Below are positions 1-64,000 of a stretch of DNA of 64,000 nucleotides, in pieces. Origin of the DNA: Chloroflexota bacterium (GTDB taxonomy: Bacteria; Chloroflexota; Limnocylindria; P2-11E); assembly GCA_005882255.1 (NCBI GenBank), contig VBEZ01000166.1:1-64000 (forward strand), read 5' to 3'. A program made the position numbers and the translations under genes. Under the pieces are notes generated by a model. That model saw only the letters and a program-made list of their open reading frames with translations, searched no databases and was not told the DNA's origin. Numbering within the stretch: position 1 is the first letter of the stretch; the number at the start of each line of letters is the position of its first letter.

Positions 1-145
1 GCTGGAGCGGATCGAGGTGCGCGACCGTGACGTAATAGAGGAACCAGGCGGCGTTGATGAGCGACCAGGCGAATCCGCCCCATGCTCCGAACAGCAGATA
101 GATGGACCGCGCGGACAGGCCGAAACGATCAGCGAACAACGACAT
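1..145 (-). CDS. MFS-like membrane protein, N-terminal fragment cut by the window edge
   Basis: Reverse strand reads MSLFADRFGLSARSIYLLFGAWGGFAWSLINAAWFLYYVTVAHLDPLQ..., a hydrophobic N-terminus typical of MFS transporters; runs off the left edge. Confidence 0.55.
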   Translation of the reverse strand, partial: MSLFADRFGLSARSIYLLFGAWGGFAWSLINAAWFLYYVTVAHLDPLQ

Positions 146-399
146 CTCCGCAGGCGCAAATTGGGATGCGGCGGAGGAGTGCGCCGCGGGGGTTGCGTCA
201 GCTCAAGCGGATGATCGCGAGGTTCGAGCTAGGAGCGGACGCGGAGCGGCGCACCGTTGTTCGCTGTCATTCGGGTGCGCCTCCTTCGAAGTGGTGCGGC
301 CACAGTACCACCCGTCGACCCGAACTCCCGCGTGCGACGTGCACGACCCCTCTCGGACGAACTTGCCATGTCGTGAACACTGCCCGTAGCGTCGGCGCG

Positions 400-1893
400 G
401 TGAACACCGACGGTGGCATCGAGACTCGCGTACCGCGGGCGATGAGCACGCAGCACCCCGACAACGTCGCGACACCGATCTTCAGCCGCGACTCGCTGAT
501 GAGCGCGGAGGATGAGGTCCGCGAAGCCTTCTACGCCTTCGCCCACCTCGGTTGCGACGAGCAGATGTGGGACTTCGAGGGGAAGGAGGTCGACAACTTC
601 GTCGTCCAGAAGCTCCTTGCGTCGAACGAACAGTACTTTCGGGCAAATCCTCTCGGCGACCGGCTTCGCCTGACGCCCCGGGTGCCGAATCCTCGGTTCG
701 AGCGCGTGCAGGCGAAGGGCCTCCTCGAGGTGCTGCACAGCCTTCCGCGCCACGCCGATGCGGCCCGCCTCTTTTTCGGAGCGTCGCGCCCGCCGATCAT
801 CGAGTTGATCTTTCCGATGACGACCTCGGCCCTCGAGCTGGAGCGGATCCGCACCTATTACCTCCGCAACGTGGTCGAGGCCGCAAACGCGCCACTCGTC
901 CCTGGTGATATCTCCGTGTCGACGTGGTGTGGCGCGTTCGAGCCGGCCGACATCGGTGTCATCCCGCTGATCGAGGATCTGCCGTACCTCTTGGAGCCCG
1001 AGGCGATCGTAGCCGACTACGTATCGGGCAAGGATCTGCCGTACCAACGCGTGTTCATCGCCCGGTCCGATCCCGCGCTCAACTACGGCCTGATCGCCGC
1101 GGTCCTGGCGTCGCTGGTGGCGCTGGACAAGCTCGACGGCCTCGAGCAGCGCCTCGGGATCTCGATCCTGCCGATCATCGGATGCGGCAGCGCGCCGTTC
1201 CGCGGCGGACTGCGGCCGGACTCCACCGAGCACGTGCTGGCGACCTACCCGAGCGTTCAGACGTTCACGCTCCAGTCCGCGTTCAAGTACGACTACCCGA
1301 CCGAGCAGGTGCGTCGCGCGATCGAGACGCTCCGCGCGACGCCACGCGGTGCGCCGATGAAGGTCGCCACGGACGCGCGGCTGCTTGCCCTCATTTCGCG
1401 CGTGGCGGATCGGTACCGGGCCGAAGTGCGAGAGATCGCCGGACTCGTCAACCAGGTGGCGCCACATGTCCCGCGACGCCGTCTTCGCAAGCTGCACATC
1501 GGCCTGTTCGGTTATTCCCGGGAAGATCAGGACATGTCGCTTCCGCGCGCGATCACGTTCTGTGCGTCGCTCTACTCGGTCGGGTTACCACCCGAGCTGC
1601 TCGGTTTCGCCGCGCTCGACAGTGGCGAATGGGCATACGTCAAAGGGCTTGTACCGGGTCTCGCCTGCCACGTAGAAGAAGGACTCGCATTGCTCGATCC
1701 CGAGACCGAGCCAACGCTGCCGCCACTGGTCGCCGAAAGCGTGCGCGTTGCGCGCGAGCGGTGCATCGCGGAGCCGAACGGAGAGCACCTCGAGATCGTG
1801 CGTCAGATTCGCGCGCGCTTAGGCGACGGTCAGATGCATCTTTTGCCTGAGCTGATCACGCGCGCGGGAAGCGCGCGGAACTTTCTCGGATAG
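400..1893 (+). CDS. ppcA: Phosphoenolpyruvate carboxylase, archaeal type (PpcA-like)
   Basis: Signature PRAMSTQHPDNVATPIFSRDSLMSAEDEVREAFYAFAHLGCDEQMWDFEGKEVDNFVV. GTG at 400 preferred over ATG 442 because PR.MSTQHPDN is normally preceded by a few residues and TAGCGT lies 7 nt upstream. Confidence 0.9.
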   Translation: MNTDGGIETRVPRAMSTQHPDNVATPIFSRDSLMSAEDEVREAFYAFAHLGCDEQMWDFEGKEVDNFVVQKLLASNEQYFRANPLGDRLRLTPRVPNPRFERVQAKGLLEVLHSLPRHADAARLFFGASRPPIIELIFPMTTSALELERIRTYYLRNVVEAANAPLVPGDISVSTWCGAFEPADIGVIPLIEDLPYLLEPEAIVADYVSGKDLPYQRVFIARSDPALNYGLIAAVLASLVALDKLDGLEQRLGISILPIIGCGSAPFRGGLRPDSTEHVLATYPSVQTFTLQSAFKYDYPTEQVRRAIETLRATPRGAPMKVATDARLLALISRVADRYRAEVREIAGLVNQVAPHVPRRRLRKLHIGLFGYSREDQDMSLPRAITFCASLYSVGLPPELLGFAALDSGEWAYVKGLVPGLACHVEEGLALLDPETEPTLPPLVAESVRVARERCIAEPNGEHLEIVRQIRARLGDGQMHLLPELITRAGSARNFLG

Positions 1894-1916
1894 GACCTTG
1901 ACGCGTCGTCGAACTG

Positions 1917-1987
1917 AGCGGGTGAGCAGAATCGGACTGCCACTTCAACCTTGGGAAGGTTGCGCGCTACCACTACGCCACACCCGC
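1917..1987 (-). tRNA. tRNA-Gly(CCC)
   Basis: Reverse complement GCGGGTGTGGCGTAGTGGTAGCGCGCAACCTTCCCAAGGTTGAAGTGGCAGTCCGATTCTGCTCACCCGCT: GCGGGTG/CACCCGC acceptor, CAACC-TTCCCAA-GGTTG anticodon arm, T arm with TCCGATT loop; CCA not encoded. Confidence 0.92.
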
Positions 1988-2013
1988 CTGAGTGCGCACC
2001 TATTCTAGTCAAC

Positions 2014-2892
2014 GTGAAGTTCGACAAGGACCTCGTCATCGAGCGCGCGATGGTGATCTACGCCCACCCCGACGACGCCGAGTTCGGCGTGGCCGGCACC
2101 GTCGCGAAATGGGCGAAGGCCGGCGTCGAGGTCACGTATTGCATGGTCACCAACGGCGCGTCGGGGTCGCAGGATCCGGACATGACGCGCGAGAAGCTGC
2201 GCGACACCCGCTACGACGAACAGCGGAAAGCCGCGAAGATCCTCGGCGTCAAGCACGTCGTCTTTCTCGGCTACGAGGACGGTTACCTCTACCCGACGCT
2301 CGAGGTCCGAAAGGACGTCGCGCGTCAGGTGCGCATCCACAAGCCCGACGTGATCATCGCCATGGACCCGCGCTTCCGCGTCGCCGACGAGGGCTACATC
2401 AACCACCCCGACCACATCGCCGCTGGCGAGGTCGCGCTTCGCACGATCAACCCCGACGCCTCGACGCGCCAGATGTTCCCCGAGCTCTGGCGTGACGAGA
2501 AGCTCGAGCCACACAAGCCGAAGGCGCTCTTCCTCGAGACCTTCGGCGAAGGGGGCACGGTCGTCGACATCAGCCAGACGATGGACACGAAGATCAAGGC
2601 GCTGCTCGTGCACAAATCGCAGCTCGGACCGGAAGCGGCGGGGTTCATACGCGATTGGAACAAGCGCACCGGAAAGTCAGCGGGCTACAAGTTCGGTGAG
2701 TCCTACAAGGTCATCCGGCTCGACCGCGAGCCCGCCGCCGAGACGAAGCCTCGACGCCGCGCTCGTCCGGCAGGCGCGGCGTCCAGAGGTGGCGCCCGAG
2801 CGCGACGTTCCGTCCCGCGAACGTCACGCCCTCGCGCTGCAGGCGCCCGCGCTGCGAAACGAAGTGGGGCGCGAGCCCGCCGCTCGCGTTGA
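2014..2892 (+). CDS. PIG-L/LmbE family deacetylase
   Basis: MVIYAHPDDAEFGVAGTVAKWAKAGVEVTYCMVTNGASG (AHPDD motif), ...INHPDHIAAG; basic Ala/Arg-rich C-terminal tail; GTG start with TATTCT 7 nt upstream. Confidence 0.88.
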   Translation: MKFDKDLVIERAMVIYAHPDDAEFGVAGTVAKWAKAGVEVTYCMVTNGASGSQDPDMTREKLRDTRYDEQRKAAKILGVKHVVFLGYEDGYLYPTLEVRKDVARQVRIHKPDVIIAMDPRFRVADEGYINHPDHIAAGEVALRTINPDASTRQMFPELWRDEKLEPHKPKALFLETFGEGGTVVDISQTMDTKIKALLVHKSQLGPEAAGFIRDWNKRTGKSAGYKFGESYKVIRLDREPAAETKPRRRARPAGAASRGGARARRSVPRTSRPRAAGARAAKRSGARARRSR

Positions 2893-3064
2893 CGACGCGG
2901 TGGCACGGCACGCTCGGGTCGTCGCAGTGGTGCAGCGCCAGGCCGGCGAACCGCGCGGCGCGCGCGTAGCCGGCGACCATCGCCACCATCCCGTACGTCG
3001 CGACCCGACCGCGCGGGATGCGGCGCACGACGTCGTAGATCCGGTCGTATCGCTCGCCGTCCAC
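2711..3064 (-). CDS. MGMT-like / alkyltransferase-like DNA-binding domain protein
   Basis: YDVVRRIPRGRVATYGMVAMVAGYARAARFAGLALHHCDDPSVPCHRVVNASGGLAP: single MGMT C-terminal domain with PCHRV. Confidence 0.85.
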   Translation of the reverse strand: MDGERYDRIYDVVRRIPRGRVATYGMVAMVAGYARAARFAGLALHHCDDPSVPCHRVVNASGGLAPHFVSQRGRLQREGVTFAGRNVALGRHLWTPRLPDERGVEASSRRRARGRAG

Positions 3065-5803
3065 TAGCGCGCCGGCGCCGCGGCCCGAGACAGCTCGCGA
3101 ACGCGTCGCGTGAGCACGATCAACATGGCGTGACTCGCTTCAGGGCGCTCGCGGAGGATCGTCTCGAGCTCGCGTCGTCCGATCCGTAGCGCACGCACGG
3201 TGCCCCGCGCGACGAGCGAGGCGCTGCGGGGCTCGCCGTCGAGCACCGCCATCTCACCGACGTACTCACCGCGCCTGCGTCTCGCGATCTCGGCGCCGCC
3301 GGTGACCACGCCGACCTCACCGTCGACGATGACGAGCAGCTCGTTGCCGGCATCGCCCTCGCGCGCGATGAAGGTGCCGTCTTCGTACAGCTGTTCTCCT
3401 GCGACCGCCGCGATCTGCTTGAGGTCGCCGGGCGGGAGCTCGGCGAACAGCGGCACGTGACGCAAGAACAAGATGCGCTCCATCGTCGGTAGCGTCGCAA
3501 GAGTTTCCATCGCGGCACCTCCCATTGGCGTACGTCGAACGGTCGCGAACGCGCAGACGTCGCGTATCCACTCGTCCTCGTCTCCGCGCAGTTCGGTCAG
3601 GTCCGTAGCTCTGTCGGCCGGCGTGAGATCCTCGAAGATAGCGAGCAACGGTCGCACGAGCTCGCGATCACCGACCGCGTCGAGCGCCTCGACCGCATTG
3701 GCGCGCTGGACACGATCGCGGCTCCGCAGTCCGGTGAGCGCGGCCCCGTACGCATCGTCGGGCGCAAGGGCCGCAAGCGCACCGAGCGCGATCGCCCCGT
3801 GGGTCCGTGCGGCGCGCACGAGTGCGTCACGTGCGAAAGCGGCGCGCTCCTCTTCAACGCGCAATCCGCGCGCGACGGCGTGATAGCGCACCGCAAGCGC
3901 CGCGCGTCGACGCGCGACGTCTCGCGCGCGGCCGGCGACAGCCGCCGCGGGCATCCGTCGCAGGGCGTCGAGGGCGTCGTCTACGGCGGTCCCGTCCTCG
4001 ATCGCGCTCATCGTGACCTCGAGCGCCGGCGTACCCAGCTTCACGAGTGCGTCGGCGGCGGCGATACGCACCGCGCGAACCTCGTCGCGGATCGCGGCGG
4101 CCAGGAGCGGCAATGCCGCGGGGCCGGCCGCTGGCAGCGAGCGGACGGCGGCCGCGCGTACGCGCCCGTCGGCGTCAGTTGCGAGGTCCATGATCGCGTC
4201 CGCAGCCGCGCTCCCGCGCGACTGCCCGAGGCCGCGAACGGCGACGAGCCTCAGTTCCGCATCATCCGAGCGCAACAGAGTGTCGAGCGTCGCCCAGGCC
4301 CGAGGCTCGATCTCGAGGAGAGCAGCGGCGCATGTCGCGCGCACCGCGGGATCGTCGTCTTCGAGGTGCGTACGCAATGTGGGCGCGTCGTAACGTGCGA
4401 TCGCGTTCGCTGCGACGCGACGCACGTCATCGTCGGTGTCATCGAGCGCGGCGACGAGCAGATCGCCCTGGTCGGCGAGCTGACCCAGCACCTCGACCGC
4501 GATGCGTCGTGTTCGTGGATCGGCATCCCCCGCGGCGGCGCGGGCCGCCGACACGGCGGCGCCGTCGCGCCGGAAGCCGCCGAAGGGCTCCTCCTCGCCG
4601 GTGAAGACGATCGGCTGCCCGGTCCGAAGCGTTCGCACGAGCGCGCCCGTGTATTGGCGCGACGCGCGCCACCAGACGTAGGCGGTGACCAGCGCCGCGC
4701 CGAGCCCGATGGCGGCGAGCTGGCTCGTGTCGAGCGCGCGGTCGCCGATCAGCAGCACGGCGCCGGCGATCACGATGCCGGCCTGATCGGGCACGCCGTT
4801 CACGAACGCGCGGACCTGATCGCGGCGTTCCCGCGGGATCACGTTGAAGACCGACTCGTAGGCCGGGCTCGCGATGCCTTGGAGGTATAGGAGCTGTGCG
4901 AAACGGAAGCCGACGAGAGCGGCGAACTCCGTGCGCGTGACGAGCAGCGAGGCAAAGCCGGCCGCGTACAGCAACGGGAAGACGAGGATCGCGGCCATGA
5001 TGCCGACGCGCGCGAAGAGCCGGTTCGCGACGAAGAGCGACGCGAGGAACGCCGCGCCGGTCGACGCGCCACCGAAGAGGCCGAAGAACCCCGCGAGCTG
5101 TTCGGCGCTGGGGTAAGCCCGCGTCGCGGCCTTCGCGAACGGGAACGTGAGCGAGAAGTAGAGCACGGCGAAGAGCACGGTCGCCGCCGACACCGCGCGC
5201 CACAGCGGTGAAGAACGTACGTACCGGTAGCCGGCCTGCATGTCCTGGATCAGGCTCGCTCCCGCGCGTGTCGGCGCGACGACGTGCCGACTGAGGAGCG
5301 TGCGCGCAACGAAGAAGGCCAGCACCAGCGAACCGGACCAGAAGGCGAGCAGGTTCTCCGTGCCGAGGAGCTCAGCGAGCGGGCGGGTGAGGAAGCCACC
5401 GACGACGCCGCCGAAGATCCCGCTGGCCGCGAACAATGGGAACAGCCGTTTGGCCTGACGCGTGTCGCACACGATCGCCGCGACGCCCCACGCGAGCATG
5501 CCCTGCAGCAGGGGCCAGCACGAGCGGCAGTGCAAGGTAGACGCGGACGCGGGCAACGCGTCCCAGCACCGCTGTGATCGCGAGCGAGGCGATGAAGTTC
5601 GAGACGCCGAGCGCCATGTAGAGCGCCGGCAACGCGGAGGTGCCCTGCCGCGAGAAGAACAGGGCCTCGATGGCGTTGCCGCCAACCGTCCCGCCGGCGG
5701 CAACAAGGAACGTCATCGCGAGCACCAGCGAGACGGTGCGCTCCTCGCCGGCGCGGACTTTGAAGAGATCCGCGAGCTGTTTCGTCAATCCGGCGAACAG
5801 CAT
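3064..5803 (-). CDS. Frameshifted NTT-like nucleotide transporter / MFS - HEAT repeat - cyclic nucleotide-binding fusion protein
   Basis: N-term in ORF 5372..5803 (MLFAGLTKQLADLFKVRAGEERTVSLVLAMTFLVAAGGTVGGNAIEALFFSRQG), remainder in ORF 3064..5706 (LLQGMLAWGVAAIVCDTRQAKRLFPLFAASGIFGGVVGGFLTRPLA..., HEAT repeats, FAELPPGDLKQIAAVAGEQLYEDGTFIAREGDAGNELLVIVDGEVGVV). Frame switch near 5505-5525. Confidence 0.75.
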
Positions 5804-5815
5804 GCGCCAGTGGAC

Positions 5816-7702
5816 CTAGCGGACCGGCAGTCTCCGCGCGGCGACCGATGGGGCAGCCTCTTCCTCGGGCTCCGGTCGCTGGGTCGCGCCGATGATCACG
5901 CCGAATGCCGTCGCGAACGCCACGCCGACCATCGCAGCGACGAGGAGCACGGTGTCGGCTGGCCGTCCGGCCGCGTTGTCCAGAGGACCCCAGGTGATGA
6001 ACAGCAGGTACAGGATGGCCGCGCCGGACATGACGCCGACGAACTGCGCGGCCACGTACAGCGAGAACCAGCGCTTCGGCCTGCGCAGGAGCGTGTCGAA
6101 GAACGTCCGCAGCATCCGTGTGACCGACCAGACCGTGAGGCCGGCGATCGTCCATGCGATGACGGTGGCCAGCGCGGCCACGTCAGCGCCGACCAGCCGC
6201 GAGACGAGCGCGGCCATCTGAGAGATCAGCGTCTCGGGATTCATGACGTCGCCGAACGAGCTCCCACGCCCCTGCAGTACGCCGATGAGCGCGCTTTTCG
6301 TGTCGACCGCGCGCAATGTGCTGAACAGCGTTTCCTGCCGCAGCGTGAAGCCGGTCTGGACGAACGGACCGAGCGACTGCTCGCCGGCAGCGATCGCGAA
6401 GATCACCGTGAGGATCGCGCCCCACGTCGCCGTGATCACGCCCATCAGTCCGTCTATCGCGGCGGCCGTCAGGATGAAGGCCGGCGCGAGGCCGAGCGGC
6501 GCGGTGACCGGCATCGCCATGGCCATGATCGCCTGCTCGCTGCGTACGTCCCGTAGCCACACCCACACACCCATGAGCGCGAACAGGACCGCGAGCCCCG
6601 GCACGAACAGGAAGATGAGGACGGTCTCGATGGCCCAGGCGACCGCGAGGGCGACGCCGAGCTGGCCCGCGAACGCGACGATCGCCACGAGGCCCGCCGC
6701 CGCCAGCGACGTGGTGAGACCGAAGCTCGCGAGGACCATGAGGGCGAAGACTGGAAGCGCGGCCATGAACGCGAAGAAGACGCGACGGATCGGCTGGCCG
6801 TAATTCGACAGAAGCGCGACGACGGGACTCTGGTCGACCGTCGGCACGAAGTCGGCGATGGGTTCCGTCATCACGGGCGCGACGCGCGTCGTCGCAAGCT
6901 CTTTGTCGATGTTCTCGATGGCGGCCAGCGCCTTCGCGAAGTCGCTTGCCTTCTGGTAGCGCAGGTTGGGTTGCTTCGCGAGCGCCTTGAGGACGACCGT
7001 GTCGAGCTCCTTTGGCAGCGACGGTCGCAGGTGGCTCGGTGGCACCGGCATGCGGACGACGTGGTCGCGCATGAGGACACCGGCGCTCGTGCTCGTGAAC
7101 GGCGGCTGACCCACGAGCATCTCGTAGAGGACGAGGCCCAGACCATAGACGTCGCTCTGGACCGAGGCGTGCTTGCCCTCGACGCGCTCCGGCGCGACGT
7201 ACATCGCGGTCGCGTAGAGCTCCGGGGTCGCCGCATCCTCCTTGGGCGTGCGGGCGATGCCGAAGTCGGCGATCTTCGCATGGTCGTTCGCGTCGAACAG
7301 GATGTTCGACGGCTTGAGGTCCGCGTGGATGATGCCCTTCGAGTGGGCGAACGCGAGGCCGTTCGCGATCTCGACGGCGATGCGCACCGCGTCGGCGGCC
7401 TTGAGCGGACCCGTCCGCTCGATGCGGCCCTTGAGCGATCCGCCCGCGAGGTGCTCCATCACGATGTACGGAAGGTTGTCGACCTCGCCCACGTCGAAGA
7501 CCGAGACGATATTCGCGTGGGAGAGTTGGGCAAGCGAGCGCGCTTCCTTCACGAACATGCTGCGCAGGTTGCCGTCGGCGGCGGCCGCGGTGTCGAGGAC
7601 CTTGATGGCGACCTCGCGCTTGAGCGCGGTGTCCTGCGCCAGGTAGACCTGGGAAGACCCACCGGTGCCTAGCGGTTGAGAGATCTGGTAGCGCTTATCC
7701 AG
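5816..7702 (-). CDS. Serine/threonine protein kinase with C-terminal membrane region (probable CTG start)
   Basis: RYQISQPLGTGGSSQVYLAQDTALKREVAIKVLD (P-loop, VAIK Lys), IIHADLKPSNILF, DFGIA, APE; the ORF track ATG (7558) would remove the P-loop; the in-frame upstream region has no ATG/GTG/TTG before the stop at 7745-7747. Confidence 0.85.
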   Translation of the reverse strand: MDKRYQISQPLGTGGSSQVYLAQDTALKREVAIKVLDTAAAADGNLRSMFVKEARSLAQLSHANIVSVFDVGEVDNLPYIVMEHLAGGSLKGRIERTGPLKAADAVRIAVEIANGLAFAHSKGIIHADLKPSNILFDANDHAKIADFGIARTPKEDAATPELYATAMYVAPERVEGKHASVQSDVYGLGLVLYEMLVGQPPFTSTSAGVLMRDHVVRMPVPPSHLRPSLPKELDTVVLKALAKQPNLRYQKASDFAKALAAIENIDKELATTRVAPVMTEPIADFVPTVDQSPVVALLSNYGQPIRRVFFAFMAALPVFALMVLASFGLTTSLAAAGLVAIVAFAGQLGVALAVAWAIETVLIFLFVPGLAVLFALMGVWVWLRDVRSEQAIMAMAMPVTAPLGLAPAFILTAAAIDGLMGVITATWGAILTVIFAIAAGEQSLGPFVQTGFTLRQETLFSTLRAVDTKSALIGVLQGRGSSFGDVMNPETLISQMAALVSRLVGADVAALATVIAWTIAGLTVWSVTRMLRTFFDTLLRRPKRWFSLYVAAQFVGVMSGAAILYLLFITWGPLDNAAGRPADTVLLVAAMVGVAFATAFGVIIGATQRPEPEEEAAPSVAARRLPVR

Positions 7703-7873
7703 TACACGCTCCTGCGCGAGTTCGCTGAGCCGACCGCGGGCCGACTATACCGCCCGACCTCCGGCCAGCCTGCGATGAGCAAACGGGCTGACGGCCATCG
7801 CCGTTACCCACCCGCCCGGCGGCCCGACGGTCGGCGTGGCCTCGCCACCGAACGGATACCGGACGGTGCTCGG

Positions 7874-8779
7874 TCAGCGCTTGAAGATCGCGGTGGGGCC
7901 CTTTCGGTCGACGAGCATCGTTACGGCAGCGCCGACCTGACTTTTGAGCGCGGTCGCCTGATCAGCGGTGATCTTTCCATCGGTCTTGGCTTTGTCGATC
8001 TTCGCATTCGCCGCTGTGGTGAGCTGAGCGACGAGACCGTCCTTGCTCTTTCCGGCGGTCGCGTTCGCGATGTCGCCGAGGCTCTTTCCATCGCGCAGCG
8101 CCTTGGTGAGGTCGGCCTGCGCGATACCGAGGTAGTCACGAGCCGCGCCGAAGACATCACCGACGAACTCGGTGACCTTGAGCGCGCGCGTCGTCGTCTT
8201 CGGCGTGCGCTGCTCGTAGACGTGGTCGACGAACTTCGCGATCTGTCCCGGCGCGTCGGCCTTTGCCTTGTCGCTCTGATCCTTGGTGATCTTGTTCGCG
8301 GCCAGGGCGCTGTCGATCGCGGCGTTCACCGTGTTCTGCAGATCGGCCACGAGGCCCGCTCGGCTCTTGCCCGCGGTCTTGTCCGCGATCGCGCCGAGGC
8401 TCGTGCCCGGGAGCTTGGTCTTGAGGTCGGCCATTGTCAGGCCGAGGTACTTCGCCGATGCCTCGAAGAGTCCGGCGAGGATCCGCCTGACCTCACCGCC
8501 GTTGCCCTTCGTCTCGGCGTCGCGAACCGCGGCGACGATCGCATCCACCTGGGCTGCGGTGATGACACCCTTTGCGGCGAGCGCGTCCAGGATCGCCTTC
8601 AGCCTGTCAGTCCCACTGTTCGCGGGTGCCGCAGTACCGAGCTGTGCTTCGACCTCGCTGACCGGGTCGTAGGTGACGGGGGCGAATGCCGCGAGCGCGG
8701 CGCCACCGAGCAGAGCCGCGGTCAGGGCGCCGGCGCCGGCTGCGACGAGAAGCTTCTTGCTGCGGAGTGAAACGTTCAC
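7874..8779 (-). CDS. Secreted protein with internally duplicated YLG...L...LxxGxSL-type domain
   Basis: Signal peptide MNVSLRSKKLLVAAGAGALTAALLGGAALA; two copies of YLG(I/L)xxADL...SLG(A/D)IA(D/N)xTAGKSxxGLVAxL; strong SD AAGGAGG before the GTG start. Confidence 0.7.
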   Translation of the reverse strand: MNVSLRSKKLLVAAGAGALTAALLGGAALAAFAPVTYDPVSEVEAQLGTAAPANSGTDRLKAILDALAAKGVITAAQVDAIVAAVRDAETKGNGGEVRRILAGLFEASAKYLGLTMADLKTKLPGTSLGAIADKTAGKSRAGLVADLQNTVNAAIDSALAANKITKDQSDKAKADAPGQIAKFVDHVYEQRTPKTTTRALKVTEFVGDVFGAARDYLGIAQADLTKALRDGKSLGDIANATAGKSKDGLVAQLTTAANAKIDKAKTDGKITADQATALKSQVGAAVTMLVDRKGPTAIFKR

Positions 8780-8899
8780 CTGTTCCTCCTTGGATGCGCT
8801 ACCACCACTACCTGGCAGCTTAACGAGCCGGTTTCGTGCGCCGTACGGTTTCGGTCTCGAAGCGTCATCTCCTTACATCTCGTTAACATCCGGTGGCAG

Positions 8900-10318
8900 G
8901 TGCAGATCGTTTTTGCGGCCGCCGAGGCCGCGCCGTACGCGAAGGTCGGCGGCCTCGCTGACGTCGCGGGCAGTCTCCCCCAGGCGCTAGCGGCCCTCGG
9001 TCACGACGTCACGTTGTACTTGCCATTGCACCGAACCATCGACCGCGCGAAATTCCAGATCACCGACCGCGCGCCCTTCCGATCGGTGCCGTACGGGAAG
9101 TCCAGGGTAAGGGTCGCGTATCCCAGCGTCGTGCGTGACGGCGTCCGCGTGGTGTTCGTTCGCAACGACCAGCGACTCGGCCGCAATCGCGTCTACGGCG
9201 AGCCGGACGACGCGAAGCGCTACGCGTTCTTCTGCCGCGCGGTGTTCGAGGATCTTCGCGACTCGCCACCGGACATCGTTCACGCCCACGACTGGCACGC
9301 CGCACTTCTGGTCCCGCTCGTCGCGCGCGCGCGAGCGCTCGCCGCCACATCGACGGTGTTCACGATCCACAACCTCGCCTATCAGGGACGGACCGCCGCG
9401 AGCGTGCTCGCCCTGATCGGCCTCCCGCGTGCCCGTCTGCCGATCGAGGACCGCACCGAGGCGAATCCGATGGCACGCGCGATCGTCAGCGCCGACATCG
9501 TGAGCACCGTGAGCGAGCGTTACGCGAAGGAGATCCTCACCGACGAGTTCGGCGAAAGGCTGCAGGGCGTGCTGCGCGAGCGGCGCCGCCGCCTCTTCGG
9601 GATCGTCAACGGCATCGACACCGTGGCCTTCGACCCCGCGACCGATCGACGCATCGCGGCGCGCTACGGCGCCGACGATCCCGGCGGCAAGGCGCTCTGC
9701 AAAGAGGCGCTTCAGAAGGAGGGTGGCCTCGCGGTCGATCCGCGCGCGCCGGTCTTCGGCGTCGTGGGACGTCTGGTGGAGCAGAAGGGCATCGACCTTC
9801 TCACGGCGGCCGCGCCGAAGCTCCTGGACTCGGGTGGCCAGCTCGTCGTGCTCGGGACGGGCGATCCCGCCTACGAGGCGATGTGGAAGGCGCTCGCCGC
9901 GCGCTCCGGGGGAAAGCTGTGGCTCACGCTTGGCTTCGACGCGGGGCTTGCCCAGCGGATCTACGCGGGGTCCGACCTGTTCCTCATGCCGTCGCGTTTC
10001 GAGCCGTGCGGTCTCGGCCAGCTCATCTCGTTCCGCTACGGGACCATCCCCGTCGTGCACGAGGTCGGCGGGCTTGCCGAGACCGTGCGGGACGTCGATC
10101 GCGACGGCGCCCGCGGCAACGGCTTCTCGTTCGCCGAATACGCGACCGTGGCGTTCGACGACGCGATCGCGCGCGCCATGCGTGCCTATCGGACATCGAC
10201 GGAAGCGTGGAGCGAGCTCGTGCGGCGGGCCATGCGCGAAGATCACTCGTGGGGAGCGTCAGCGAAGCGGTACGTCGACCTGTACAAGACGGCGTCGAGG
10301 GTGCGCAAGGCCGCGTGA
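8900..10318 (+). CDS. glgA: Glycogen (starch) synthase
   Basis: MQIVFAAAEAAPYAKVGGLADVAGSLPQALAALGHDV, TIHNLAYQG, GIVNGID, FGVVGRLVEQKGIDLL, PSRFEPCGLGQL. Confidence 0.95.
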   Translation: MQIVFAAAEAAPYAKVGGLADVAGSLPQALAALGHDVTLYLPLHRTIDRAKFQITDRAPFRSVPYGKSRVRVAYPSVVRDGVRVVFVRNDQRLGRNRVYGEPDDAKRYAFFCRAVFEDLRDSPPDIVHAHDWHAALLVPLVARARALAATSTVFTIHNLAYQGRTAASVLALIGLPRARLPIEDRTEANPMARAIVSADIVSTVSERYAKEILTDEFGERLQGVLRERRRRLFGIVNGIDTVAFDPATDRRIAARYGADDPGGKALCKEALQKEGGLAVDPRAPVFGVVGRLVEQKGIDLLTAAAPKLLDSGGQLVVLGTGDPAYEAMWKALAARSGGKLWLTLGFDAGLAQRIYAGSDLFLMPSRFEPCGLGQLISFRYGTIPVVHEVGGLAETVRDVDRDGARGNGFSFAEYATVAFDDAIARAMRAYRTSTEAWSELVRRAMREDHSWGASAKRYVDLYKTASRVRKAA

Positions 10319-11391
10319 CGGCATCGATCGTCGATCTCGAGGAGGCCGTCGCCTCGCTGCCCGCGACCGCGCGTGCGGTGGCCGGCCGCATCCTCGCGAT
10401 CTCGACGACGATCGGTCGTCTCGAGCCGCCGCCGGAGATGCATGAATGGATCCGGAAATTCTTCGGGTCGGTCGAGGCCGTGCGCGAGCAACGCATCGTT
10501 CGCGTCAGCAACCAGGTCACGTTCGAAGGCGCGCTGTTCAACGAGCTCCGCGCGCTGCGGCCGATGGAGGTCAAGGGCGGCGACGAGGTGCGCGCGACCA
10601 TCGCGTCGTCCGCCAACGACCCGTTCTGTCGTCCGGAGACCGGCACACCCGCGGACGTCTTCGGACGTGTCGAAGGCCGGTGGGGGATCACCGCCTCGAA
10701 CGTCGCGAAGTACGACGGCTTCCACGGCGTGCTCGTGTTCAAGGAGCACGACCCCCTCGCGCCCCTTGACGCCGCCGCGGTACGCGATCACCTGACCACC
10801 GCGCGACGCTGGGCCGAGCGCGCCCTCGAAGTGGATCCTGCGGCGCGCTATTACTTCCTCCTATGGAACTGCCTCTGGCGCGCGGGCGGCTCGATCGTCC
10901 ACGGTCACATGCAGATGACGGCGACGCGTGGCATGCACTACCCGAAGATCGAGCTGCTCCGTCGCCAGGCGCTGGCCTACGACGCCCGGCACGGGAGCGA
11001 TTACTTCGACGATCTGTGGGTCGTCCACGCGGCGCTCGGCCTGGGAACCGAGGTCGACGGTGGCCGCGTCATGGCCTCGCTCGTACCGATCAAGGAGCGC
11101 GAGATCATGGTCCTCGGACGCCCCGGAGCTGACGAATCGTCACTCGGGCCGGCGATCGCGAAGGCGGTCGCCGCGCTCCGTGCCGCGGGCGTCGTCTCCT
11201 ACAACATGGCCCTCTACCTGCCGCCGCTGTCGCCCGACGGCGAGGACTGGCGGCGCTTCCCGCCGCTCGCGCGACTGGTGGACCGCGGCGACCCCGCGAA
11301 CAAGACGAGCGACATCGGGGCGATGGAGCTGTACGCTTCCTCCGTCATCGCCGCCGACCCGTTTCGGCTGGCCGAAGCGCTGCGCGCCTGA
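10315..11391 (+). CDS. Galactose-1-phosphate uridylyltransferase-like / HIT-superfamily nucleotidyltransferase
   Basis: AGGSIVHGHMQMTATRGMHYPKIE (HGHxQ); ASNVAKYDGFHGVLVFKEHDPL; GTGA 4-nt overlap with glgA. Confidence 0.75.
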   Translation: MTASIVDLEEAVASLPATARAVAGRILAISTTIGRLEPPPEMHEWIRKFFGSVEAVREQRIVRVSNQVTFEGALFNELRALRPMEVKGGDEVRATIASSANDPFCRPETGTPADVFGRVEGRWGITASNVAKYDGFHGVLVFKEHDPLAPLDAAAVRDHLTTARRWAERALEVDPAARYYFLLWNCLWRAGGSIVHGHMQMTATRGMHYPKIELLRRQALAYDARHGSDYFDDLWVVHAALGLGTEVDGGRVMASLVPIKEREIMVLGRPGADESSLGPAIAKAVAALRAAGVVSYNMALYLPPLSPDGEDWRRFPPLARLVDRGDPANKTSDIGAMELYASSVIAADPFRLAEALRA

Positions 11392-11470
11392 GTGCTAACA
11401 CCGTTCCGCCACCATCTTCGTCACGTGGGCTATTGACGCGGCGCTCGCTGTCCTGCTTACTTTTGCGCCA

Positions 11471-11923
11471 ATGGCGGATCTGACCTTCGTATCGCGCCGT
11501 GATTCGAGTTTCAAAGAATTCCCGCCCGCCTCGGCGCAGATCGCGATGGTCCTGCCCTTCTACGGCGACCTCACCGTTTGGATGCGCACCCCCGACGCCG
11601 GCGGCTGGCACTTTCCGACGAGCGCCCGCCGGTCGGGGGAGACGATCCTCGAAGTGGCGCGCCGCGAGCTGTGGGACGCGGCGCGGATCGTGGCGAACCG
11701 CCTGGATCTGCTCGGCGCGATCCGCTACGAATTGCCCAAGCCGACCACGGCGTACGTGTACATGTGCGAGCTCGATCGGCTGTCGTGGTGGTACGAGCTG
11801 CCGGACAAGAACAAGTGCGCCGAGCTCGGCGTGTTCGCGCGGCTGCCGCGGCCGATCGCGTCCGAGGCGGTCGAGATCGTGCTCGAGGCCGCGCTCCGAG
11901 CGCGCCGCACCGGCCTGCGCTAG
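11471..11923 (+). CDS. Nudix-like protein with degenerate Nudix box
   Basis: GGWHFPTSARRSGETILEVARRELWDAARIVANRLDLLGAIRYEL resembles a Nudix fold but REL..EE.G is replaced by RELWDAA. Confidence 0.5.
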   Translation: MADLTFVSRRDSSFKEFPPASAQIAMVLPFYGDLTVWMRTPDAGGWHFPTSARRSGETILEVARRELWDAARIVANRLDLLGAIRYELPKPTTAYVYMCELDRLSWWYELPDKNKCAELGVFARLPRPIASEAVEIVLEAALRARRTGLR

Positions 11924-12039
11924 CCAGCTCGCCCCTCGCTCATCCAGCCGCGTTTTGTATCGGTTTCTTAACGGTCCCGGGTTGGTCCGCGTCCCGGCTG
12001 GTATTCCGGCCATTAACTTGCGGCATCACGAAAGCGCCA

Positions 12040-12252
12040 ATGGGTCACGACGAGGAAGCCGAGAGAGCGGTCGAGCGGTGGGTCCGCCTCGGTGACGAGG
12101 TCGTCACCGGCAAGACCGGCGGCGAGCGCGACGACAGAGAAAAGCGCGCGTGTACCGCGTGCGGCACGACGTTCAACATCCTCGCGAGCGACGACCGTGC
12201 GCTCTGCGCGCGCTGCTTCTTGGACCGGGGGACTAATCGAACGATCGCGTGA
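12040..12252 (+). CDS. Small zinc-ribbon-like protein
   Basis: 70 aa with CTACGTTFN...CARCF (CxxC...CxxC). Confidence 0.5.
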   Translation: MGHDEEAERAVERWVRLGDEVVTGKTGGERDDREKRACTACGTTFNILASDDRALCARCFLDRGTNRTIA

Positions 12253-12955
12253 TGACGCGCACGAGCTCGTCGCCCTCGAGCCAGTCGCCGAGATAGTCGT
12301 CCCCGACACGCACCTCGAAGTGCAGATGCGGTCCGCCTTCTTCGAATCCAGAGCTCCCGACGGTGCCAATTACTTGACCGCGCGCCACGGTCTCACCCAC
12401 GCGTAGGTCCGCGACCGTGTCGAGGTGTGCGTAGCGCGTCACCATCTGGCGTCCGTGATCGATCCACACTTGCCGTCCGCGGATCCGGTCGAGCGTGTCC
12501 TCCGGGGTGTATCCCAGCGCGATCGAGGCCTCGAGCGCGGCGTTCAAAGCCGCCGCATCCCAATCGACGAAGTCTCGATCCACGCGCACGACCGTGCCGC
12601 CAGCCGCCGCACGGACGGGCGTGCCGCGGTCCGCGGCGAAGTCGATCCCCTCGTGCCAGCCGGCGCGGTACTCGCGAGGTGAGTTGGGCAAGAGCTCGGG
12701 CGCGGTCGGGATCTCGGCGTCATCGATCGGGATCAACAGGCCGCGAACGACGGGGGATATCCCCCTCCCCTGACCGGGGGAACTTCCGATCGGGTGAGCG
12801 AGCTCGACGCGCGCGGTGTTCGCTGGATCTGCGGTCGCTCGCGGAGCCACATTTACTGCGTCTTCGCGGGCTTTTGACGCCATTCCACCGGTCGTCGTGA
12901 CGACCGCGATCGCCGCAAACGCGAGCACCGCAAGTACAGCCAGCAGAGGTCGCAT
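12233..12955 (-). CDS. M23 family metallopeptidase, signal-anchored
   Basis: GWHEGIDFAADRGTPVRAAAGGTVVRVD...VWIDHGRQMVTRYAHLDTV...GQVIGTVGSSGFEEGGPHLHFEVRV (HxxxD and HLHFE). Confidence 0.9.
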   Translation of the reverse strand: MRPLLAVLAVLAFAAIAVVTTTGGMASKAREDAVNVAPRATADPANTARVELAHPIGSSPGQGRGISPVVRGLLIPIDDAEIPTAPELLPNSPREYRAGWHEGIDFAADRGTPVRAAAGGTVVRVDRDFVDWDAAALNAALEASIALGYTPEDTLDRIRGRQVWIDHGRQMVTRYAHLDTVADLRVGETVARGQVIGTVGSSGFEEGGPHLHFEVRVGDDYLGDWLEGDELVRVITRSFD

Positions 12956-12993
12956 ATACGAAGACGCTACTGCGGCGACCAGATAATGCACGC

Positions 12994-13827
12994 GTGGCAC
13001 AGGAGCATTCGGTCTTCACCTGGGACCCCGTAGGTGCGCGCTGGATCCACGAGCGTGGACCGGAGATGACGACGCCCCCGGTCCCGCCGGACGTCCACGC
13101 CATCCAGACGTACTTCTTCGACCTCGACAGCAAGGAGTGGATCGCGACCGTCCTCGCGCCGCGCGGCCGCGAGCTCGCGGCGCAGTGGCAGGGCGCGTAC
13201 AAGGTGCCGGACCAAGTCGCGCCCCCGAGCGCGGGCGTCAAGAAGAGCAGTCCCGCGCCTCTGTTCGCCATCGTCCTCGTGCTTCTCATCGTCGGCGGTG
13301 GCGCAGCCGCCGTCGTCGCAGGCACGCAAAGCACGCCGAACGCGAGCGCGGCGCCGACGAACGCCCCAGGCGTGACGACGGACCCGTCCGCTCCCGTCGC
13401 CGTGTCGGCGGACCCCTCCGCGACGCCGGCCGACGCAACGCCGGCTCCGACGCAGCGGCCGGGCGGCACGCCCGTGCCGACACCGGCGCGCACACCCGTC
13501 CCCACGGCTCCGCCGCCGCAGGGAACATCGATCACGTTCGCCGACGGAAGCGTCGTGTCCTTCAGCGGTCCGGCGCGAGTGAACATCGGCTCGCAGTTCA
13601 GCGTCACGTTCACGGTCCGCAACGCCAACAACACGCCCGGCACGGGCACCCTTCTCGTGAGCTTTGGCAATGCGAGCACCGGAGGTTCGAAGACATCGTC
13701 CGGAACGCTCAATGGGAACGGCCAGCTCTCGATGAACATGGCCGGCTACTCGATACCCGGGAATTATCCCTTCGTCGTGAACTACAAGGGCCAGCAGGGG
13801 CAGGTCGCGATCCTCCGGATCGGCTAG
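12994..13827 (+). CDS. Membrane-anchored protein with Pro/Ala/Thr-rich linker and C-terminal beta-rich domain
   Basis: Single TM SSPAPLFAIVLVLLIVGGGAAAVVAG then Pro/Thr-rich linker and ITFADGSVVSFSGPARVNIGSQFSVTFTVRNANNTPGTGTLLVSFG. Confidence 0.6.
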   Translation: MAQEHSVFTWDPVGARWIHERGPEMTTPPVPPDVHAIQTYFFDLDSKEWIATVLAPRGRELAAQWQGAYKVPDQVAPPSAGVKKSSPAPLFAIVLVLLIVGGGAAAVVAGTQSTPNASAAPTNAPGVTTDPSAPVAVSADPSATPADATPAPTQRPGGTPVPTPARTPVPTAPPPQGTSITFADGSVVSFSGPARVNIGSQFSVTFTVRNANNTPGTGTLLVSFGNASTGGSKTSSGTLNGNGQLSMNMAGYSIPGNYPFVVNYKGQQGQVAILRIG

Positions 13828-13860
13828 CCTCGCGGCGCGCTACCATTCCTTCAGCGCCAC

Positions 13861-13895
13861 CCTTTAAGGACCGGTCCTGAGAGGCCGGGAAGGAG
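13861..13895 (+). promoter_or_regulatory. PyrR-binding loop in pyr operon leader
   Basis: CCTTTAAGGACCGGTCCTGAGAGGCCGGGAAGGAG matches the CCUUUAA....GUCC.GAGAGGC....AAGGAG layout of PyrR-binding sites; directly upstream of pyrR and includes the SD AAGGAG; -10-like TACCAT at 13841. Confidence 0.88.
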
Positions 13896-13907
13896 TCAGG
13901 CCTGACC

Positions 13908-14444
13908 ATGCTGCTCGGCGCCGACGACGTTCGTCGCGCAATCTCGCGGATCGCGCACGAGATCGTGGAGCGAGATCGCGACCTCTCCTCACTCGCCATC
14001 ATCGGTATCCGGTCGCGCGGCGACGTGCTGGCCGCACGGCTGCGCGATGCGATCCGCGCGAACGAGAACGCGACGGTGCCACTCGGCTCGCTCGACATCA
14101 CGCTGTACCGCGACGATCTCACGCGCATCGGCTACGCCCCGATCGTCCACGAGTCGGCGCTGGACTTCTCGGTCGACGACAAGGTCGTCGTGCTCGTGGA
14201 CGACGTCCTGTTCACCGGACGCACGATCCGCGCCGCGATGGACGCGCTCGTCGACTACGGGCGCCCGCGGGCCATCCGTCTTGCGGTGCTCGTCGACCGG
14301 GGCCACCGTGAGCTTCCGATCCGCGCCGACTTTGTCGGTAAGAACGTGCCCACCAAGCCCTCCGACGACGTCCGCGTGCACCTGACCGAGGTGGACGGCC
14401 GCGACGAGGTCGAGCTGATCGCACGGGAGCGAGTGAGCGCATGA
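13908..14444 (+). CDS. pyrR: Bifunctional pyr operon regulator / uracil phosphoribosyltransferase
   Basis: [57 protein letters not shown]. Confidence 0.96.
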
Positions 14445-15388
14445 GGTGGACACGGCGGCACGTCCTCGACACGGACGACTGGTCGACCGAGGAGATCCAG
14501 GCCGTGCTGGACACCACCGGAGCGATGGTCGAAGTCCTTTCGCGGCCGGTCCGACGAGCGCCGCCGCTCCGCGGGCGGACGGTCGTGCTGTTCTTCGCCG
14601 AATCGTCGACTCGCACGCGCGTGTCTTTCGAGCTCGCCGCCCGCACGCTGTCGGCGGACGTGGTGAACATTTCGGCCAGCGGCTCGTCGGTCGAGAAGGG
14701 TGAGTCGTTGTACGACACCGTTCGCACGCTCCAAGCGCTGGGCGGAGACGTCGTCGTGATGCGGCATGGCTCGTCTGGTGCCCCGTACTTCGTCTCCGAG
14801 CGCACCGACGCCGCGGTGATCAACGCCGGCGACGGCTGGCACGCGCATCCGACCCAGGGCCTCCTCGACGCCTACACGCTGCGTGCCGCGCTTGGCGACC
14901 TCGCGAAGAAGCGCATCGTGATCGTCGGCGACATCGTGCACAGCCGCGTCGCGCGATCGGACATCAACGCGCTCGTCCCGCTGGGCGCGACGATCACACT
15001 GTCCGGTCCGCCGACGCTCATGCCGAGCGCGTGGCGGTGCGGACAGACCCCGGCTGGCACGACATACGAGCCCGATCTCGACCGCGCGCTCGACGGCGCG
15101 GACGGAGTGATCGCGCTCAGGCTGCAGAAGGAGCGCCAGGAAGGCGGACTGCTGCCGTCGCTGCGCGAATACACGCGGGTGTGGGGGCTGACCGAGGCGC
15201 GCGTTTCGCTGATGCGACCCGGCGCTCCGGTCATGCATCCCGGTCCGATGAACGAAGGCGTCGAGATCGACGCGGACGTCGCCCACGGCGCGCGCTCGCT
15301 CGTCGAGCGGCAGGTCACCAACGGGGTCGCGGTGCGGATGGCCCTGCTCTATCTGCTGGTCGGCACGCCGACGCTCGAGGCGAGCTAA
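14441..15388 (+). CDS. pyrB: Aspartate carbamoyltransferase catalytic subunit
   Basis: [64 protein letters not shown]. Confidence 0.97.
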
Positions 15389-16696
15389 ATGGAGCGGCGC
15401 GAGCTCGAGGCGCGGGGATTCCTCGTCACGCCCGGCTTCATCGACCTTCACGCGCACCTGCGCGAGCCGGGCTTCGAGGAGTCGGAGACGATCGCGTCGG
15501 GCTCGCGCGCTGCCCTCCGCGGCGGATTCACGACGATCTGCGCGATGCCGAACACCGAGCCTGCGATCGATTCGCCTGGTCTTGTAGCGGAGGTCGTCGC
15601 GCGCGCGAGAGCGGCGCGCGGGGCGCGCGTGCTGCCGATCGCCACGATCACGCGCGCCCGGGCCGGCCGCGAGCTCGCCGACCTGATCGAGCTCGCAGCG
15701 GCCGGCGCGGTCGCGTTCTCCGACGATGGCTCGCCGGTCGACGACGCGCGACTGTTCCGACATGCGCTCGAGTACGCGCGGACCGGCGACCTTCTGATCA
15801 TCGAGCACGCGCAGGACATGTCGCTGTCGCGTAACGGTGTGATGCACGAAGGCGCCGTGTCCGCGCGGCTCGGACTACCCGGCATCCCGAGCGCGGCCGA
15901 GGAGGTCGCGGTCGCTCGCGACATCGCGATCGCCGAGATGACCGGAGGTCGCCTCCATCTGACACACATCTCCACGAGAGGGGCGATCGCGTCGATCCGT
16001 GATGCCAAGAGGCGCGGCGTTCGTATCACGTGCGACGTCACTCCACATCACCTATCGATGACGGATGACTGGGTCGGCGGCTCACGGGCGTTCGCGTGGG
16101 AGCGCGGGGGCTCTCTCGCTCGGGAAGACGGGCCCGCTCCGGTTCGCTCGATCGACCGTTCGCCCTCGTCGCGGTCTCGACCCTCGCTCGAGAGCCCCCC
16201 CGCTCCCCTCGCAACGCCCTATGACTCCGCGACGAAGGTCAATCCACCTCTACGGTCTTGGAGTGACGTGCGCGCTCTCTGGGATGGTCTGGCAGACGGC
16301 ACGGTCGACGGGATCGCTACCGATCACGCACCGCATGCGTCGGTGAAGAAGGAGGTCGAATTCGATCAGGCGGCGTTCGGGATCAGCGGACTCGAGACCG
16401 CGCTTTCACTCGTGCTCGGCGGCGTGAGCGTGGGCTGGTGCGATCGCGACACGGTGATCCGTGCCCTGACGTCCGGTCCCGCTCGCGTGCTCGGGCTCCC
16501 GATCCGTGACGACGACTGGATCGCGATCGATCCCGATGCGGAGTGGACGGTGACGCCGGAGGCCCTCGTCTCGCTTGGTAAGAACACGCCGCTCCTGGGG
16601 CGACGGCTACGCGGACGGGTCGTGTGCGCGGTGGTCGGCGGCGAAGTTCGCTACGAAGGAGGTCTGCGTGGCGCGTCGCCGGTCGGCTCTCGTTGA
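15389..16696 (+). CDS. pyrC: Dihydroorotase, N-terminally short and with a 45-codon palindromic in-frame insertion
   Basis: VTPGFIDLHAHLREPGFEESETIASGSRAALRGGFTTICAMPNTEP, CDVTPHHLSMTDDWV, KVNPPLR, DGIATDHAPH; insertion between DDWVGGSR and PYDSATKVNPPLR. Confidence 0.93.
   Translation: MERRELEARGFLVTPGFIDLHAHLREPGFEESETIASGSRAALRGGFTTICAMPNTEPAIDSPGLVAEVVARARAARGARVLPIATITRARAGRELADLIELAAAGAVAFSDDGSPVDDARLFRHALEYARTGDLLIIEHAQDMSLSRNGVMHEGAVSARLGLPGIPSAAEEVAVARDIAIAEMTGGRLHLTHISTRGAIASIRDAKRRGVRITCDVTPHHLSMTDDWVGGSRAFAWERGGSLAREDGPAPVRSIDRSPSSRSRPSLESPPAPLATPYDSATKVNPPLRSWSDVRALWDGLADGTVDGIATDHAPHASVKKEVEFDQAAFGISGLETALSLVLGGVSVGWCDRDTVIRALTSGPARVLGLPIRDDDWIAIDPDAEWTVTPEALVSLGKNTPLLGRRLRGRVVCAVVGGEVRYEGGLRGASPVGSR
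16085..16219. repeat. Quasi-palindromic element inserted in frame in pyrC
   Basis: GGGCGTTCGCGTGGGAGCGCGGGGGCTCTC at 16085.. pairs with the reverse complement of GAGAGCCCCCCCGCTCCCCTCGCAACGCCC ending 16219; inner ends CTCTCGCTCG / CTCGCTCGAG; length 135 bp = 45 codons. Confidence 0.75.
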
Positions 16697-16718
16697 ACGA
16701 ACGCTCGCCGAGGCGCAG

Positions 16719-16755
16719 TTGCATCTTTATGCATCGGAAACGTATAGTTATGCAC
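16719..16755 (+). promoter_or_regulatory. Tandem ARG boxes overlapping the carA promoter (predicted ArgR operator)
   Basis: TTGCATCTTTATGCAT (16719-16734) and ACGTATAGTTATGCAC (16740-16755), both TTGCAT-N4-ATGCAA-like, 21 bp centre to centre; -10-like TATAGT at 16743-16748. Confidence 0.75.
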
Positions 16756-16757
16756 CG

Positions 16758-17888
16758 ATGACCAGGGCGGCGGTCTTGGCGCTCGAGGACGGCACGGCGT
16801 GGTGGGGAGAGGCGTTCGGAGACGCATCCGCCGCGTCGGGCGAGGTCGTCTTCAACACGGCCATGACCGGCTACCAGGAGATCGCGTCGGACGCTTCGTA
16901 CAACGGACAGCTCGTCGTGCTCACCTATCCGCTGATCGGCAACTACGGAACGTTCGAGCGCGCGGCGGAGTCACGCCGGCCGTGGGTCGAGGCGCTCGTC
17001 GTTCGCGAGCTGAACTCGACGTGCCGCGACGACACCGTCGATCTCGACGCCTATCTGCGCCAGTACGGCGTTCCCGGTATCTCGGGTGTCGACACACGCG
17101 CGCTCGTGCGGCGACTACGCGCGAAAGGCACGCTGCGTGGCGCGCTTCTTCAGGTCCCGCCCGATCTCGCGCATGACCCGGGTGTGGGGCAAGAAGCTGT
17201 GGCGAAAGCGCGGGCTTCTGCGCCACTCGGCGCGCGTCCGCTGGTGGTCGAGGCAAGCGGCGTCGGTCGGCAGGTCGGGAGCGGTCCCAAGATCGCATTG
17301 CTCGACACCGGAGTGAAAGAGAACCAGGTCCGTTGTCTGGTGCGGCGCGGCGCGACCGTGCGCGTCTTTCCGGCGACCGCAAGCGCTCGCGAAGTGCTGT
17401 CGTGGGCGCCCGAGGGGATCGTCATCAGCAACGGCCCCGGCGATCCCGCGGCGATCCCGCAGATCGCTCACAACGTAAAGCTGCTCCTCGACGCGGTGTC
17501 GCAGCGCGGCACGGCGCGTCCCGTGCCGATACTCGGCATCTGTCTCGGTCACCAGCTGATCGGGCGCGCCATCGGAGCGACCACGTCTCGCCTCCCATTC
17601 GGGCACCACGGGGCGAACCATCCGGTCCAGGACGTGCGGAGTGGGAGCGTCGTCATCACCAGCCAGAACCACGAGTTCCGCCTCGACGAGAGCTCGATCC
17701 CGAGCGGCAGCGACTTCTACGTCAGCTCGCGCAACCTGAACGACGGTTCGGTGGAGGGCCTCGCGCACCGCACCTTGCCGATCAAGACGTACCAGTACCA
17801 CCCCGAAGGCGCGCCTGGACCTCGTGACAACGAGCCGGCGTTCGATGAGTTCATGAGCGACGTGCGTGAAGCCGTGTCCCGGAAATGA
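16758..17888 (+). CDS. carA: Carbamoyl-phosphate synthase small subunit
   Basis: [82 protein letters not shown]. Confidence 0.96.
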
Positions 17889-17913
17889 GCTTCGCGCAAC
17901 GCTCGTCCCGCAG

Positions 17914-20900
17914 ATGAAGGTCCTCATCATCGGCTCGGGGCCGATCACGATCGGACAGGCCGCCGAGTTCGATTACGCCGGATCGCAGGCGTGTCGCGCT
18001 CTGCGGGAAGAGGGTGTCGAGACGGTCCTCGTGAACTCGAACCCCGCGACGATCATGACCGACCCGGGTGTCGCGGACATCACGTACATCGAACCGCTCA
18101 CCGTCGAGGTCCTCGAGCGGATCATCGCGAAGGAACGACCGGCGGGTCTGCTCCCGACGCTCGGCGGGCAGACCGGCCTCAACCTCGCCGTCGCGCTGGC
18201 CGAAGCCGGCGTGCTCGAGCGGTACGGCGTCCGTCTTCTCGGCACGCCGCTCTCCGCGATCCAGCAGGCCGAGGACCGCGAAGCCTTCAAACAGCTGCTC
18301 ATCGGGATCGGCGAGCCCGTGCCCGAATCGCTCACCGTGCACAACGTCGACGAGGCGGTCGGCTTCGCCGATCGCGTGGGTTATCCGCTCGTCGTGCGTC
18401 CTGCGTACACCCTGGGCGGCACCGGCGGCGGCTTCGCGACGACTCGCGGCGAGCTAATCGACCGAAGCGCGCGCGGCATCGCCGCATCGCCGATCGGGCA
18501 GGTCCTCGTGGAGCGTTCGCTCGTCGGCTGGAAGGAGATCGAGTACGAGGTCATGCGCGATGCCGGCGACACCTGCATCACCGTCTGCAACATGGAGAAC
18601 CTCGATCCGATGGGCGTCCACACCGGCGATTCGATCGTCGTCGCGCCGTCGCAGACGCTGACCGACAAGGAATACCAGATGCTGCGAAGCGCGGCGCTGC
18701 GGATCATCCGCGCGCTGGGGATCGAAGGCGGCTGCAACGTGCAGTTCGCGCTGCATCCCGAGCGTTCGCCGTCCGCGGACCCCGACGCGCAGGTCCCGTA
18801 TTACGTCATCGAGGTGAACCCGCGCGTCTCGCGATCGTCGGCGCTCGCGTCGAAGGCGACGGGTTATCCGATCGCGCGCGTCGCGGCCAAGATCGCGATC
18901 GGCAAACGACTGCACGAGATCCCGAACGCCGTCACGCAGCGGACCACCGCCGCGTTCGAGCCCGCGCTCGACTACGTCGTGGTGAAGATCCCACGCTGGC
19001 CCTTCGACAAGTTCCCCGGCGCTGACCGATCGCTCGGGACCCAGATGAAGGCCACCGGCGAGGTGATGGCCATCGACCGCTCCTTCGAGGCCGCGATGCA
19101 GAAGGCGCTGCGCTCGCTCGAGGTGAAGGGTCAGGGCCTGCTCTGGGAGGCTCCGTCCTGGATATCGAGCGAGGCCGCGGAGCCGACGCTATTCCTCGAC
19201 CGATTCCTCTCCAGCGGTCCCACCGATGATCGACTCTGGCGTCTCTTCGCGGCGCTCCGTCGTGGGGCGACGGTCGAAGACGTGCACCAGCGCACGCACA
19301 TCGATCGCTGGTTCCTCCGCAAGCTCGCGTCGATCGTGCGCTTCGCTGAGGACGAGCTGCAGGGAAAGACCCCGACCCCGACGCTGCTGCGGCGCGCGAA
19401 GCGGCTCGGCTTCGCCGACGCCGACGTCGCGACCCTCGCGGGCATGCTGCCCGCCGACGTGCGCCGCTTGCGCGCGCAGTGGGGGATCCGGCCCGTCTAC
19501 AAGATGGTCGACACCTGCGCCGCGGAATTCGAAGCCGTTACGCCGTACTTCTATTCGACGTACGAACAGGAGAACGAGGCGCTGCCGATCGAAGGACGCA
19601 AGGCCCTCATCCTGGGATCGGGGCCGATCCGGATCGGACAGGGCATCGAGTTCGACTGCTGTTGCGTACAAGCCTCCACCGCGCTGCGCGAGCTCGGGGT
19701 GGCGTCGATCATGATCAACAGCAATCCCGAAACGGTGTCGACCGACTTCGACGAGTCCGCCCGGCTGTATTTCGAACCGCTCGACGAAGAGTCGATCGCC
19801 GCTGTGATCGAGAACGAAGGATTGGGCGACGCAGCGCGCGGCGTTGAGAAGGGGGAGGACGCGCTGCCCGTGCCCGTGTTCACACAGTTCGGTGGACAGA
19901 CGGCGCTCAATCTCGCCGAGCGGATCGAAGGTATCGGCGGCGTCATCGCCGGGACCTCTGCCGACGCCATCGGGCTCGCCGAGGATCGGCGCCGCTTCCA
20001 CGAGTTCGCTGATGCCCTCGGGATCCCGCAACCGCCCGGCGGGACCGCGGAGTCCTTCGTCGAAGCCCGGGTCATCGCCGAGCGCATCGGCTACCCGGTC
20101 CTCGTACGTCCGTCGTACGTGCTCGGCGGTCGTGGCATGGAGATCGCGTACAGCGCTGACGACCTCGAGCGCTACTTCCGATCGGCGCTCGAGGCGGGCA
20201 CCGGTCGCGTGCTCGTCGACAAGTATCTGCGTGGCAAAGAGGTCGAGGTCGACGCGGTGAGCGATGGGCGCGACACGCTCGTCGCAGGGATCATGGAGCA
20301 CATCGAGCGTGCGGGCGTCCATTCCGGCGACAGCTACGCCGTCTATCCCGCGCAGAATCTGCTGCCGAACGAGCGCGACCGCATCGTCGAGCTCACGCGG
20401 CAGATCGCGGCCGCGCTACCGGTCCGGGGCCTCCTCAACATCCAGTTCATCGTCGAGGAGGGGCGTGTGTGGGTGCTCGAGGTGAACCCGCGATCCAGTC
20501 GCACCGTGCCGTTCCTCACGAAGGTCACGGGCGTTCCGCTCGTGCGACTCGCCGTCGCGATCTCGCTCGGATCGACGCTCGCGGCCGAAGGCTATGCGCG
20601 AGAGGATGGCCTCTGGCCGAGCGGCGACCTCGTCGCGCTGAAGGCGCCGGTCTTCTCGATGGCGAAGCTACTCGATGTCGACACGTACCTCGGCCCGGAG
20701 ATGAAGAGCACTGGCGAGGTGATGGGCGTCGACCGCACGTTCGCGCCCGCGCTGTGGAAGTCGCTTGTGGCGGCGGGGCTCGCGCCGGTGCCGAGCGGGA
20801 GCGTGCTGATCACCGTCGCCGACAAGGACAAGCCGGAGATCGTCCCGATCATCGAGGGCTTCCACTGGCTCGGGTACGAGCTCGTCGCGACGAGTGGAAC

Positions 20901-21213
20901 GGCCGCGCTCATCCGCGCCCTCGGGATCGACGTGCGCGAGGTCGGCAAGCTGTCGGAGGGCGACGACGAGATCCTGCGCGTCGTGCGCTCGGGGCGCTGC
21001 GCCGCCGTGGTGAACACGCCGACGCTCGGCAAGACCGTGGACCGCGACGGATTCCTCATCCGGCGCGCCGCGGTCGAGGCGCGCGTGCCCTGCCTCACCT
21101 CGCTCGACACCGCGCTCGCGGTCGTGACCGCGCTGCGCGCCAGCGCCGTCAGCTACTCGGTCGCGCCGCTCGCCGAATATCGCGCTCCCGCCGCGGTGGC
21201 GGCCGCCGACTGA
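17914..21213 (+). CDS. carB: Carbamoyl-phosphate synthase large subunit
   Basis: [51 protein letters not shown]; duplicated ATP-grasp halves; C-terminal MGS-like domain; start could be up to 17866. Confidence 0.96.
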
Positions 21214-21218
21214 CCCCA

Positions 21219-22412
21219 TTGTCCGCAGCGCCGGTCCAGCGCGAGGCGCCGGCGCTCTCCACCGCACTGGTGGTCTCGGCATCGCTGCTCGGCGACACGC
21301 TCCTCTACACCGTGCTGCCGGTGAGCGCGGCGTCGCTGGGGATCTCGCGGCCGATGGTCGGCGTGATCCTGTCGCTCAACCGCTGGGTGCGTCTCGCGAC
21401 GAATCCGCTCGCCGCCCGCCTCTATGAACGCTTCCCCGCGGGCGCGCTGATAGTCGTCGCGATCGTCCTGAGCGGGCTGTCGACGGCGATGTATGCCCTC
21501 CCCGCGGCGCTGGCGGTGTTCCTCCTCGGCCGGCTGCTGTGGGGGTTCTGTTATTCGCTGCTCCGTCTCGGCTCGTTCCTCGCCGCACTCGAAGACGCCG
21601 CGTCGCACGCGGGCCGCCGCATCGGCAACACGCGCGCCGTTTGGGGTATCGGTTACTTCGCCGGCGCGGTGTTCGCACCGTTCGCGATGGAGAGCTTCGG
21701 CTGGTCGGGCATGTGCGTGATCGCCGCCGCGCTGACGCTCGTCGCGGGCATCGGACCCGCGTATCTGGCCGCCGGCTGGCGCAGGCACATCCGCGTTCCC
21801 GAGGCGGGGCACGTTCCGGCGTCGGTATGGGAGCCGCGTCTGCTCGCGCTGTTCGTAACGGCGACGGTGCAGCTCGGTCTGTACGCGGGCATCCTCGTGG
21901 CGGCGGGCGGGTTCCGCGTGGACGAGCTGTTCCACGACGGCGCGCCCATCTTCGCGTTCGTCGTGCCCGCGACGTTCGTCGCGGCCGCGTTCGCGCTGAC
22001 GCAGCGGGTCGCGCAGGTCCTGTGGACGCCGATCGCGGGCCGCTGGAGCGATCGCTCGGCCCACGCCGCGTTCGTGATCTCGACCGTCGTCGCGCTCGTG
22101 TCCGTTGCTCTCCTCGCCTTGCTACGCCTCGACCCGATCCTCTTCGTCGTAGTCGGGGGCTGCGCGTTCGTCAACGGGCTGACCACGACGATCGCTGTCG
22201 AGCTCGTCGTGTCGCGTCGCTCTCGCGATCACGATCGACCGCGGATCCTCGCCGCGCTGCACACCTGGCAGGACGCGGGTGCGGCGGGCGGCGCGCTGCT
22301 CGGCGGGGTGCTCGCCGCGATCGGCGCAGGGCCGGCGCTGCTTGCCGGAGCCGTGCTGCTCGCGTGCACGCTCCCACTCTGGTGGTCGGCGAATCGTGCC
22401 CTGGAGCCTTGA
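21219..22412 (+). CDS. MFS transporter
   Basis: Multiple hydrophobic helices: LLGDTLLYTVLPVSAASLGISRPMVGVILSLNRWVRLATNPLAARLYERF...; TTG start 5 nt after carB stop. Confidence 0.85.
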   Translation: MSAAPVQREAPALSTALVVSASLLGDTLLYTVLPVSAASLGISRPMVGVILSLNRWVRLATNPLAARLYERFPAGALIVVAIVLSGLSTAMYALPAALAVFLLGRLLWGFCYSLLRLGSFLAALEDAASHAGRRIGNTRAVWGIGYFAGAVFAPFAMESFGWSGMCVIAAALTLVAGIGPAYLAAGWRRHIRVPEAGHVPASVWEPRLLALFVTATVQLGLYAGILVAAGGFRVDELFHDGAPIFAFVVPATFVAAAFALTQRVAQVLWTPIAGRWSDRSAHAAFVISTVVALVSVALLALLRLDPILFVVVGGCAFVNGLTTTIAVELVVSRRSRDHDRPRILAALHTWQDAGAAGGALLGGVLAAIGAGPALLAGAVLLACTLPLWWSANRALEP

Positions 22413-22436
22413 CTGTCCGCTGGATCGTCTGGCACT

Positions 22437-22715
22437 ATGTCTGGCATGATGTCTACCAACCGCCGGCGCGTGAAAGTGGGTGCCACGCTGGATCCGGACC
22501 TGGTCTCCGCGATCGACATGTTCGTTACGGCGAACCCCGGCACAGACCGGAGCGCCGTGATCGACGACGCGCTGCGACTCTGGCACGAGCGCCAACAAGA
22601 ACGCGCGATGGAGCGGCAACTCCGGGAAGACCTGTCCCGTTACGACGCGGAACGCGCTGACTGGCGGCGCGTGCGCGACGTGGCGGCACGACGTCGCTTT
22701 GCCGGTCGGAAGTGA
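22437..22715 (+). CDS. Ribbon-helix-helix antitoxin-like protein
   Basis: RRRVKVGATLDPDLVSAIDMFVTANPGTDRSAVIDDALRLWHERQQERAME, followed by a MazF-like gene with 4-nt overlap; start could be 22446 or 22449. Confidence 0.85.
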   Translation: MSGMMSTNRRRVKVGATLDPDLVSAIDMFVTANPGTDRSAVIDDALRLWHERQQERAMERQLREDLSRYDAERADWRRVRDVAARRRFAGRK

Positions 22716-23074
22716 GCGATCCACCACGTCGAGGCGAGATCTGGTCAGTGCGTCTGCTCGGGCAGCCTGACGATCCCCATCGACCTCGGGCCGCCTTGGT
22801 CGTCTCGGCGGACATCCGCAATCGGATCGCGGACGACGTCATGGTCGTCCCCATCTTCTCGCACGGCGCCATCGGTCCAACGCACGTGCGATTAGCTCGG
22901 GGATCAGGCGGCATCAAGAAGAACAGCGTGCTGTTCTGCGAGGAGCTCACGACGCTGGACCGCGACTTTCTGACACACGGACCGCTGGGTGCTCCTGTCG
23001 CCTCCGAGATTCTCGGCGCCGTGCTCAGGGCCGTGCGTCGCGCTCTCGGGGAGACGGTCCCCGAGCCTGCGTGA
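22712..23074 (+). CDS. MazF/PemK-family toxin
   Basis: RRGEIWSVRLLGQPDDPHRPRAALVVSADIRNRIADDVMVVPIFSHGAIGPTHVRLARGSGGIKKNSVLFCEELTTLDRDFL. Confidence 0.88.
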   Translation: MSDPPRRGEIWSVRLLGQPDDPHRPRAALVVSADIRNRIADDVMVVPIFSHGAIGPTHVRLARGSGGIKKNSVLFCEELTTLDRDFLTHGPLGAPVASEILGAVLRAVRRALGETVPEPA

Positions 23075-23523
23075 GCGCGTTCGAGGACCGTCCGCCACTG
23101 AAGGCGGACGAGTACGGGCGCACGCTCGCCGGGCTATCTCTCAACCTCATCGTCCGTGATATCGCGCGGAGCGTTCCTTTCTATACCGACGTCCTCGGCT
23201 TTCGCGCCCTGCACCAGACTGCCGACTACGCCGCGCTGGAGCGCGACGGTGCGACGATCCAGCTGCATGCCGATCGCACTTACGCACGACAGCCCTGGGG
23301 GTCGCGTCTTCGCGAAGGCGGGAAGCGCGGCTTCGGGGTGGAGATCCGACTGCTCGGGATCGATCCCGACGAGGCGGAGCGCCGCGCGCGCGCCGGCGGT
23401 CACACGGTGCTCGCGCCGGCGAAGGACTGGCCACCGCACGGCTGGCGCGACTGCCTGATCGAAGACCCTGACGGCTACACGTTCTCCGTGGGTATGCCGC
23501 TCCTGCGAGACTTGGCCCCGTGA
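23071..23523 (+). CDS. VOC/glyoxalase family protein
   Basis: LSLNLIVRDIARSVPFYTDVLGFRALHQTADYAALERDGATIQLHAD...WRDCLIEDPDGYTFSVG. Confidence 0.85.
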   Translation: MSAFEDRPPLKADEYGRTLAGLSLNLIVRDIARSVPFYTDVLGFRALHQTADYAALERDGATIQLHADRTYARQPWGSRLREGGKRGFGVEIRLLGIDPDEAERRARAGGHTVLAPAKDWPPHGWRDCLIEDPDGYTFSVGMPLLRDLAP

Positions 23524-24347
23524 TGCTCGAGGAAGGCCGCGTCGTGGCCAACACGCGGATCGGCGATCTCGGGATGCTCCTGGCGGTCCGCTCACCGGAG
23601 ATCGCCGCGCAGGCGCAGGCCGGGCAGTTCGTGCATGTACGCCCGGGCGTCGGTTGGGACCCGCTCCTGCGCCGCCCGTACTCGTTCTGCGGCATCGAAC
23701 GCCGCGCGGGCGAGATCGAGCTCATCGTGAAGCCGCTCGGCAGCGGTGGAGAGTGGATCGCGGAACGCCACCTTGGGGATCCGCTCGACCTCCTCGGCCC
23801 GCTCGGCACGTCGTTCGTGGTGCGGCGTGACACGCGCAATCTGCTCCTCGTGGCCGGCGGCACGGGCATCGCACCGATGCGCGTCATCGCCGACCATGAG
23901 GCGCCGCGGCGCAACGTGACGCTCGTGATGGGCGGTCGCTCGGTCGCATACCTGTGGCCCTCGGACCGTCTACCCGCGGGCGTCGAGTACGTGACGACGA
24001 CGGACGATGGCAGCTTCGGGACGCGCGGCCGCGTGACCGACGTGCTGCCGGCGCTGCTCGGGTGGGCCGATCAGCTCCTGGCGTGCGGACCGTGGCCGAT
24101 GCTCGCGGCGCTCGGGCGTCTTCGCGACGCGGCCGAGCGCGCTGCCGCGACGTTCCCGGGCCGGCACACGCTGCTCGATGCGCAGATCGCGGTCGAGCAG
24201 CACATGGGCTGCGCGATGGGAGTCTGTCGCGCCTGCGTCGTCGTCACGTCGGAGGGCAACGCGCGCGTCTGCCGCGAGGGTCCGGTGTTCGCGCTCGGTG
24301 ACATCGCGTTCGAGGCGGGCGAGCCCGCGACCGTGGGTGTCCACTAG
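23520..24347 (+). CDS. pyrK: Dihydroorotate dehydrogenase electron-transfer subunit
   Basis: DPLLRRPYSFCGIERRAGEIELIVKPLGSGGEWIA; LLLVAGGTGIAPMRVIAD; CAMGVCRACVVVTSEGNARVCREGPVF 2Fe-2S motif. Confidence 0.93.
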   Translation: MMLEEGRVVANTRIGDLGMLLAVRSPEIAAQAQAGQFVHVRPGVGWDPLLRRPYSFCGIERRAGEIELIVKPLGSGGEWIAERHLGDPLDLLGPLGTSFVVRRDTRNLLLVAGGTGIAPMRVIADHEAPRRNVTLVMGGRSVAYLWPSDRLPAGVEYVTTTDDGSFGTRGRVTDVLPALLGWADQLLACGPWPMLAALGRLRDAAERAAATFPGRHTLLDAQIAVEQHMGCAMGVCRACVVVTSEGNARVCREGPVFALGDIAFEAGEPATVGVH

Positions 24348-25549
24348 TGCCGTGGCGTCGGCCGAAGAAACAGATCGAGCGGCCGATCGACGTGCGTCGT
24401 TCGTTGGAGGAATCGCTTGAAGACGCGGCCGAGGGCGAGGAGGAAGAGGACCTGGTGGAGCTCGTCGATCTCGATGGGGCGTCGATCGCGGAGGCCGCCG
24501 CCGGCGAGCCTGACGCCGAACGGCTGCCGACGGAGATCGCCGACAAGCTGCGCGAAAGCCTGGCCGGTGCGGTGATCACCGAAGTGCGGGCGGTCCCGCA
24601 CGCGCCGGCCGAGACGCTGCCGGAGCACGGGGTCGATCTCTCGGTCGAGGCCGCCCGCGGTCTCTGGCTCAAGAACCCGGTGCTCACCGCATCCGGAACG
24701 TTCGGCCAGGGCGTCGAGTACGCCGAGCTCATCGATGTCGGTCGACTGGGCGCGATCGTGAACAAGGGCACGACACCACGTGCGCGCCCCGGCAACCCGC
24801 AGTACCGGATCGCCGAGACCCCGGCGGGGATCCTCAATTCGATCGGTCTCGAGAATCCCGGCGCCGAGGAGGTCGCGCGTAAGTACGGGAAGGTCTGGGC
24901 GAAGCTCGGCGTGCCCGTCATCGTCAACGTCGCCGGCTACAGCGTCGACGACTACGTCTTCGTGGTCGAGGCCCTCGATGGGACCCCCGGCGTCGTCGCC
25001 TTCGAGCTCAACGTGTCGTGCCCGAACGTCGAGGGTGGCATGCTGTTCGGGACCGACCCGCAGCTCGCGGCGCAGGTGACCAGAGGAGTGAAGGACGCGA
25101 CCGACAAACCCGTCATCGTGAAGCTCACGCCGAACGCTCCCAACGTCGTCGAGGTCGCGCAGGCGTGCGAAGCGGCCGGCGCGGATGGCCTGACGGCGAT
25201 CAACACCGTCCTCGGCATGCGCATCGATGTCGCGAAGCGGCGTCCGATGCTCGGCACCGGCAGCGGCGGACTCTCCGGGCCAGCGCTACGTCCCATCGCG
25301 GTGCACCTGACCTACCAGGTGGCGCAGGCGGTGTCGATCCCGATCATCGGTGCGGGTGGTGTGACGAACGCGAACGACGCGCTCGAATTCCTCATGGCGG
25401 GCGCGTCTGCGGTGCAGGTCGGGACCGCGACGTTCGCCGATCCGACCGCGCCGCTCACGGTGATCGAAGGCCTCGCCGCATACGTTCGCGCACAGGGGCT
25501 CGCGTCGATCCGCGACATCATCGGCGCGGCGCTCCCGCGGGCCGAATGA
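24347..25549 (+). CDS. pyrD: Dihydroorotate dehydrogenase class 1B with ~90 aa acidic N-terminal extension
   Basis: LKNPVLTASGTFGQGVEYAELIDVGRLGAIVNKGTTPRARPGNPQYRIAETPAGILNSIGLENPG; ELNVSCPNVEGG; extension contains EESLEDAAEGEEEEDLVELVDLDG. Confidence 0.95.
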   Translation: MPWRRPKKQIERPIDVRRSLEESLEDAAEGEEEEDLVELVDLDGASIAEAAAGEPDAERLPTEIADKLRESLAGAVITEVRAVPHAPAETLPEHGVDLSVEAARGLWLKNPVLTASGTFGQGVEYAELIDVGRLGAIVNKGTTPRARPGNPQYRIAETPAGILNSIGLENPGAEEVARKYGKVWAKLGVPVIVNVAGYSVDDYVFVVEALDGTPGVVAFELNVSCPNVEGGMLFGTDPQLAAQVTRGVKDATDKPVIVKLTPNAPNVVEVAQACEAAGADGLTAINTVLGMRIDVAKRRPMLGTGSGGLSGPALRPIAVHLTYQVAQAVSIPIIGAGGVTNANDALEFLMAGASAVQVGTATFADPTAPLTVIEGLAAYVRAQGLASIRDIIGAALPRAE

Positions 25550-26535
25550 GCAAGCTCCCGGACCCGTTCGCGTTCGGACCGCTCGCCCTGCTCGAGAAAT
25601 CGTCGCGCGAGCGTCTCAAGAAGCTCGCGACGAAGCGCCAGCTCGACGTCGGCGAGATGCTCATCGACGAGCGCCATCCGCTCGACGAGGCCTACGTGAT
25701 CGTCGACGGCACGATGCGCGTCGTGGGGACCGTCGAGCTGCGGACCCTCGCCATCGTGAGCGCCCCATCGCTCGTCGGCGAGCTCGTGTTCTTCGACGAG
25801 CAGGAGATGGCGGCCTCGGTGGTGGCGGATACGCCGTGCACGGCATACGTGCTGCCCGGCACAGAGCTGCGCCGGGTCATGGACGAGCAGCAGATCTTCG
25901 CGGCCGCGATGCGCGAGCGGACCGACATGTGGCTCGCGGATGTCTTCCTCAAGCGGCAGAGTCCGCTCCGCGATCTGCCCTCCGACATCGTCGCGTCGCT
26001 CGCGTCGCAGCTGCGCCCGCGGATGCTCGCGAAGGATCAGCTCGTCGAGGGCAGCGATGACGACTGGTATCTCGTGCGGCGCGGCGCCCTCGAGCCCGTG
26101 GACGGCGGCGAACGGACGGAGCCGGGCGACTTCATCCAGCGGCAGCGCGGCGTTGGGTACGCGGCGGTGGGAGAGACCTGGCTGTACGAGCTGCGCCTGA
26201 CGGACGTGGCGCGCGAGATCGTCCGCTACCAGGCGCGACTGCGCGAGATCAACGACACGCTCGGCGATCGGTCTCGCGTGAAGCTCAGTCCGAATCTGAC
26301 GATCGTCCACGACTCGCGCCTGGGCGGCGCGCTGGTGCGCGACCGGCACAACCGCGCGGTGGTGTCCGAGCGGGTCGCCGCGCTGATCCCCGCCATCGAC
26401 GGTCACACCGACGTGACGCGGCTCACCGAGCTCACCGGCCTCGCACGCGGACCGGTCATCGAGGCGCTCGCGGTGCTCATCGCTTCCGGACTCGCGAACG
26501 ACGAGTCGCGCTGGCCCGACTTCCGCCCCGATTAG
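25546..26535 (+). CDS. Cyclic-nucleotide-binding-domain protein with C-terminal PqqD-like helical region
   Basis: LEKSSRERLKKLATKRQLDVGEMLIDERHPLDEAYVIVDGTMRVVGTVELRTLAIVSAPSLVGELVFFDEQEMAASVVADTPCTAYVLPG; C-term VVSERVAALIPAIDGHTDVTRLTELTGL; ATGA overlap with pyrD. Confidence 0.7.
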   Translation: MSKLPDPFAFGPLALLEKSSRERLKKLATKRQLDVGEMLIDERHPLDEAYVIVDGTMRVVGTVELRTLAIVSAPSLVGELVFFDEQEMAASVVADTPCTAYVLPGTELRRVMDEQQIFAAAMRERTDMWLADVFLKRQSPLRDLPSDIVASLASQLRPRMLAKDQLVEGSDDDWYLVRRGALEPVDGGERTEPGDFIQRQRGVGYAAVGETWLYELRLTDVAREIVRYQARLREINDTLGDRSRVKLSPNLTIVHDSRLGGALVRDRHNRAVVSERVAALIPAIDGHTDVTRLTELTGLARGPVIEALAVLIASGLANDESRWPDFRPD

Positions 26536-26545
26536 ACTCGACCGC

Positions 26546-27045
26546 ATGCAGACGAGCGTCGCGCGTCGCGTCGCCCCCTCGGAGGAATGGCGCGCGTCGA
26601 TCGCGCAGCGGCTCGCCGCCGTGCAGTGGTCGGCGAGGATCGCAACGCCGCGCGACATCTCGCGGCCGAGGTGCTGCTCTGGGACTCGGAGGGCTGGCCA
26701 AAGCGCGTCGGCCTCGTCGGCGACGTGCCGGTGCGCGGCACGCCGATGGCCGACGCCGAGCGGATCCGACTTGGCGACGTCGGAGCGTGGCGCGCGTACC
26801 ATACCGCGGTGTTCGCGCGCACCGAGCGCGCGCTTGCGGCGCTTCCGCTCGACCGGTTCGCACAGAAAGCGATGGACCGGCCCCCGGCCGACAAGCTGAA
26901 GGGCTCGTTCCTCGCGCTCATCGTGCCGGAGGGCGAGATCCGCGTGAGCGACATCTGCGAGGCGTACCTGTTCCAACACGCGGTGCGGCACCTCGGCGAG
27001 CTCGAGCATGCGCGCGCGCTCGTCGGCCTCGGCGGTCTGTCCTAG
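26546..27045 (+). CDS. DinB-like superfamily protein, apparently frameshifted
   Basis: N-term in frame of 26546 (MQTSVARRVAPSEEWRASIAQRLAAVQWSAR), C-term in frame of 26587 (AARHLAAEVLLWDSEGWPKRVGL...GAWRAYHTAVFART...ICEAYLFQHAVRHLGELEHARAL). Confidence 0.5.
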
Positions 27046-27923
27046 CGGCGCAGCACCAGCCCGATCTTTCCGAACGTCTGACGCGGTTCGGCGAATACCC
27101 GCACGTCGCCCTTTCCCTCGGCGACCGCGTCCGGAGTGTGGTTCTCCGCGGCGAACTCGACCTCGCTGAGGACCGGGAAACCCTTCAGCAGACGCGTCCC
27201 CATAACGTGCACGAGATGCTGGATCGAACGGCTGTCGAACTCGTGGAAGGTCTGCTCGAGCGCACGGCGAATGAGCCCGCTCGAGATTCGGCTCCCCAGC
27301 TGCGGATCGCCGTAGCGCCAGTACGCATCCAAGCGGATCGTCAGCGGCCGGTCGACAAGGTCTGGCAGGCTCGTGTACTGATCCCGCGCGAACTGCGCGA
27401 ACGAGCTGCCGGTGGTCTTCAGCAGGCGCATGCCCTCGATCCCGCTTCGCCCTGCGGTCGCGACGATGGCGTCGGCGCGACGCTCGAAGTCCGCCTCCGA
27501 CATCGCGACGTCGCCGCGCGTCAGTCGGAAGACCACGTCGCTCTCGTCGCGCGGCCCCGGCGGCGGAGGCGAGTAGCCCGTCCGGCCCATCGGGGTGATG
27601 TGGTGCGCCGGGTCGAGCGGCACCTCGTGCGCGGTGACGCGGATGCGCTCCATCTGCGGATAGGTCCGCAACAGGCGCTGGCCGAGGAACAGCACGTATT
27701 CGTCCGGCGAGCCTCCTTCGAAGTCGGCGGCCGTCGCGTAGACGAAGTTCTTCATGGTGTCCGTGGCCACGACCTCGCGGTTGTCGCCTTCGGTGTACGC
27801 CGCGCCGAAGCGCTCGCCGAACACGTCGATCGTCACGCTGGCGGCGAACGGCGGCGCGGATCGCTTGGCGAGACGGAAGAAGATCACGCGCGTCTTCCCG
27901 TACTGGATCTCCATCGGCGTCAT
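27042..27923 (-). CDS. Urate oxidase (uricase)
   Basis: MEIQYGKTRVIFFRLAKRSA...GAAYTEGDNREVVATDTMKNFVYATA...LLKTTGSSFAQFARDQYTSLPDLVDRPLTIRLDAYWRY. Confidence 0.95.
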   Translation of the reverse strand: MTPMEIQYGKTRVIFFRLAKRSAPPFAASVTIDVFGERFGAAYTEGDNREVVATDTMKNFVYATAADFEGGSPDEYVLFLGQRLLRTYPQMERIRVTAHEVPLDPAHHITPMGRTGYSPPPPGPRDESDVVFRLTRGDVAMSEADFERRADAIVATAGRSGIEGMRLLKTTGSSFAQFARDQYTSLPDLVDRPLTIRLDAYWRYGDPQLGSRISSGLIRRALEQTFHEFDSRSIQHLVHVMGTRLLKGFPVLSEVEFAAENHTPDAVAEGKGDVRVFAEPRQTFGKIGLVLRR

Positions 27924-28372
27924 CGTGGGCGCTCCAGACGGTCGAGCGCGATGGCGAAGAACTCCTCGAGCCCGGTCCTCAGCTCCGTCTCGCGCGTGTT
28001 CGCGAGGCGCGCGCGCAGGACGGGCACGATCTCCCGCTTCGGGCGCCCTGCGACGAACACGACGAACCGGAAGCCGAACTTCCTCTCGTATGCGTCGTTG
28101 AGCTCGGCGAGCTCACGCTGTGTCGCCGCATCGGTCGCCGCGCCCTGTTCGCGCCGCGAACTGAGCGACAGCGAAGCGGGGTCGGCGCCGATGCGCGGAT
28201 GGGCGTCGAGGACCGCGATCTGCTCGACCTCGGTCATGCCCGCGAGCGTTCGGCGAGCCTTCGCGATGATCGAACGCGGCGTGTCACCGCTCGCGTGATC
28301 CAGGGCCGCGACGAGCCCCGGCGCGCGCTCGAACACCGCGGCAAGGCTTCCGGGGGGTGTATCGGATGCCAT
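27920..28372 (-). CDS. uraD: 2-oxo-4-hydroxy-4-carboxy-5-ureidoimidazoline (OHCU) decarboxylase
   Basis: IAVLDAHPRIGADP...EQGAATDAATQRELAELNDAYERKFGFRFVVFVAGRPKREIVPVLRARLANTRETEL. Confidence 0.95.
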   Translation of the reverse strand: MASDTPPGSLAAVFERAPGLVAALDHASGDTPRSIIAKARRTLAGMTEVEQIAVLDAHPRIGADPASLSLSSRREQGAATDAATQRELAELNDAYERKFGFRFVVFVAGRPKREIVPVLRARLANTRETELRTGLEEFFAIALDRLERPR

Positions 28373-28693
28373 CTAGCTGCCGAGGTACGACACGACGCCG
28401 TAGCGCGACACCAGGAGCGGGATGTGTTGATGGCCGTCGCGGAGGCGCACCTCGAGCGTCACGCTGCCGAAGAACGTGTCGAGCTGGCGAGAACGGAAGT
28501 AGGCGCCGACGTCGAAGACCAGACGGTACGTTCCGGGCTCGTGCTCCTCGCCCAGCTTGGCCAGGCGGCCGTCGGTGCCCGTCGTGCCCTTCGCCGCGAG
28601 CGTACCGTCGCGATAGAGCGCGACCTCGACGCCGGCGGCCGGCACGCCGTTGGTCGTATCGAGCACGTGCGTGGAGAGCGTCGCGCGCGCCAT
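28373..28693 (-). CDS. uraH: 5-hydroxyisourate hydrolase (transthyretin-like)
   Basis: LSTHVLDTTNGVPAAGVEVALYRDG...GTYRLVFDVGAYF...HIPLLVSRYGVVSYLGS; the usual terminal YRGS is YLGS here. Confidence 0.94.
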   Translation of the reverse strand: MARATLSTHVLDTTNGVPAAGVEVALYRDGTLAAKGTTGTDGRLAKLGEEHEPGTYRLVFDVGAYFRSRQLDTFFGSVTLEVRLRDGHQHIPLLVSRYGVVSYLGS

Positions 28694-28716
28694 CGGGCGG
28701 GTATCGTACGCCCGCG
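28694..28716. promoter_or_regulatory. Symmetric divergent promoter between uraH and the DUF3830 gene, no room for leaders
   Basis: CATCGGGCGGGTATCGTACGCCCGCGATG: only 23 bp between start codons; TATCGT (+) and TACGAT (-) each 9 nt from its start codon; whole segment quasi-palindromic. Confidence 0.6.
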
Positions 28717-29130
28717 ATGAAGATGCTCCGCATCACTGCCGGCCCGTACACGTTCAAGGCGCGTTGGGAAGAGAAGGCGGCGCCGAAGACCGTCGCGGCG
28801 ATCCGACGGATGCTGCCTCTCCGGAGCAAGCTCGTGCACGTGCGCTGGAGCGGGGAGTCCACGTGGGTCCCGATGGGCGAGAAGCGCCTGGGCGTCGACT
28901 TCGAGAATCACACGAGTCATCCCGCGCCGGGGGAGATCCTCGTGTACCCCGGTGGCATCTCCGAAATGGAGATCCTCTTTCCATACGGCGCGTGCCTCTT
29001 CGCGAGCAAGGTCGGGCAGCTCGCGGGCAATCACTTCGCGACGGTGATCGAAGGCAACGAGAATCTCGCGGAGATCGGCCGCCTCACGCTCTGGGAGGGC
29101 GCGCAGGACTTCCTCATCGAAGAGGTCTAG
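28717..29130 (+). CDS. DUF3830 family (cyclophilin-like) protein in ureide catabolism cluster
   Basis: MKMLRITAGPYTFKARWEEKAAPKTVAAIRRMLPLRSKLVHVRWSGESTWVPMGE...HPAPGEILVYPGGISEMEILFPYG. Confidence 0.75.
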   Translation: MKMLRITAGPYTFKARWEEKAAPKTVAAIRRMLPLRSKLVHVRWSGESTWVPMGEKRLGVDFENHTSHPAPGEILVYPGGISEMEILFPYGACLFASKVGQLAGNHFATVIEGNENLAEIGRLTLWEGAQDFLIEEV

Positions 29131-29200
29131 GACGGCCACCGCAGATCTCGCGATCCGCGGTGGGCGCGTCGTCACCGAAGAAGGCGTTCGCGAGGCCGAT

Positions 29201-30508
29201 GTGCTCATCGCGGGCGGCCTCTTCGACGCCGTCGTCGACCCGGGCCACGGCAAAGCGTTCGACGAGATCGAGGCGCGCGGCCTGCATGTGTTCCCCGGCG
29301 TCGTCGACGCGCACGTCCACGTCAACGAGCCGGGCCGCGAGGAGTGGGAGGGCTGGCGCGCCGCCACGCGCGGGGCCGCGGCTGGGGGCGTGACGACGCT
29401 GGCCGACATGCCGCTCAACTCGCTACCGCCGACCGTCGACGAGGACGCGCTTCGCGCGAAGGAGTCGAGCGCCGCGCGGTCCGCGATCATCGACTACGCG
29501 CTGTGGGGCGGCCTCACCGGCCCGGATCAGATGTCGCTGCCGAGCCTCATGGTGCACGGCGTCGTTGGCCTGAAAGCATTCCTGTGTCCGAGCGGCGTCC
29601 CGGAGTTCCCGCATCTCGACGCGTCCACGCTCGGGCCCGCGCTCGCTGCGGCCGCAGCGGCCGGGCACCTGGTCGCGGTCCACGCCGAGGACGAGGCGCT
29701 CGTGCTCAAGGGGACCGAGCAGCTGCAGGCCATGAATCGCCGCGACCGGGCCGCCTGGCTCGAGTCCCGGCCGCCGGCGGCGGAGCGTCGCGCGATCGAG
29801 CGGCTCAGCGACGCCGCGCGCGAAACACGCGCACGCGTGCACGTCGTGCACGCGTCGAGCTCCGCGGCGGTGACCGCGGTGCATCGAGCGCGCGAGCGTG
29901 GCGCCGACATCACCGTAGAGACGTGCCCGCACTACCTCTTGTTCAGCGCCGAGGATGTCGACCGCATCGGACCGGCACTCAAGTGCGCACCGCCGATCCG
30001 TGACGCCACGTCCCGCGAGCGCCTGTGGCAGCACGTGCTATCCGGGGAGATCGATCTCGTCGCGTCCGATCACTCGCCCTGCACGGCCGACCTCAAGACA
30101 CGCGGCGACGACGACATCTGGGAGGCCTGGGGCGGTGTGACCGGGATCCAGTCGCTGCTTCCCGTCATGCTCAGCGATGGCGTGCACCGGCGTGGCCTGC
30201 GGCTCGCGGCGCTCGTGCGGCTCGTCTCGGGCGCGCCGGCGCGACTCCTCGGGCTGTGGCCGAAGAAGGGCGCGATCCGCGCCGGAGCGGACGCGGACGT
30301 CGCGCTCGTCGCGCTCGAGCGCGAATGGACGCTCGAAGCGGAGCAGCTCCAGGCGCGCAGCGGCGTCAGTCCGTACGTCGGGCGATCGTTCCGCGGAGCG
30401 GTCGTGCGCACGCTGGTGCGCGGCATCACGGTGTTCGACGACGGCGAATTCCCGGAAGACGCCGGGCGCAGCCGTGTCGGTCGCCTTGTGACGAGAATGG
30501 GAACGTGA
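29201..30508 (+). CDS. allB: Allantoinase; true start probably upstream of 29201
   Basis: HVFPGVVDAHVHVNEPGREEWEGWRAATRGAAAGGVTTLADMPLNSLPPTVD; ASDHSPCTADLK. In-frame upstream residues RTATADLAIRGGRVVTEEGVREAD match the expected amidohydrolase N-terminus but contain no ATG/GTG/TTG. Confidence 0.92.
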   Translation: MLIAGGLFDAVVDPGHGKAFDEIEARGLHVFPGVVDAHVHVNEPGREEWEGWRAATRGAAAGGVTTLADMPLNSLPPTVDEDALRAKESSAARSAIIDYALWGGLTGPDQMSLPSLMVHGVVGLKAFLCPSGVPEFPHLDASTLGPALAAAAAAGHLVAVHAEDEALVLKGTEQLQAMNRRDRAAWLESRPPAAERRAIERLSDAARETRARVHVVHASSSAAVTAVHRARERGADITVETCPHYLLFSAEDVDRIGPALKCAPPIRDATSRERLWQHVLSGEIDLVASDHSPCTADLKTRGDDDIWEAWGGVTGIQSLLPVMLSDGVHRRGLRLAALVRLVSGAPARLLGLWPKKGAIRAGADADVALVALEREWTLEAEQLQARSGVSPYVGRSFRGAVVRTLVRGITVFDDGEFPEDAGRSRVGRLVTRMGT

Positions 30509-31749
30509 GGACCGCGGAGTTGGTCGCGATCGATGAACGGCGATTGCTGCGCCGTCTCGACGAGCTCGCGCAACGCGGAGCGCTACCCGGCGGCGGACTC
30601 TACCGCGCGCTGTACACGCCCGCGTGGGTCTCCGCGACCGAGCTCGTCTCGGGCTGGATGAAAGAGGCGGGCCTGCTCGTGCGCCGCGACGCCGTCGGCA
30701 ATGTCTGGGGACGCGTCGAAGGCTCGCGCGGCGGTCGCGCGATCGTGACCGGCTCGCACATCGACACGGTGCGCGGCGGCGGCGCCCTCGACGGAGCGCT
30801 CGGCGTCGTCGCCGCGGTCGAGGCGGTCGCCAGCCTGGTCTCGCAGCTCGGTCGGCCGCTACGCATCCTCGAGGCGGTCGCCATCTGTGAGGAGGAGGGC
30901 AGCCGCTTCAACACGAACTTCTGGGGCGCGCGCGCGATCGCCGACCGCATCGAGCCCGACGAAGCCTCGCGCGCACGCGACGCCGACGGCGTCACGCTGG
31001 CCGACGCGATGCGTGGCGTGGGTCTCGATCCCGCGAACGTCGCTCAGGCGATCCGCCGCGACATCGACACGTTCGTCGAGCTGCACGTCGAGCAGGGCCC
31101 GATCCTCGAGGAGGAGGGCCCGCGTCTCGGCGTCGTACGGACGATCGTGGGCACCGCGCATCTCGAGGTGGTCGTCCGCGGGCAGCCGGATCACGCCGGC
31201 GCTACCGCCATGGATCGCCGGCGCGATGCGCTTCTCGGCGCGTCAGCCATGATGCTCGCGATCGCCGACGTGGCGCGCGAGATGGGCCCGCCCGCGGTCG
31301 CGACCGTCGGAACGATCGCCGTCGAGCCCGCGCAGGTGAACGTCGTGCCGGGTCTGGCGCGCTTCACCGTTGACGCGCGCCATAGCGACAACGCGCAGCG
31401 GACGCTGCTCGTCGCGGACATCACGAGGGTGTGCAAGGTCGCTGGTCGGGAGCGCGACCTCTCGGTCGACGTGCGCACGCTCCGCGACCGACCGGCGGTC
31501 CAGCTGAACGAGCGCGCCGCCGACGTCGCCCGGCGGGCGTGCCTCGCGTGCGGCGTCGCGCCGCGTGACATGACGAGCGGCGCCGGTCATGACGCGCAGG
31601 TGCTCAGCGCCGCCGCGCACGCCGCGATGATCTTCGTCCCGAGCATCGGTGGTCGTTCGCACTGCCCGGAGGAGGCGACTGCGGCCGAGGACGTCATCCT
31701 CGGAACGCGAGCGCTCGCGGCCGCGCTGCGCGATCTGGCGTACTCGTAA
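30505..31749 (+). CDS. allC: Allantoate amidohydrolase / M20-family N-carbamoyl amino-acid hydrolase-like
   Basis: GSHIDTVRGGGALDGALGVVAAVEAV, EEEGSRFNTNFWGARA, ELHVEQGPILEEEG, GQPDHAGATAMDRRRDAL, SGAGHDAQVLS; GTGA overlap with allantoinase. Confidence 0.9.
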   Translation: MRTAELVAIDERRLLRRLDELAQRGALPGGGLYRALYTPAWVSATELVSGWMKEAGLLVRRDAVGNVWGRVEGSRGGRAIVTGSHIDTVRGGGALDGALGVVAAVEAVASLVSQLGRPLRILEAVAICEEEGSRFNTNFWGARAIADRIEPDEASRARDADGVTLADAMRGVGLDPANVAQAIRRDIDTFVELHVEQGPILEEEGPRLGVVRTIVGTAHLEVVVRGQPDHAGATAMDRRRDALLGASAMMLAIADVAREMGPPAVATVGTIAVEPAQVNVVPGLARFTVDARHSDNAQRTLLVADITRVCKVAGRERDLSVDVRTLRDRPAVQLNERAADVARRACLACGVAPRDMTSGAGHDAQVLSAAAHAAMIFVPSIGGRSHCPEEATAAEDVILGTRALAAALRDLAYS

Positions 31750-31912
31750 TGTCGCGGCCCCGGGCGGCCAACTCTCTCGCTCGCTGCTGGCTACTGCGCC
31801 GTCGCGAAGCGAAACGGCAAGCAGCCGGCGAAGGCGAACGCCGAGCCGTAGGCCGGCCCGCCGGCTGGGCGCAGACGCTCGCTCGAGAAGTTGCCGCCCC
31901 CGGGACGCGACA
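31750..31912. repeat. Quasi-palindromic dispersed element, copy A
   Basis: Arms TGTCGCGGCCCCGGGCGGCCAACT / AGTTGCCGCCCCCGGGACGCGACA; core segments CTCTCGCTCGCTGCTGGCTAC (31774-31794) and GCCGGCTGGGCGCAGACGCTCGCTCGAG (31860-31887), both identical in copy B at 43.3 kb. Confidence 0.8.
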
Positions 31913-31915
31913 CTA

Positions 31916-33238
31916 ATGGCGATCCTGCTGCGCGGCGGAACGCTCCTCCCGATGGCCGACGGCGGTCGCGCGATCGCCGGGGACGTGCTCGTGAGCGGCG
32001 CGCGTATCGCGCAGATCGGCACGGTCGAGCAGACGCCACCGGACACGGAGATCGTCGACTGCTCGGGCTGCTATCTCCTGCCCGGGCTGGTGCAGACGCA
32101 CGTGCACCTGGTGCAGACGATCTTCCGCGGCCTCGCGGAAGACCTCGGACTCCTCGATTGGCTGCGCCGCTTCATCTGGCCGCTCGAGGCCGCGCACGAC
32201 GAGGCGTCGGTGCGCGCGTGCGTGCGTCTCGGCCTCGGCGAGCTCATCACCACCGGGACGACGACGATCCTCGACATGGGCACAACGCGCTGGGGCGACG
32301 TCGTCGCGGAGGAGCTGGTGCGGTCGGGCATCCGCGCGCGGTTCGGTCAGGCGATGATGGACACTGGAGAAAACGTTCCGGCCGACCTGGTCGAGAGCAC
32401 GCGCGACTCGCTCGACGCGAGCGCGGGTCTGGTGAAGCGCTGGAGCAAAGCCGGCGCCGGCCGCATCGCCTACGCGTACGCGCCACGCTTCGCGCTCTCG
32501 TGCACGCGCGAGCTACTCGAGGCGGTCGGCATGCTCGCCAAGCTGAGCGAGACGCTCGTGCACACGCACTCGAACGAGAGCGCAGAGGAGCGCTCCGCGG
32601 TGCAGGGCGTGACGGGGATGTCGCCGATCGGCTACCTCGCGCAGGTCGGCATCGCGACGCCGCGGACCGTGATCGCGCACGGCGTTCACGTCGATGACGC
32701 GGAGCTGCAGATCCTCCGCGAGAGCGGAAGCGCGGTGACCCATTGCCCGTCATCGAACCTCAAGCTCGGCTCGGGCGTCGCTGACGTCGTCCGCCTGCGG
32801 CAGGCACGCGTGATCGTCGGCATCGGCGCCGATGGCGCGGCCTGCAACAACGAGCTCGATGGGTTCGAGGAAGTTCGCCTCGCCACCCTCCTCGCCCGCA
32901 CGCTGCGCGGGCAGGGCGCGCTCACCGCCGCCGACGCGCTCGGTATGGCGACGCGCGAGGGAGCGCGGGCGCTGCACCTCGAGGCGGAGACCGGCACGCT
33001 GGAGGTCGGCCGGCGCGCCGACATCGTCGTGATCGACAGCGAGCGGCTCGCGGGGCCCGGCGGTGATCCCGTTGCGCGGATCGTGTTCGGCGGCGGTTCG
33101 CGCGGAGTACGCGACGTCCTCGTCGACGGCACGCTGCTCGTCCGCGGTGGTGTGCCACTCCTCTTCGATCCGGGTGAGGTCCGCGCGAAGGCCGCCGAGG
33201 TCTTGCCCGCCCTGCTCGGGCGCGCGCAGGTCGCCTAG
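31916..33238 (+). CDS. Amidohydrolase (guanine/8-oxoguanine deaminase or MtaD/TrzN-like)
   Basis: LLPGLVQTHVHLVQTIFRGLAEDLGLLDWLRRFIWPLEAAHDEASV, HTHSNESAEE, HCPSSNLKLGSGVADV, GIGADGAACNNELDGFEE. Confidence 0.85.
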   Translation: MAILLRGGTLLPMADGGRAIAGDVLVSGARIAQIGTVEQTPPDTEIVDCSGCYLLPGLVQTHVHLVQTIFRGLAEDLGLLDWLRRFIWPLEAAHDEASVRACVRLGLGELITTGTTTILDMGTTRWGDVVAEELVRSGIRARFGQAMMDTGENVPADLVESTRDSLDASAGLVKRWSKAGAGRIAYAYAPRFALSCTRELLEAVGMLAKLSETLVHTHSNESAEERSAVQGVTGMSPIGYLAQVGIATPRTVIAHGVHVDDAELQILRESGSAVTHCPSSNLKLGSGVADVVRLRQARVIVGIGADGAACNNELDGFEEVRLATLLARTLRGQGALTAADALGMATREGARALHLEAETGTLEVGRRADIVVIDSERLAGPGGDPVARIVFGGGSRGVRDVLVDGTLLVRGGVPLLFDPGEVRAKAAEVLPALLGRAQVA

Positions 33239-33633
33239 ACCGCGGCGACTCCATGCGTGGCGGCGGCGACGCGGTGGAGGAGCTGCGTGAACTCGAACGG
33301 CTTCGGGAGCGTCGCGTGCACGCCCGGAAGCTCGGTCCGCCTCGGCGCGACCGCGGACACCACGATCACCGGCGGATGGTCGCCGGGAAGATCGCGGAGC
33401 CGCGCGTAGAACTCGTAGCCGTCCATCACTGGCATCATGAGATCCAGCAGGATGACGTCGGGATCCCAGGACAACCAGCGCAGCGCGTCGCTGCCGTCGG
33501 TGGCGCAGGCGCACTCGTAGCCTTCTTCACGCAGGAGGATGGCGTAGAAGTCGCGAAGGTCCGCGACATCCTCGACGATCAGCACCCGAACGGGCCCCGC
33601 TCGGCTCCGCATCGCCGCATGATGGTCCTTCAC
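33235..33633 (-). CDS. Response regulator receiver-domain protein
   Basis: VLIVEDVADLRDFYAILLREEGYECACATDGSDALRWLSWDPDVILLDLMMPVMDGYEFYARLRDL. Confidence 0.92.
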   Translation of the reverse strand: MKDHHAAMRSRAGPVRVLIVEDVADLRDFYAILLREEGYECACATDGSDALRWLSWDPDVILLDLMMPVMDGYEFYARLRDLPGDHPPVIVVSAVAPRRTELPGVHATLPKPFEFTQLLHRVAAATHGVAAV

Positions 33634-33684
33634 GCCGCCAATAGATAGCGACGAGTTAGAGGCGACTCGCGCATGACCGCTGGC

Positions 33685-34812
33685 TCACTCAACCGTAGGA
33701 CGGGCAAACGCACGCAGCGCGAGAACGCTGTACGCCACGATCGGCCGCGAATAGCCCTTGAGGACAAGCTCTCCGACACTCTCTGACTCGACGGCACTCT
33801 CGATCGCGGCGAAGACGCGCTGGCTCACGAGGATCTGGCCCGGCTTCGCTTCGGCGGAGAGGCGCTGCGCGAGGTTCGTTACATTCCCGACCGCGCCGTA
33901 GTCGTAGCGGCCCTCGAAACCGATCCGGCCCAGCGTCGCGTGACCCATCGCGATCCCTGCGCCGAATCCGAGCTGGTGCCCGCGCTTCTGCCACTTCTCC
34001 AGCTGCTCGGCCATCCGCTCGCGTACGCCGATCGCCGTGCGCACCGCGCGCACCGCATGGTCGTCCTGCGAGACCGGATCGTTGAACCAGACCATCACGC
34101 CGTCACCCGCGAAGTGTTCGAGCGTGCCCTCGTGACGGAACACCGCGGCGCCTACGGCGGCGTGATAATCGCGAAGCACCGCGAGCGATTCCTCCGGCTC
34201 CGCCGTCTCCGAGAACGCGGTGAAACCGCGCAGATCGCAGAAGAGCACGCTGATCTCGCGTCGGTGCGGCTGAAGCAGCGACTCCTCCGACAGGACAAGT
34301 TCGGCGATCTGCGGCGAGAGGAATCGTCGCAGGCGGTTGACGCGCTCGATCTCCTCGACCTGATCCCGCACGCGACCCTCGAGGGTCTGGTTCCACTCCG
34401 CGAGCTCCAGCGATTGCTGCTTGATGGTGTCGTGGTAATCCTTGAGACGCAGCAGCGAGCGCACGCGCGCGAGCAGCTCGAGCTGATTGAACGGTTTGGC
34501 GATGAAGTCGTCCGCGCCCGCCTCCAGCGCCTGCACGCGCTCGTGATCACCGCTCGCGGTGATCATCACGATCGGCAGGAAGCGCGTCGCCGGATCGTCG
34601 CGGAGACGCCGGCACACGTCATAGCCATTCAGATCGGGCATCACGATGTCGAGCAGCACGAGGTCAGGGTGCTCCCGCTGGACCGCGTCGAGCCCAGCCG
34701 TGCCGGACTGGGCGGTGACGAGCTGGTACCCACGGGGGGTCAGGATCGCCTCGAGCAGCCGAAGGTTCTCGGGGGTGTCGTCGACGGCAAGGATCTTCTG
34801 AAGTCTCTTCAT
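33685..34812 (-). CDS. Receiver domain - class III adenylate/guanylate cyclase fusion
   Basis: ILAVDDTPENLRLLEAIL...DLVLLDIVMPDLNGYDVCRRLR...ISVLFCDLRGFTAFSE...EGTLEHFAGDGVMVWFNDP...GRIGFEGRYDYGAVGNVTNLAQRL. Confidence 0.93.
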   Translation of the reverse strand: MKRLQKILAVDDTPENLRLLEAILTPRGYQLVTAQSGTAGLDAVQREHPDLVLLDIVMPDLNGYDVCRRLRDDPATRFLPIVMITASGDHERVQALEAGADDFIAKPFNQLELLARVRSLLRLKDYHDTIKQQSLELAEWNQTLEGRVRDQVEEIERVNRLRRFLSPQIAELVLSEESLLQPHRREISVLFCDLRGFTAFSETAEPEESLAVLRDYHAAVGAAVFRHEGTLEHFAGDGVMVWFNDPVSQDDHAVRAVRTAIGVRERMAEQLEKWQKRGHQLGFGAGIAMGHATLGRIGFEGRYDYGAVGNVTNLAQRLSAEAKPGQILVSQRVFAAIESAVESESVGELVLKGYSRPIVAYSVLALRAFARPTVE

Positions 34813-35186
34813 TTGCGGCCCACTCTGATGTGACCGCGGATCAGCTCCGGAAACGTCTTCACATCGATGGGCTTGGTGATGAAGCCGTCGAACCCCGCCC
34901 CCTCGAAGCGCTCGCGGTCCTCTCTCATCACCGACGCCGTCATCGCGACGACCGGTATCGCCGCGGTCACCGGGTCGGCGCGCAGCCGCCGTAGCGCGCT
35001 GACGCCGTCCATCCCGGGCAGCTGGATGTCCATCAGGATCAGGTGCGGCTGGTGCGCGATCGCCAGCGGTATCCCGTCCTCGGCGCTCGTCGCCTCGATG
35101 GTGTCGAAGCCGTGATAACGGAGGAGGTCTCGGGCGAGCTTCAGGTTCTTGTCGTTGTCCTCGACGATGAGCACCAGGTCTTTCAT
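34809..35186 (-). CDS. Response regulator receiver-domain protein
   Basis: [69 protein letters not shown]. Confidence 0.93.
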
Positions 35187-38100
35187 GCGTGCACCGCGGC
35201 CGCGCGCCGGACGGGCAGGGTGAATCCAAAGGTGCTGCCTCCGCCTGGGGTGCTCTGGAGCCAGATGCGGCCGCCGTGAAGCTCGACGAAGCGCTTCGTC
35301 AGTGTCAACCCGAGGCCGGTGCCCTCGCGGGATCGCTCGCGCCCGACCTGGCGGAACTCTTCGAAGATGCGCTCCTGGTCCTCGCCGGCGATGCCGATGC
35401 CGGTATCGCTCACCTCGACGCGAACGTCGCCGTTTTCGGTGCGCACGCTAACGCCGACGCGACCGCCGTCCGGCGTGAACTTCACCGCGTTGCTCAGCAG
35501 GTTGTAGAGGATCTGCTTCACCTTGCGCTCATCCGCCTCGATCGTGCCGACGTCGGACGCCACGGTCGTGCTGAGCTGGATCCCGTGCCGGGCCGCCCGG
35601 TCCCGGACGATCGTGAGCCCGCTCTCGAGCGCGTCGCGAAGCGCGAACGTCGAGACCTCGAGGTCCATGCGCCCGGCCTCGATCTTCGAGAGGTCGAGGA
35701 TGTCATTGATCAGAGACAACAGGTGCTGGCCCGAGCCGAGGACGTCGGCGAGGTACTCGCGCTGCTTCTCGTTGACCTCGCCGAAGATGCCCTGCAGCAG
35801 CACCTCGGAGAAGCCGATGATCGCATTCAGCGGCGTCCGCAGCTCGTGCGACATGTTGGCGAGGAACTCGCTCTTGTGGCGGTTCGCCACCTCGAGCTGC
35901 CGGCTCTTGTCTTGGATCTCGTTGAACAGCCGGACGTTCTGGATCGCGATCGCGGCCTGGTCGGCGAACGTCTCCACGACTTTCACCTCGCGGTCCGAGA
36001 AGCGGCGAACGGTGCGGCGCGCGACGAGGATCACGCCGATCGCCTCGCCCTCCACGAGCAGCGGCACAGCCAGCACGGTTCGTGACCCGGTGGCCTTCGG
36101 TACCCGCGACTCCTCGAACAGCTCTTTGTCGAGCGTGATGTCCTCGAGGTGGATCGTGCGGCGATCGGCGTACGCGCGTCCAGCGATGCTCGTGCCCATG
36201 ACCGTGAACCGGTCGACACTACGGATCCCAGCGAGGCTCGCGAACACGCTCCGATCGCCGTCGCTCGCGTAACGGGCTCCACCCACGATCTGGTCGCCGT
36301 CGCGCCTGATCATCCAGGCCAGGTCCGCGTCGGCCAGCCGCGCGGCGTTTTCGACCACCGTATCGAGGATCGGGTCCAGCTCGAATGCGGAGCGGCTGAT
36401 CGTCTTGAGCACCTCGCCGACCGCGGTCTGCTGCCCTAAGGCCTCCTTCGTCTCGTTGAACAGGCGCACGTTCTCGATCGCGATCGCGGCCTGGTCGGCG
36501 AAGGTTTGGATCAGCTCGATCTCGCGGTCGCTGTAAGGTCGGACCGCGTAGCGGGCGAGGACCATGCCGCCAATGCTGTGACCTTCGCGAAGCATCGGAA
36601 CTCCGACGACCGTCCGCGACTGGGTGAGCCGAGCCACGAGCGATCCCTTGAGCCGCGGGTCCTCCTTCACGTCCGGGACGTGCATGGTCCGGCCCTCGCC
36701 GAGCGTGACGCCCATCACGCCGCCGCCGATCCCTACCGGGACCCACCCACCACCCAGATGACCCCCGCGTCTCTGCTTGGCGAGCTCCTCGCGAACGTGC
36801 TGAGGGAATGCCGTGCTGTACGCGACCGTCATGAACTGGTCGCCCTCGGCGCGCGACAACCAGCCGATGTCCGCGCCAACGAGTCGCACGGCGTTGTTGA
36901 GCACGATGTCGAGGACCGGTTGGAGGTCGAACACCGAGCGGCTGATCGTCTTCAGCACTTCGGCCACCGCGGTCTGCCGCTCGAGCGCTTCCCTCGTCTC
37001 ATTGAAGAGACGCACGTTCTCGATCGCGATGGCGGCCTGATCCGCGAACGTGCGCAGGAGCTCTATCTGCCCGTCGGTGAACGGCTTCACCGTCGTGCGC
37101 CGGAGTGCGATCGCTCCGAGCGCGACGCCTTCTCGGAACATCGGTGCCGCCAGGACCGTCCGCTGTCCCACCTCACGCGCGCGACGAACCCCGGTCGGGT
37201 ACTCCTCTTCGGTCTCGGCCAGCATGTCCTCGACATGCACCATGCGGCGCTCGACGATCGCTCGCCCGCGTACGGAACCTCGATCCACCGGCCAGGGCGA
37301 CAATGCGCCGCTCATCGGTCCGTAGTGGGCGACCTGCTCGAGGAGGCCATCCGCGCGCACCAACGCGACGCCGCAGTCCTCAGCGGCGCAGAAGCGCGCC
37401 GCGTTCCGAGCGATCGCGTCGAGCACTGGCTGACGATCGGCCGGGGAGCTTGCCATCGTGCGCAGCACGTCACCGAGCGCGGTCTGCCTCTCGAGCGCCT
37501 CCTTCGTCTCGTTGAATAGCCTGGTGTTGTCGATCGCGATGACCGCCTGATCGGCGAAGGTGCTCATGAGGTCGATCTGCTTCTTTGTGAACGCGATGGG
37601 TGCGCTCCGCCACAGGCCGATCAGCCCGATCAGCTCGCCCTTGCTGAACATCGGAACGTTCAGCATCGCGCGGTATCCGACCAGCCGCTGCCCCGCGCTA
37701 TAGGTGTACTCGTGGTCCGCGAGCACGTCGGGGATCTGGACCGCGCGACGCTCGGCGACGACCCGACCACTGAGCGAGCCGCGGTGAGGCGCCACCGGGA
37801 CCGGGTCGGAATTCGTGTACTCCACGAACGCCGCGGGGACTTTGTATCCCGCCCGGAGCTTGAAGAAACCCCCCTCGACGACATAGATGAACGCCATGTC
37901 CGCCTCACAGAGCCGCGCACCACTCTCCACGATGGCGTCCAAAGTCGGCTGCTGGTCCGCGGGGGAGCGGCTGATCACGTTCAAGATGGCACTCGTTGCG
38001 GTCTGTCGCTCCAGCGCCTCCTTGGTCTCGTTGAAGAGGCGCACGTTCTCCATCGCGATCGCGGCTTGGTCGGCAAACGTCTCGATCATCTGGAGCTCGC

Positions 38101-39604
38101 GTTCGTTGAATGGCTGCGGCAGGTTGTGCATCACGCCGAGGACACCGATCGCCTTGCCGTCACGCATGAGAGGCGTCGCCAGACGCGTGCGTGGGCCATC
38201 CTGCGGGAGGTCGGGATGGTCTCGAGCATCAGCGATGTACTGCCGCTTTCCGGTCAACAGCGCGCGACCGATGACCGTCTCGTCCGTTACCGGGATCCGG
38301 GTGCCTCGCACCATAGAAGCCGGGAGCACGGGCCCGAACTGGGCCAGCACGACGGCCTCATCGCCTTCACGCACGGAAATCGACGCTGAATCAGCACCGC
38401 CGAGCGCGGCGGCGCGCTCGACGATGGTCTGAAGGACGGCGTCCAGGTCGAAGGCGGAGCGGCTGATGGTCCGGAGCACGTCGCTGAGAGCGGTCTGCTG
38501 GTCGAGCGATTCTTTCGTCTCGTTGAAGAGGCGGGCATTCTCCATCGCGATCGTCGCCTGGTCCGCGAACGTCTGGACCAGCCGGATGTCCGCGTCCGAG
38601 AAGGGCCGTCGCTCATTTCGCGCAACGCCGATCGCTCCGATCACCTCGTCGTCGCGAACGATCGGTACCCCGAGCACGGTGTGGACCCCGTGCTCGCGGT
38701 TCGATGGCCAGTCGTAGTTCGGATCCTCGAACAGATCGGGGATATGCACCACGCTCCGGCGCAGCGCGACCCGGCCGATCAAGGTGCGGTCCGTGATCGT
38801 CGTGGGGTGGGAGCGCTCGTACTCGGTCAGCGCCGGGGTGCCGCCGTGCGAGGCGATCAGCTGGAACACGTCGCCCTCGCGTCGGAACAGATAGCCCCAG
38901 TCGCCGCGACAGAGCTTTGTCGCGTTCTCGACGACGACGTCGAAGACCGCCTGAAGATCGAACGCGGATCGACTGATCGTCTTCAGGACGTCGGCGGTCG
39001 CGGTCTGCTGCTCGAGAGCTTCTTTCGTCTCGTTGAAGAGGCGCACGTTCTCGATCGCGATGGCGGCCTGGCGCGAGAACGTCTCGAGGATCTCGATCTC
39101 ACGCGCGCTGAACAGCGCGACGTTGAACCGGCGCACGATGATGATCCCTTCGACCTCCGCGTCGCGCATGATCGGGACGCCGAGGAGGGTCTGCGGGACG
39201 TTCGTGGGCGCGCTGGCGGGGTCGTAGTCCGGATCGGCGCTCACGTCTTCGATCTGGACCGTCTTGCGCGAAAGCAGCACGCGACCGAAGAGGCTCCCCT
39301 TGCCGGGCTGGAAGGTGCGGCCGGCGTAATAACGCTCGTAGTCGTCGAGACCGATCTCGAACCGACCGGCGCTCCCCAAGATCTCGTAACCGGTGGCCGC
39401 ATCGCGGCGTATCACGGACGCGTTGTCGGCCCGGCAGAGCCGCACCGCGTTCTCCGCGATCGTGCCGAGCACCTTTCGCAGATCGAAGCCGGAGGCGCTC
39501 ATCGCCTCGAGCACCTCGCGGGTCGCGACCTGCTGCTCGCGCGCGCTCGCCAGCGCCGCCGCGGTGTCGGTGTCGTTCGCGCCGCGTGCCTTGGCCGCCT
39601 TCAA
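35183..39604 (-). CDS. Histidine kinase with seven tandem GAF-like modules
   Basis: Seven copies of a ~170-aa module ending near [17 protein letters not shown](E/G)[16 protein letters not shown], then [28 protein letters not shown] (HisKA) and a HATPase ([16 protein letters not shown]); TTG start with GGAGG SD. Confidence 0.93.
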
Positions 39605-39671
39605 GCCTTCCTCCCCACGAGCACGGTCATGCTAGGCGTCCGGGTGCAAGGCCGAAAGCCATAATCCGCGC

Positions 39672-40520
39672 GTGAGCGTCCATGTCGCGCGAGATCTCGA
39701 CGACGTACTCGATCACCTTTCCAGCGCCACCGAGGTGACACTTCTCGCCGGCGGGACCGACCTCATGGTCGACCTCAACTTCGGCCGCAAGCGCCCCGAG
39801 CGCGTTGTCGCGATCGATCGCGTGCCCGAGCTCTCTCACCTCGAAGGTAACGGCCACGTCCGGATGGGCGCCGGCGTCACGTATACGCGGATGCTGGCCG
39901 AGGATGTGGGCTCGGCCGCGCTCCGCGAGGCAGCGAGGACCGTCGGGTCGCCGCAGATCCGCAACGCCGGGACGCTCGGCGGGAACATCGCGACGTCCTC
40001 GCCCGCGGGCGACACGCTGCCGGTGCTCGCGGCGCTCGACGCGGTGGTCGTCCTCCGCTCGAAGCAGGGCGAGCGGCGCGTCCCCTTCGCCCAGTTCATG
40101 ACCGGCCCGAAGAAGAACGTCCGCCGCGCGGACGAGCTCGTCGTTGGCGCCGAATGGGACGACGCTGGTCCGGCGCAGACGTTCATGAAGGTGGGCACCC
40201 GCAATGCGATGGTCATCGCCATCGCGGGCCTCGCGCTCGTCGTCGACCGTCCCCGTCGGCGCGTCGGCGTCGGCCTCGGCTCGTGCGGTCCGACGATCCT
40301 TCGCGCGCCGCAGGCCGAGGCGTTCGCCGCGGCGATCTTCGAGGCGCACGGCTGGGACCGCCACCTCACACCGAGCGACGCGGAGCTGAAGGAGTTCGGC
40401 CGCCTCGTGGCCACGGCAGCGCGCCCGATCGACGACGTGCGCGGCACGGCCGCGTACCGGCGACACGTGCTTGCCGTCATGGGCGAGCGCGCACTCGCCC
40501 GCGTTTGGTCGATCACGTGA
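39672..40520 (+). CDS. Xanthine dehydrogenase family, FAD-binding subunit
   Basis: TLLAGGTDLMVDLNFGRKRPERVVAIDRVPELSHLE...VGSPQIRNAGTLGGNIATSSPAGDTLPVLAALDA; CATAAT 6 nt before the GTG start. Confidence 0.93.
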   Translation: MSVHVARDLDDVLDHLSSATEVTLLAGGTDLMVDLNFGRKRPERVVAIDRVPELSHLEGNGHVRMGAGVTYTRMLAEDVGSAALREAARTVGSPQIRNAGTLGGNIATSSPAGDTLPVLAALDAVVVLRSKQGERRVPFAQFMTGPKKNVRRADELVVGAEWDDAGPAQTFMKVGTRNAMVIAIAGLALVVDRPRRRVGVGLGSCGPTILRAPQAEAFAAAIFEAHGWDRHLTPSDAELKEFGRLVATAARPIDDVRGTAAYRRHVLAVMGERALARVWSIT

Positions 40521-40984
40521 GACTGCGGCTGCAGGTCAACGGCACCGAGCGCGAGGCCGAAGCGCGCGAGCACGAGAGCCTCCTCACCGTGCTCCGCGAG
40601 CGCCTCGGACTTTGGGGGAGCAAGAACGCGTGCGAGCAGGGTGAGTGCGGATCGTGCTCGGTGTTGATGGACGGCGACCTGGTCTGCGCGTGTCTGGTGC
40701 TCGCCGGAGCTGCCGAGGGTCGCGATGTCCGCACCGTCGAGGATCTCGCGGCCGGCGAGCACCTGCATCCGGTGCAGCGCGCGTTCGTCGATGCCGGTGC
40801 CGTGCAGTGCGGCTTCTGCACGCCGGGCTTCATCGTGGCGACCGCGGCGCTGCTGCGCGACAACCCCGAGCCGTCCGACGCGGAGATCCGCGAGGCGCTG
40901 TCGGGCAACATCTGCCGCTGCACCGGGTACGGAAAGATCCTCGAGGCGGTGCACCGCTCCGCGGCGCAGGGCTACACGTCGTGA
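40517..40984 (+). CDS. Xanthine dehydrogenase family, 2Fe-2S subunit
   Basis: GSKNACEQGECGSCSVLMDGDLVCAC...GAVQCGFCTPGFIVATAALL...GNICRCTGYGKILEAV. Confidence 0.95.
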   Translation: MRLRLQVNGTEREAEAREHESLLTVLRERLGLWGSKNACEQGECGSCSVLMDGDLVCACLVLAGAAEGRDVRTVEDLAAGEHLHPVQRAFVDAGAVQCGFCTPGFIVATAALLRDNPEPSDAEIREALSGNICRCTGYGKILEAVHRSAAQGYTS

Positions 40985-43272
40985 CGATCGCCCCGCCGAA
41001 GACACGCCTGCGCGGTGTCGTCGGTGAATCGGCGCCGCGCGCGGACGCGCCGCCGAAGGTGAAGGGCGAGTTCCTCTACGGGAGCGATCTGTCGCGCGAG
41101 GGCATGCTCCATGGAGCGACGCTGCGCAGCCCGCACGCGCACGCGCGGATCGCGCGTATCGATGTCGCGGCGGCGCGCGCGATGCCGGGCGTGCGCGCGG
41201 TGCTCACGTCGGACGACCTGCCCACCCGCGAGAAGTTCGGCCTGATGCGCGCCGACCAACCGGTGCTCGCGACGCGCGTCGTGCGCTACGTCGGCGAACC
41301 GGTCGCGATCGTCGCGGCGGACGATCCGGAGCAGGCGCGTCTCGCCGCGCGGGCGATCAAGGTCGAGTACGAGGCGCTTTCCGCCGTCACCGACGCGGTC
41401 GCCGCGCTCCAGGCCGATGCTCCGAAGCTCCACGATCCGAAGGACGGCAACGTCATCGAGGACGTGCGCGTCGTGCACGGCGACCCCGACGCGCGGGCGG
41501 ACGTCGTCGTCGAGGGCGAGTACGAGGTCGCGATGCAGGACCAGGCCGCGCTCGGGCCCGAGGCCGGACTCGCGATACCCGGGCAGGACGGCGGCGTGAC
41601 GCTCCACATCGCGACGCAGTGGCTCCACGAGGATCTGCGTCAGATCGCGCCCTGCCTCGGACTCCCCGAGGAGAAGGTGCGGCTCGTGCTCGCCGGCGTC
41701 GGCGGCGCCTTCGGCGCGCGGGAGGACGTCACGCTGCAGATCCACGTCTGCCTCCTCGCGCTAGCGACGAAGCGCGCGGTGCGAATGACGTACGGCCGCG
41801 AGGAGTCCTTCTACGGACATGTCCATCGACATCCCGCGCGCATGTGGTACCGGCACGGCGCGACGCGTGACGGCAGGCTCGTCTTCGTGCGCGCGACGAT
41901 CGTGCTGGACGGGGGCGCGTACGCCTCGTCGACGTTCGCCGTCGTAGCGAACGCCGCGTGCTTCGGCGCCGGGCCGTACCGCGTTCCGAACGCGCTCATC
42001 CACGCCGTCGGCGCGTACACCAACAACCCGCCCACCGGCGCGATGCGCGGGTTCGGCGCGGTGCAGTCGTGCTTCGGCTACGAGGCGCAGATGGACAAGC
42101 TCGCCGCCGCGCTGGGCATCGATCCGGTCGAGCTGCGCGCGCGGAACGCGCTCGAGAACGGCGACCGCATCATCACCGATCAGCCCATCGAGGGATCCGC
42201 GCCCGTCGCCGAGGTGATACGGCGCTGCGCGGCGCTGCCGCTCCCGCCGCGGCGTTCGTCGAACGATCCGCTCGAGCTTCCCGGCGGCGCGGGCAACCTC
42301 ACGCACGGCGAGGGAGTGAAGCGCGGCGTCGGATTCGCCGTCGGGCTGAAGAACGTCTGCTACTCGCACGCCTTCGACGACTTCTCGACCGCACGCGTTC
42401 GTGTCGAGCGCGACCAGGGCGGCGTCGTCGCGCGCGTGCACACCGCGGCCTCCGAGGTGGGGCAGGGGATCGTCCTGGTCTGCGAGCAGATCGCTCGCAC
42501 CGAGCTCGGTGTGCAGCGCGTCATCGTCGAGACCCCGGATACGACCATCGGCTCCGCCGGCTCGTCGTCCGCGTCGAGGCAGACCTGGATGACCGGCGGC
42601 GCCGTGCTCGCAGCGTGTCGCGAGGTGAAGGCCGAGCTCGCGAAGCGCGCCCGCGGACGGCGCCTCGAAGACGTCGACGTCGCGGAGCTCCTCGGCACGC
42701 CGGTCGAGCGCGTCGTCACGCACCGCCATCGGCCCACGGAGAAGCGCAACGACACGACGCAGAACGACGGTCACGTCGCGTTCCTGTTCGCCGCGCATCG
42801 GGCCGTCGTGGACGTCGACGTGGACACCGGGCTCGTGAAGGTGGTCCAGATCGCGACGGCGCAGGACGTTGGCAAGGCGATCAATCCACTCGCGGTGATC
42901 GGCCAGCTCGAGGGCGGAATCGCGCAGGGCTTGGGCCTCGCGGTGATGGAGGAGGTCCAGCTGAAGGACGGCGCGGTGCGCAACGCATCGTTCACCGACT
43001 ACCTGCTTCCGACGATGCTCGACATGCCGCCGGTCGTGTGCGATCTCATCGAATTCCCGCACCCCGACGCGCCGTACGGCGCGAAAGGCGTGGGCGAGCC
43101 GCCGACGATCTCGAGCACGCCCGCGATCGTCGCCGCGATCCGCGCCGCGACCGGGCGCGCGCTCGAGCGCGTGCCGGTGCGGCCGGACGACATCGTCTTC
43201 GGGACGTCGTCGCGCTCCGGGTGGCGCGTCGTCGCCGGCGACGATCCGCGCGGCGCTGAGCGCGTTCGATAG
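40981..43272 (+). CDS. Xanthine dehydrogenase family, molybdopterin-binding subunit
   Basis: VGGAFGAREDVTLQIHVCLLALATKRAVRMTYGREESFYGHVHRHP, GAMRGFGAVQSCFGYEAQMDKLA, GVGEPPTISSTPAIVAAI. Confidence 0.94.
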   Translation: MTIAPPKTRLRGVVGESAPRADAPPKVKGEFLYGSDLSREGMLHGATLRSPHAHARIARIDVAAARAMPGVRAVLTSDDLPTREKFGLMRADQPVLATRVVRYVGEPVAIVAADDPEQARLAARAIKVEYEALSAVTDAVAALQADAPKLHDPKDGNVIEDVRVVHGDPDARADVVVEGEYEVAMQDQAALGPEAGLAIPGQDGGVTLHIATQWLHEDLRQIAPCLGLPEEKVRLVLAGVGGAFGAREDVTLQIHVCLLALATKRAVRMTYGREESFYGHVHRHPARMWYRHGATRDGRLVFVRATIVLDGGAYASSTFAVVANAACFGAGPYRVPNALIHAVGAYTNNPPTGAMRGFGAVQSCFGYEAQMDKLAAALGIDPVELRARNALENGDRIITDQPIEGSAPVAEVIRRCAALPLPPRRSSNDPLELPGGAGNLTHGEGVKRGVGFAVGLKNVCYSHAFDDFSTARVRVERDQGGVVARVHTAASEVGQGIVLVCEQIARTELGVQRVIVETPDTTIGSAGSSSASRQTWMTGGAVLAACREVKAELAKRARGRRLEDVDVAELLGTPVERVVTHRHRPTEKRNDTTQNDGHVAFLFAAHRAVVDVDVDTGLVKVVQIATAQDVGKAINPLAVIGQLEGGIAQGLGLAVMEEVQLKDGAVRNASFTDYLLPTMLDMPPVVCDLIEFPHPDAPYGAKGVGEPPTISSTPAIVAAIRAATGRALERVPVRPDDIVFGTSSRSGWRVVAGDDPRGAERVR

Positions 43273-43276
43273 GACC

Positions 43277-43463
43277 GAGCCCGCGGGCAAACCTCTCTTC
43301 GCGCGCGAGCTCGACGTCGCCCCACACCTCTCGCTCGCTGCTGGCTACGCCGGCCCGCCGTTCAGCCGGCGCGCGGCGCTCGGGCCGGCTGGGCGCAGAC
43401 GCTCGCTCGAGGTGTGCCGCGCCGTTCTCGCTCGCGCGCGACGCGCGACGCGCCCGCTGGCTC
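43277..43463. repeat. Quasi-palindromic dispersed element, copy B
   Basis: Arms GAGCCCGCGGGC...TCGCGCGCGAGC...CACACCT against the reverse complement of AGGTGTG...GCTCGCGCGCGA...GCCCGCTGGCTC; core segments identical to copy A: 21 nt at 43328-43348 and 28 nt at 43384-43411. Confidence 0.8.
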
Positions 43464-43494
43464 ACAGATGCACTCGCGCGCATCATTCACGGCG

Positions 43495-44598
43495 ATGCTC
43501 TCGCTCGAGACGCTCCGCGCCGTTCCGAAGGTGTTGCTACACGATCATCTCGATGGCGGCCTGCGGCCGAGCACGATCGTCGAGCTCGCGCGCGACCAGA
43601 AGTACACGGGTCTTCCGACCATCGATCCGCGTGAGCTCGCGCGGTGGTTCCACGCGAGTGCCGCGAGCGGATCGCTCTCGCTCTATCTCCGCGGCTTCAC
43701 GCACACCATCGCGGTCATGCAGACTCCCGACGCGGTCGAGCGCGTCGCGTACGAGTGCGGCGAGGACCTGGCGCGCGACGGGGTCGTCTACGCGGAGGTC
43801 CGCTACGCGCCGGTCTTCAGCACCCAGGGCGGCATGAATCTCGAGCAGGTCCTCACGGCGGTCGTTCGCGGCTTCGAGCGGGCCGAATCCCACTATCCCA
43901 TCACGCTCCGCCAGGTCATCTGCGCGATGCGCGACCGCACCGACTCGCTCGAGATGGCCGAGCTCGCGGTCGCTCACCGCGAGCAGGGCGTCGTCGGCTT
44001 CGACATCGCCGGTGAAGAAGCCGGCCATCCGCCGAAAGCCCACCTCGAGGCGTTCCAGCTCTGCCGGCGCGAGAACTTCTCGATCACGATCCACGCCGGC
44101 GAGGCGTTCGGTCCGCCCTCGATCTGGCAGGCGCTCCAGTACTGCGGCGCGCACCGCATCGGGCACGGGGTCCGCCTCATCGAGGACATGGCGATCGTCG
44201 ATGAGACCGTCGTGAAGCTGGGACCGCTCGCCGCGTATGTCCGCGACAAGCGCATCCCGCTCGAGCTCTGCCCTTCGAGCAACGTCGACACCGGCGCGGT
44301 CCCGTCGCTCGACGAGCATCCGATCCGCCAGTTCATGGAGCAGCGGTTCCGTGTGACCGTGAACACCGACAACCGGCTCATGTCGGACGTGACGTTGTCG
44401 GAGGAGTTCCGGCGTCTCTCTCGCGTCTTCAGCCTCACGCTCGACGACGTCGAGAAGCTCACGCTGAACGCGATGAAGAGCGCGTTCATCGGCTACGACG
44501 AGCGCCTCGCGCACATCTACGGGAAGATCAAGCCGGGCTTCGCGAAGCTGCGCGGCGAGCCCGCGCTCGCGGGATATCGCTTGCCGCCCAGCGCCTAG
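43495..44598 (+). CDS. Adenosine deaminase family protein
   Basis: KVLLHDHLDGGLRPSTIVELA; GFDIAGEEAGHPP; ITIHAGEAFGPPSIWQALQYCGAHRIGHGVRL; ELCPSSN; VNTDNRLMS; start could be 43468. Confidence 0.93.
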   Translation: MLSLETLRAVPKVLLHDHLDGGLRPSTIVELARDQKYTGLPTIDPRELARWFHASAASGSLSLYLRGFTHTIAVMQTPDAVERVAYECGEDLARDGVVYAEVRYAPVFSTQGGMNLEQVLTAVVRGFERAESHYPITLRQVICAMRDRTDSLEMAELAVAHREQGVVGFDIAGEEAGHPPKAHLEAFQLCRRENFSITIHAGEAFGPPSIWQALQYCGAHRIGHGVRLIEDMAIVDETVVKLGPLAAYVRDKRIPLELCPSSNVDTGAVPSLDEHPIRQFMEQRFRVTVNTDNRLMSDVTLSEEFRRLSRVFSLTLDDVEKLTLNAMKSAFIGYDERLAHIYGKIKPGFAKLRGEPALAGYRLPPSA

Positions 44599-44662
44599 CG
44601 AATCGTCGTCATTCCCAACAGGTATTGGACGAGCACCCATAAGAGCCGATTAGCATCGTCGC

Positions 44663-45193
44663 GTGATACGCATTTCCGCGGTCGGGCATGGGCGCGTTCG
44701 CCGACGGCAGCTGCTCCGCATCGCCTTCGCGAGCGCCGTCGCTCTCAGCGTGACCGAGCTTGCGGCGGCGGTCGCGCCGTACCTGCGCGTGACGCGCATC
44801 GTTGGTCTCGGCGCGCCGGTCGCGGTCGGCACGGCGAGCGAGATCCTGAAGGAGTTCGCGGCGACGAACGATCGTCCGATCCTCTTTCGTGAGGGCCGCT
44901 TCTTCCTGTTGCACGCGCCGGGTGGCATCATCGCCGCGTACCGCAAGTGCACTCATCTCGGGTGCACGGTCCCGTTCGACACGACGAAAGACCTGTTCGA
45001 ATGTCCGTGCCACGGCTCGCGCTACGACAAGCGCACCGCCGTAGTCCTGAGGTCGCCCGCTCCGAAGCCACTGCAGCTGTTCCACATCACGCAGTCGCCG
45101 AAGGGCGCGCTGGTCGTCGACACCAACCCGCTGAACGTCATCGACCGGGGGCAGGAATGGGACGACCGGTATCTGGAGATCCGCGAGAGCTAG
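44663..45193 (+). CDS. Rieske 2Fe-2S protein with N-terminal signal/anchor
   Basis: [52 protein letters not shown]. Confidence 0.9.
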
Positions 45194-46064
45194 CGCCACT
45201 GAGCGCTCCGACGTAGACGCCCGCACCCACCAGAACGCCGCCAACGAGGAAGATCGGCGTGATCGTTTCGCCGCGAAGCGCGGCGCCGAGCGCGACGGCA
45301 ACGAGCGGCATGACGACGAGGGCATAGGACGATGCGGAGGCGGTCCAGCGACGCAGCATCACGAGGAAAAGCCCGAACAGCCCGATCGAGCCGACGACGC
45401 ACAGGTAGGCCACGACGATCCACGCCGTGCTCGTGTGCGGTAGCTCGTGGCTCTCACCGACGGCGAACGACAGCGCGAGCACGATCAGCGCGCCGACGAA
45501 CATGCCGACCGCGTTCGTCGCGACGGGGTGCATCCGCGGCAGCCCCTTCGCGATGACCGCTGATTCGGCGGCCACCAGAGCGTTCGCGAGGATCGCCACC
45601 AGCGACAGGAGGGGAACGCTCGCGGAGAGCTGCTCGCGGAACACGAGCGCGATGCCGGCCAGCGCGACGAGGCCCCCCACGAGCCCGCGCGCGCGGAACG
45701 GCTCGAGACCGTGAAGCGCGACGAGGACAAGCGTGAAGAGCGGCACGGTGGCGAGGACGACCGCGCCGGTCCCGGCCGGAGCGTCCTGAAGTCCGTAGTA
45801 CGTGAGGGCGTATCCGAGTCCGAAGTTGAGCGCGCCGTAGATCGCCGCACCCCGTAGGGAGGCGCCGCGCGGGAACGGGATGCGCCAGATCGCCATCGCC
45901 GCGAGCAGCAGCATGCTGGCGGGGAGAAATCTCAGGGCCGCCCCCCAATAGGGCGGTAGCTCGGCGTTGCTGAATCGGACCGCGACGAAGTTGCTGCCGC
46001 CGATGAGCACGACACCGACGAACAGCGCGAGGGTGAGCCGGTCCGGCCTCGCTATTTGAGCCAG
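45138..46064 (-). CDS. EamA/DMT-family transporter (start uncertain, possibly CTG)
   Basis: [55 protein letters not shown]... ten hydrophobic segments; no ATG/GTG/TTG near the expected N-terminus. Confidence 0.82.
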
Positions 46065-47161
46065 AGCAGGTCGCCGAAGAAGAAATCCTGTCCCTGCGCG
46101 ACAGTACGGGCGACACCGGTCTTCATGTCGAGCACGAAGAATCCGCCCTGGCCGACGTACGCGATCTTCGTCCCGTCCGGCGACCAGGCGGGCACGACGT
46201 CGTCGCCGGTCTGCCCGACGGACTTGAGACCGGTGCCGGTGCACGGGACGACGAAGAGATCGGACGGAATGCTGAGGTGCGCGAGCTGGCCCCCGGTGCT
46301 CGCTCGCACGATCGTGTGCCCCGCGGCTGAGAACACGACGACGCAGTCGGTCGGCGAGAATCTCGGAGCCTGCAGGTACCAGAAGCTGTCCTTGGTCTGC
46401 AGGAGTGGCCGCGCGTTCGCTCCATCGATGTCCGCGCGCCACAGCGCATCGACCTGCCCGTCCTTGAGATGGACGTACACCAGGGTCTTCCCATCGGGAC
46501 TGATCGTCGGATCGGCGCCGTCCTTGACGATGCGCTTGCGCTCGCCGGTGCGGAGGTCGAGCCGCTCGATCGCGTCATCGTTGCCCGTGAACGATCCACT
46601 CTGGATGATCGCGGCGCGCCGGTGGAAATAGAGCACGTTGCCCGACGCGTCGAAGCGCGGGCTCGCGTAGAAGACGTTGTCGGATTCGTGCTGCACCACG
46701 GCTCGCAGGCCGGTGCCGTCGATGTTCACCACGTACAGGTCGGAGCCGAATCCGCGTTTGGGATCGGACTGCGGCGTGAGCGCGAACACGATCGACTTTC
46801 CGCTCGGATGGATCGACGGCGTGGACGGCGCACTCTGTGGCGGCAGGTCGACGATGCGCCCCAACGTACGAGCCGTGTTGTCCAGGGCGAGAAGGCCACC
46901 TGGATTGGCGAGGATGAACGACGCTTGCGTGCCGACGCCAGGAGCAACGGGAGCGCTCGAAGCTGGCGGATTCGGATTCGGCTGACATGAAACGAAAAGC
47001 AGAGACACGAGCGTGACGAGCGCGACGAGGCGACCGGTCGCCACCGAGGGCCCCCGCGCGCGAGGGGTCCCCGTCCCGAAGGGACGGGGTTTCGCGCGTT
47101 GAGAGGGTTTCGGTGGCGACTGGTCGCCGATGCCGACGCGTACGCGCACAGGCGTGCTCAT
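46052..47161 (-). CDS. TolB/PD40-like beta-propeller lipoprotein (alternative GTG start at 47044)
   Basis: Lipobox LVTLVSLLFVSCQ; repeats such as STPSIHPSGKSIVFAL, DPTISPDGKTLVYVH, VPAWSPDGTKIAYVG. Confidence 0.82.
   Translation of the reverse strand: MSTPVRVRVGIGDQSPPKPSQRAKPRPFGTGTPRARGPSVATGRLVALVTLVSLLFVSCQPNPNPPASSAPVAPGVGTQASFILANPGGLLALDNTARTLGRIVDLPPQSAPSTPSIHPSGKSIVFALTPQSDPKRGFGSDLYVVNIDGTGLRAVVQHESDNVFYASPRFDASGNVLYFHRRAAIIQSGSFTGNDDAIERLDLRTGERKRIVKDGADPTISPDGKTLVYVHLKDGQVDALWRADIDGANARPLLQTKDSFWYLQAPRFSPTDCVVVFSAAGHTIVRASTGGQLAHLSIPSDLFVVPCTGTGLKSVGQTGDDVVPAWSPDGTKIAYVGQGGFFVLDMKTGVARTVAQGQDFFFGDLLWLK
47029..47128. repeat. Large quasi-palindrome at the start of the lipoprotein ORF
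   Basis: GGCGACCGGTCGCCACCGA...CGCGCGA...CCCCGTCCC-GAA-GGGACGGGG...TCGCGCG...TCGGTGGCGACTGGTCGCC. Confidence 0.75.
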
Positions 47162-49044
47162 GCGATCACTTCTCCGGAGCGGACGACTCGCTCGCGGATG
47201 CGGCCCTGGATCCGAGCGGACACGCGTGCGTAGTGCTGCACCGCGCTCACGAAGGCGGCGTGCGACCAGGTCAGCGGCGAGACCGATAGTGGCTCACCGC
47301 TGTACGGATGGACCTGCTCCGCGAGGACGCCCGACGGCAACGCCTTGCTCGCGCACCATCGCAGCAGCGCGAGCGGACGCTCGACGATGCCGCCGACGGG
47401 CGTGCGCACGGTGAGCCGCTGCTCGATCGCTTTCATCGTCGCGACCACGCGTGGATCCGCCGCGGGAAGCATGCCGAAGAGGAAGATTCCGGCGAGGGAG
47501 ATGTCGATCGTCGCATCTTTGACGATCATGCCGTCAGGCAGGACCGCGACGGTCCGCACGAACCGGCCGCGATCCTCGTCCCAGAGATGCGTGAGCGCGG
47601 CCTCGCGGATCTCCTGGGCAGCGACCGCGTATCGCTTCGCGAGCTCGTGCTGTCCGAAGGCCACCGCGAAGTTGCGCCCGGCGGTGAGGCCGGCCCACAC
47701 CGCCGCCGTGGTGAAGGCGTGGATGCCCCGACGTTCCTCCCACAGATCGAAGGAGGGCGCGGGGAGCTTCGTGTGTGTCTCGCGGAACGTCGCCATGAAG
47801 TCGGCGCCGGTGCGCACCAGCTTGCGATAGAGCGGCCGGATGAATTCGATGTCCCGGTCGCGCTCGTAGTGCTGCCACAGGGCCCAGATCGGCAGACCCG
47901 TCTCGTCCTCCTGGATCGGGAGCTCGAGGCGCCCTTCCGGCGTGGACCACGCGTGCCACGACGAGCCGAGCGAGCCGTCGGGGTTGTACTTGTGGAGCAG
48001 GTAGCCCTCGCGCGTCATGAGGTCGCCACAGAGGAAGAAGAAACGGCGCGTCACCTCGCCGTAGCCGGCAAGGTCGAGCGCATCGGCAACGAGCGCGCCA
48101 TCGCGCGGCCAGAGGTACGAATACGTGTCGCGGTTGAAGCGCAGGACGTCCGAGTCGTTGCCGGCGATGATCGCGCCGCGGTTGTCGACCTGCGTGCGGA
48201 TGATGAGCGTCGATCGCTTGTAGAGGCGGGCGATCTCCACGGGCAGGTGATCCGCGATCGACTCATCCTTGTTGGCCCACAGGCGCCAGTAATCCTTGGT
48301 GCGCGCGAGGAACGACGCCGGCGTCCGCTCCCGCACGAGCTTGTCGAGCTCGCGCACCTCCTCGTACGATTCGCCAGCCGCGATCCAGAACACGACCGTC
48401 GAGCTGCCGCTCGCGGGGACGCGGAAAGTGAGCATTCCGACGCTGTCGATCGAGCCCTGCGCGACCGGATTGCGTGACAGCACGCCGTCCTCGGCGTCGC
48501 GCCAGGTGCCCTCCTTGCCTGGCGAATCCTTCTGACCGATGGCGAACGACGTCAGTCCGAAGGAGTGTCCGCCCGCGGTGCCCGAGATGAGAAAGGCCCG
48601 CCTGCCCTTGTAGTGCACGATCGCCTGCGATCGGGGGTCGTAGAAGGCCGAGTCGCCGACCTCGTTGCCGAACAGGTGCGCGTCGAAGTGCTGGAACGCG
48701 CGGATCTCGCGTTCGCGTCCGACTTCGTCCTCGACCGTGACCTCTTTGAAGTAGATGTTGCGGTCGAAGTCCACCGCATCGCGGCAACGAAGGCGCAGCC
48801 CGAGCGTCTCGTTGTGCGCCGTCGTATCGCCGACGAGTGTCTCGTGCTCGTACTCGATGTGGCATTCCCAGTCGTCGCCGCCGATCCAGCTGAATTTGCC
48901 GTCGACCCAGACGCCGAACCGGCACGGCGCGCCGACGGTGTGGTTCTCCTGTCCGACGTGCGGGTAATAGATGTCGCGGAGCTGGTAGCGCGCGTCGAAC
49001 GTGACGAGGAAATCGCCGTTGCCGAGCGGGAGGTCGCGGGGCAA
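47158..49044 (-). CDS. GH15-type glucoamylase-like glycoside hydrolase
   Basis: LPLGNGDFLVTFDARYQLRDIYYPHVGQENHTVG; DTYSYLWPRDGALVADALDLAGYGEVTRRFF; DETGLPIWALWQHY; WEERRGIHAFTTAAVWAGL. Confidence 0.92.
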   Translation of the reverse strand: MPRDLPLGNGDFLVTFDARYQLRDIYYPHVGQENHTVGAPCRFGVWVDGKFSWIGGDDWECHIEYEHETLVGDTTAHNETLGLRLRCRDAVDFDRNIYFKEVTVEDEVGREREIRAFQHFDAHLFGNEVGDSAFYDPRSQAIVHYKGRRAFLISGTAGGHSFGLTSFAIGQKDSPGKEGTWRDAEDGVLSRNPVAQGSIDSVGMLTFRVPASGSSTVVFWIAAGESYEEVRELDKLVRERTPASFLARTKDYWRLWANKDESIADHLPVEIARLYKRSTLIIRTQVDNRGAIIAGNDSDVLRFNRDTYSYLWPRDGALVADALDLAGYGEVTRRFFFLCGDLMTREGYLLHKYNPDGSLGSSWHAWSTPEGRLELPIQEDETGLPIWALWQHYERDRDIEFIRPLYRKLVRTGADFMATFRETHTKLPAPSFDLWEERRGIHAFTTAAVWAGLTAGRNFAVAFGQHELAKRYAVAAQEIREAALTHLWDEDRGRFVRTVAVLPDGMIVKDATIDISLAGIFLFGMLPAADPRVVATMKAIEQRLTVRTPVGGIVERPLALLRWCASKALPSGVLAEQVHPYSGEPLSVSPLTWSHAAFVSAVQHYARVSARIQGRIRERVVRSGEVIA

Positions 49045-49045
49045 A

Positions 49046-49720
49046 TCAGGCCCTGCGGGTCGCCGCGAGGAAACGCTTGGCGTTCGCCACGAGGCCGGCG
49101 TGGTCGCCGCGTTCGAGGAGCTCGCCGCGGATGAGCGGGCCGCCGATGCCGAAGCCGACGACGCCGGCCCTCAGGTACGCGGGGATCTCGTCGTATTCGA
49201 TGTTCCCCGTCGCGACGAGCGGGAGGTGCGTGAGCGCGCGGCGGACGTTCGTCACGAAGTCCGGTCCGCCGATCGTCGCGATGGGAAAGATCTTGATGAA
49301 GTCGGCGCCGAGCTCCGCGGCCCTCACCATCTCACTCGGGGTCATCGTTCCGGGCATGGTCATGACGTCGCGCGCGCGACCGACCTCCAGCATCTCGGGC
49401 ACGAGCGCCGGGCTGACGAGGAAACGAGCGCCGGCGAGCACGGCGTCCTCGGCCTGCGCGCCGGAGAGCACGGTGCCCGCGCCGACGATCGCGCCGCGCT
49501 TCGCAAAGGCGTCGTCCGTCGCGAGCTTCGCGATGAGCTCGTACGCGTCGGGTACGGTGAGCGTGATCTCCACCAGACGCACACCGGCCTCCGCCACAGC
49601 GCGCGCGGCGCGCTCGGCGATCTCGGGCGTGGCGGTGCGGATGACCGCGACCAGCCGGTCTTCTCCGAAGATCCTGACCAGGTCGCGGCGCAGCGCGAGC
49701 GGCTGCTGCAGGGTCGCCAT
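49046..49720 (-). CDS. eda: KDPG/KHG aldolase-like protein
   Basis: RLVAVIRTATPEIAERAARAVAEAGVRLVEITLTVPDA...GAIVGAGTVLSGAQAEDAVLAGARFLVSPA...FIKIFPIATIGGPDFV...LVATGNI. Confidence 0.88.
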   Translation of the reverse strand: MATLQQPLALRRDLVRIFGEDRLVAVIRTATPEIAERAARAVAEAGVRLVEITLTVPDAYELIAKLATDDAFAKRGAIVGAGTVLSGAQAEDAVLAGARFLVSPALVPEMLEVGRARDVMTMPGTMTPSEMVRAAELGADFIKIFPIATIGGPDFVTNVRRALTHLPLVATGNIEYDEIPAYLRAGVVGFGIGGPLIRGELLERGDHAGLVANAKRFLAATRRA

Positions 49721-49721
49721 C

Positions 49722-51488
49722 TCAGCCAATCGTATCGCTCGGCGAGCGCGCGATGGCCGCCGCGACCCGGCCGGCGAGCTCTTCGGCCGTGGCAACGTCC
49801 TCGGGGGCGAAGCGCCGCTGAGACTCCGCGTTGGTGAAAGACATCGAGCCCTTGACCTGACCCTGCACCAGGAGCGGAACCCCCATCCACGCGCAGATGC
49901 CACGCTCGAGCAATTGGCGCAGATGCTCGTTGTTCCGCGCGAGGCGCTGCAGCCGATCGGGATCGACCTCTGCCCAGATGACCGGCCGCGCATCGCGCAA
50001 TACGTCCCACACCGGGTGCGTGCCGAGGGGATCGCGCCGATAGCGGCTCGCGACCGCCCAATTCGCGCGCTCGATATCGACATCGAGCGCCGCGAGCGCG
50101 ACGCGCCGCAGCGATCCGTCCGCTTCGAGCAGGTCGATCGCACAGAAATCAGCGAGCTTCGGGACCGCGAGCCGCACGATCTGCTCGAGCCGACCTTCGA
50201 CGGCACTCTCCTCGCCCAGCGTTTCGCCTGCCTGGAGCAGCAGTCGCATCCGGCCCTCCGCGGCTTCCGCCGCGGCCCGCGCGCGGCGCTCCGAGTCGAG
50301 CAGCGCCGCCCGGTCGATCGCGCTCGCCACGCGCTCGGCGATCAGACGCAGGAGGCCGACCTCGTCTGGCGTGAACGTGTGCCCACGCTCGCACGCGAGG
50401 TAGAGGAGACCGACGAGCTCGCCTTCGGCGTGAAGCGGCGCGACCACCGACGCCTGGACCGGTCCGCCGACGAGCGCGTCGAGCTCGGCGGCCGAAAGGT
50501 CCAGGATCGCCATCGGGCGGCGCGCCTGGATCGCGCGCTCGGCGTCACCACCGCGGACACGCACCGAAGCGCGCGGCAGCTGATCGAGCCCGACCGCGGC
50601 GCGCACGGCGAAGCTGCCAGCGGGGTGAGCCGGAACGAGCGCGAGCGCCGCGCGCGCCTCGAACACGGGCATGATCCGCCGCAGCATCTCCGGCAGCTGA
50701 TCGTCGAGGGCGCTGCGCGCGAGCGCGGCGTCGGTGATGCGTTGCAGTGCCTCGAGCCGCGCCGTCGCGACCTCCGCGTCTGCTCGCGCGGCGCGCTCGC
50801 GATCGAGCAGCTGGCGACGTTCGCGGTCGGCGCGCCGCAGGTCACCGGCGTCGCTCGCATCGCGGATGAGGGCGGTGCGCTCGCGGCGCATCACACCGAC
50901 CTCGCGGAGCATCGCCGACACGATGAGTGCGGTGAGGCAATAGAGCACGAGGATGAACGCGAGGTAGGGGATCTGGATCGGAAGGTCGAGCGCTCGCTCG
51001 CGCCAGAGCGCGAGGCCGACGAACTCGAGCGACACGACGAGCGTCGCGGCGCCCGCGCCGACGTCACCGAGCCGGAATGCGGCGGTGATGATGAAGAGCA
51101 CCGCGAAGAGCGGGAAGAGCATCCAGTTCGGCTCGGGCGTGATCGTGAGCATCCCGAGGAAGATGACCACGCAGTCGCCGACGAAGGCCACGAGGGAGAT
51201 CCGCTCCTGATCGTCGGCGGTGGTCGCGCGCCCGGACAGGACGTGCAGCACCGCCGCCCACGCGAGGAGGAAGCCGGAAAGCGCGAGAACGTAGCCGAAT
51301 CCCAGATTCGGCAGGAGGGGCGCGATGAGCAGCGCGGCGATCGCGCCCGCGACGCGCGCGCTGGTGATCGCGCGCTCGAAGCGTCGCGGCGCCTGGGCGA
51401 TGTCGCTGATGTCCGCGCCGCGGACGTCAGCGCTCGATGAGGAAGACTCGCGCGGGAGCACCGTCACCGCCTTCGAACTTGATCGCAC
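49722..51488 (-). CDS. Membrane protein with two cytoplasmic GAF domains and no kinase domain
   Basis: Hydrophobic helices (VAGAIAALLIAPLLPNLGFGYVLALSGFLLAWAAVL...) then GAF-like MPVFEARAALALVPAH... and VRLAVPKLADFCAIDLLEADGSL... Confidence 0.75.
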   Translation of the reverse strand: MRSSSKAVTVLPRESSSSSADVRGADISDIAQAPRRFERAITSARVAGAIAALLIAPLLPNLGFGYVLALSGFLLAWAAVLHVLSGRATTADDQERISLVAFVGDCVVIFLGMLTITPEPNWMLFPLFAVLFIITAAFRLGDVGAGAATLVVSLEFVGLALWRERALDLPIQIPYLAFILVLYCLTALIVSAMLREVGVMRRERTALIRDASDAGDLRRADRERRQLLDRERAARADAEVATARLEALQRITDAALARSALDDQLPEMLRRIMPVFEARAALALVPAHPAGSFAVRAAVGLDQLPRASVRVRGGDAERAIQARRPMAILDLSAAELDALVGGPVQASVVAPLHAEGELVGLLYLACERGHTFTPDEVGLLRLIAERVASAIDRAALLDSERRARAAAEAAEGRMRLLLQAGETLGEESAVEGRLEQIVRLAVPKLADFCAIDLLEADGSLRRVALAALDVDIERANWAVASRYRRDPLGTHPVWDVLRDARPVIWAEVDPDRLQRLARNNEHLRQLLERGICAWMGVPLLVQGQVKGSMSFTNAESQRRFAPEDVATAEELAGRVAAAIARSPSDTIG

Positions 51489-52068
51489 CGCACGCGAGCT
51501 CGTAGTCTCCGGCCCGCACCTCGCTCAGGTCGAGACCCTCGATGATCACGATCTTCGCGCCGAGGAGCGTCTTGTGCGTGGGATAACCTTCCTTCTCCGG
51601 TCCCTGCGGCTCGATCGAGAGGTAGTCGATACCGACGAGCTTCAGGCCCCGGTCGACGCACCAGCGCGCCGCGGTGCGGTCGAGCGCGACGAAATCCCGA
51701 TCGAACGGCTTGACCGGCTCGCGCCAGCGCTCGCTGTTGCGCGTCTTGAACAGGATCCGCTGGACGCTCGGGGACACGCCGGCGCGCTCGAGCCAGGCGG
51801 CGCTGATATGGCCCGGGCCGTCGAAGGCGACGACGCGACAGGGTCCCACGAGCGCGTCGACCGGAAGGTGATCGACCGTGCCCGCGCCCTCGATGAAATG
51901 CACCGGCGGATCGACGTGCGTCCCGGTGTGGTCGCTGAAGGTCACCACGGACACGTTCGCGGCATCGCCCTTCGCGATGCGCCGCAGCGGCGTGATCTTC
52001 GGGCCGTCCTCGCCCGGCCAGGTCGGCATGCCCGGCCGCATCACGAGCGAAACGTCGTGCACTTTCAT
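51427..52068 (-). CDS. Cyclase family protein (kynurenine formamidase-like)
   Basis: VHDVSLVMRPGMPTWPGEDGP...VTFSDHTGTHVDPPVHFIEGAGTVDHLPVDALVGPC; GIDYLSIEPQG. Confidence 0.88.
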   Translation of the reverse strand: MKVHDVSLVMRPGMPTWPGEDGPKITPLRRIAKGDAANVSVVTFSDHTGTHVDPPVHFIEGAGTVDHLPVDALVGPCRVVAFDGPGHISAAWLERAGVSPSVQRILFKTRNSERWREPVKPFDRDFVALDRTAARWCVDRGLKLVGIDYLSIEPQGPEKEGYPTHKTLLGAKIVIIEGLDLSEVRAGDYELACGAIKFEGGDGAPARVFLIER

Positions 52069-53126
52069 GTCATCTCCACTACCGTCTTGATCTGCGAGGG
52101 ATCGTGCGACAGCGCGCGCGCCGCGTCGGCAAGCGAGACGCGACGCGTGATGAGGGCGCCGAGGAAGCCCGGCCAGCGGCCCTCCGCCTCGGCGAGATCG
52201 GCGATGCCCTGCCGGAAGTCGTCTGACTTCGCGTTCACCGTGCCCAGCACGAGCACGTTGTCCAGCACGAGGTTCTGATTGATGAGGTCCGCGGGCAGTA
52301 GTGTCGAGCGTTTCGCGCCGGTGACACTCGTGAGGATCACCGCGCCGTTGGCACCGACGAGCCGCAGACACTCGAACGCGACGGCAGAGGTGCCGGTCGC
52401 CTCGATCACGACGTCGATCCGCTCGGAGCGCGCGGCGACCGCCTCGAGCGGCGTGACGCTCGTCGCGGCGTAGCCGGCGCCGATGCGCGCGAGCAGCGCT
52501 TCCTTTACCGGTTTGTGCGTGCGCTCGACGACCGTGACGTCGAGGCCCTGGAGCCGAAGCTTCAAGGCAGCGAGGATCCCCACGGGTCCGCCGCCGGCGA
52601 CGATCGCCGTGCGGGGCTCCCACACCGTCATGCGCCGCTGCGCCACGCCGACATGACGCCATCCCTTCTCGGTGATCGACAGCGGTTCGAGGAGCACCGC
52701 AACGTCGGCGATGGTCTCAGGTACGGCGAACAGGAATTCGGGTCGCTCGGCGAAACGCTCGGCACAAAAGCCGTCGATCCCCTTGATGCCGCGCTCCCGG
52801 TATCCACCCCAGAGGCACATGTCCTGCTCTCCGCTCCGGCAATTCGGACAGCCGTCGGGTCGGCGAATGCTCGCGACGACCGGCGTGCCTGTCGTGAGTC
52901 CACCCGCGTCGCGAGCGACGCGTCCGAAGCTCTCGTGACCGATGACGAGCACGTCGGCGCCGTCCGGCGCCAGTCCGTACTCGCCGCGCTCGATCTCGGC
53001 ATCGGTACCGCACAGGCCGACGCGCACGACGTCGACCAGCACGTCGCCGTCGCCCACGACCGGCTCGGGTACGACGCGCACCGCGCCGGAGCCCGCGCGT
53101 CCCGGCACGACCGTGAGCGCTCGCAC
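52065..53126 (-). CDS. Zn-dependent glucose 1-dehydrogenase-like alcohol dehydrogenase
   Basis: VRVGLCGTDAEIERGEYGLAPDGADVLVIGHESFGRV; RRPDGCPNCRSGEQDMCLWGGYRERGIKGIDGFCAERF; LLEPLSITEKGW; AGGGPVGILAAL. Confidence 0.88.
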   Translation of the reverse strand: MRALTVVPGRAGSGAVRVVPEPVVGDGDVLVDVVRVGLCGTDAEIERGEYGLAPDGADVLVIGHESFGRVARDAGGLTTGTPVVASIRRPDGCPNCRSGEQDMCLWGGYRERGIKGIDGFCAERFAERPEFLFAVPETIADVAVLLEPLSITEKGWRHVGVAQRRMTVWEPRTAIVAGGGPVGILAALKLRLQGLDVTVVERTHKPVKEALLARIGAGYAATSVTPLEAVAARSERIDVVIEATGTSAVAFECLRLVGANGAVILTSVTGAKRSTLLPADLINQNLVLDNVLVLGTVNAKSDDFRQGIADLAEAEGRWPGFLGALITRRVSLADAARALSHDPSQIKTVVEMT

Positions 53127-53168
53127 CGCCGGAGCATATGGGCAGCGTGGCCGCGATACTGTCGCGCG

Positions 53169-53774
53169 ATGGTCACGCCGCGCGAGGTCGAACGCATCTT
53201 CCGCGAAGCCGGTGCTTTCCGTGAGGGGCACTTCGTCCTTGCGTCGGGTAAACACTCATCTTGGTATCTCGAGAAGTTCCAGGTGCTGCAGTGGCCGGTG
53301 AAGACGGCCATGCTGTGCGCGGATATCGCGGAGTGGGCATCGAGATCGGGTCGCTCGCTCGCGCCGAGCACGGTCGCGGGGCCCACGACCGGCGGGATCA
53401 TCCTCGCGCATGAGGTCGCGCGTCAGCTGGAGCTCCGCGCGGTCTACGCCGAGCGGACCCTGGGCGGTCGGGGCAGGGAGTTCCGTCGCGGATTCGAGCT
53501 CGGGTCCGGAGAGCGTGTGCTCGTCGTCGACGACATCATGACCACCGGCGGATCGGTGCAGGAGACACTCGACGCTGTCCGCGCCACCGGCGCGCAGGTC
53601 GTGGGCGCCGCGGTCCTCGTCGACCGCTCGGGTGGCGCCGCGACCCTCGACGTCCCGCTGCATGCGCTCTGGACGTTGGACTTGCCGACGTACGCGCCGG
53701 CCGATTGTCCGCAATGCGCCGCGGGTGTGCCGCTCACCAAGCCTGGCACGACCCCTGCTCCGGTGGCGCGTTGA
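53169..53774 (+). CDS. pyrE: Orotate phosphoribosyltransferase
   Basis: GHFVLASGKHSSWYLEKFQVLQ; AGPTTGGIILAHEVARQL; ERVLVVDDIMTTGGSVQETLDAVRATGAQVVGAAVLVDR. Confidence 0.94.
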   Translation: MVTPREVERIFREAGAFREGHFVLASGKHSSWYLEKFQVLQWPVKTAMLCADIAEWASRSGRSLAPSTVAGPTTGGIILAHEVARQLELRAVYAERTLGGRGREFRRGFELGSGERVLVVDDIMTTGGSVQETLDAVRATGAQVVGAAVLVDRSGGAATLDVPLHALWTLDLPTYAPADCPQCAAGVPLTKPGTTPAPVAR

Positions 53775-54106
53775 TAGCCGATCTGCTGAAGCTGATCCGC
53801 ACCCTCGCCTGGTTGGCGTTCGCCGCCGCGATCTACCAAGAGCTGCGCAAACCCCCGGAGGTGCGCACCTGGACCGGAAAGGTCGGGGGCGTCGTGCCCT
53901 ACGACTTCCGCGTGCCGACGCTGGATCGACTGCGCCACGCGTATTGGGAGCCGGAGAGCGACGAGATCTTTTCCGAGAGAGTCTTCGGTGTCGGCTGGGC
54001 CGTGAATGTCCCGGTCGCCGCGCGAAAGCTCAGCGAGATCCTGTCGCAGTACGCCGAGTCGAGCGCCGCACTCCGCCGCCGCGCTTCCCGGCGCGACGAG
54101 CCCTGA
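53771..54106 (+). CDS. DUF5808-like small membrane protein
   Basis: TTGA overlap with pyrE; VVPYDFRVPTLDRLRHAYWEPESDEIFSERVFGVGWAVNV. Confidence 0.7.
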   Translation: MIADLLKLIRTLAWLAFAAAIYQELRKPPEVRTWTGKVGGVVPYDFRVPTLDRLRHAYWEPESDEIFSERVFGVGWAVNVPVAARKLSEILSQYAESSAALRRRASRRDEP

Positions 54107-54890
54107 TCTCGAGGTACGCGGGAAGCCAGCGCTCGAGCTCGTCGGCCGACCCCGGCTCGCCGCCCTCGTAGCTCGGCGAGTATTCCCACAGTCCGTCGAC
54201 GACCAGTCCGTTCTTCGCACACGCGTTGACGAGGTCGCTCGTGCGGTGGCCGTACTCCACCGTGCGCGCCTCGACCTTCACCGAGCCGAACTCCCAGAGC
54301 GCGTCCTCGAACGGGATCGGCCCATCGTCGAAGTAGCGCTGCTTGAATCCCCAGCCGGTGCCGGTCCATGTCTCCTGCATCCGCAGCGCGACCGGATGCA
54401 TCGTCGAGAACACGTAGACGCCATCCGCCGCGAGGATGCGGGCGACCTCGCCGATGACCCGCTTCGCGTCCGGCACGAAGACCAGCGAGTGGTGGTGCTT
54501 GACGATGTCGAACTCTCCGTCCTCGAACGCGGAAAGGTCGCGCATGTCGCCGTGGACGAAACGCAGCTTCGTCCCGCGGTCGCGAGCCAGCGCGCGAACG
54601 GTCGCGAGCTGACGCCGGGAGATGTCGAACAGCGTCGTGGTCGCGCCGAGCTCGGCGAAGAGGACCGCGTCCCATCCGCCGCCGCCGGCGAGCGACAGCA
54701 CGCGCTTGCCGTCGAGGTCGATCCCGCGAAGCCGGCCACGCGTCAGCTCGTCGAGGAAACGCCGTTTACCCCGGGCGTCGCGCGGCGGCCTTCCGAGCGG
54801 GCGTGTGTATGGGATGCCGGCCTCCGCCAGTCGCTCCCACATCCGCCGGTTGTGCTCGCCGACGTCGTCGATCGCGATGCGGCGCGTCAA
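54030..54890 (-). CDS. SAM-dependent methyltransferase
   Basis: RVLSLAGGGGWDAVLFAELGATTTLFDISRRQLATVRALARDRGTKLRFVHGDMRDLSAFEDGEFDIVKHHHSLVFVPD. Confidence 0.87.
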   Translation of the reverse strand: MTRRIAIDDVGEHNRRMWERLAEAGIPYTRPLGRPPRDARGKRRFLDELTRGRLRGIDLDGKRVLSLAGGGGWDAVLFAELGATTTLFDISRRQLATVRALARDRGTKLRFVHGDMRDLSAFEDGEFDIVKHHHSLVFVPDAKRVIGEVARILAADGVYVFSTMHPVALRMQETWTGTGWGFKQRYFDDGPIPFEDALWEFGSVKVEARTVEYGHRTSDLVNACAKNGLVVDGLWEYSPSYEGGEPGSADELERWLPAYLEIRARRAGKRGGGVRRSTRRTATGSR

Positions 54891-55486
54891 GGCACGCTTT
54901 CGCAGCACTGGTTCAGGTGCGCGTCGAGGAAATGCCGCACGCGCGCGTCGTCGTATGCCGGCAGCTCGTCGATCCAGTTCCAGGCCGTCAGCACGATCGT
55001 GCCGGGCGCGACCTTGTCGTACGGGCGGATCAGCAGCTTCACCTCGCCGTACTTGTCCTTTTGATACGCCGTGAGCAGCGCCTGGAGCGCCGCCAGCGCG
55101 TCGGCCGGGATGTTGTTGTACGACGCCACGACGCCGCCGTGCTCGAGGTTGTGCACCGCGCGCTCGTCCGGCACGACCTCGCTGTGGAATCCCCACGTCG
55201 TCGGCGCGGGCCAGTGCGGACCGGACGTCGGCGGGTACGACGGATAGGTGATCGGCGTGCCTTCGGTGATGTGGTCGCCGACGCCGCTGCCGGGTCCGGT
55301 GTAGCGACCGGCGCTCTCGCCGACCCCGAACGAGCGCGCCACGAGCACGCCGATCACGAGCACCACGGCCGCGCCGGCGATCGCGATCCAGGGCACGCGC
55401 CGGTGCCATGGGTAGTTGCTCGCGGCTCTCGCGGAGGCGGTCGTCGCCCGCGCGCCACGGACGGCGCGCTTCTTCTTGCGCGGCAT
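54887..55486 (-). CDS. DUF3105 family membrane-anchored protein
   Basis: ITYPSYPPTSGPHWPAPTTWGFHSEVVPDERAVHNLEHGGVVASYN. Confidence 0.88.
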   Translation of the reverse strand: MPRKKKRAVRGARATTASARAASNYPWHRRVPWIAIAGAAVVLVIGVLVARSFGVGESAGRYTGPGSGVGDHITEGTPITYPSYPPTSGPHWPAPTTWGFHSEVVPDERAVHNLEHGGVVASYNNIPADALAALQALLTAYQKDKYGEVKLLIRPYDKVAPGTIVLTAWNWIDELPAYDDARVRHFLDAHLNQCCESVP

Positions 55487-55492
55487 GCGGCC

Positions 55493-57768
55493 CTAGTCGC
55501 TCAGGGCCGCGTCGACCGCGTCGCGCACCCGCCCCAGGCGCTGCGGTCGCTCCTTCGCGAACCGCTCGATCCCCGCGAGCAGGTGCTGCGGCGACAGGTG
55601 CGCCTCCGCGATGACCTCGTCCACCGTCCCACCGGTGCGCCAGCGGTCGTCCCAGTCGGACGTGAGCGAGTATTCGGCGACGACAGGATGGTCGATCCAG
55701 TCGCGCATGACGCGGCGGGCGCGGTTGCTGATGACCATCGCATCAACGCGGTCCGCGGCCGATGCGATCTCGTCGCGGTAGCGCTGATCCTGCAGGGCGA
55801 AGAGCTGCGGGCTGATCGCGGCGACGATCTTCACGTTGAGCCCGCGTTCGTCGAGCTGCGGCAGGATCTTCACGAGGTTGGCGGTCGTCGACGTGCCCTG
55901 CACGAAGATGGTCCCCATCCGCGGCCGGCCGGCGCGATAACGGCGGATGAAGTACGCGCCGCGCGCGGCCGCGAAGTGCGAGTCCATCCCGAGCGCCGCG
56001 CGGTCCGGGATGTCGACATTCGGCCGCGTGAGGTGTAGCGCGACGATCGGCGCCTTCTGGCGCAGCGCGGCCCCGAGCACGACCGGGACCTCGTTGTACT
56101 CCCAGGGATGCACGTCGATGACGGCGCCATCGGGGAAGAGCTGCGTCACGCCCGTCTCGAAGATGCCGAAATGCGTTCGCGAGTCCTCGGCCGTCTCCGG
56201 GCCCGAGTGTCCGGCGACCCACAGCACCTTTCCGACGCGCAGCTCGCAGTCCTGCGCGAGCTGGCTGAAGAGCCGCATCTCGCCGTACTTGAGGTAGGAG
56301 AACGCGCCGTAGGTCGAGCATGCGCCCCAGAAGCCGTTGAATTCCGTGAACGGATCCGCCGCGAGGTTCACCGAGGCGATGCCGCACGCGACGCCGGAGT
56401 TGGTGAACTCGGTGATCTGCTGCGGCAGGAGCGCGCCGTGGACGTTCGTGTCGCGCTGGTACCAGCCCCAGCCCGGATCTTCGCAAAGGTGTTGACCCAC
56501 GAGCCCCAGGTCGCGAGCGCCGCGCGGTTCGGTCTCTTCTCGCCGGGCTTCGCCCACATCGCCTCCGGGTAGCGCTCGTAGTCGCAGATGCGCTCGTCCT
56601 TGAAGATGTCCTTCGCGCGGCCGCCGAGGAAGAACGTCGGGACCTCATCCGGGACCGTGCCGGCGATCTCCACCAGGCGATCGGCGAGGTAGTCGCTCAC
56701 GTCGCGCCGCATGTGGAGCACGGAGGCGGCGATCTCGAGGTTCCGGCGCGCCTGCGCGCGCATGGCTACGCCGTCCTTCGGTGCCTCCTGGTCCACGCCT
56801 TCGTATTCGACGCCGTATTTCTTTTGAAAATCTTTGCGCAGCTGCCAGAAGAGCTCGCTGTTCATCGCGTGCGCGGTCCCATGCGACGCGTAGTCGTACT
56901 TGAGGTAGCCGCGGCCCTTGCGCGTGCGGAACCAGCCGACGCTCGGAACGCGCTCCGGATTGTCGCCACGCGCGGCTTCGAGCACGACCTTCGTGACGTC
57001 GTCCCACTCGCTGCCCTGTTCGGTGCCGACGACGCGCCAGCCGTACGGCTCGAACCAGTCGCGCGGTCCGCCGTGCACGACGCTCGACACCGCATTCACG
57101 TCGATGCCGAAGTCGTTCCAGTCGAGAAGGAACACCAGGTTCGAAAGACCCAGGCCCCAGGCCGAGTTGCGGGTCTCGTGGCTCGCGCCCGGCGTGAGCC
57201 CGCCTTCGCCCTCGACCGCGAACACTTTGACCTCCTCGGCGCCCGCGATCTTCAGCGCGACGGCCTCGCCGACCGTCGGCGGCATACCGTGGCCGGACGG
57301 TCCGGTGTTCCACTTGAGGAACAGCGTCTTGCCGGCCATCTCCGCATGACCAGGAAGGCCGCCGTGGCGGCGCAACCCCAGGAGGTCCTCCCAGGTCAGC
57401 GCGAACTTCCCGTCGAACGGGAACGCGTAGCGCTCGTCAGGTGTGCGCTCGTGCCGTACGCGCAGCGCTTCGTTGAGCGTCGCGAGGGTCGCGTAGATGA
57501 GCGGCACCGTGTGACCCGCCGAAAGGATGAAACGATCGCCGAACGGGCGCCACGGCCGCCGCAGATCCCAGCGCATCGCGCCGGACAACATGAGCGCCAG
57601 TAGCAGATGGACCTTCGAGCGCGAGCCGCCGGGATGACCGCTCTGCCGGTAGTTCAGCGACAGGTCGATGAATTCGTCGACGACGTCCTTCGTGACCTCC
57701 CACAGCGGGAACGCCGATGCGGAGTCGGTGAAGAGGCGCTCGACCTCGGAAGCGACGGTGCGAGCCAC
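55493..57768 (-). CDS. Transketolase-like thiamine-dependent enzyme, split by a frameshift
   Basis: 5' part in ORF 56368..57912 (NYRQSGHPGGSRSKVHLLLALMLSGAMRWDLRRPWRPFGDRFILSAGH...GNPxx...WGSWVNTFAKI), 3' part in ORF 55493..56557 (DPGWGWYQRDTNVHGALLPQQITEFTNSGVACGIASVNLAADPF...). Confidence 0.85.
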
Positions 57769-57795
57769 AGGGCTTTTTGTAGCACCATTTGCGCC

Positions 57796-58470
57796 GTGAG
57801 CGACGGCGCGCGCGCGATACCCGAGACCGTCCGGATCTCCAGCGAGGGCGAGACGCTCCAGGCCGATCTGTACGGCGCGCTCCCGTCGCGGCGCGCTGCG
57901 ATCCTCGTGCACGGCCAGCAGTGGGATGCCAGCGGTTGGGGTGAGGTCGCGTCACGCTGCGTCGCGCTTGGTGTCCCGGCGCTGGCGCTCAACCTGCGCG
58001 GCTACGACGGCTCGACGGGCAAGACGAACCGTTGGTCATCAGGCAGCTCGCGAGATGAGTTCCTGGCGGGCGAGCCGTGGTCGCCGGTTGCGGATCTGCG
58101 CGCGGCGAAGGCCTTGCTGCGCGACCGCGGCGCGCGCGAGATCGCGCTGGTCGGCGCATCGATGGGCGGCCACGCGATCCTCGCCTCGAGCTTCGAGGCC
58201 GACGTGGAATCCATCGTCTCGGTGTCGGCCCCCGTCACCGCCGTCCCGGACGCGCTGTCGCGCCGCATCAGCGGGCGCAAGCTGTTCGTGTGCGCCGACC
58301 GCGACTCGCTCGGAGCGGCGCCGCACGTCCTCCATTGCTTCGATGTCGTTTCGGCGCCGAAGACGCTGCTCATGTTCGGCGGGAGCGAGCATTCGCGTGG
58401 GATGTTCGCGGCGCCCTACGGACCGGAAGCGGTGGACGCGATCGTCGACTTCGTGGTGCGAGGGATCTGA
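57796..58470 (+). CDS. Alpha/beta hydrolase
   Basis: AAILVHGQQWDASGWGEVASRCVALGVPALALNLRGYDGS; IALVGASMGGHAIL (GxSxG). Confidence 0.88.
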   Translation: MSDGARAIPETVRISSEGETLQADLYGALPSRRAAILVHGQQWDASGWGEVASRCVALGVPALALNLRGYDGSTGKTNRWSSGSSRDEFLAGEPWSPVADLRAAKALLRDRGAREIALVGASMGGHAILASSFEADVESIVSVSAPVTAVPDALSRRISGRKLFVCADRDSLGAAPHVLHCFDVVSAPKTLLMFGGSEHSRGMFAAPYGPEAVDAIVDFVVRGI

Positions 58471-58727
58471 TGCCGGCGCGGGTCAACCCCGATGTGCCCG
58501 GCGAGCCGCTCCTGCTCCGACGCACCGGCAAGCGGCTTCGGGCGCTGCGCCGAAAGCGTGGGCTCACCATGGCGCAGCTCGGCGCCGACAAGCGCGGCCG
58601 CGTCTACTTCGAGCGGCAGTACGTGTGGAAGATGGAGACGGGCCGCGTCGCGCCATCGCTCGCCGCACTCGCGCATTTCGCGCGCCGGCTTGACGTCACG
58701 TTGTCCGAGCTCCTGCGGGGGATCTGA
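58470..58727 (+). CDS. XRE-type helix-turn-helix protein
   Basis: GKRLRALRRKRGLTMAQLGADKRGRVYFERQYVWKMETGRVAPSLAALAHFARRLDVTLSELLRG. Confidence 0.85.
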   Translation: MPARVNPDVPGEPLLLRRTGKRLRALRRKRGLTMAQLGADKRGRVYFERQYVWKMETGRVAPSLAALAHFARRLDVTLSELLRGI

Positions 58728-59280
58728 CCACGCGGATGACGTCGGCGATCCGCTTCGCGCGCGTTTCCGGTCTCTTCGCCGTGACGAGCATTCGTAGGTG
58801 TTCCTTCTTGCGGCCGGGCGTCAGCGCGTCGAACTTCCGCATTCCCGCGGCGCCCAACGCGTGTCGCAGATCCTCCGGAACCTCTATCGCCTCGACGCTG
58901 TCGAGAAGCGTCCACGAACCATCTCGCTTCGCGGCCGCGATCTTCGCCAGTCCCGCAGGCTGCATCCGCCCCTCTTTCAGGAGGCGAGCGATCCGGACCT
59001 TGTTCGTGCGCGACCACCCGCTTCCGCGCCTCCGAGGCGTGAAGAGCAGTCCGGTGCGCTCGTCGTCGAGCGGCTTGTTCAGGCTGTCGATCCAGCCGTA
59101 GCACAGGGCATCCGGGACGGACTCCTCGTAGGTGAGTCGCGCTTTGCCGGTCGCGGCCTTGTACGCGACGAGCCACACGCCAGGCCCCTTGTCATGGTGG
59201 TCGCGCAGCCACCGGCGCCACTCGGCGACCGTCTTCGCGTGGAAGCGTGGAAAGTCGGCTGCGGCGGTGGGACGGGTCAG
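58696..59280 (-). CDS. YdeI/OmpD-associated family protein (probable CTG start at 59280)
   Basis: DFPRFHAKTVAEWRRWLRDHHDKGPGVWLVAYKAATGKARLTYEESVPDALCYGWIDSLNKPLDDERTGLLFTPRRRGSGWSRTNK. Confidence 0.82.
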   Translation of the reverse strand: MTRPTAAADFPRFHAKTVAEWRRWLRDHHDKGPGVWLVAYKAATGKARLTYEESVPDALCYGWIDSLNKPLDDERTGLLFTPRRRGSGWSRTNKVRIARLLKEGRMQPAGLAKIAAAKRDGSWTLLDSVEAIEVPEDLRHALGAAGMRKFDALTPGRKKEHLRMLVTAKRPETRAKRIADVIRVVRSPAGARTT

Positions 59281-60425
59281 GCCGTCCGAGCTTCCTCGCG
59301 GGATCTCACGTGCGCGAGCGGCAACGTGACACGGAAGGTCGTTCCCGCGCCGGCGTTGCGCTCGGCCCAGAGCCGACCGTGATGCCGTGACACGATCTCG
59401 CGGCTGATGTAGAGGCCGAGGCCGAGACCACCCACGTGATCGGCGCGCGGGTCGGGCGACCGGTAGAAAAGACCGAAGATCTTCTCCACTTCACCAGGCG
59501 CCACGCCGATGCCCTCATCGCGTACCGAGACGACCGCATTCGCGCCGTTCACCTGGAGCGACATCTCGATGTGGCCGGTCTCCGGCGAGTACTTGATCGC
59601 GTTGCTGACGAGGTTCTCGAGGACCTGCTCGATGCGATCCCGGTCGGCGACGATGGGGGCCGTTCCGTCGATCTGCGTGGCGATCTCGTGGGCGTTACTG
59701 AGAAGGCGCATCCGCTCGGCGACCTCGCGGACGACCTCGGCGAGATCGATCTCGGCGAGGCGCATCTCGACCCGACCCTGCTCCAGCCGGGACACGTCGA
59801 GGAGCTCGTCGATCAGCCGGGCGAGCTTCTTCGACTGCCGGCTCGCCATCTCGAGCGTCTCGTCCGCCTTCTGCGCCTCCTGGCGCCAGGCGGCGGGCAC
59901 CTCCGTCGCACCGCTGAGGCGTGACATGCGGCGCCTCGCGATCTGCATGAAGCCACTCACGGCGGTAAGTGGTGTCCGCAGCTCGTGCGACGCCATGGAC
60001 AGGAACTGCGTCTTCAGCCGGTCGAGCTGCTCCAGCTCGACGAGGCGCTGTCGCAGCTGACGTCGCTCGAGCGCGCGCCCGATCGTCGCGCGCAGCTCGT
60101 CCACGTCGGAAGGCTTGATGAGATAGTCGTACGCGCCGCCGCGGAGCGCGGCGACCGCCGACTCGAGCGACGCGTATCCGGTCAACATGATCGACACCGT
60201 GTCGGGCCAGAGCTTCTGCGTCTCGCGGAGGATCTCGATCCCATCAAGGTCGTCGAGCCGCAGGTCGGTGAGCACGATGTCGAACTCGTGCTGCCGGAGC
60301 TCTTCCAAGGCTGCCATGCCGCTCGTGACGGCCGTGACCTCGTTCCCGTCGAGCTCGAGGATGGCCTTGATCGTCGTCGCGACGCTCTGCTCGTCGTCGA
60401 CGACGAGGACCTTATTGTTCGGCAT
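59277..60425 (-). CDS. Receiver domain - histidine kinase
   Basis: VLVVDDEQSVATTIKAILELDG...DIVLTDLRLDDLDGIEIL...[23 protein letters not shown]...DEGIGVAPGEVEKIF...GLGLGLYISREIV. Confidence 0.93.
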   Translation of the reverse strand: MPNNKVLVVDDEQSVATTIKAILELDGNEVTAVTSGMAALEELRQHEFDIVLTDLRLDDLDGIEILRETQKLWPDTVSIMLTGYASLESAVAALRGGAYDYLIKPSDVDELRATIGRALERRQLRQRLVELEQLDRLKTQFLSMASHELRTPLTAVSGFMQIARRRMSRLSGATEVPAAWRQEAQKADETLEMASRQSKKLARLIDELLDVSRLEQGRVEMRLAEIDLAEVVREVAERMRLLSNAHEIATQIDGTAPIVADRDRIEQVLENLVSNAIKYSPETGHIEMSLQVNGANAVVSVRDEGIGVAPGEVEKIFGLFYRSPDPRADHVGGLGLGLYISREIVSRHHGRLWAERNAGAGTTFRVTLPLAHVRSREEARTA

Positions 60426-62454
60426 CGACCGGCGGTCCCGCGACCGGAAGCGTGATCGTGAACGTCGTGCCCTGACCGGGACGACTGCGCACCTTCAGCG
60501 TGCCGCCGTGCGCCTGCACGACGCCGTGCGAGACCCACAGGCCCAGGCCCGTGCCCTTTTCCATCTTCGTCGAGAAGAACGGCTCGAAGATGCGCGCGAT
60601 CGTTTCTTCGCTCATACCCGCGCCCGTGTCGCGGACGTCGATGCGCACGAGATCGGGCGAAGACGCGTCCATTTCGCCGCCGCCCGTCTGCGTCGCGACG
60701 ATGAGCCGTCCGCCCGTCGGCATCGCCTCCGCGGCGTTGAGGAACAGGTTCAGAAGGACCTGCTTCAGCTGATCGGCCGAGGCGTGGATGAGCGGTAGCG
60801 TGGGCAACAGCTCCTTCTCGATGCGGACGGCGTGTTCGCGTAGACGTTTCGCCACGAGGGTCTCGGCCTCCAGGACCAGCGCGTTCACGTCGGTCGGCCC
60901 CATCGACGTCGTCGGACGGTAGAAGCCCAGCATCTGCCTGAGGATGCGCGACATGCGCTGCGTCTCGCGCGTCGCGATGTCGAGGAAGGACCGCTGGGGC
61001 GACCCCTCGGGCACCGCGCGGCTCAGGAGATAGAGCGAGTTTTGCACGGCCTCGAGCGGATTGTTGATCTCGTGTGCGATCGAGGCCGCGAGACGGCCGG
61101 TGGCCGCGAGCTTCTCCGTGTCGAACAGCACCTGCTCGAGCCGGCGCCGCTCCAGCTCGCGCAAGCGGCCGACGTCCTGCATGGCTGAGACGGTCGCCAC
61201 GATGGAACCGTGCGGCCCGGGCACGTCCGCGGCGGTGACCTCCATCTCGAGGTGCTCTTCGGTCTCCGGATCGGTGAGCATGACCTCGCCGCGCTTCGTC
61301 GTCGACGGCTCGAGGCGAAGCTGCGAGAGGAACGATGTGAAGCGCGCATCGTTGGCGAACGCGATCTGGTCGTGGCGACCGCTGTCGCGCGTCGGCGAGA
61401 AGAGATGCTGGGCCGCGGCGTTCAGGGTGATGATCTGATTGTCGTTGTCGACCACGATGATCGGGTTCGGGACGCTGCGGAGCACGAGGTCGAGCCGGTC
61501 GCGCTCGGCGCGGATCTGCAGGTCCGCGGTCTGGATGCGCTCGGCGCTCCTCGCGAGCTCCTCGGTCATGTGGCGGATGTCGGTGACGTCCTTCAGGACC
61601 GAGACGACGCCGCGCTCACCGATCCGGTGGTTCAGCGCCGGCATCGTGATCACCTCGTAGATGAGCTCGGTGCCTTCGACCGGGTCGACGAGCGTGACCT
61701 CGCGGTTCGTCGCGCGGCTCGCGGTGTCGAGGTTCCAGGCCGACAGCGCCGCGGTGAAGAGGAAGTTGTTCATCCACACCGCGCGACGTTTACCCGCCGA
61801 CTCCTCGTCGCTCGAGCGGAAGAGATGCTCCGCGCGACGGTTGAGGTGGAGGATGTCGTTCTGGGCGTCCGTCACGAGCACGGGGTCCGCGACGGAGTTC
61901 ACCATCCACCACAGCCACTCCTTCTCGACGGCGTGGGATTCGCTCGCGCGACGGAGCACCTGCACGTCCTGCTCGCGCGTGAGCGCGGCGCTCGCCTGCC
62001 GCGCGAACGGGACGAGCCGCTCCAGGTCGACGTCGCCAACACCGCCCTTCCGCGAGAGCAGCACGACCGCTCGCGGTCCGTCGCTGCGTCCGCTGGCCGA
62101 GCGGAGCGGCGCGGCGACGAAGCCGCCGATGCCCATGTCGGCCAGCGTGGCGCCGGTGTTCGCGTCGAGCGTCACCCCGTCGCCCGGCTCGACGCGCTGC
62201 GGTGCGCCGGTGCGCAGCGCGACCACGAGCGGGTTGTCGGAGCCCGCGACGCCGACCGCGAGCCGGCGCGCCTGATCGTCCGTGACGTTCCAGCCGAACA
62301 GCCCGCGCAGCGACGCGGACGGCTCGTCGTACACGAGGACGACCGCTTTGTCGTAGCCCAGACCGCGCACGAGATCGTCGAGCATCGGCTCGAGCGTCTC
62401 GCGCGGGTCACGACCGCCGGCGTTTTCCCGCTGCGGCTCGACGAGGTCTCGCAT
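60412..62454 (-). CDS. GAF/PAS-domain sensor histidine kinase (NtrB-like)
   Basis: SVADPVLVTDAQNDILHLNRRAEHLF; SVPNPIIVVDNDNQIITLNAAAQHLF; ATGRLAASIAHEINNPLEAVQNSLYLL; DTGAGMSEETIARIFEPFFSTKMEKGTGLGLWVSHGVV. Confidence 0.93.
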   Translation of the reverse strand: MRDLVEPQRENAGGRDPRETLEPMLDDLVRGLGYDKAVVLVYDEPSASLRGLFGWNVTDDQARRLAVGVAGSDNPLVVALRTGAPQRVEPGDGVTLDANTGATLADMGIGGFVAAPLRSASGRSDGPRAVVLLSRKGGVGDVDLERLVPFARQASAALTREQDVQVLRRASESHAVEKEWLWWMVNSVADPVLVTDAQNDILHLNRRAEHLFRSSDEESAGKRRAVWMNNFLFTAALSAWNLDTASRATNREVTLVDPVEGTELIYEVITMPALNHRIGERGVVSVLKDVTDIRHMTEELARSAERIQTADLQIRAERDRLDLVLRSVPNPIIVVDNDNQIITLNAAAQHLFSPTRDSGRHDQIAFANDARFTSFLSQLRLEPSTTKRGEVMLTDPETEEHLEMEVTAADVPGPHGSIVATVSAMQDVGRLRELERRRLEQVLFDTEKLAATGRLAASIAHEINNPLEAVQNSLYLLSRAVPEGSPQRSFLDIATRETQRMSRILRQMLGFYRPTTSMGPTDVNALVLEAETLVAKRLREHAVRIEKELLPTLPLIHASADQLKQVLLNLFLNAAEAMPTGGRLIVATQTGGGEMDASSPDLVRIDVRDTGAGMSEETIARIFEPFFSTKMEKGTGLGLWVSHGVVQAHGGTLKVRSRPGQGTTFTITLPVAGPPVDAEQ

Positions 62455-62468
62455 CGTCGGTCTGCGGC

Positions 62469-62750
62469 TTACCGCTCCTGCGTCGTACGTGCTCGGCTCG
62501 TCGCGGCGTCCACGGAGCCCGCGCCGGCACCCAGCGTTCCGGTCGCCTGGCGCGGCGAAAGCCCAAGCGCATCGGCGTACCGCAGGTACGTGTCGATCGA
62601 AGCCACGACGACGCGCGCTTCGACGGTGATGAGGTCGATGCCGACGAGCGACACGCGGACCCAGGCATCGATGATGATGCCCTTATCCAGGATGCGGTCG
62701 AGGACATCGATGAGGCTCGAGCCGCCTGGACTGCGTTCAACGACCGCCAT
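62469..62750 (-). CDS. gvpA: Gas vesicle structural protein GvpA
   Basis: [54 protein letters not shown]. Confidence 0.94.
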
Positions 62751-62753
62751 CTG

Positions 62754-63071
62754 CTAACCCCCTTTTGTCTTGAGCTGTCGCTCGAGCTGCGCGATGCGCG
62801 CCTCGAGGCGCGCGACATCCCCTGCGCCGACCCCGTCAGTCTGGCGCTTGCCACCGAGCGTCGGGTCGTTCCGCCACCAGTTGAGTCCGATCTGCTCGGC
62901 CTTGTCGATCGAGCACACCAGGAGTCGGATGCGGATCGTGAGCAGCTCGACGTTCGCGAGCGACACGCTCACGTCACCCGCGACCACGAGGCCCTTGTCC
63001 AGGACGCGGTCGAGGAGATCGACGAGCGTGGCGGATTGCTGCGCCCCGGGCGACATCCGGCTCATGCTCAT
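62754..63071 (-). CDS. GvpA-family accessory gas vesicle protein (GvpJ/GvpM-like)
   Basis: TLVDLLDRVLDKGLVVAGDVSVSLANVELLTIRIRLLVCSIDKAEQIGLNWW. Confidence 0.88.
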   Translation of the reverse strand: MSMSRMSPGAQQSATLVDLLDRVLDKGLVVAGDVSVSLANVELLTIRIRLLVCSIDKAEQIGLNWWRNDPTLGGKRQTDGVGAGDVARLEARIAQLERQLKTKGG

Positions 63072-63394
63072 GACGCGGCCGCGATCCGGAGCTGGATGTC
63101 ATCGTGGTCGAGCCCGAACTGCTCGGCGATCTCACCGATCTTCTGCTCGAGCCTCATGAGCGCGACGCCGACGCGCTCCACCTCTTCGTCCGTGAGCGTA
63201 TCGCCCTCCATCCGGCGGATCGCCTGCCGTTCGAGCACCTGACGAAGGAATTCCACCAGCGTCAACACCAGACCGGCGAGCCCGCGCTCGATGTCCTCGG
63301 GGGCGAGGTCGATGCGTTCGGGCAGGAGCGAGCGCAGCCGCGCGATCTCCTCCCGCAGCTCGAGCTCGATCTTCGTCGCGTCGGATGTGGTCAT
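63068..63394 (-). CDS. gvpK: Gas vesicle protein GvpK
   Basis: RIDLAPEDIERGLAGLVLTLVEFLRQVLERQAIRRMEGDTLTDEEVERVGVALMRLEQKIGEI. Confidence 0.92.
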   Translation of the reverse strand: MTTSDATKIELELREEIARLRSLLPERIDLAPEDIERGLAGLVLTLVEFLRQVLERQAIRRMEGDTLTDEEVERVGVALMRLEQKIGEIAEQFGLDHDDIQLRIAAAS

Positions 63395-64000
63395 TCGCTC
63401 ACCGCGAACGTATACGGAGCCCAAGGTCCCTGCATGACGGTCGTTACGTCGCCGAGCTGCGCGCCGAGACGTTCCAGGCGCGAACGGAGTCCGTCGATCT
63501 CGTCACGCCTGACCAAGGCGGACATTGAAACGGCCACAGCCGGTCGAGGGCAAATCCGGTGTCGGATGCTGTCTGGCTCGATCGCCAGCTCGCTGAGCAG
63601 GCGGGCAACGATCGCCTCCGCGCGCCGTTCTCGCGCCCGTTCGCCGCGCATCTGCGTGAGGCCCCGCTCGAGGTACGCGCGGCCGCTCGGTGTGGGTACG
63701 CTCGTCGCGCGCGCGAGCACGTCCGGCTCGCGCCAGGCGCAGGTGATCGCGAGCTCGCAGCGATGGCCGAGCCGTATGAGCTGAGCGGCGAGGTCGGCCT
63801 CGCGTAGCGCGAGCCGCGCGTGCAGTGCCTCTTCGTCGGCGAAGACGCTGCCGAAGCGCGCGGGGAGGCAGGGCACCCGCTCGAAGACCGCTTGGACCAC
63901 GCGGTGGTGATCGAGCAGCTCGGCTTCGCCCGCGGCTCGCCCGGCGTCCCACGCCGCCGCGAGGGCCGCGGTGCGCGTTCCCGACACGCTACGCAGACCG
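63391..64000 (-). CDS. Gas vesicle protein GvpL/GvpF, 5' end beyond window
   Basis: LDHHRVVQAVFERVPCLPARFGSVFADEEALHARLALREADLAAQLIRLGHRCELAITCAWREPD...AYLERGL; the part N-terminal of LLDHHRVV expected for GvpF/L is missing. Confidence 0.85.
   Translation of the reverse strand, partial: GLRSVSGTRTAALAAAWDAGRAAGEAELLDHHRVVQAVFERVPCLPARFGSVFADEEALHARLALREADLAAQLIRLGHRCELAITCAWREPDVLARATSVPTPSGRAYLERGLTQMRGERARERRAEAIVARLLSELAIEPDSIRHRICPRPAVAVSMSALVRRDEIDGLRSRLERLGAQLGDVTTVMQGPWAPYTFAVSE

Follow-up and report, generated by a model that had tools for sequence, protein, structure and literature searches.

Gene content and layout of the locus

The window analysed here, a stretch of 64,000 nucleotides, belongs to a genome (G000) represented by a 2.67-Mb assembly of 252 contigs with a GC content of about 70%, and the named relatives of this genome are soil Chloroflexota MAGs. 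At the locus under study, uraH starts at position 28693 on the minus strand and a DUF3830 gene at 28717 on the plus strand, a divergent pair with 23 bp between the two start codons. The 29-mer CATCGGGCGGGTATCGTACGCCCGCGATG (28691-28719) spans this gap and carries the ATG of uraH and that of the DUF3830 gene at its two ends. The features of the locus are as follows:

27042..27923, minus strand: urate oxidase (uricase); TIGR03383, 174.8 bits (cut-off 168.4)
27920..28372, minus strand: uraD, OHCU decarboxylase; Pfam PF09349, E 1.1e-35
28373..28693, minus strand: uraH, 5-hydroxyisourate hydrolase (HIU hydrolase/transthyretin family); Pfam PF00576, E 5.6e-25; TIGR02962, 91 bits (cut-off 87.45)
28694..28716, no strand assigned: predicted shared promoter, filling the 23 bp that separate the uraH and DUF3830 start codons; conserved junction
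28702..28707, plus strand: TATCGT, predicted -10 box of the DUF3830 operon; ends 9 nt before the ATG; supported by the genome-wide TANNNT peak and by TANNNT at 6-10 nt in 69/72 class loci
28703..28708, minus strand: TACGAT, predicted -10 box of the uraH operon; ends 9 nt before the ATG; TANNNT kept in 19/20 divergent junctions of families f1 and f2
28717..29130, plus strand: DUF3830 protein of 137 aa, leading the plus-strand operon; Pfam PF12903, E 1.1e-31
29132..30508, plus strand: allantoinase; TIGR03178, 495.7 bits (cut-off 357.85); start uncertain, ACG at 29132 or GTG at 29201
30505..31749, plus strand: allantoate amidohydrolase-family enzyme, overlapping the allantoinase stop; TIGR01879, 383.4 bits (cut-off 204)
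31916..33238, plus strand: amidohydrolase/deaminase, operon membership uncertain; Pfam PF01979, E 8.5e-57; best NCBIfam models below cut-off

The gene order is uraH, uraD and urate oxidase on the minus strand, and DUF3830, allantoinase and the allantoate amidohydrolase-family gene on the plus strand; the top match of the latter's product is the allantoate deiminase model, with a score under that model's cut-off (NCBIfam). The deaminase gene at 31916 (+) is separated from the gene upstream by 166 bp and may be transcribed from a promoter of its own. Head-to-head uricase-side and allantoin-side genes, as found here, are known from divergent purine-catabolism operons that have a regulatory region between them; relative to such systems, and judging from general knowledge, the present locus differs in having 23 bp between its start codons and a cluster in which no regulator gene was recognised. 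An Rfam search returned no match at the junction.

The start codons of uraH and DUF3830 are credible, because LSTHVLD, a motif of HIU hydrolases, begins after five residues of the uraH product, and because the DUF3830 start is kept in relatives, in which a second ATG two codons further on is not always kept. The allantoinase frame has no ATG, GTG or TTG at the homologous start, either in the window (29132) or at the same place in L003; the ACG located one base past the DUF3830 stop is its likely start position and is kept in the nearest relative.

Two overlapping -10 boxes on opposite strands

The heptamer TATCGTA (28702-28708; TANNNTA) combines a -10 box for each strand, the two being shifted by one base: TATCGT reads towards DUF3830 and TACGAT towards uraH. 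The original prediction had described the 29-mer with start codons at its ends and a hexamer 9 nt before each of them, and all of these elements were found in place. The -7 base on one strand is paired with the -11 base on the other, and vice versa (reciprocal -7T/-11A); this pairing, together with an 18-bp geometry, is reported as the commonest arrangement at bacterial bidirectional promoters (PMC10268837, PMC12825309). At the usual 7-bp spacing the start sites are predicted at 28714 and 28696, 18 bp apart, and if the start codons themselves served as start sites the separation would be 24 bp; the overall predicted range of 18-24 bp can be set beside the 7-25 bp of published bidirectional promoters (PMC10268837, PMC12825309). 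At the ideal 7-bp spacing the base at -18 is not T on either strand, this T being a common, non-required feature of bidirectional promoters. Two properties count against a promoter reading, namely that TATCGT and TACGAT each match the E. coli consensus at only four of six positions, and that a -10 box normally lies 6-7 nt from its start site, less than the 9 nt seen here.

On both strands, the 9-nt distance falls within the 6-10 nt window typical of this genome's own TANNNT boxes, and no Shine-Dalgarno site precedes DUF3830 in the window or uraH in the window's family (f1) and its sister family (f2). The original prediction had proposed that both transcripts lack any 5' UTR; leaderless-type -10 boxes are indeed present on both strands, and strict absence of a leader is too narrow a statement, since 9 nt also fits a leader of 1-3 nt.

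TANNNT boxes before predicted starts across the genome

The genome-wide frequency of such boxes was assessed in a sample comprising 1.23 Mb of the 2.67-Mb G000 assembly and 0.4 Mb of G032, a genome from another family of the class. Genes were called by our own codon-usage method, which is blind to upstream signals and places starts imprecisely, and TANNNT was counted by its distance to the predicted start. Among the divergent genes of G000 (n=326), TANNNT occurred 29, 14, 12, 14 and 7 times at 6, 7, 8, 9 and 10 nt before the start, against a background of 0-2 at 0-5 nt and 0-3 from 11 to 23 nt, and the same 6-10 nt peak was seen in G032. Because of this peak in G000, the -10 reading of the junction hexamers amounts to more than chance resemblance.

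About a fifth of the non-operon starts of G000 (130/680) have TANNNT at 6-10 nt, and no -35 consensus was found upstream of these 130 starts; Shine-Dalgarno-like sites are likewise enriched before predicted starts. From the enrichment of TANNNT, leaderless promoters of this type are predicted to be a general device of this lineage. The leaderless-type share in G000 is well above the 4.7% given for Chloroflexi in a 2011 survey, in which the phylum is entered with 4/12 genomes and that percentage as the mean of leaderless genes (PMC3160421).

Overlapping TANNNT boxes on both strands were present in 4/22 divergent gaps of 10-40 bp in the G000 sample, and three of these four are TANNNTA heptamers. 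One is the uraH/DUF3830 junction; the other two lie between a hexapeptide transferase gene and a DAHP synthase gene (L048:457-481, gap 23 bp) and between a chromate transporter gene and a DUF72 gene (L152:2145-2165, gap 19 bp), both pairs being divergent. To judge by these sequences, the shared-TANNNTA architecture recurs in G000 between genes without obvious common function. Start triplets of any kind flanking TANNNTA on both sides were not clearly over-represented at 6-10 nt (5, compared with 1-4 at other distances); an excess is visible with predicted gene starts only, and the any-triplet count was not relied on.

Conservation of the junction in families f1 and f2

The comparison covered 72 DUF3830 loci from the class, most with a divergent uraH, and 69 of them have TANNNT 6-10 nt before DUF3830. 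In the f1 and f2 families, both strands carry TANNNT at 19 of 20 divergent uraH/DUF3830 junctions, the box on the uraH strand lying 9-12 nt from the uraH start, and none of these junctions has a Shine-Dalgarno site before uraH. Family f2 has TATAGTA where f1 has TATCGTA. Across the two main genera, g1 and g5 (15 genomes), 14 consecutive junction bases, TATCGTACGCCCGC, do not vary. Of the 19 four-fold synonymous sites in the neighbouring stretch of the DUF3830 gene, by comparison, none is invariant in the same 15 genomes, and their mean pairwise identity is 0.51. The original prediction, for which poor conservation would have been damaging, thus survives the comparison with relatives: both boxes persist in 19/20 junctions and 14 bases do not vary. 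Together with the genome-wide TANNNT peak, this conservation supports the proposed bidirectional core with two leaderless-type -10 boxes. Two observations count against it: in genus g5 the spacing between the uraH start codon and its -10 box is mostly 11 nt, which borders on the limit of the range seen across the genome, and the relative L019 has CACGAT, with no TANNNT on the uraH strand.

A locus within the family (L080; same place as L016) in which uraH was not found upstream of DUF3830 keeps TATCCTA 9 nt before DUF3830.

It is highly improbable that the block reflects chance or coding conservation, with DUF3830 (or uraH) starting further upstream. The DUF3830 frame is indeed open upstream, forming a 286-codon open frame, but the distance from TATCGT to the DUF3830 start takes the values 7, 9 and 10 in f1, the start-to-start gap also shifts between relatives by non-multiples of three, and every block position is invariant in g1 and g5, without third-position variation. 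Such shifts in the distance to the start and in the gap do not preserve a reading frame, so a coding role does not account for the block.

The invariant bases extend beyond the two boxes on the DUF3830 side only, where ACGCCCGC (28708-28715), between the -10 box and the start, does not vary in the 15 genomes of g1 and g5. Its first base completes the minus-strand -10 box; the invariance of the rest goes beyond what two -10 boxes explain and may reflect a discriminator, a start region or a bound factor.

The original prediction had also taken the 23-mer as quasi-palindromic and argued that a regulator bound there would block both operons. The palindromy of the 23-mer as a whole is weak (14/23 columns, shuffle p = 0.034), 2.6% of the 23-mers of G000 are equally palindromic or better, and the CAT...ATG ends of the junction are forced by two divergent ATG starts. 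Meaningful symmetry is confined to the core GTATCGTAC, and the outer arms differ between relatives; the symmetry claim therefore holds for the core alone, and we rejected the whole-23-mer palindrome as operator evidence on account of its p value and its unconserved arms.

It seems quite unlikely to us that a dedicated purine-catabolism regulator uses the symmetric core as its operator, the likeness of the core to -10 boxes being secondary, even though GTATCGTAC is symmetric and the invariant block reaches into ACGCCCGC, past the -10 boxes. The 14-mer has one exact copy in the genome and one more at one mismatch, and at up to two mismatches its 29 copies, compared with 12 for a backwards control, outline no clear regulon; GTATCGTAC itself was found at two places in 1.23 Mb. 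Other families of the class lose the symmetry and keep the plus-strand TANNNT. An operator with a regulon was accordingly rejected, given the variable arms and the single exact copy of the 14-mer, and with no regulator gene recognised in the cluster the suggested joint block by a bound regulator found no support.

A -10 box facing a Shine-Dalgarno site in other families

In families f3 and f4 the -10 box of DUF3830 is mostly TATCCT. At 34 loci, TATCCT followed by CC makes TATCCTCC on the plus strand, which reads as GGAGGATA on the other, and in these f3/f4 loci (for example L029, L024 and L266) GGAGGATA serves uraH as a Shine-Dalgarno site at a distance of 3-8 nt from its start. CCTCC is absent in the 17 loci without such a site serving uraH, and TATCCT itself often remains in them. 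From this pattern, the fixed element appears to be the -10 box of one strand, and its opposite-strand partner either a second -10 box or a ribosome-binding site. Across the short divergent junctions of G000 and G032, overlap of a -10 box with a Shine-Dalgarno site was not seen as a genome-wide habit, and in these comparisons it appears to be a feature of the uraH/DUF3830 junction.

These families also speak for the view that the plus-strand box is the sole promoter, TACGAT arising merely because -10 boxes are nearly symmetric and the uraH promoter lying inside the DUF3830 gene: outside the f1/f2 order the plus-strand -10 box is kept and the minus strand has a Shine-Dalgarno site, which needs a transcription start upstream, and the spacing to uraH is looser (9-12 nt). 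We consider this view unlikely, given that uraH in f1 and f2 lacks a Shine-Dalgarno site and has TANNNT on its strand in 19/20 junctions, and that the A at 28708, which completes the minus-strand box, is kept in f1 and f2 and is never A among the f3/f4 junctions listed.

A more speculative proposal, which we regard as doubtful, treats the junction as a strand-dual code built around one -10 box, -10/-10 in the f1/f2 order and -10/Shine-Dalgarno elsewhere. In the symmetric form, polymerases competing for that box would couple the expression of the uricase and allantoin halves, and no regulator would be needed.

A probable single promoter for two leaderless or near-leaderless operons

The reading that we favour, with a probability of roughly 85%, takes the 23-bp junction as one bidirectional promoter of the sigma-70 type, from which both transcripts would be leaderless or near-leaderless. 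We infer transcription in both directions: through the offset opposite-strand -10 boxes of TATCGTA, RNA polymerase would bind in either orientation, each transcript would begin no more than about 3 nt from its start codon, and the two polymerase orientations would compete for one box. With no Shine-Dalgarno site, the first genes of both operons would be translated from mRNAs with little or no leader.

Warman et al. 2021 (cited in PMC10268837 and PMC12825309) described bidirectional promoters built on a symmetric -10 element that both strands share. On the basis of sequence, the junction is best classed as an unusually compact promoter of this Warman/Grainger type with both mRNAs (nearly) leaderless. 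As such promoters are presented in the two citing papers, it has in common with them the opposite-strand -10 pair on a short core, the -7T/-11A pairing and the start-site spacing (predicted 18-24 bp here, published 7-25 bp); it differs in that both transcripts are predicted to be leaderless mRNAs of pathway genes and in lacking a T at -18, and the published cases are defined by mapped start sites. Leaderless genes with TANNNT have been described for Deinococcus-Thermus and Actinobacteria (PMC3160421, PMC12340547), and they share with our locus a TANNNT lying about 12 nt upstream of the start codon and the absence of a Shine-Dalgarno site and of a visible -35 element; here, by contrast, the organism belongs to the Chloroflexota and one box would serve two divergent genes. 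The ingredients, a shared -10 and a leaderless -10, are therefore known, and what is new is their combination at 23 bp and the alternation of -10/-10 with -10/Shine-Dalgarno within one class.

The junction would illustrate how compact a divergent promoter can be, its start codons 23 bp apart and both leaders minimal or absent, and the class offers a natural series in which one conserved -10 box meets a changing opposite-strand partner (-10 or Shine-Dalgarno). The indication that leaderless expression is common in this little-studied class of Chloroflexota bears on gene calling and on expression design.

Relatives outside the class

Most relatives from outside the class show a different gene neighbourhood or ordinary leaders. 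Three Gemmatimonadota MAGs (L078, L079 and L081) carry a DUF3830 gene 72-74% identical to that of the window, possibly through horizontal transfer, and in all three the divergent uraH overlaps or abuts the DUF3830 start.
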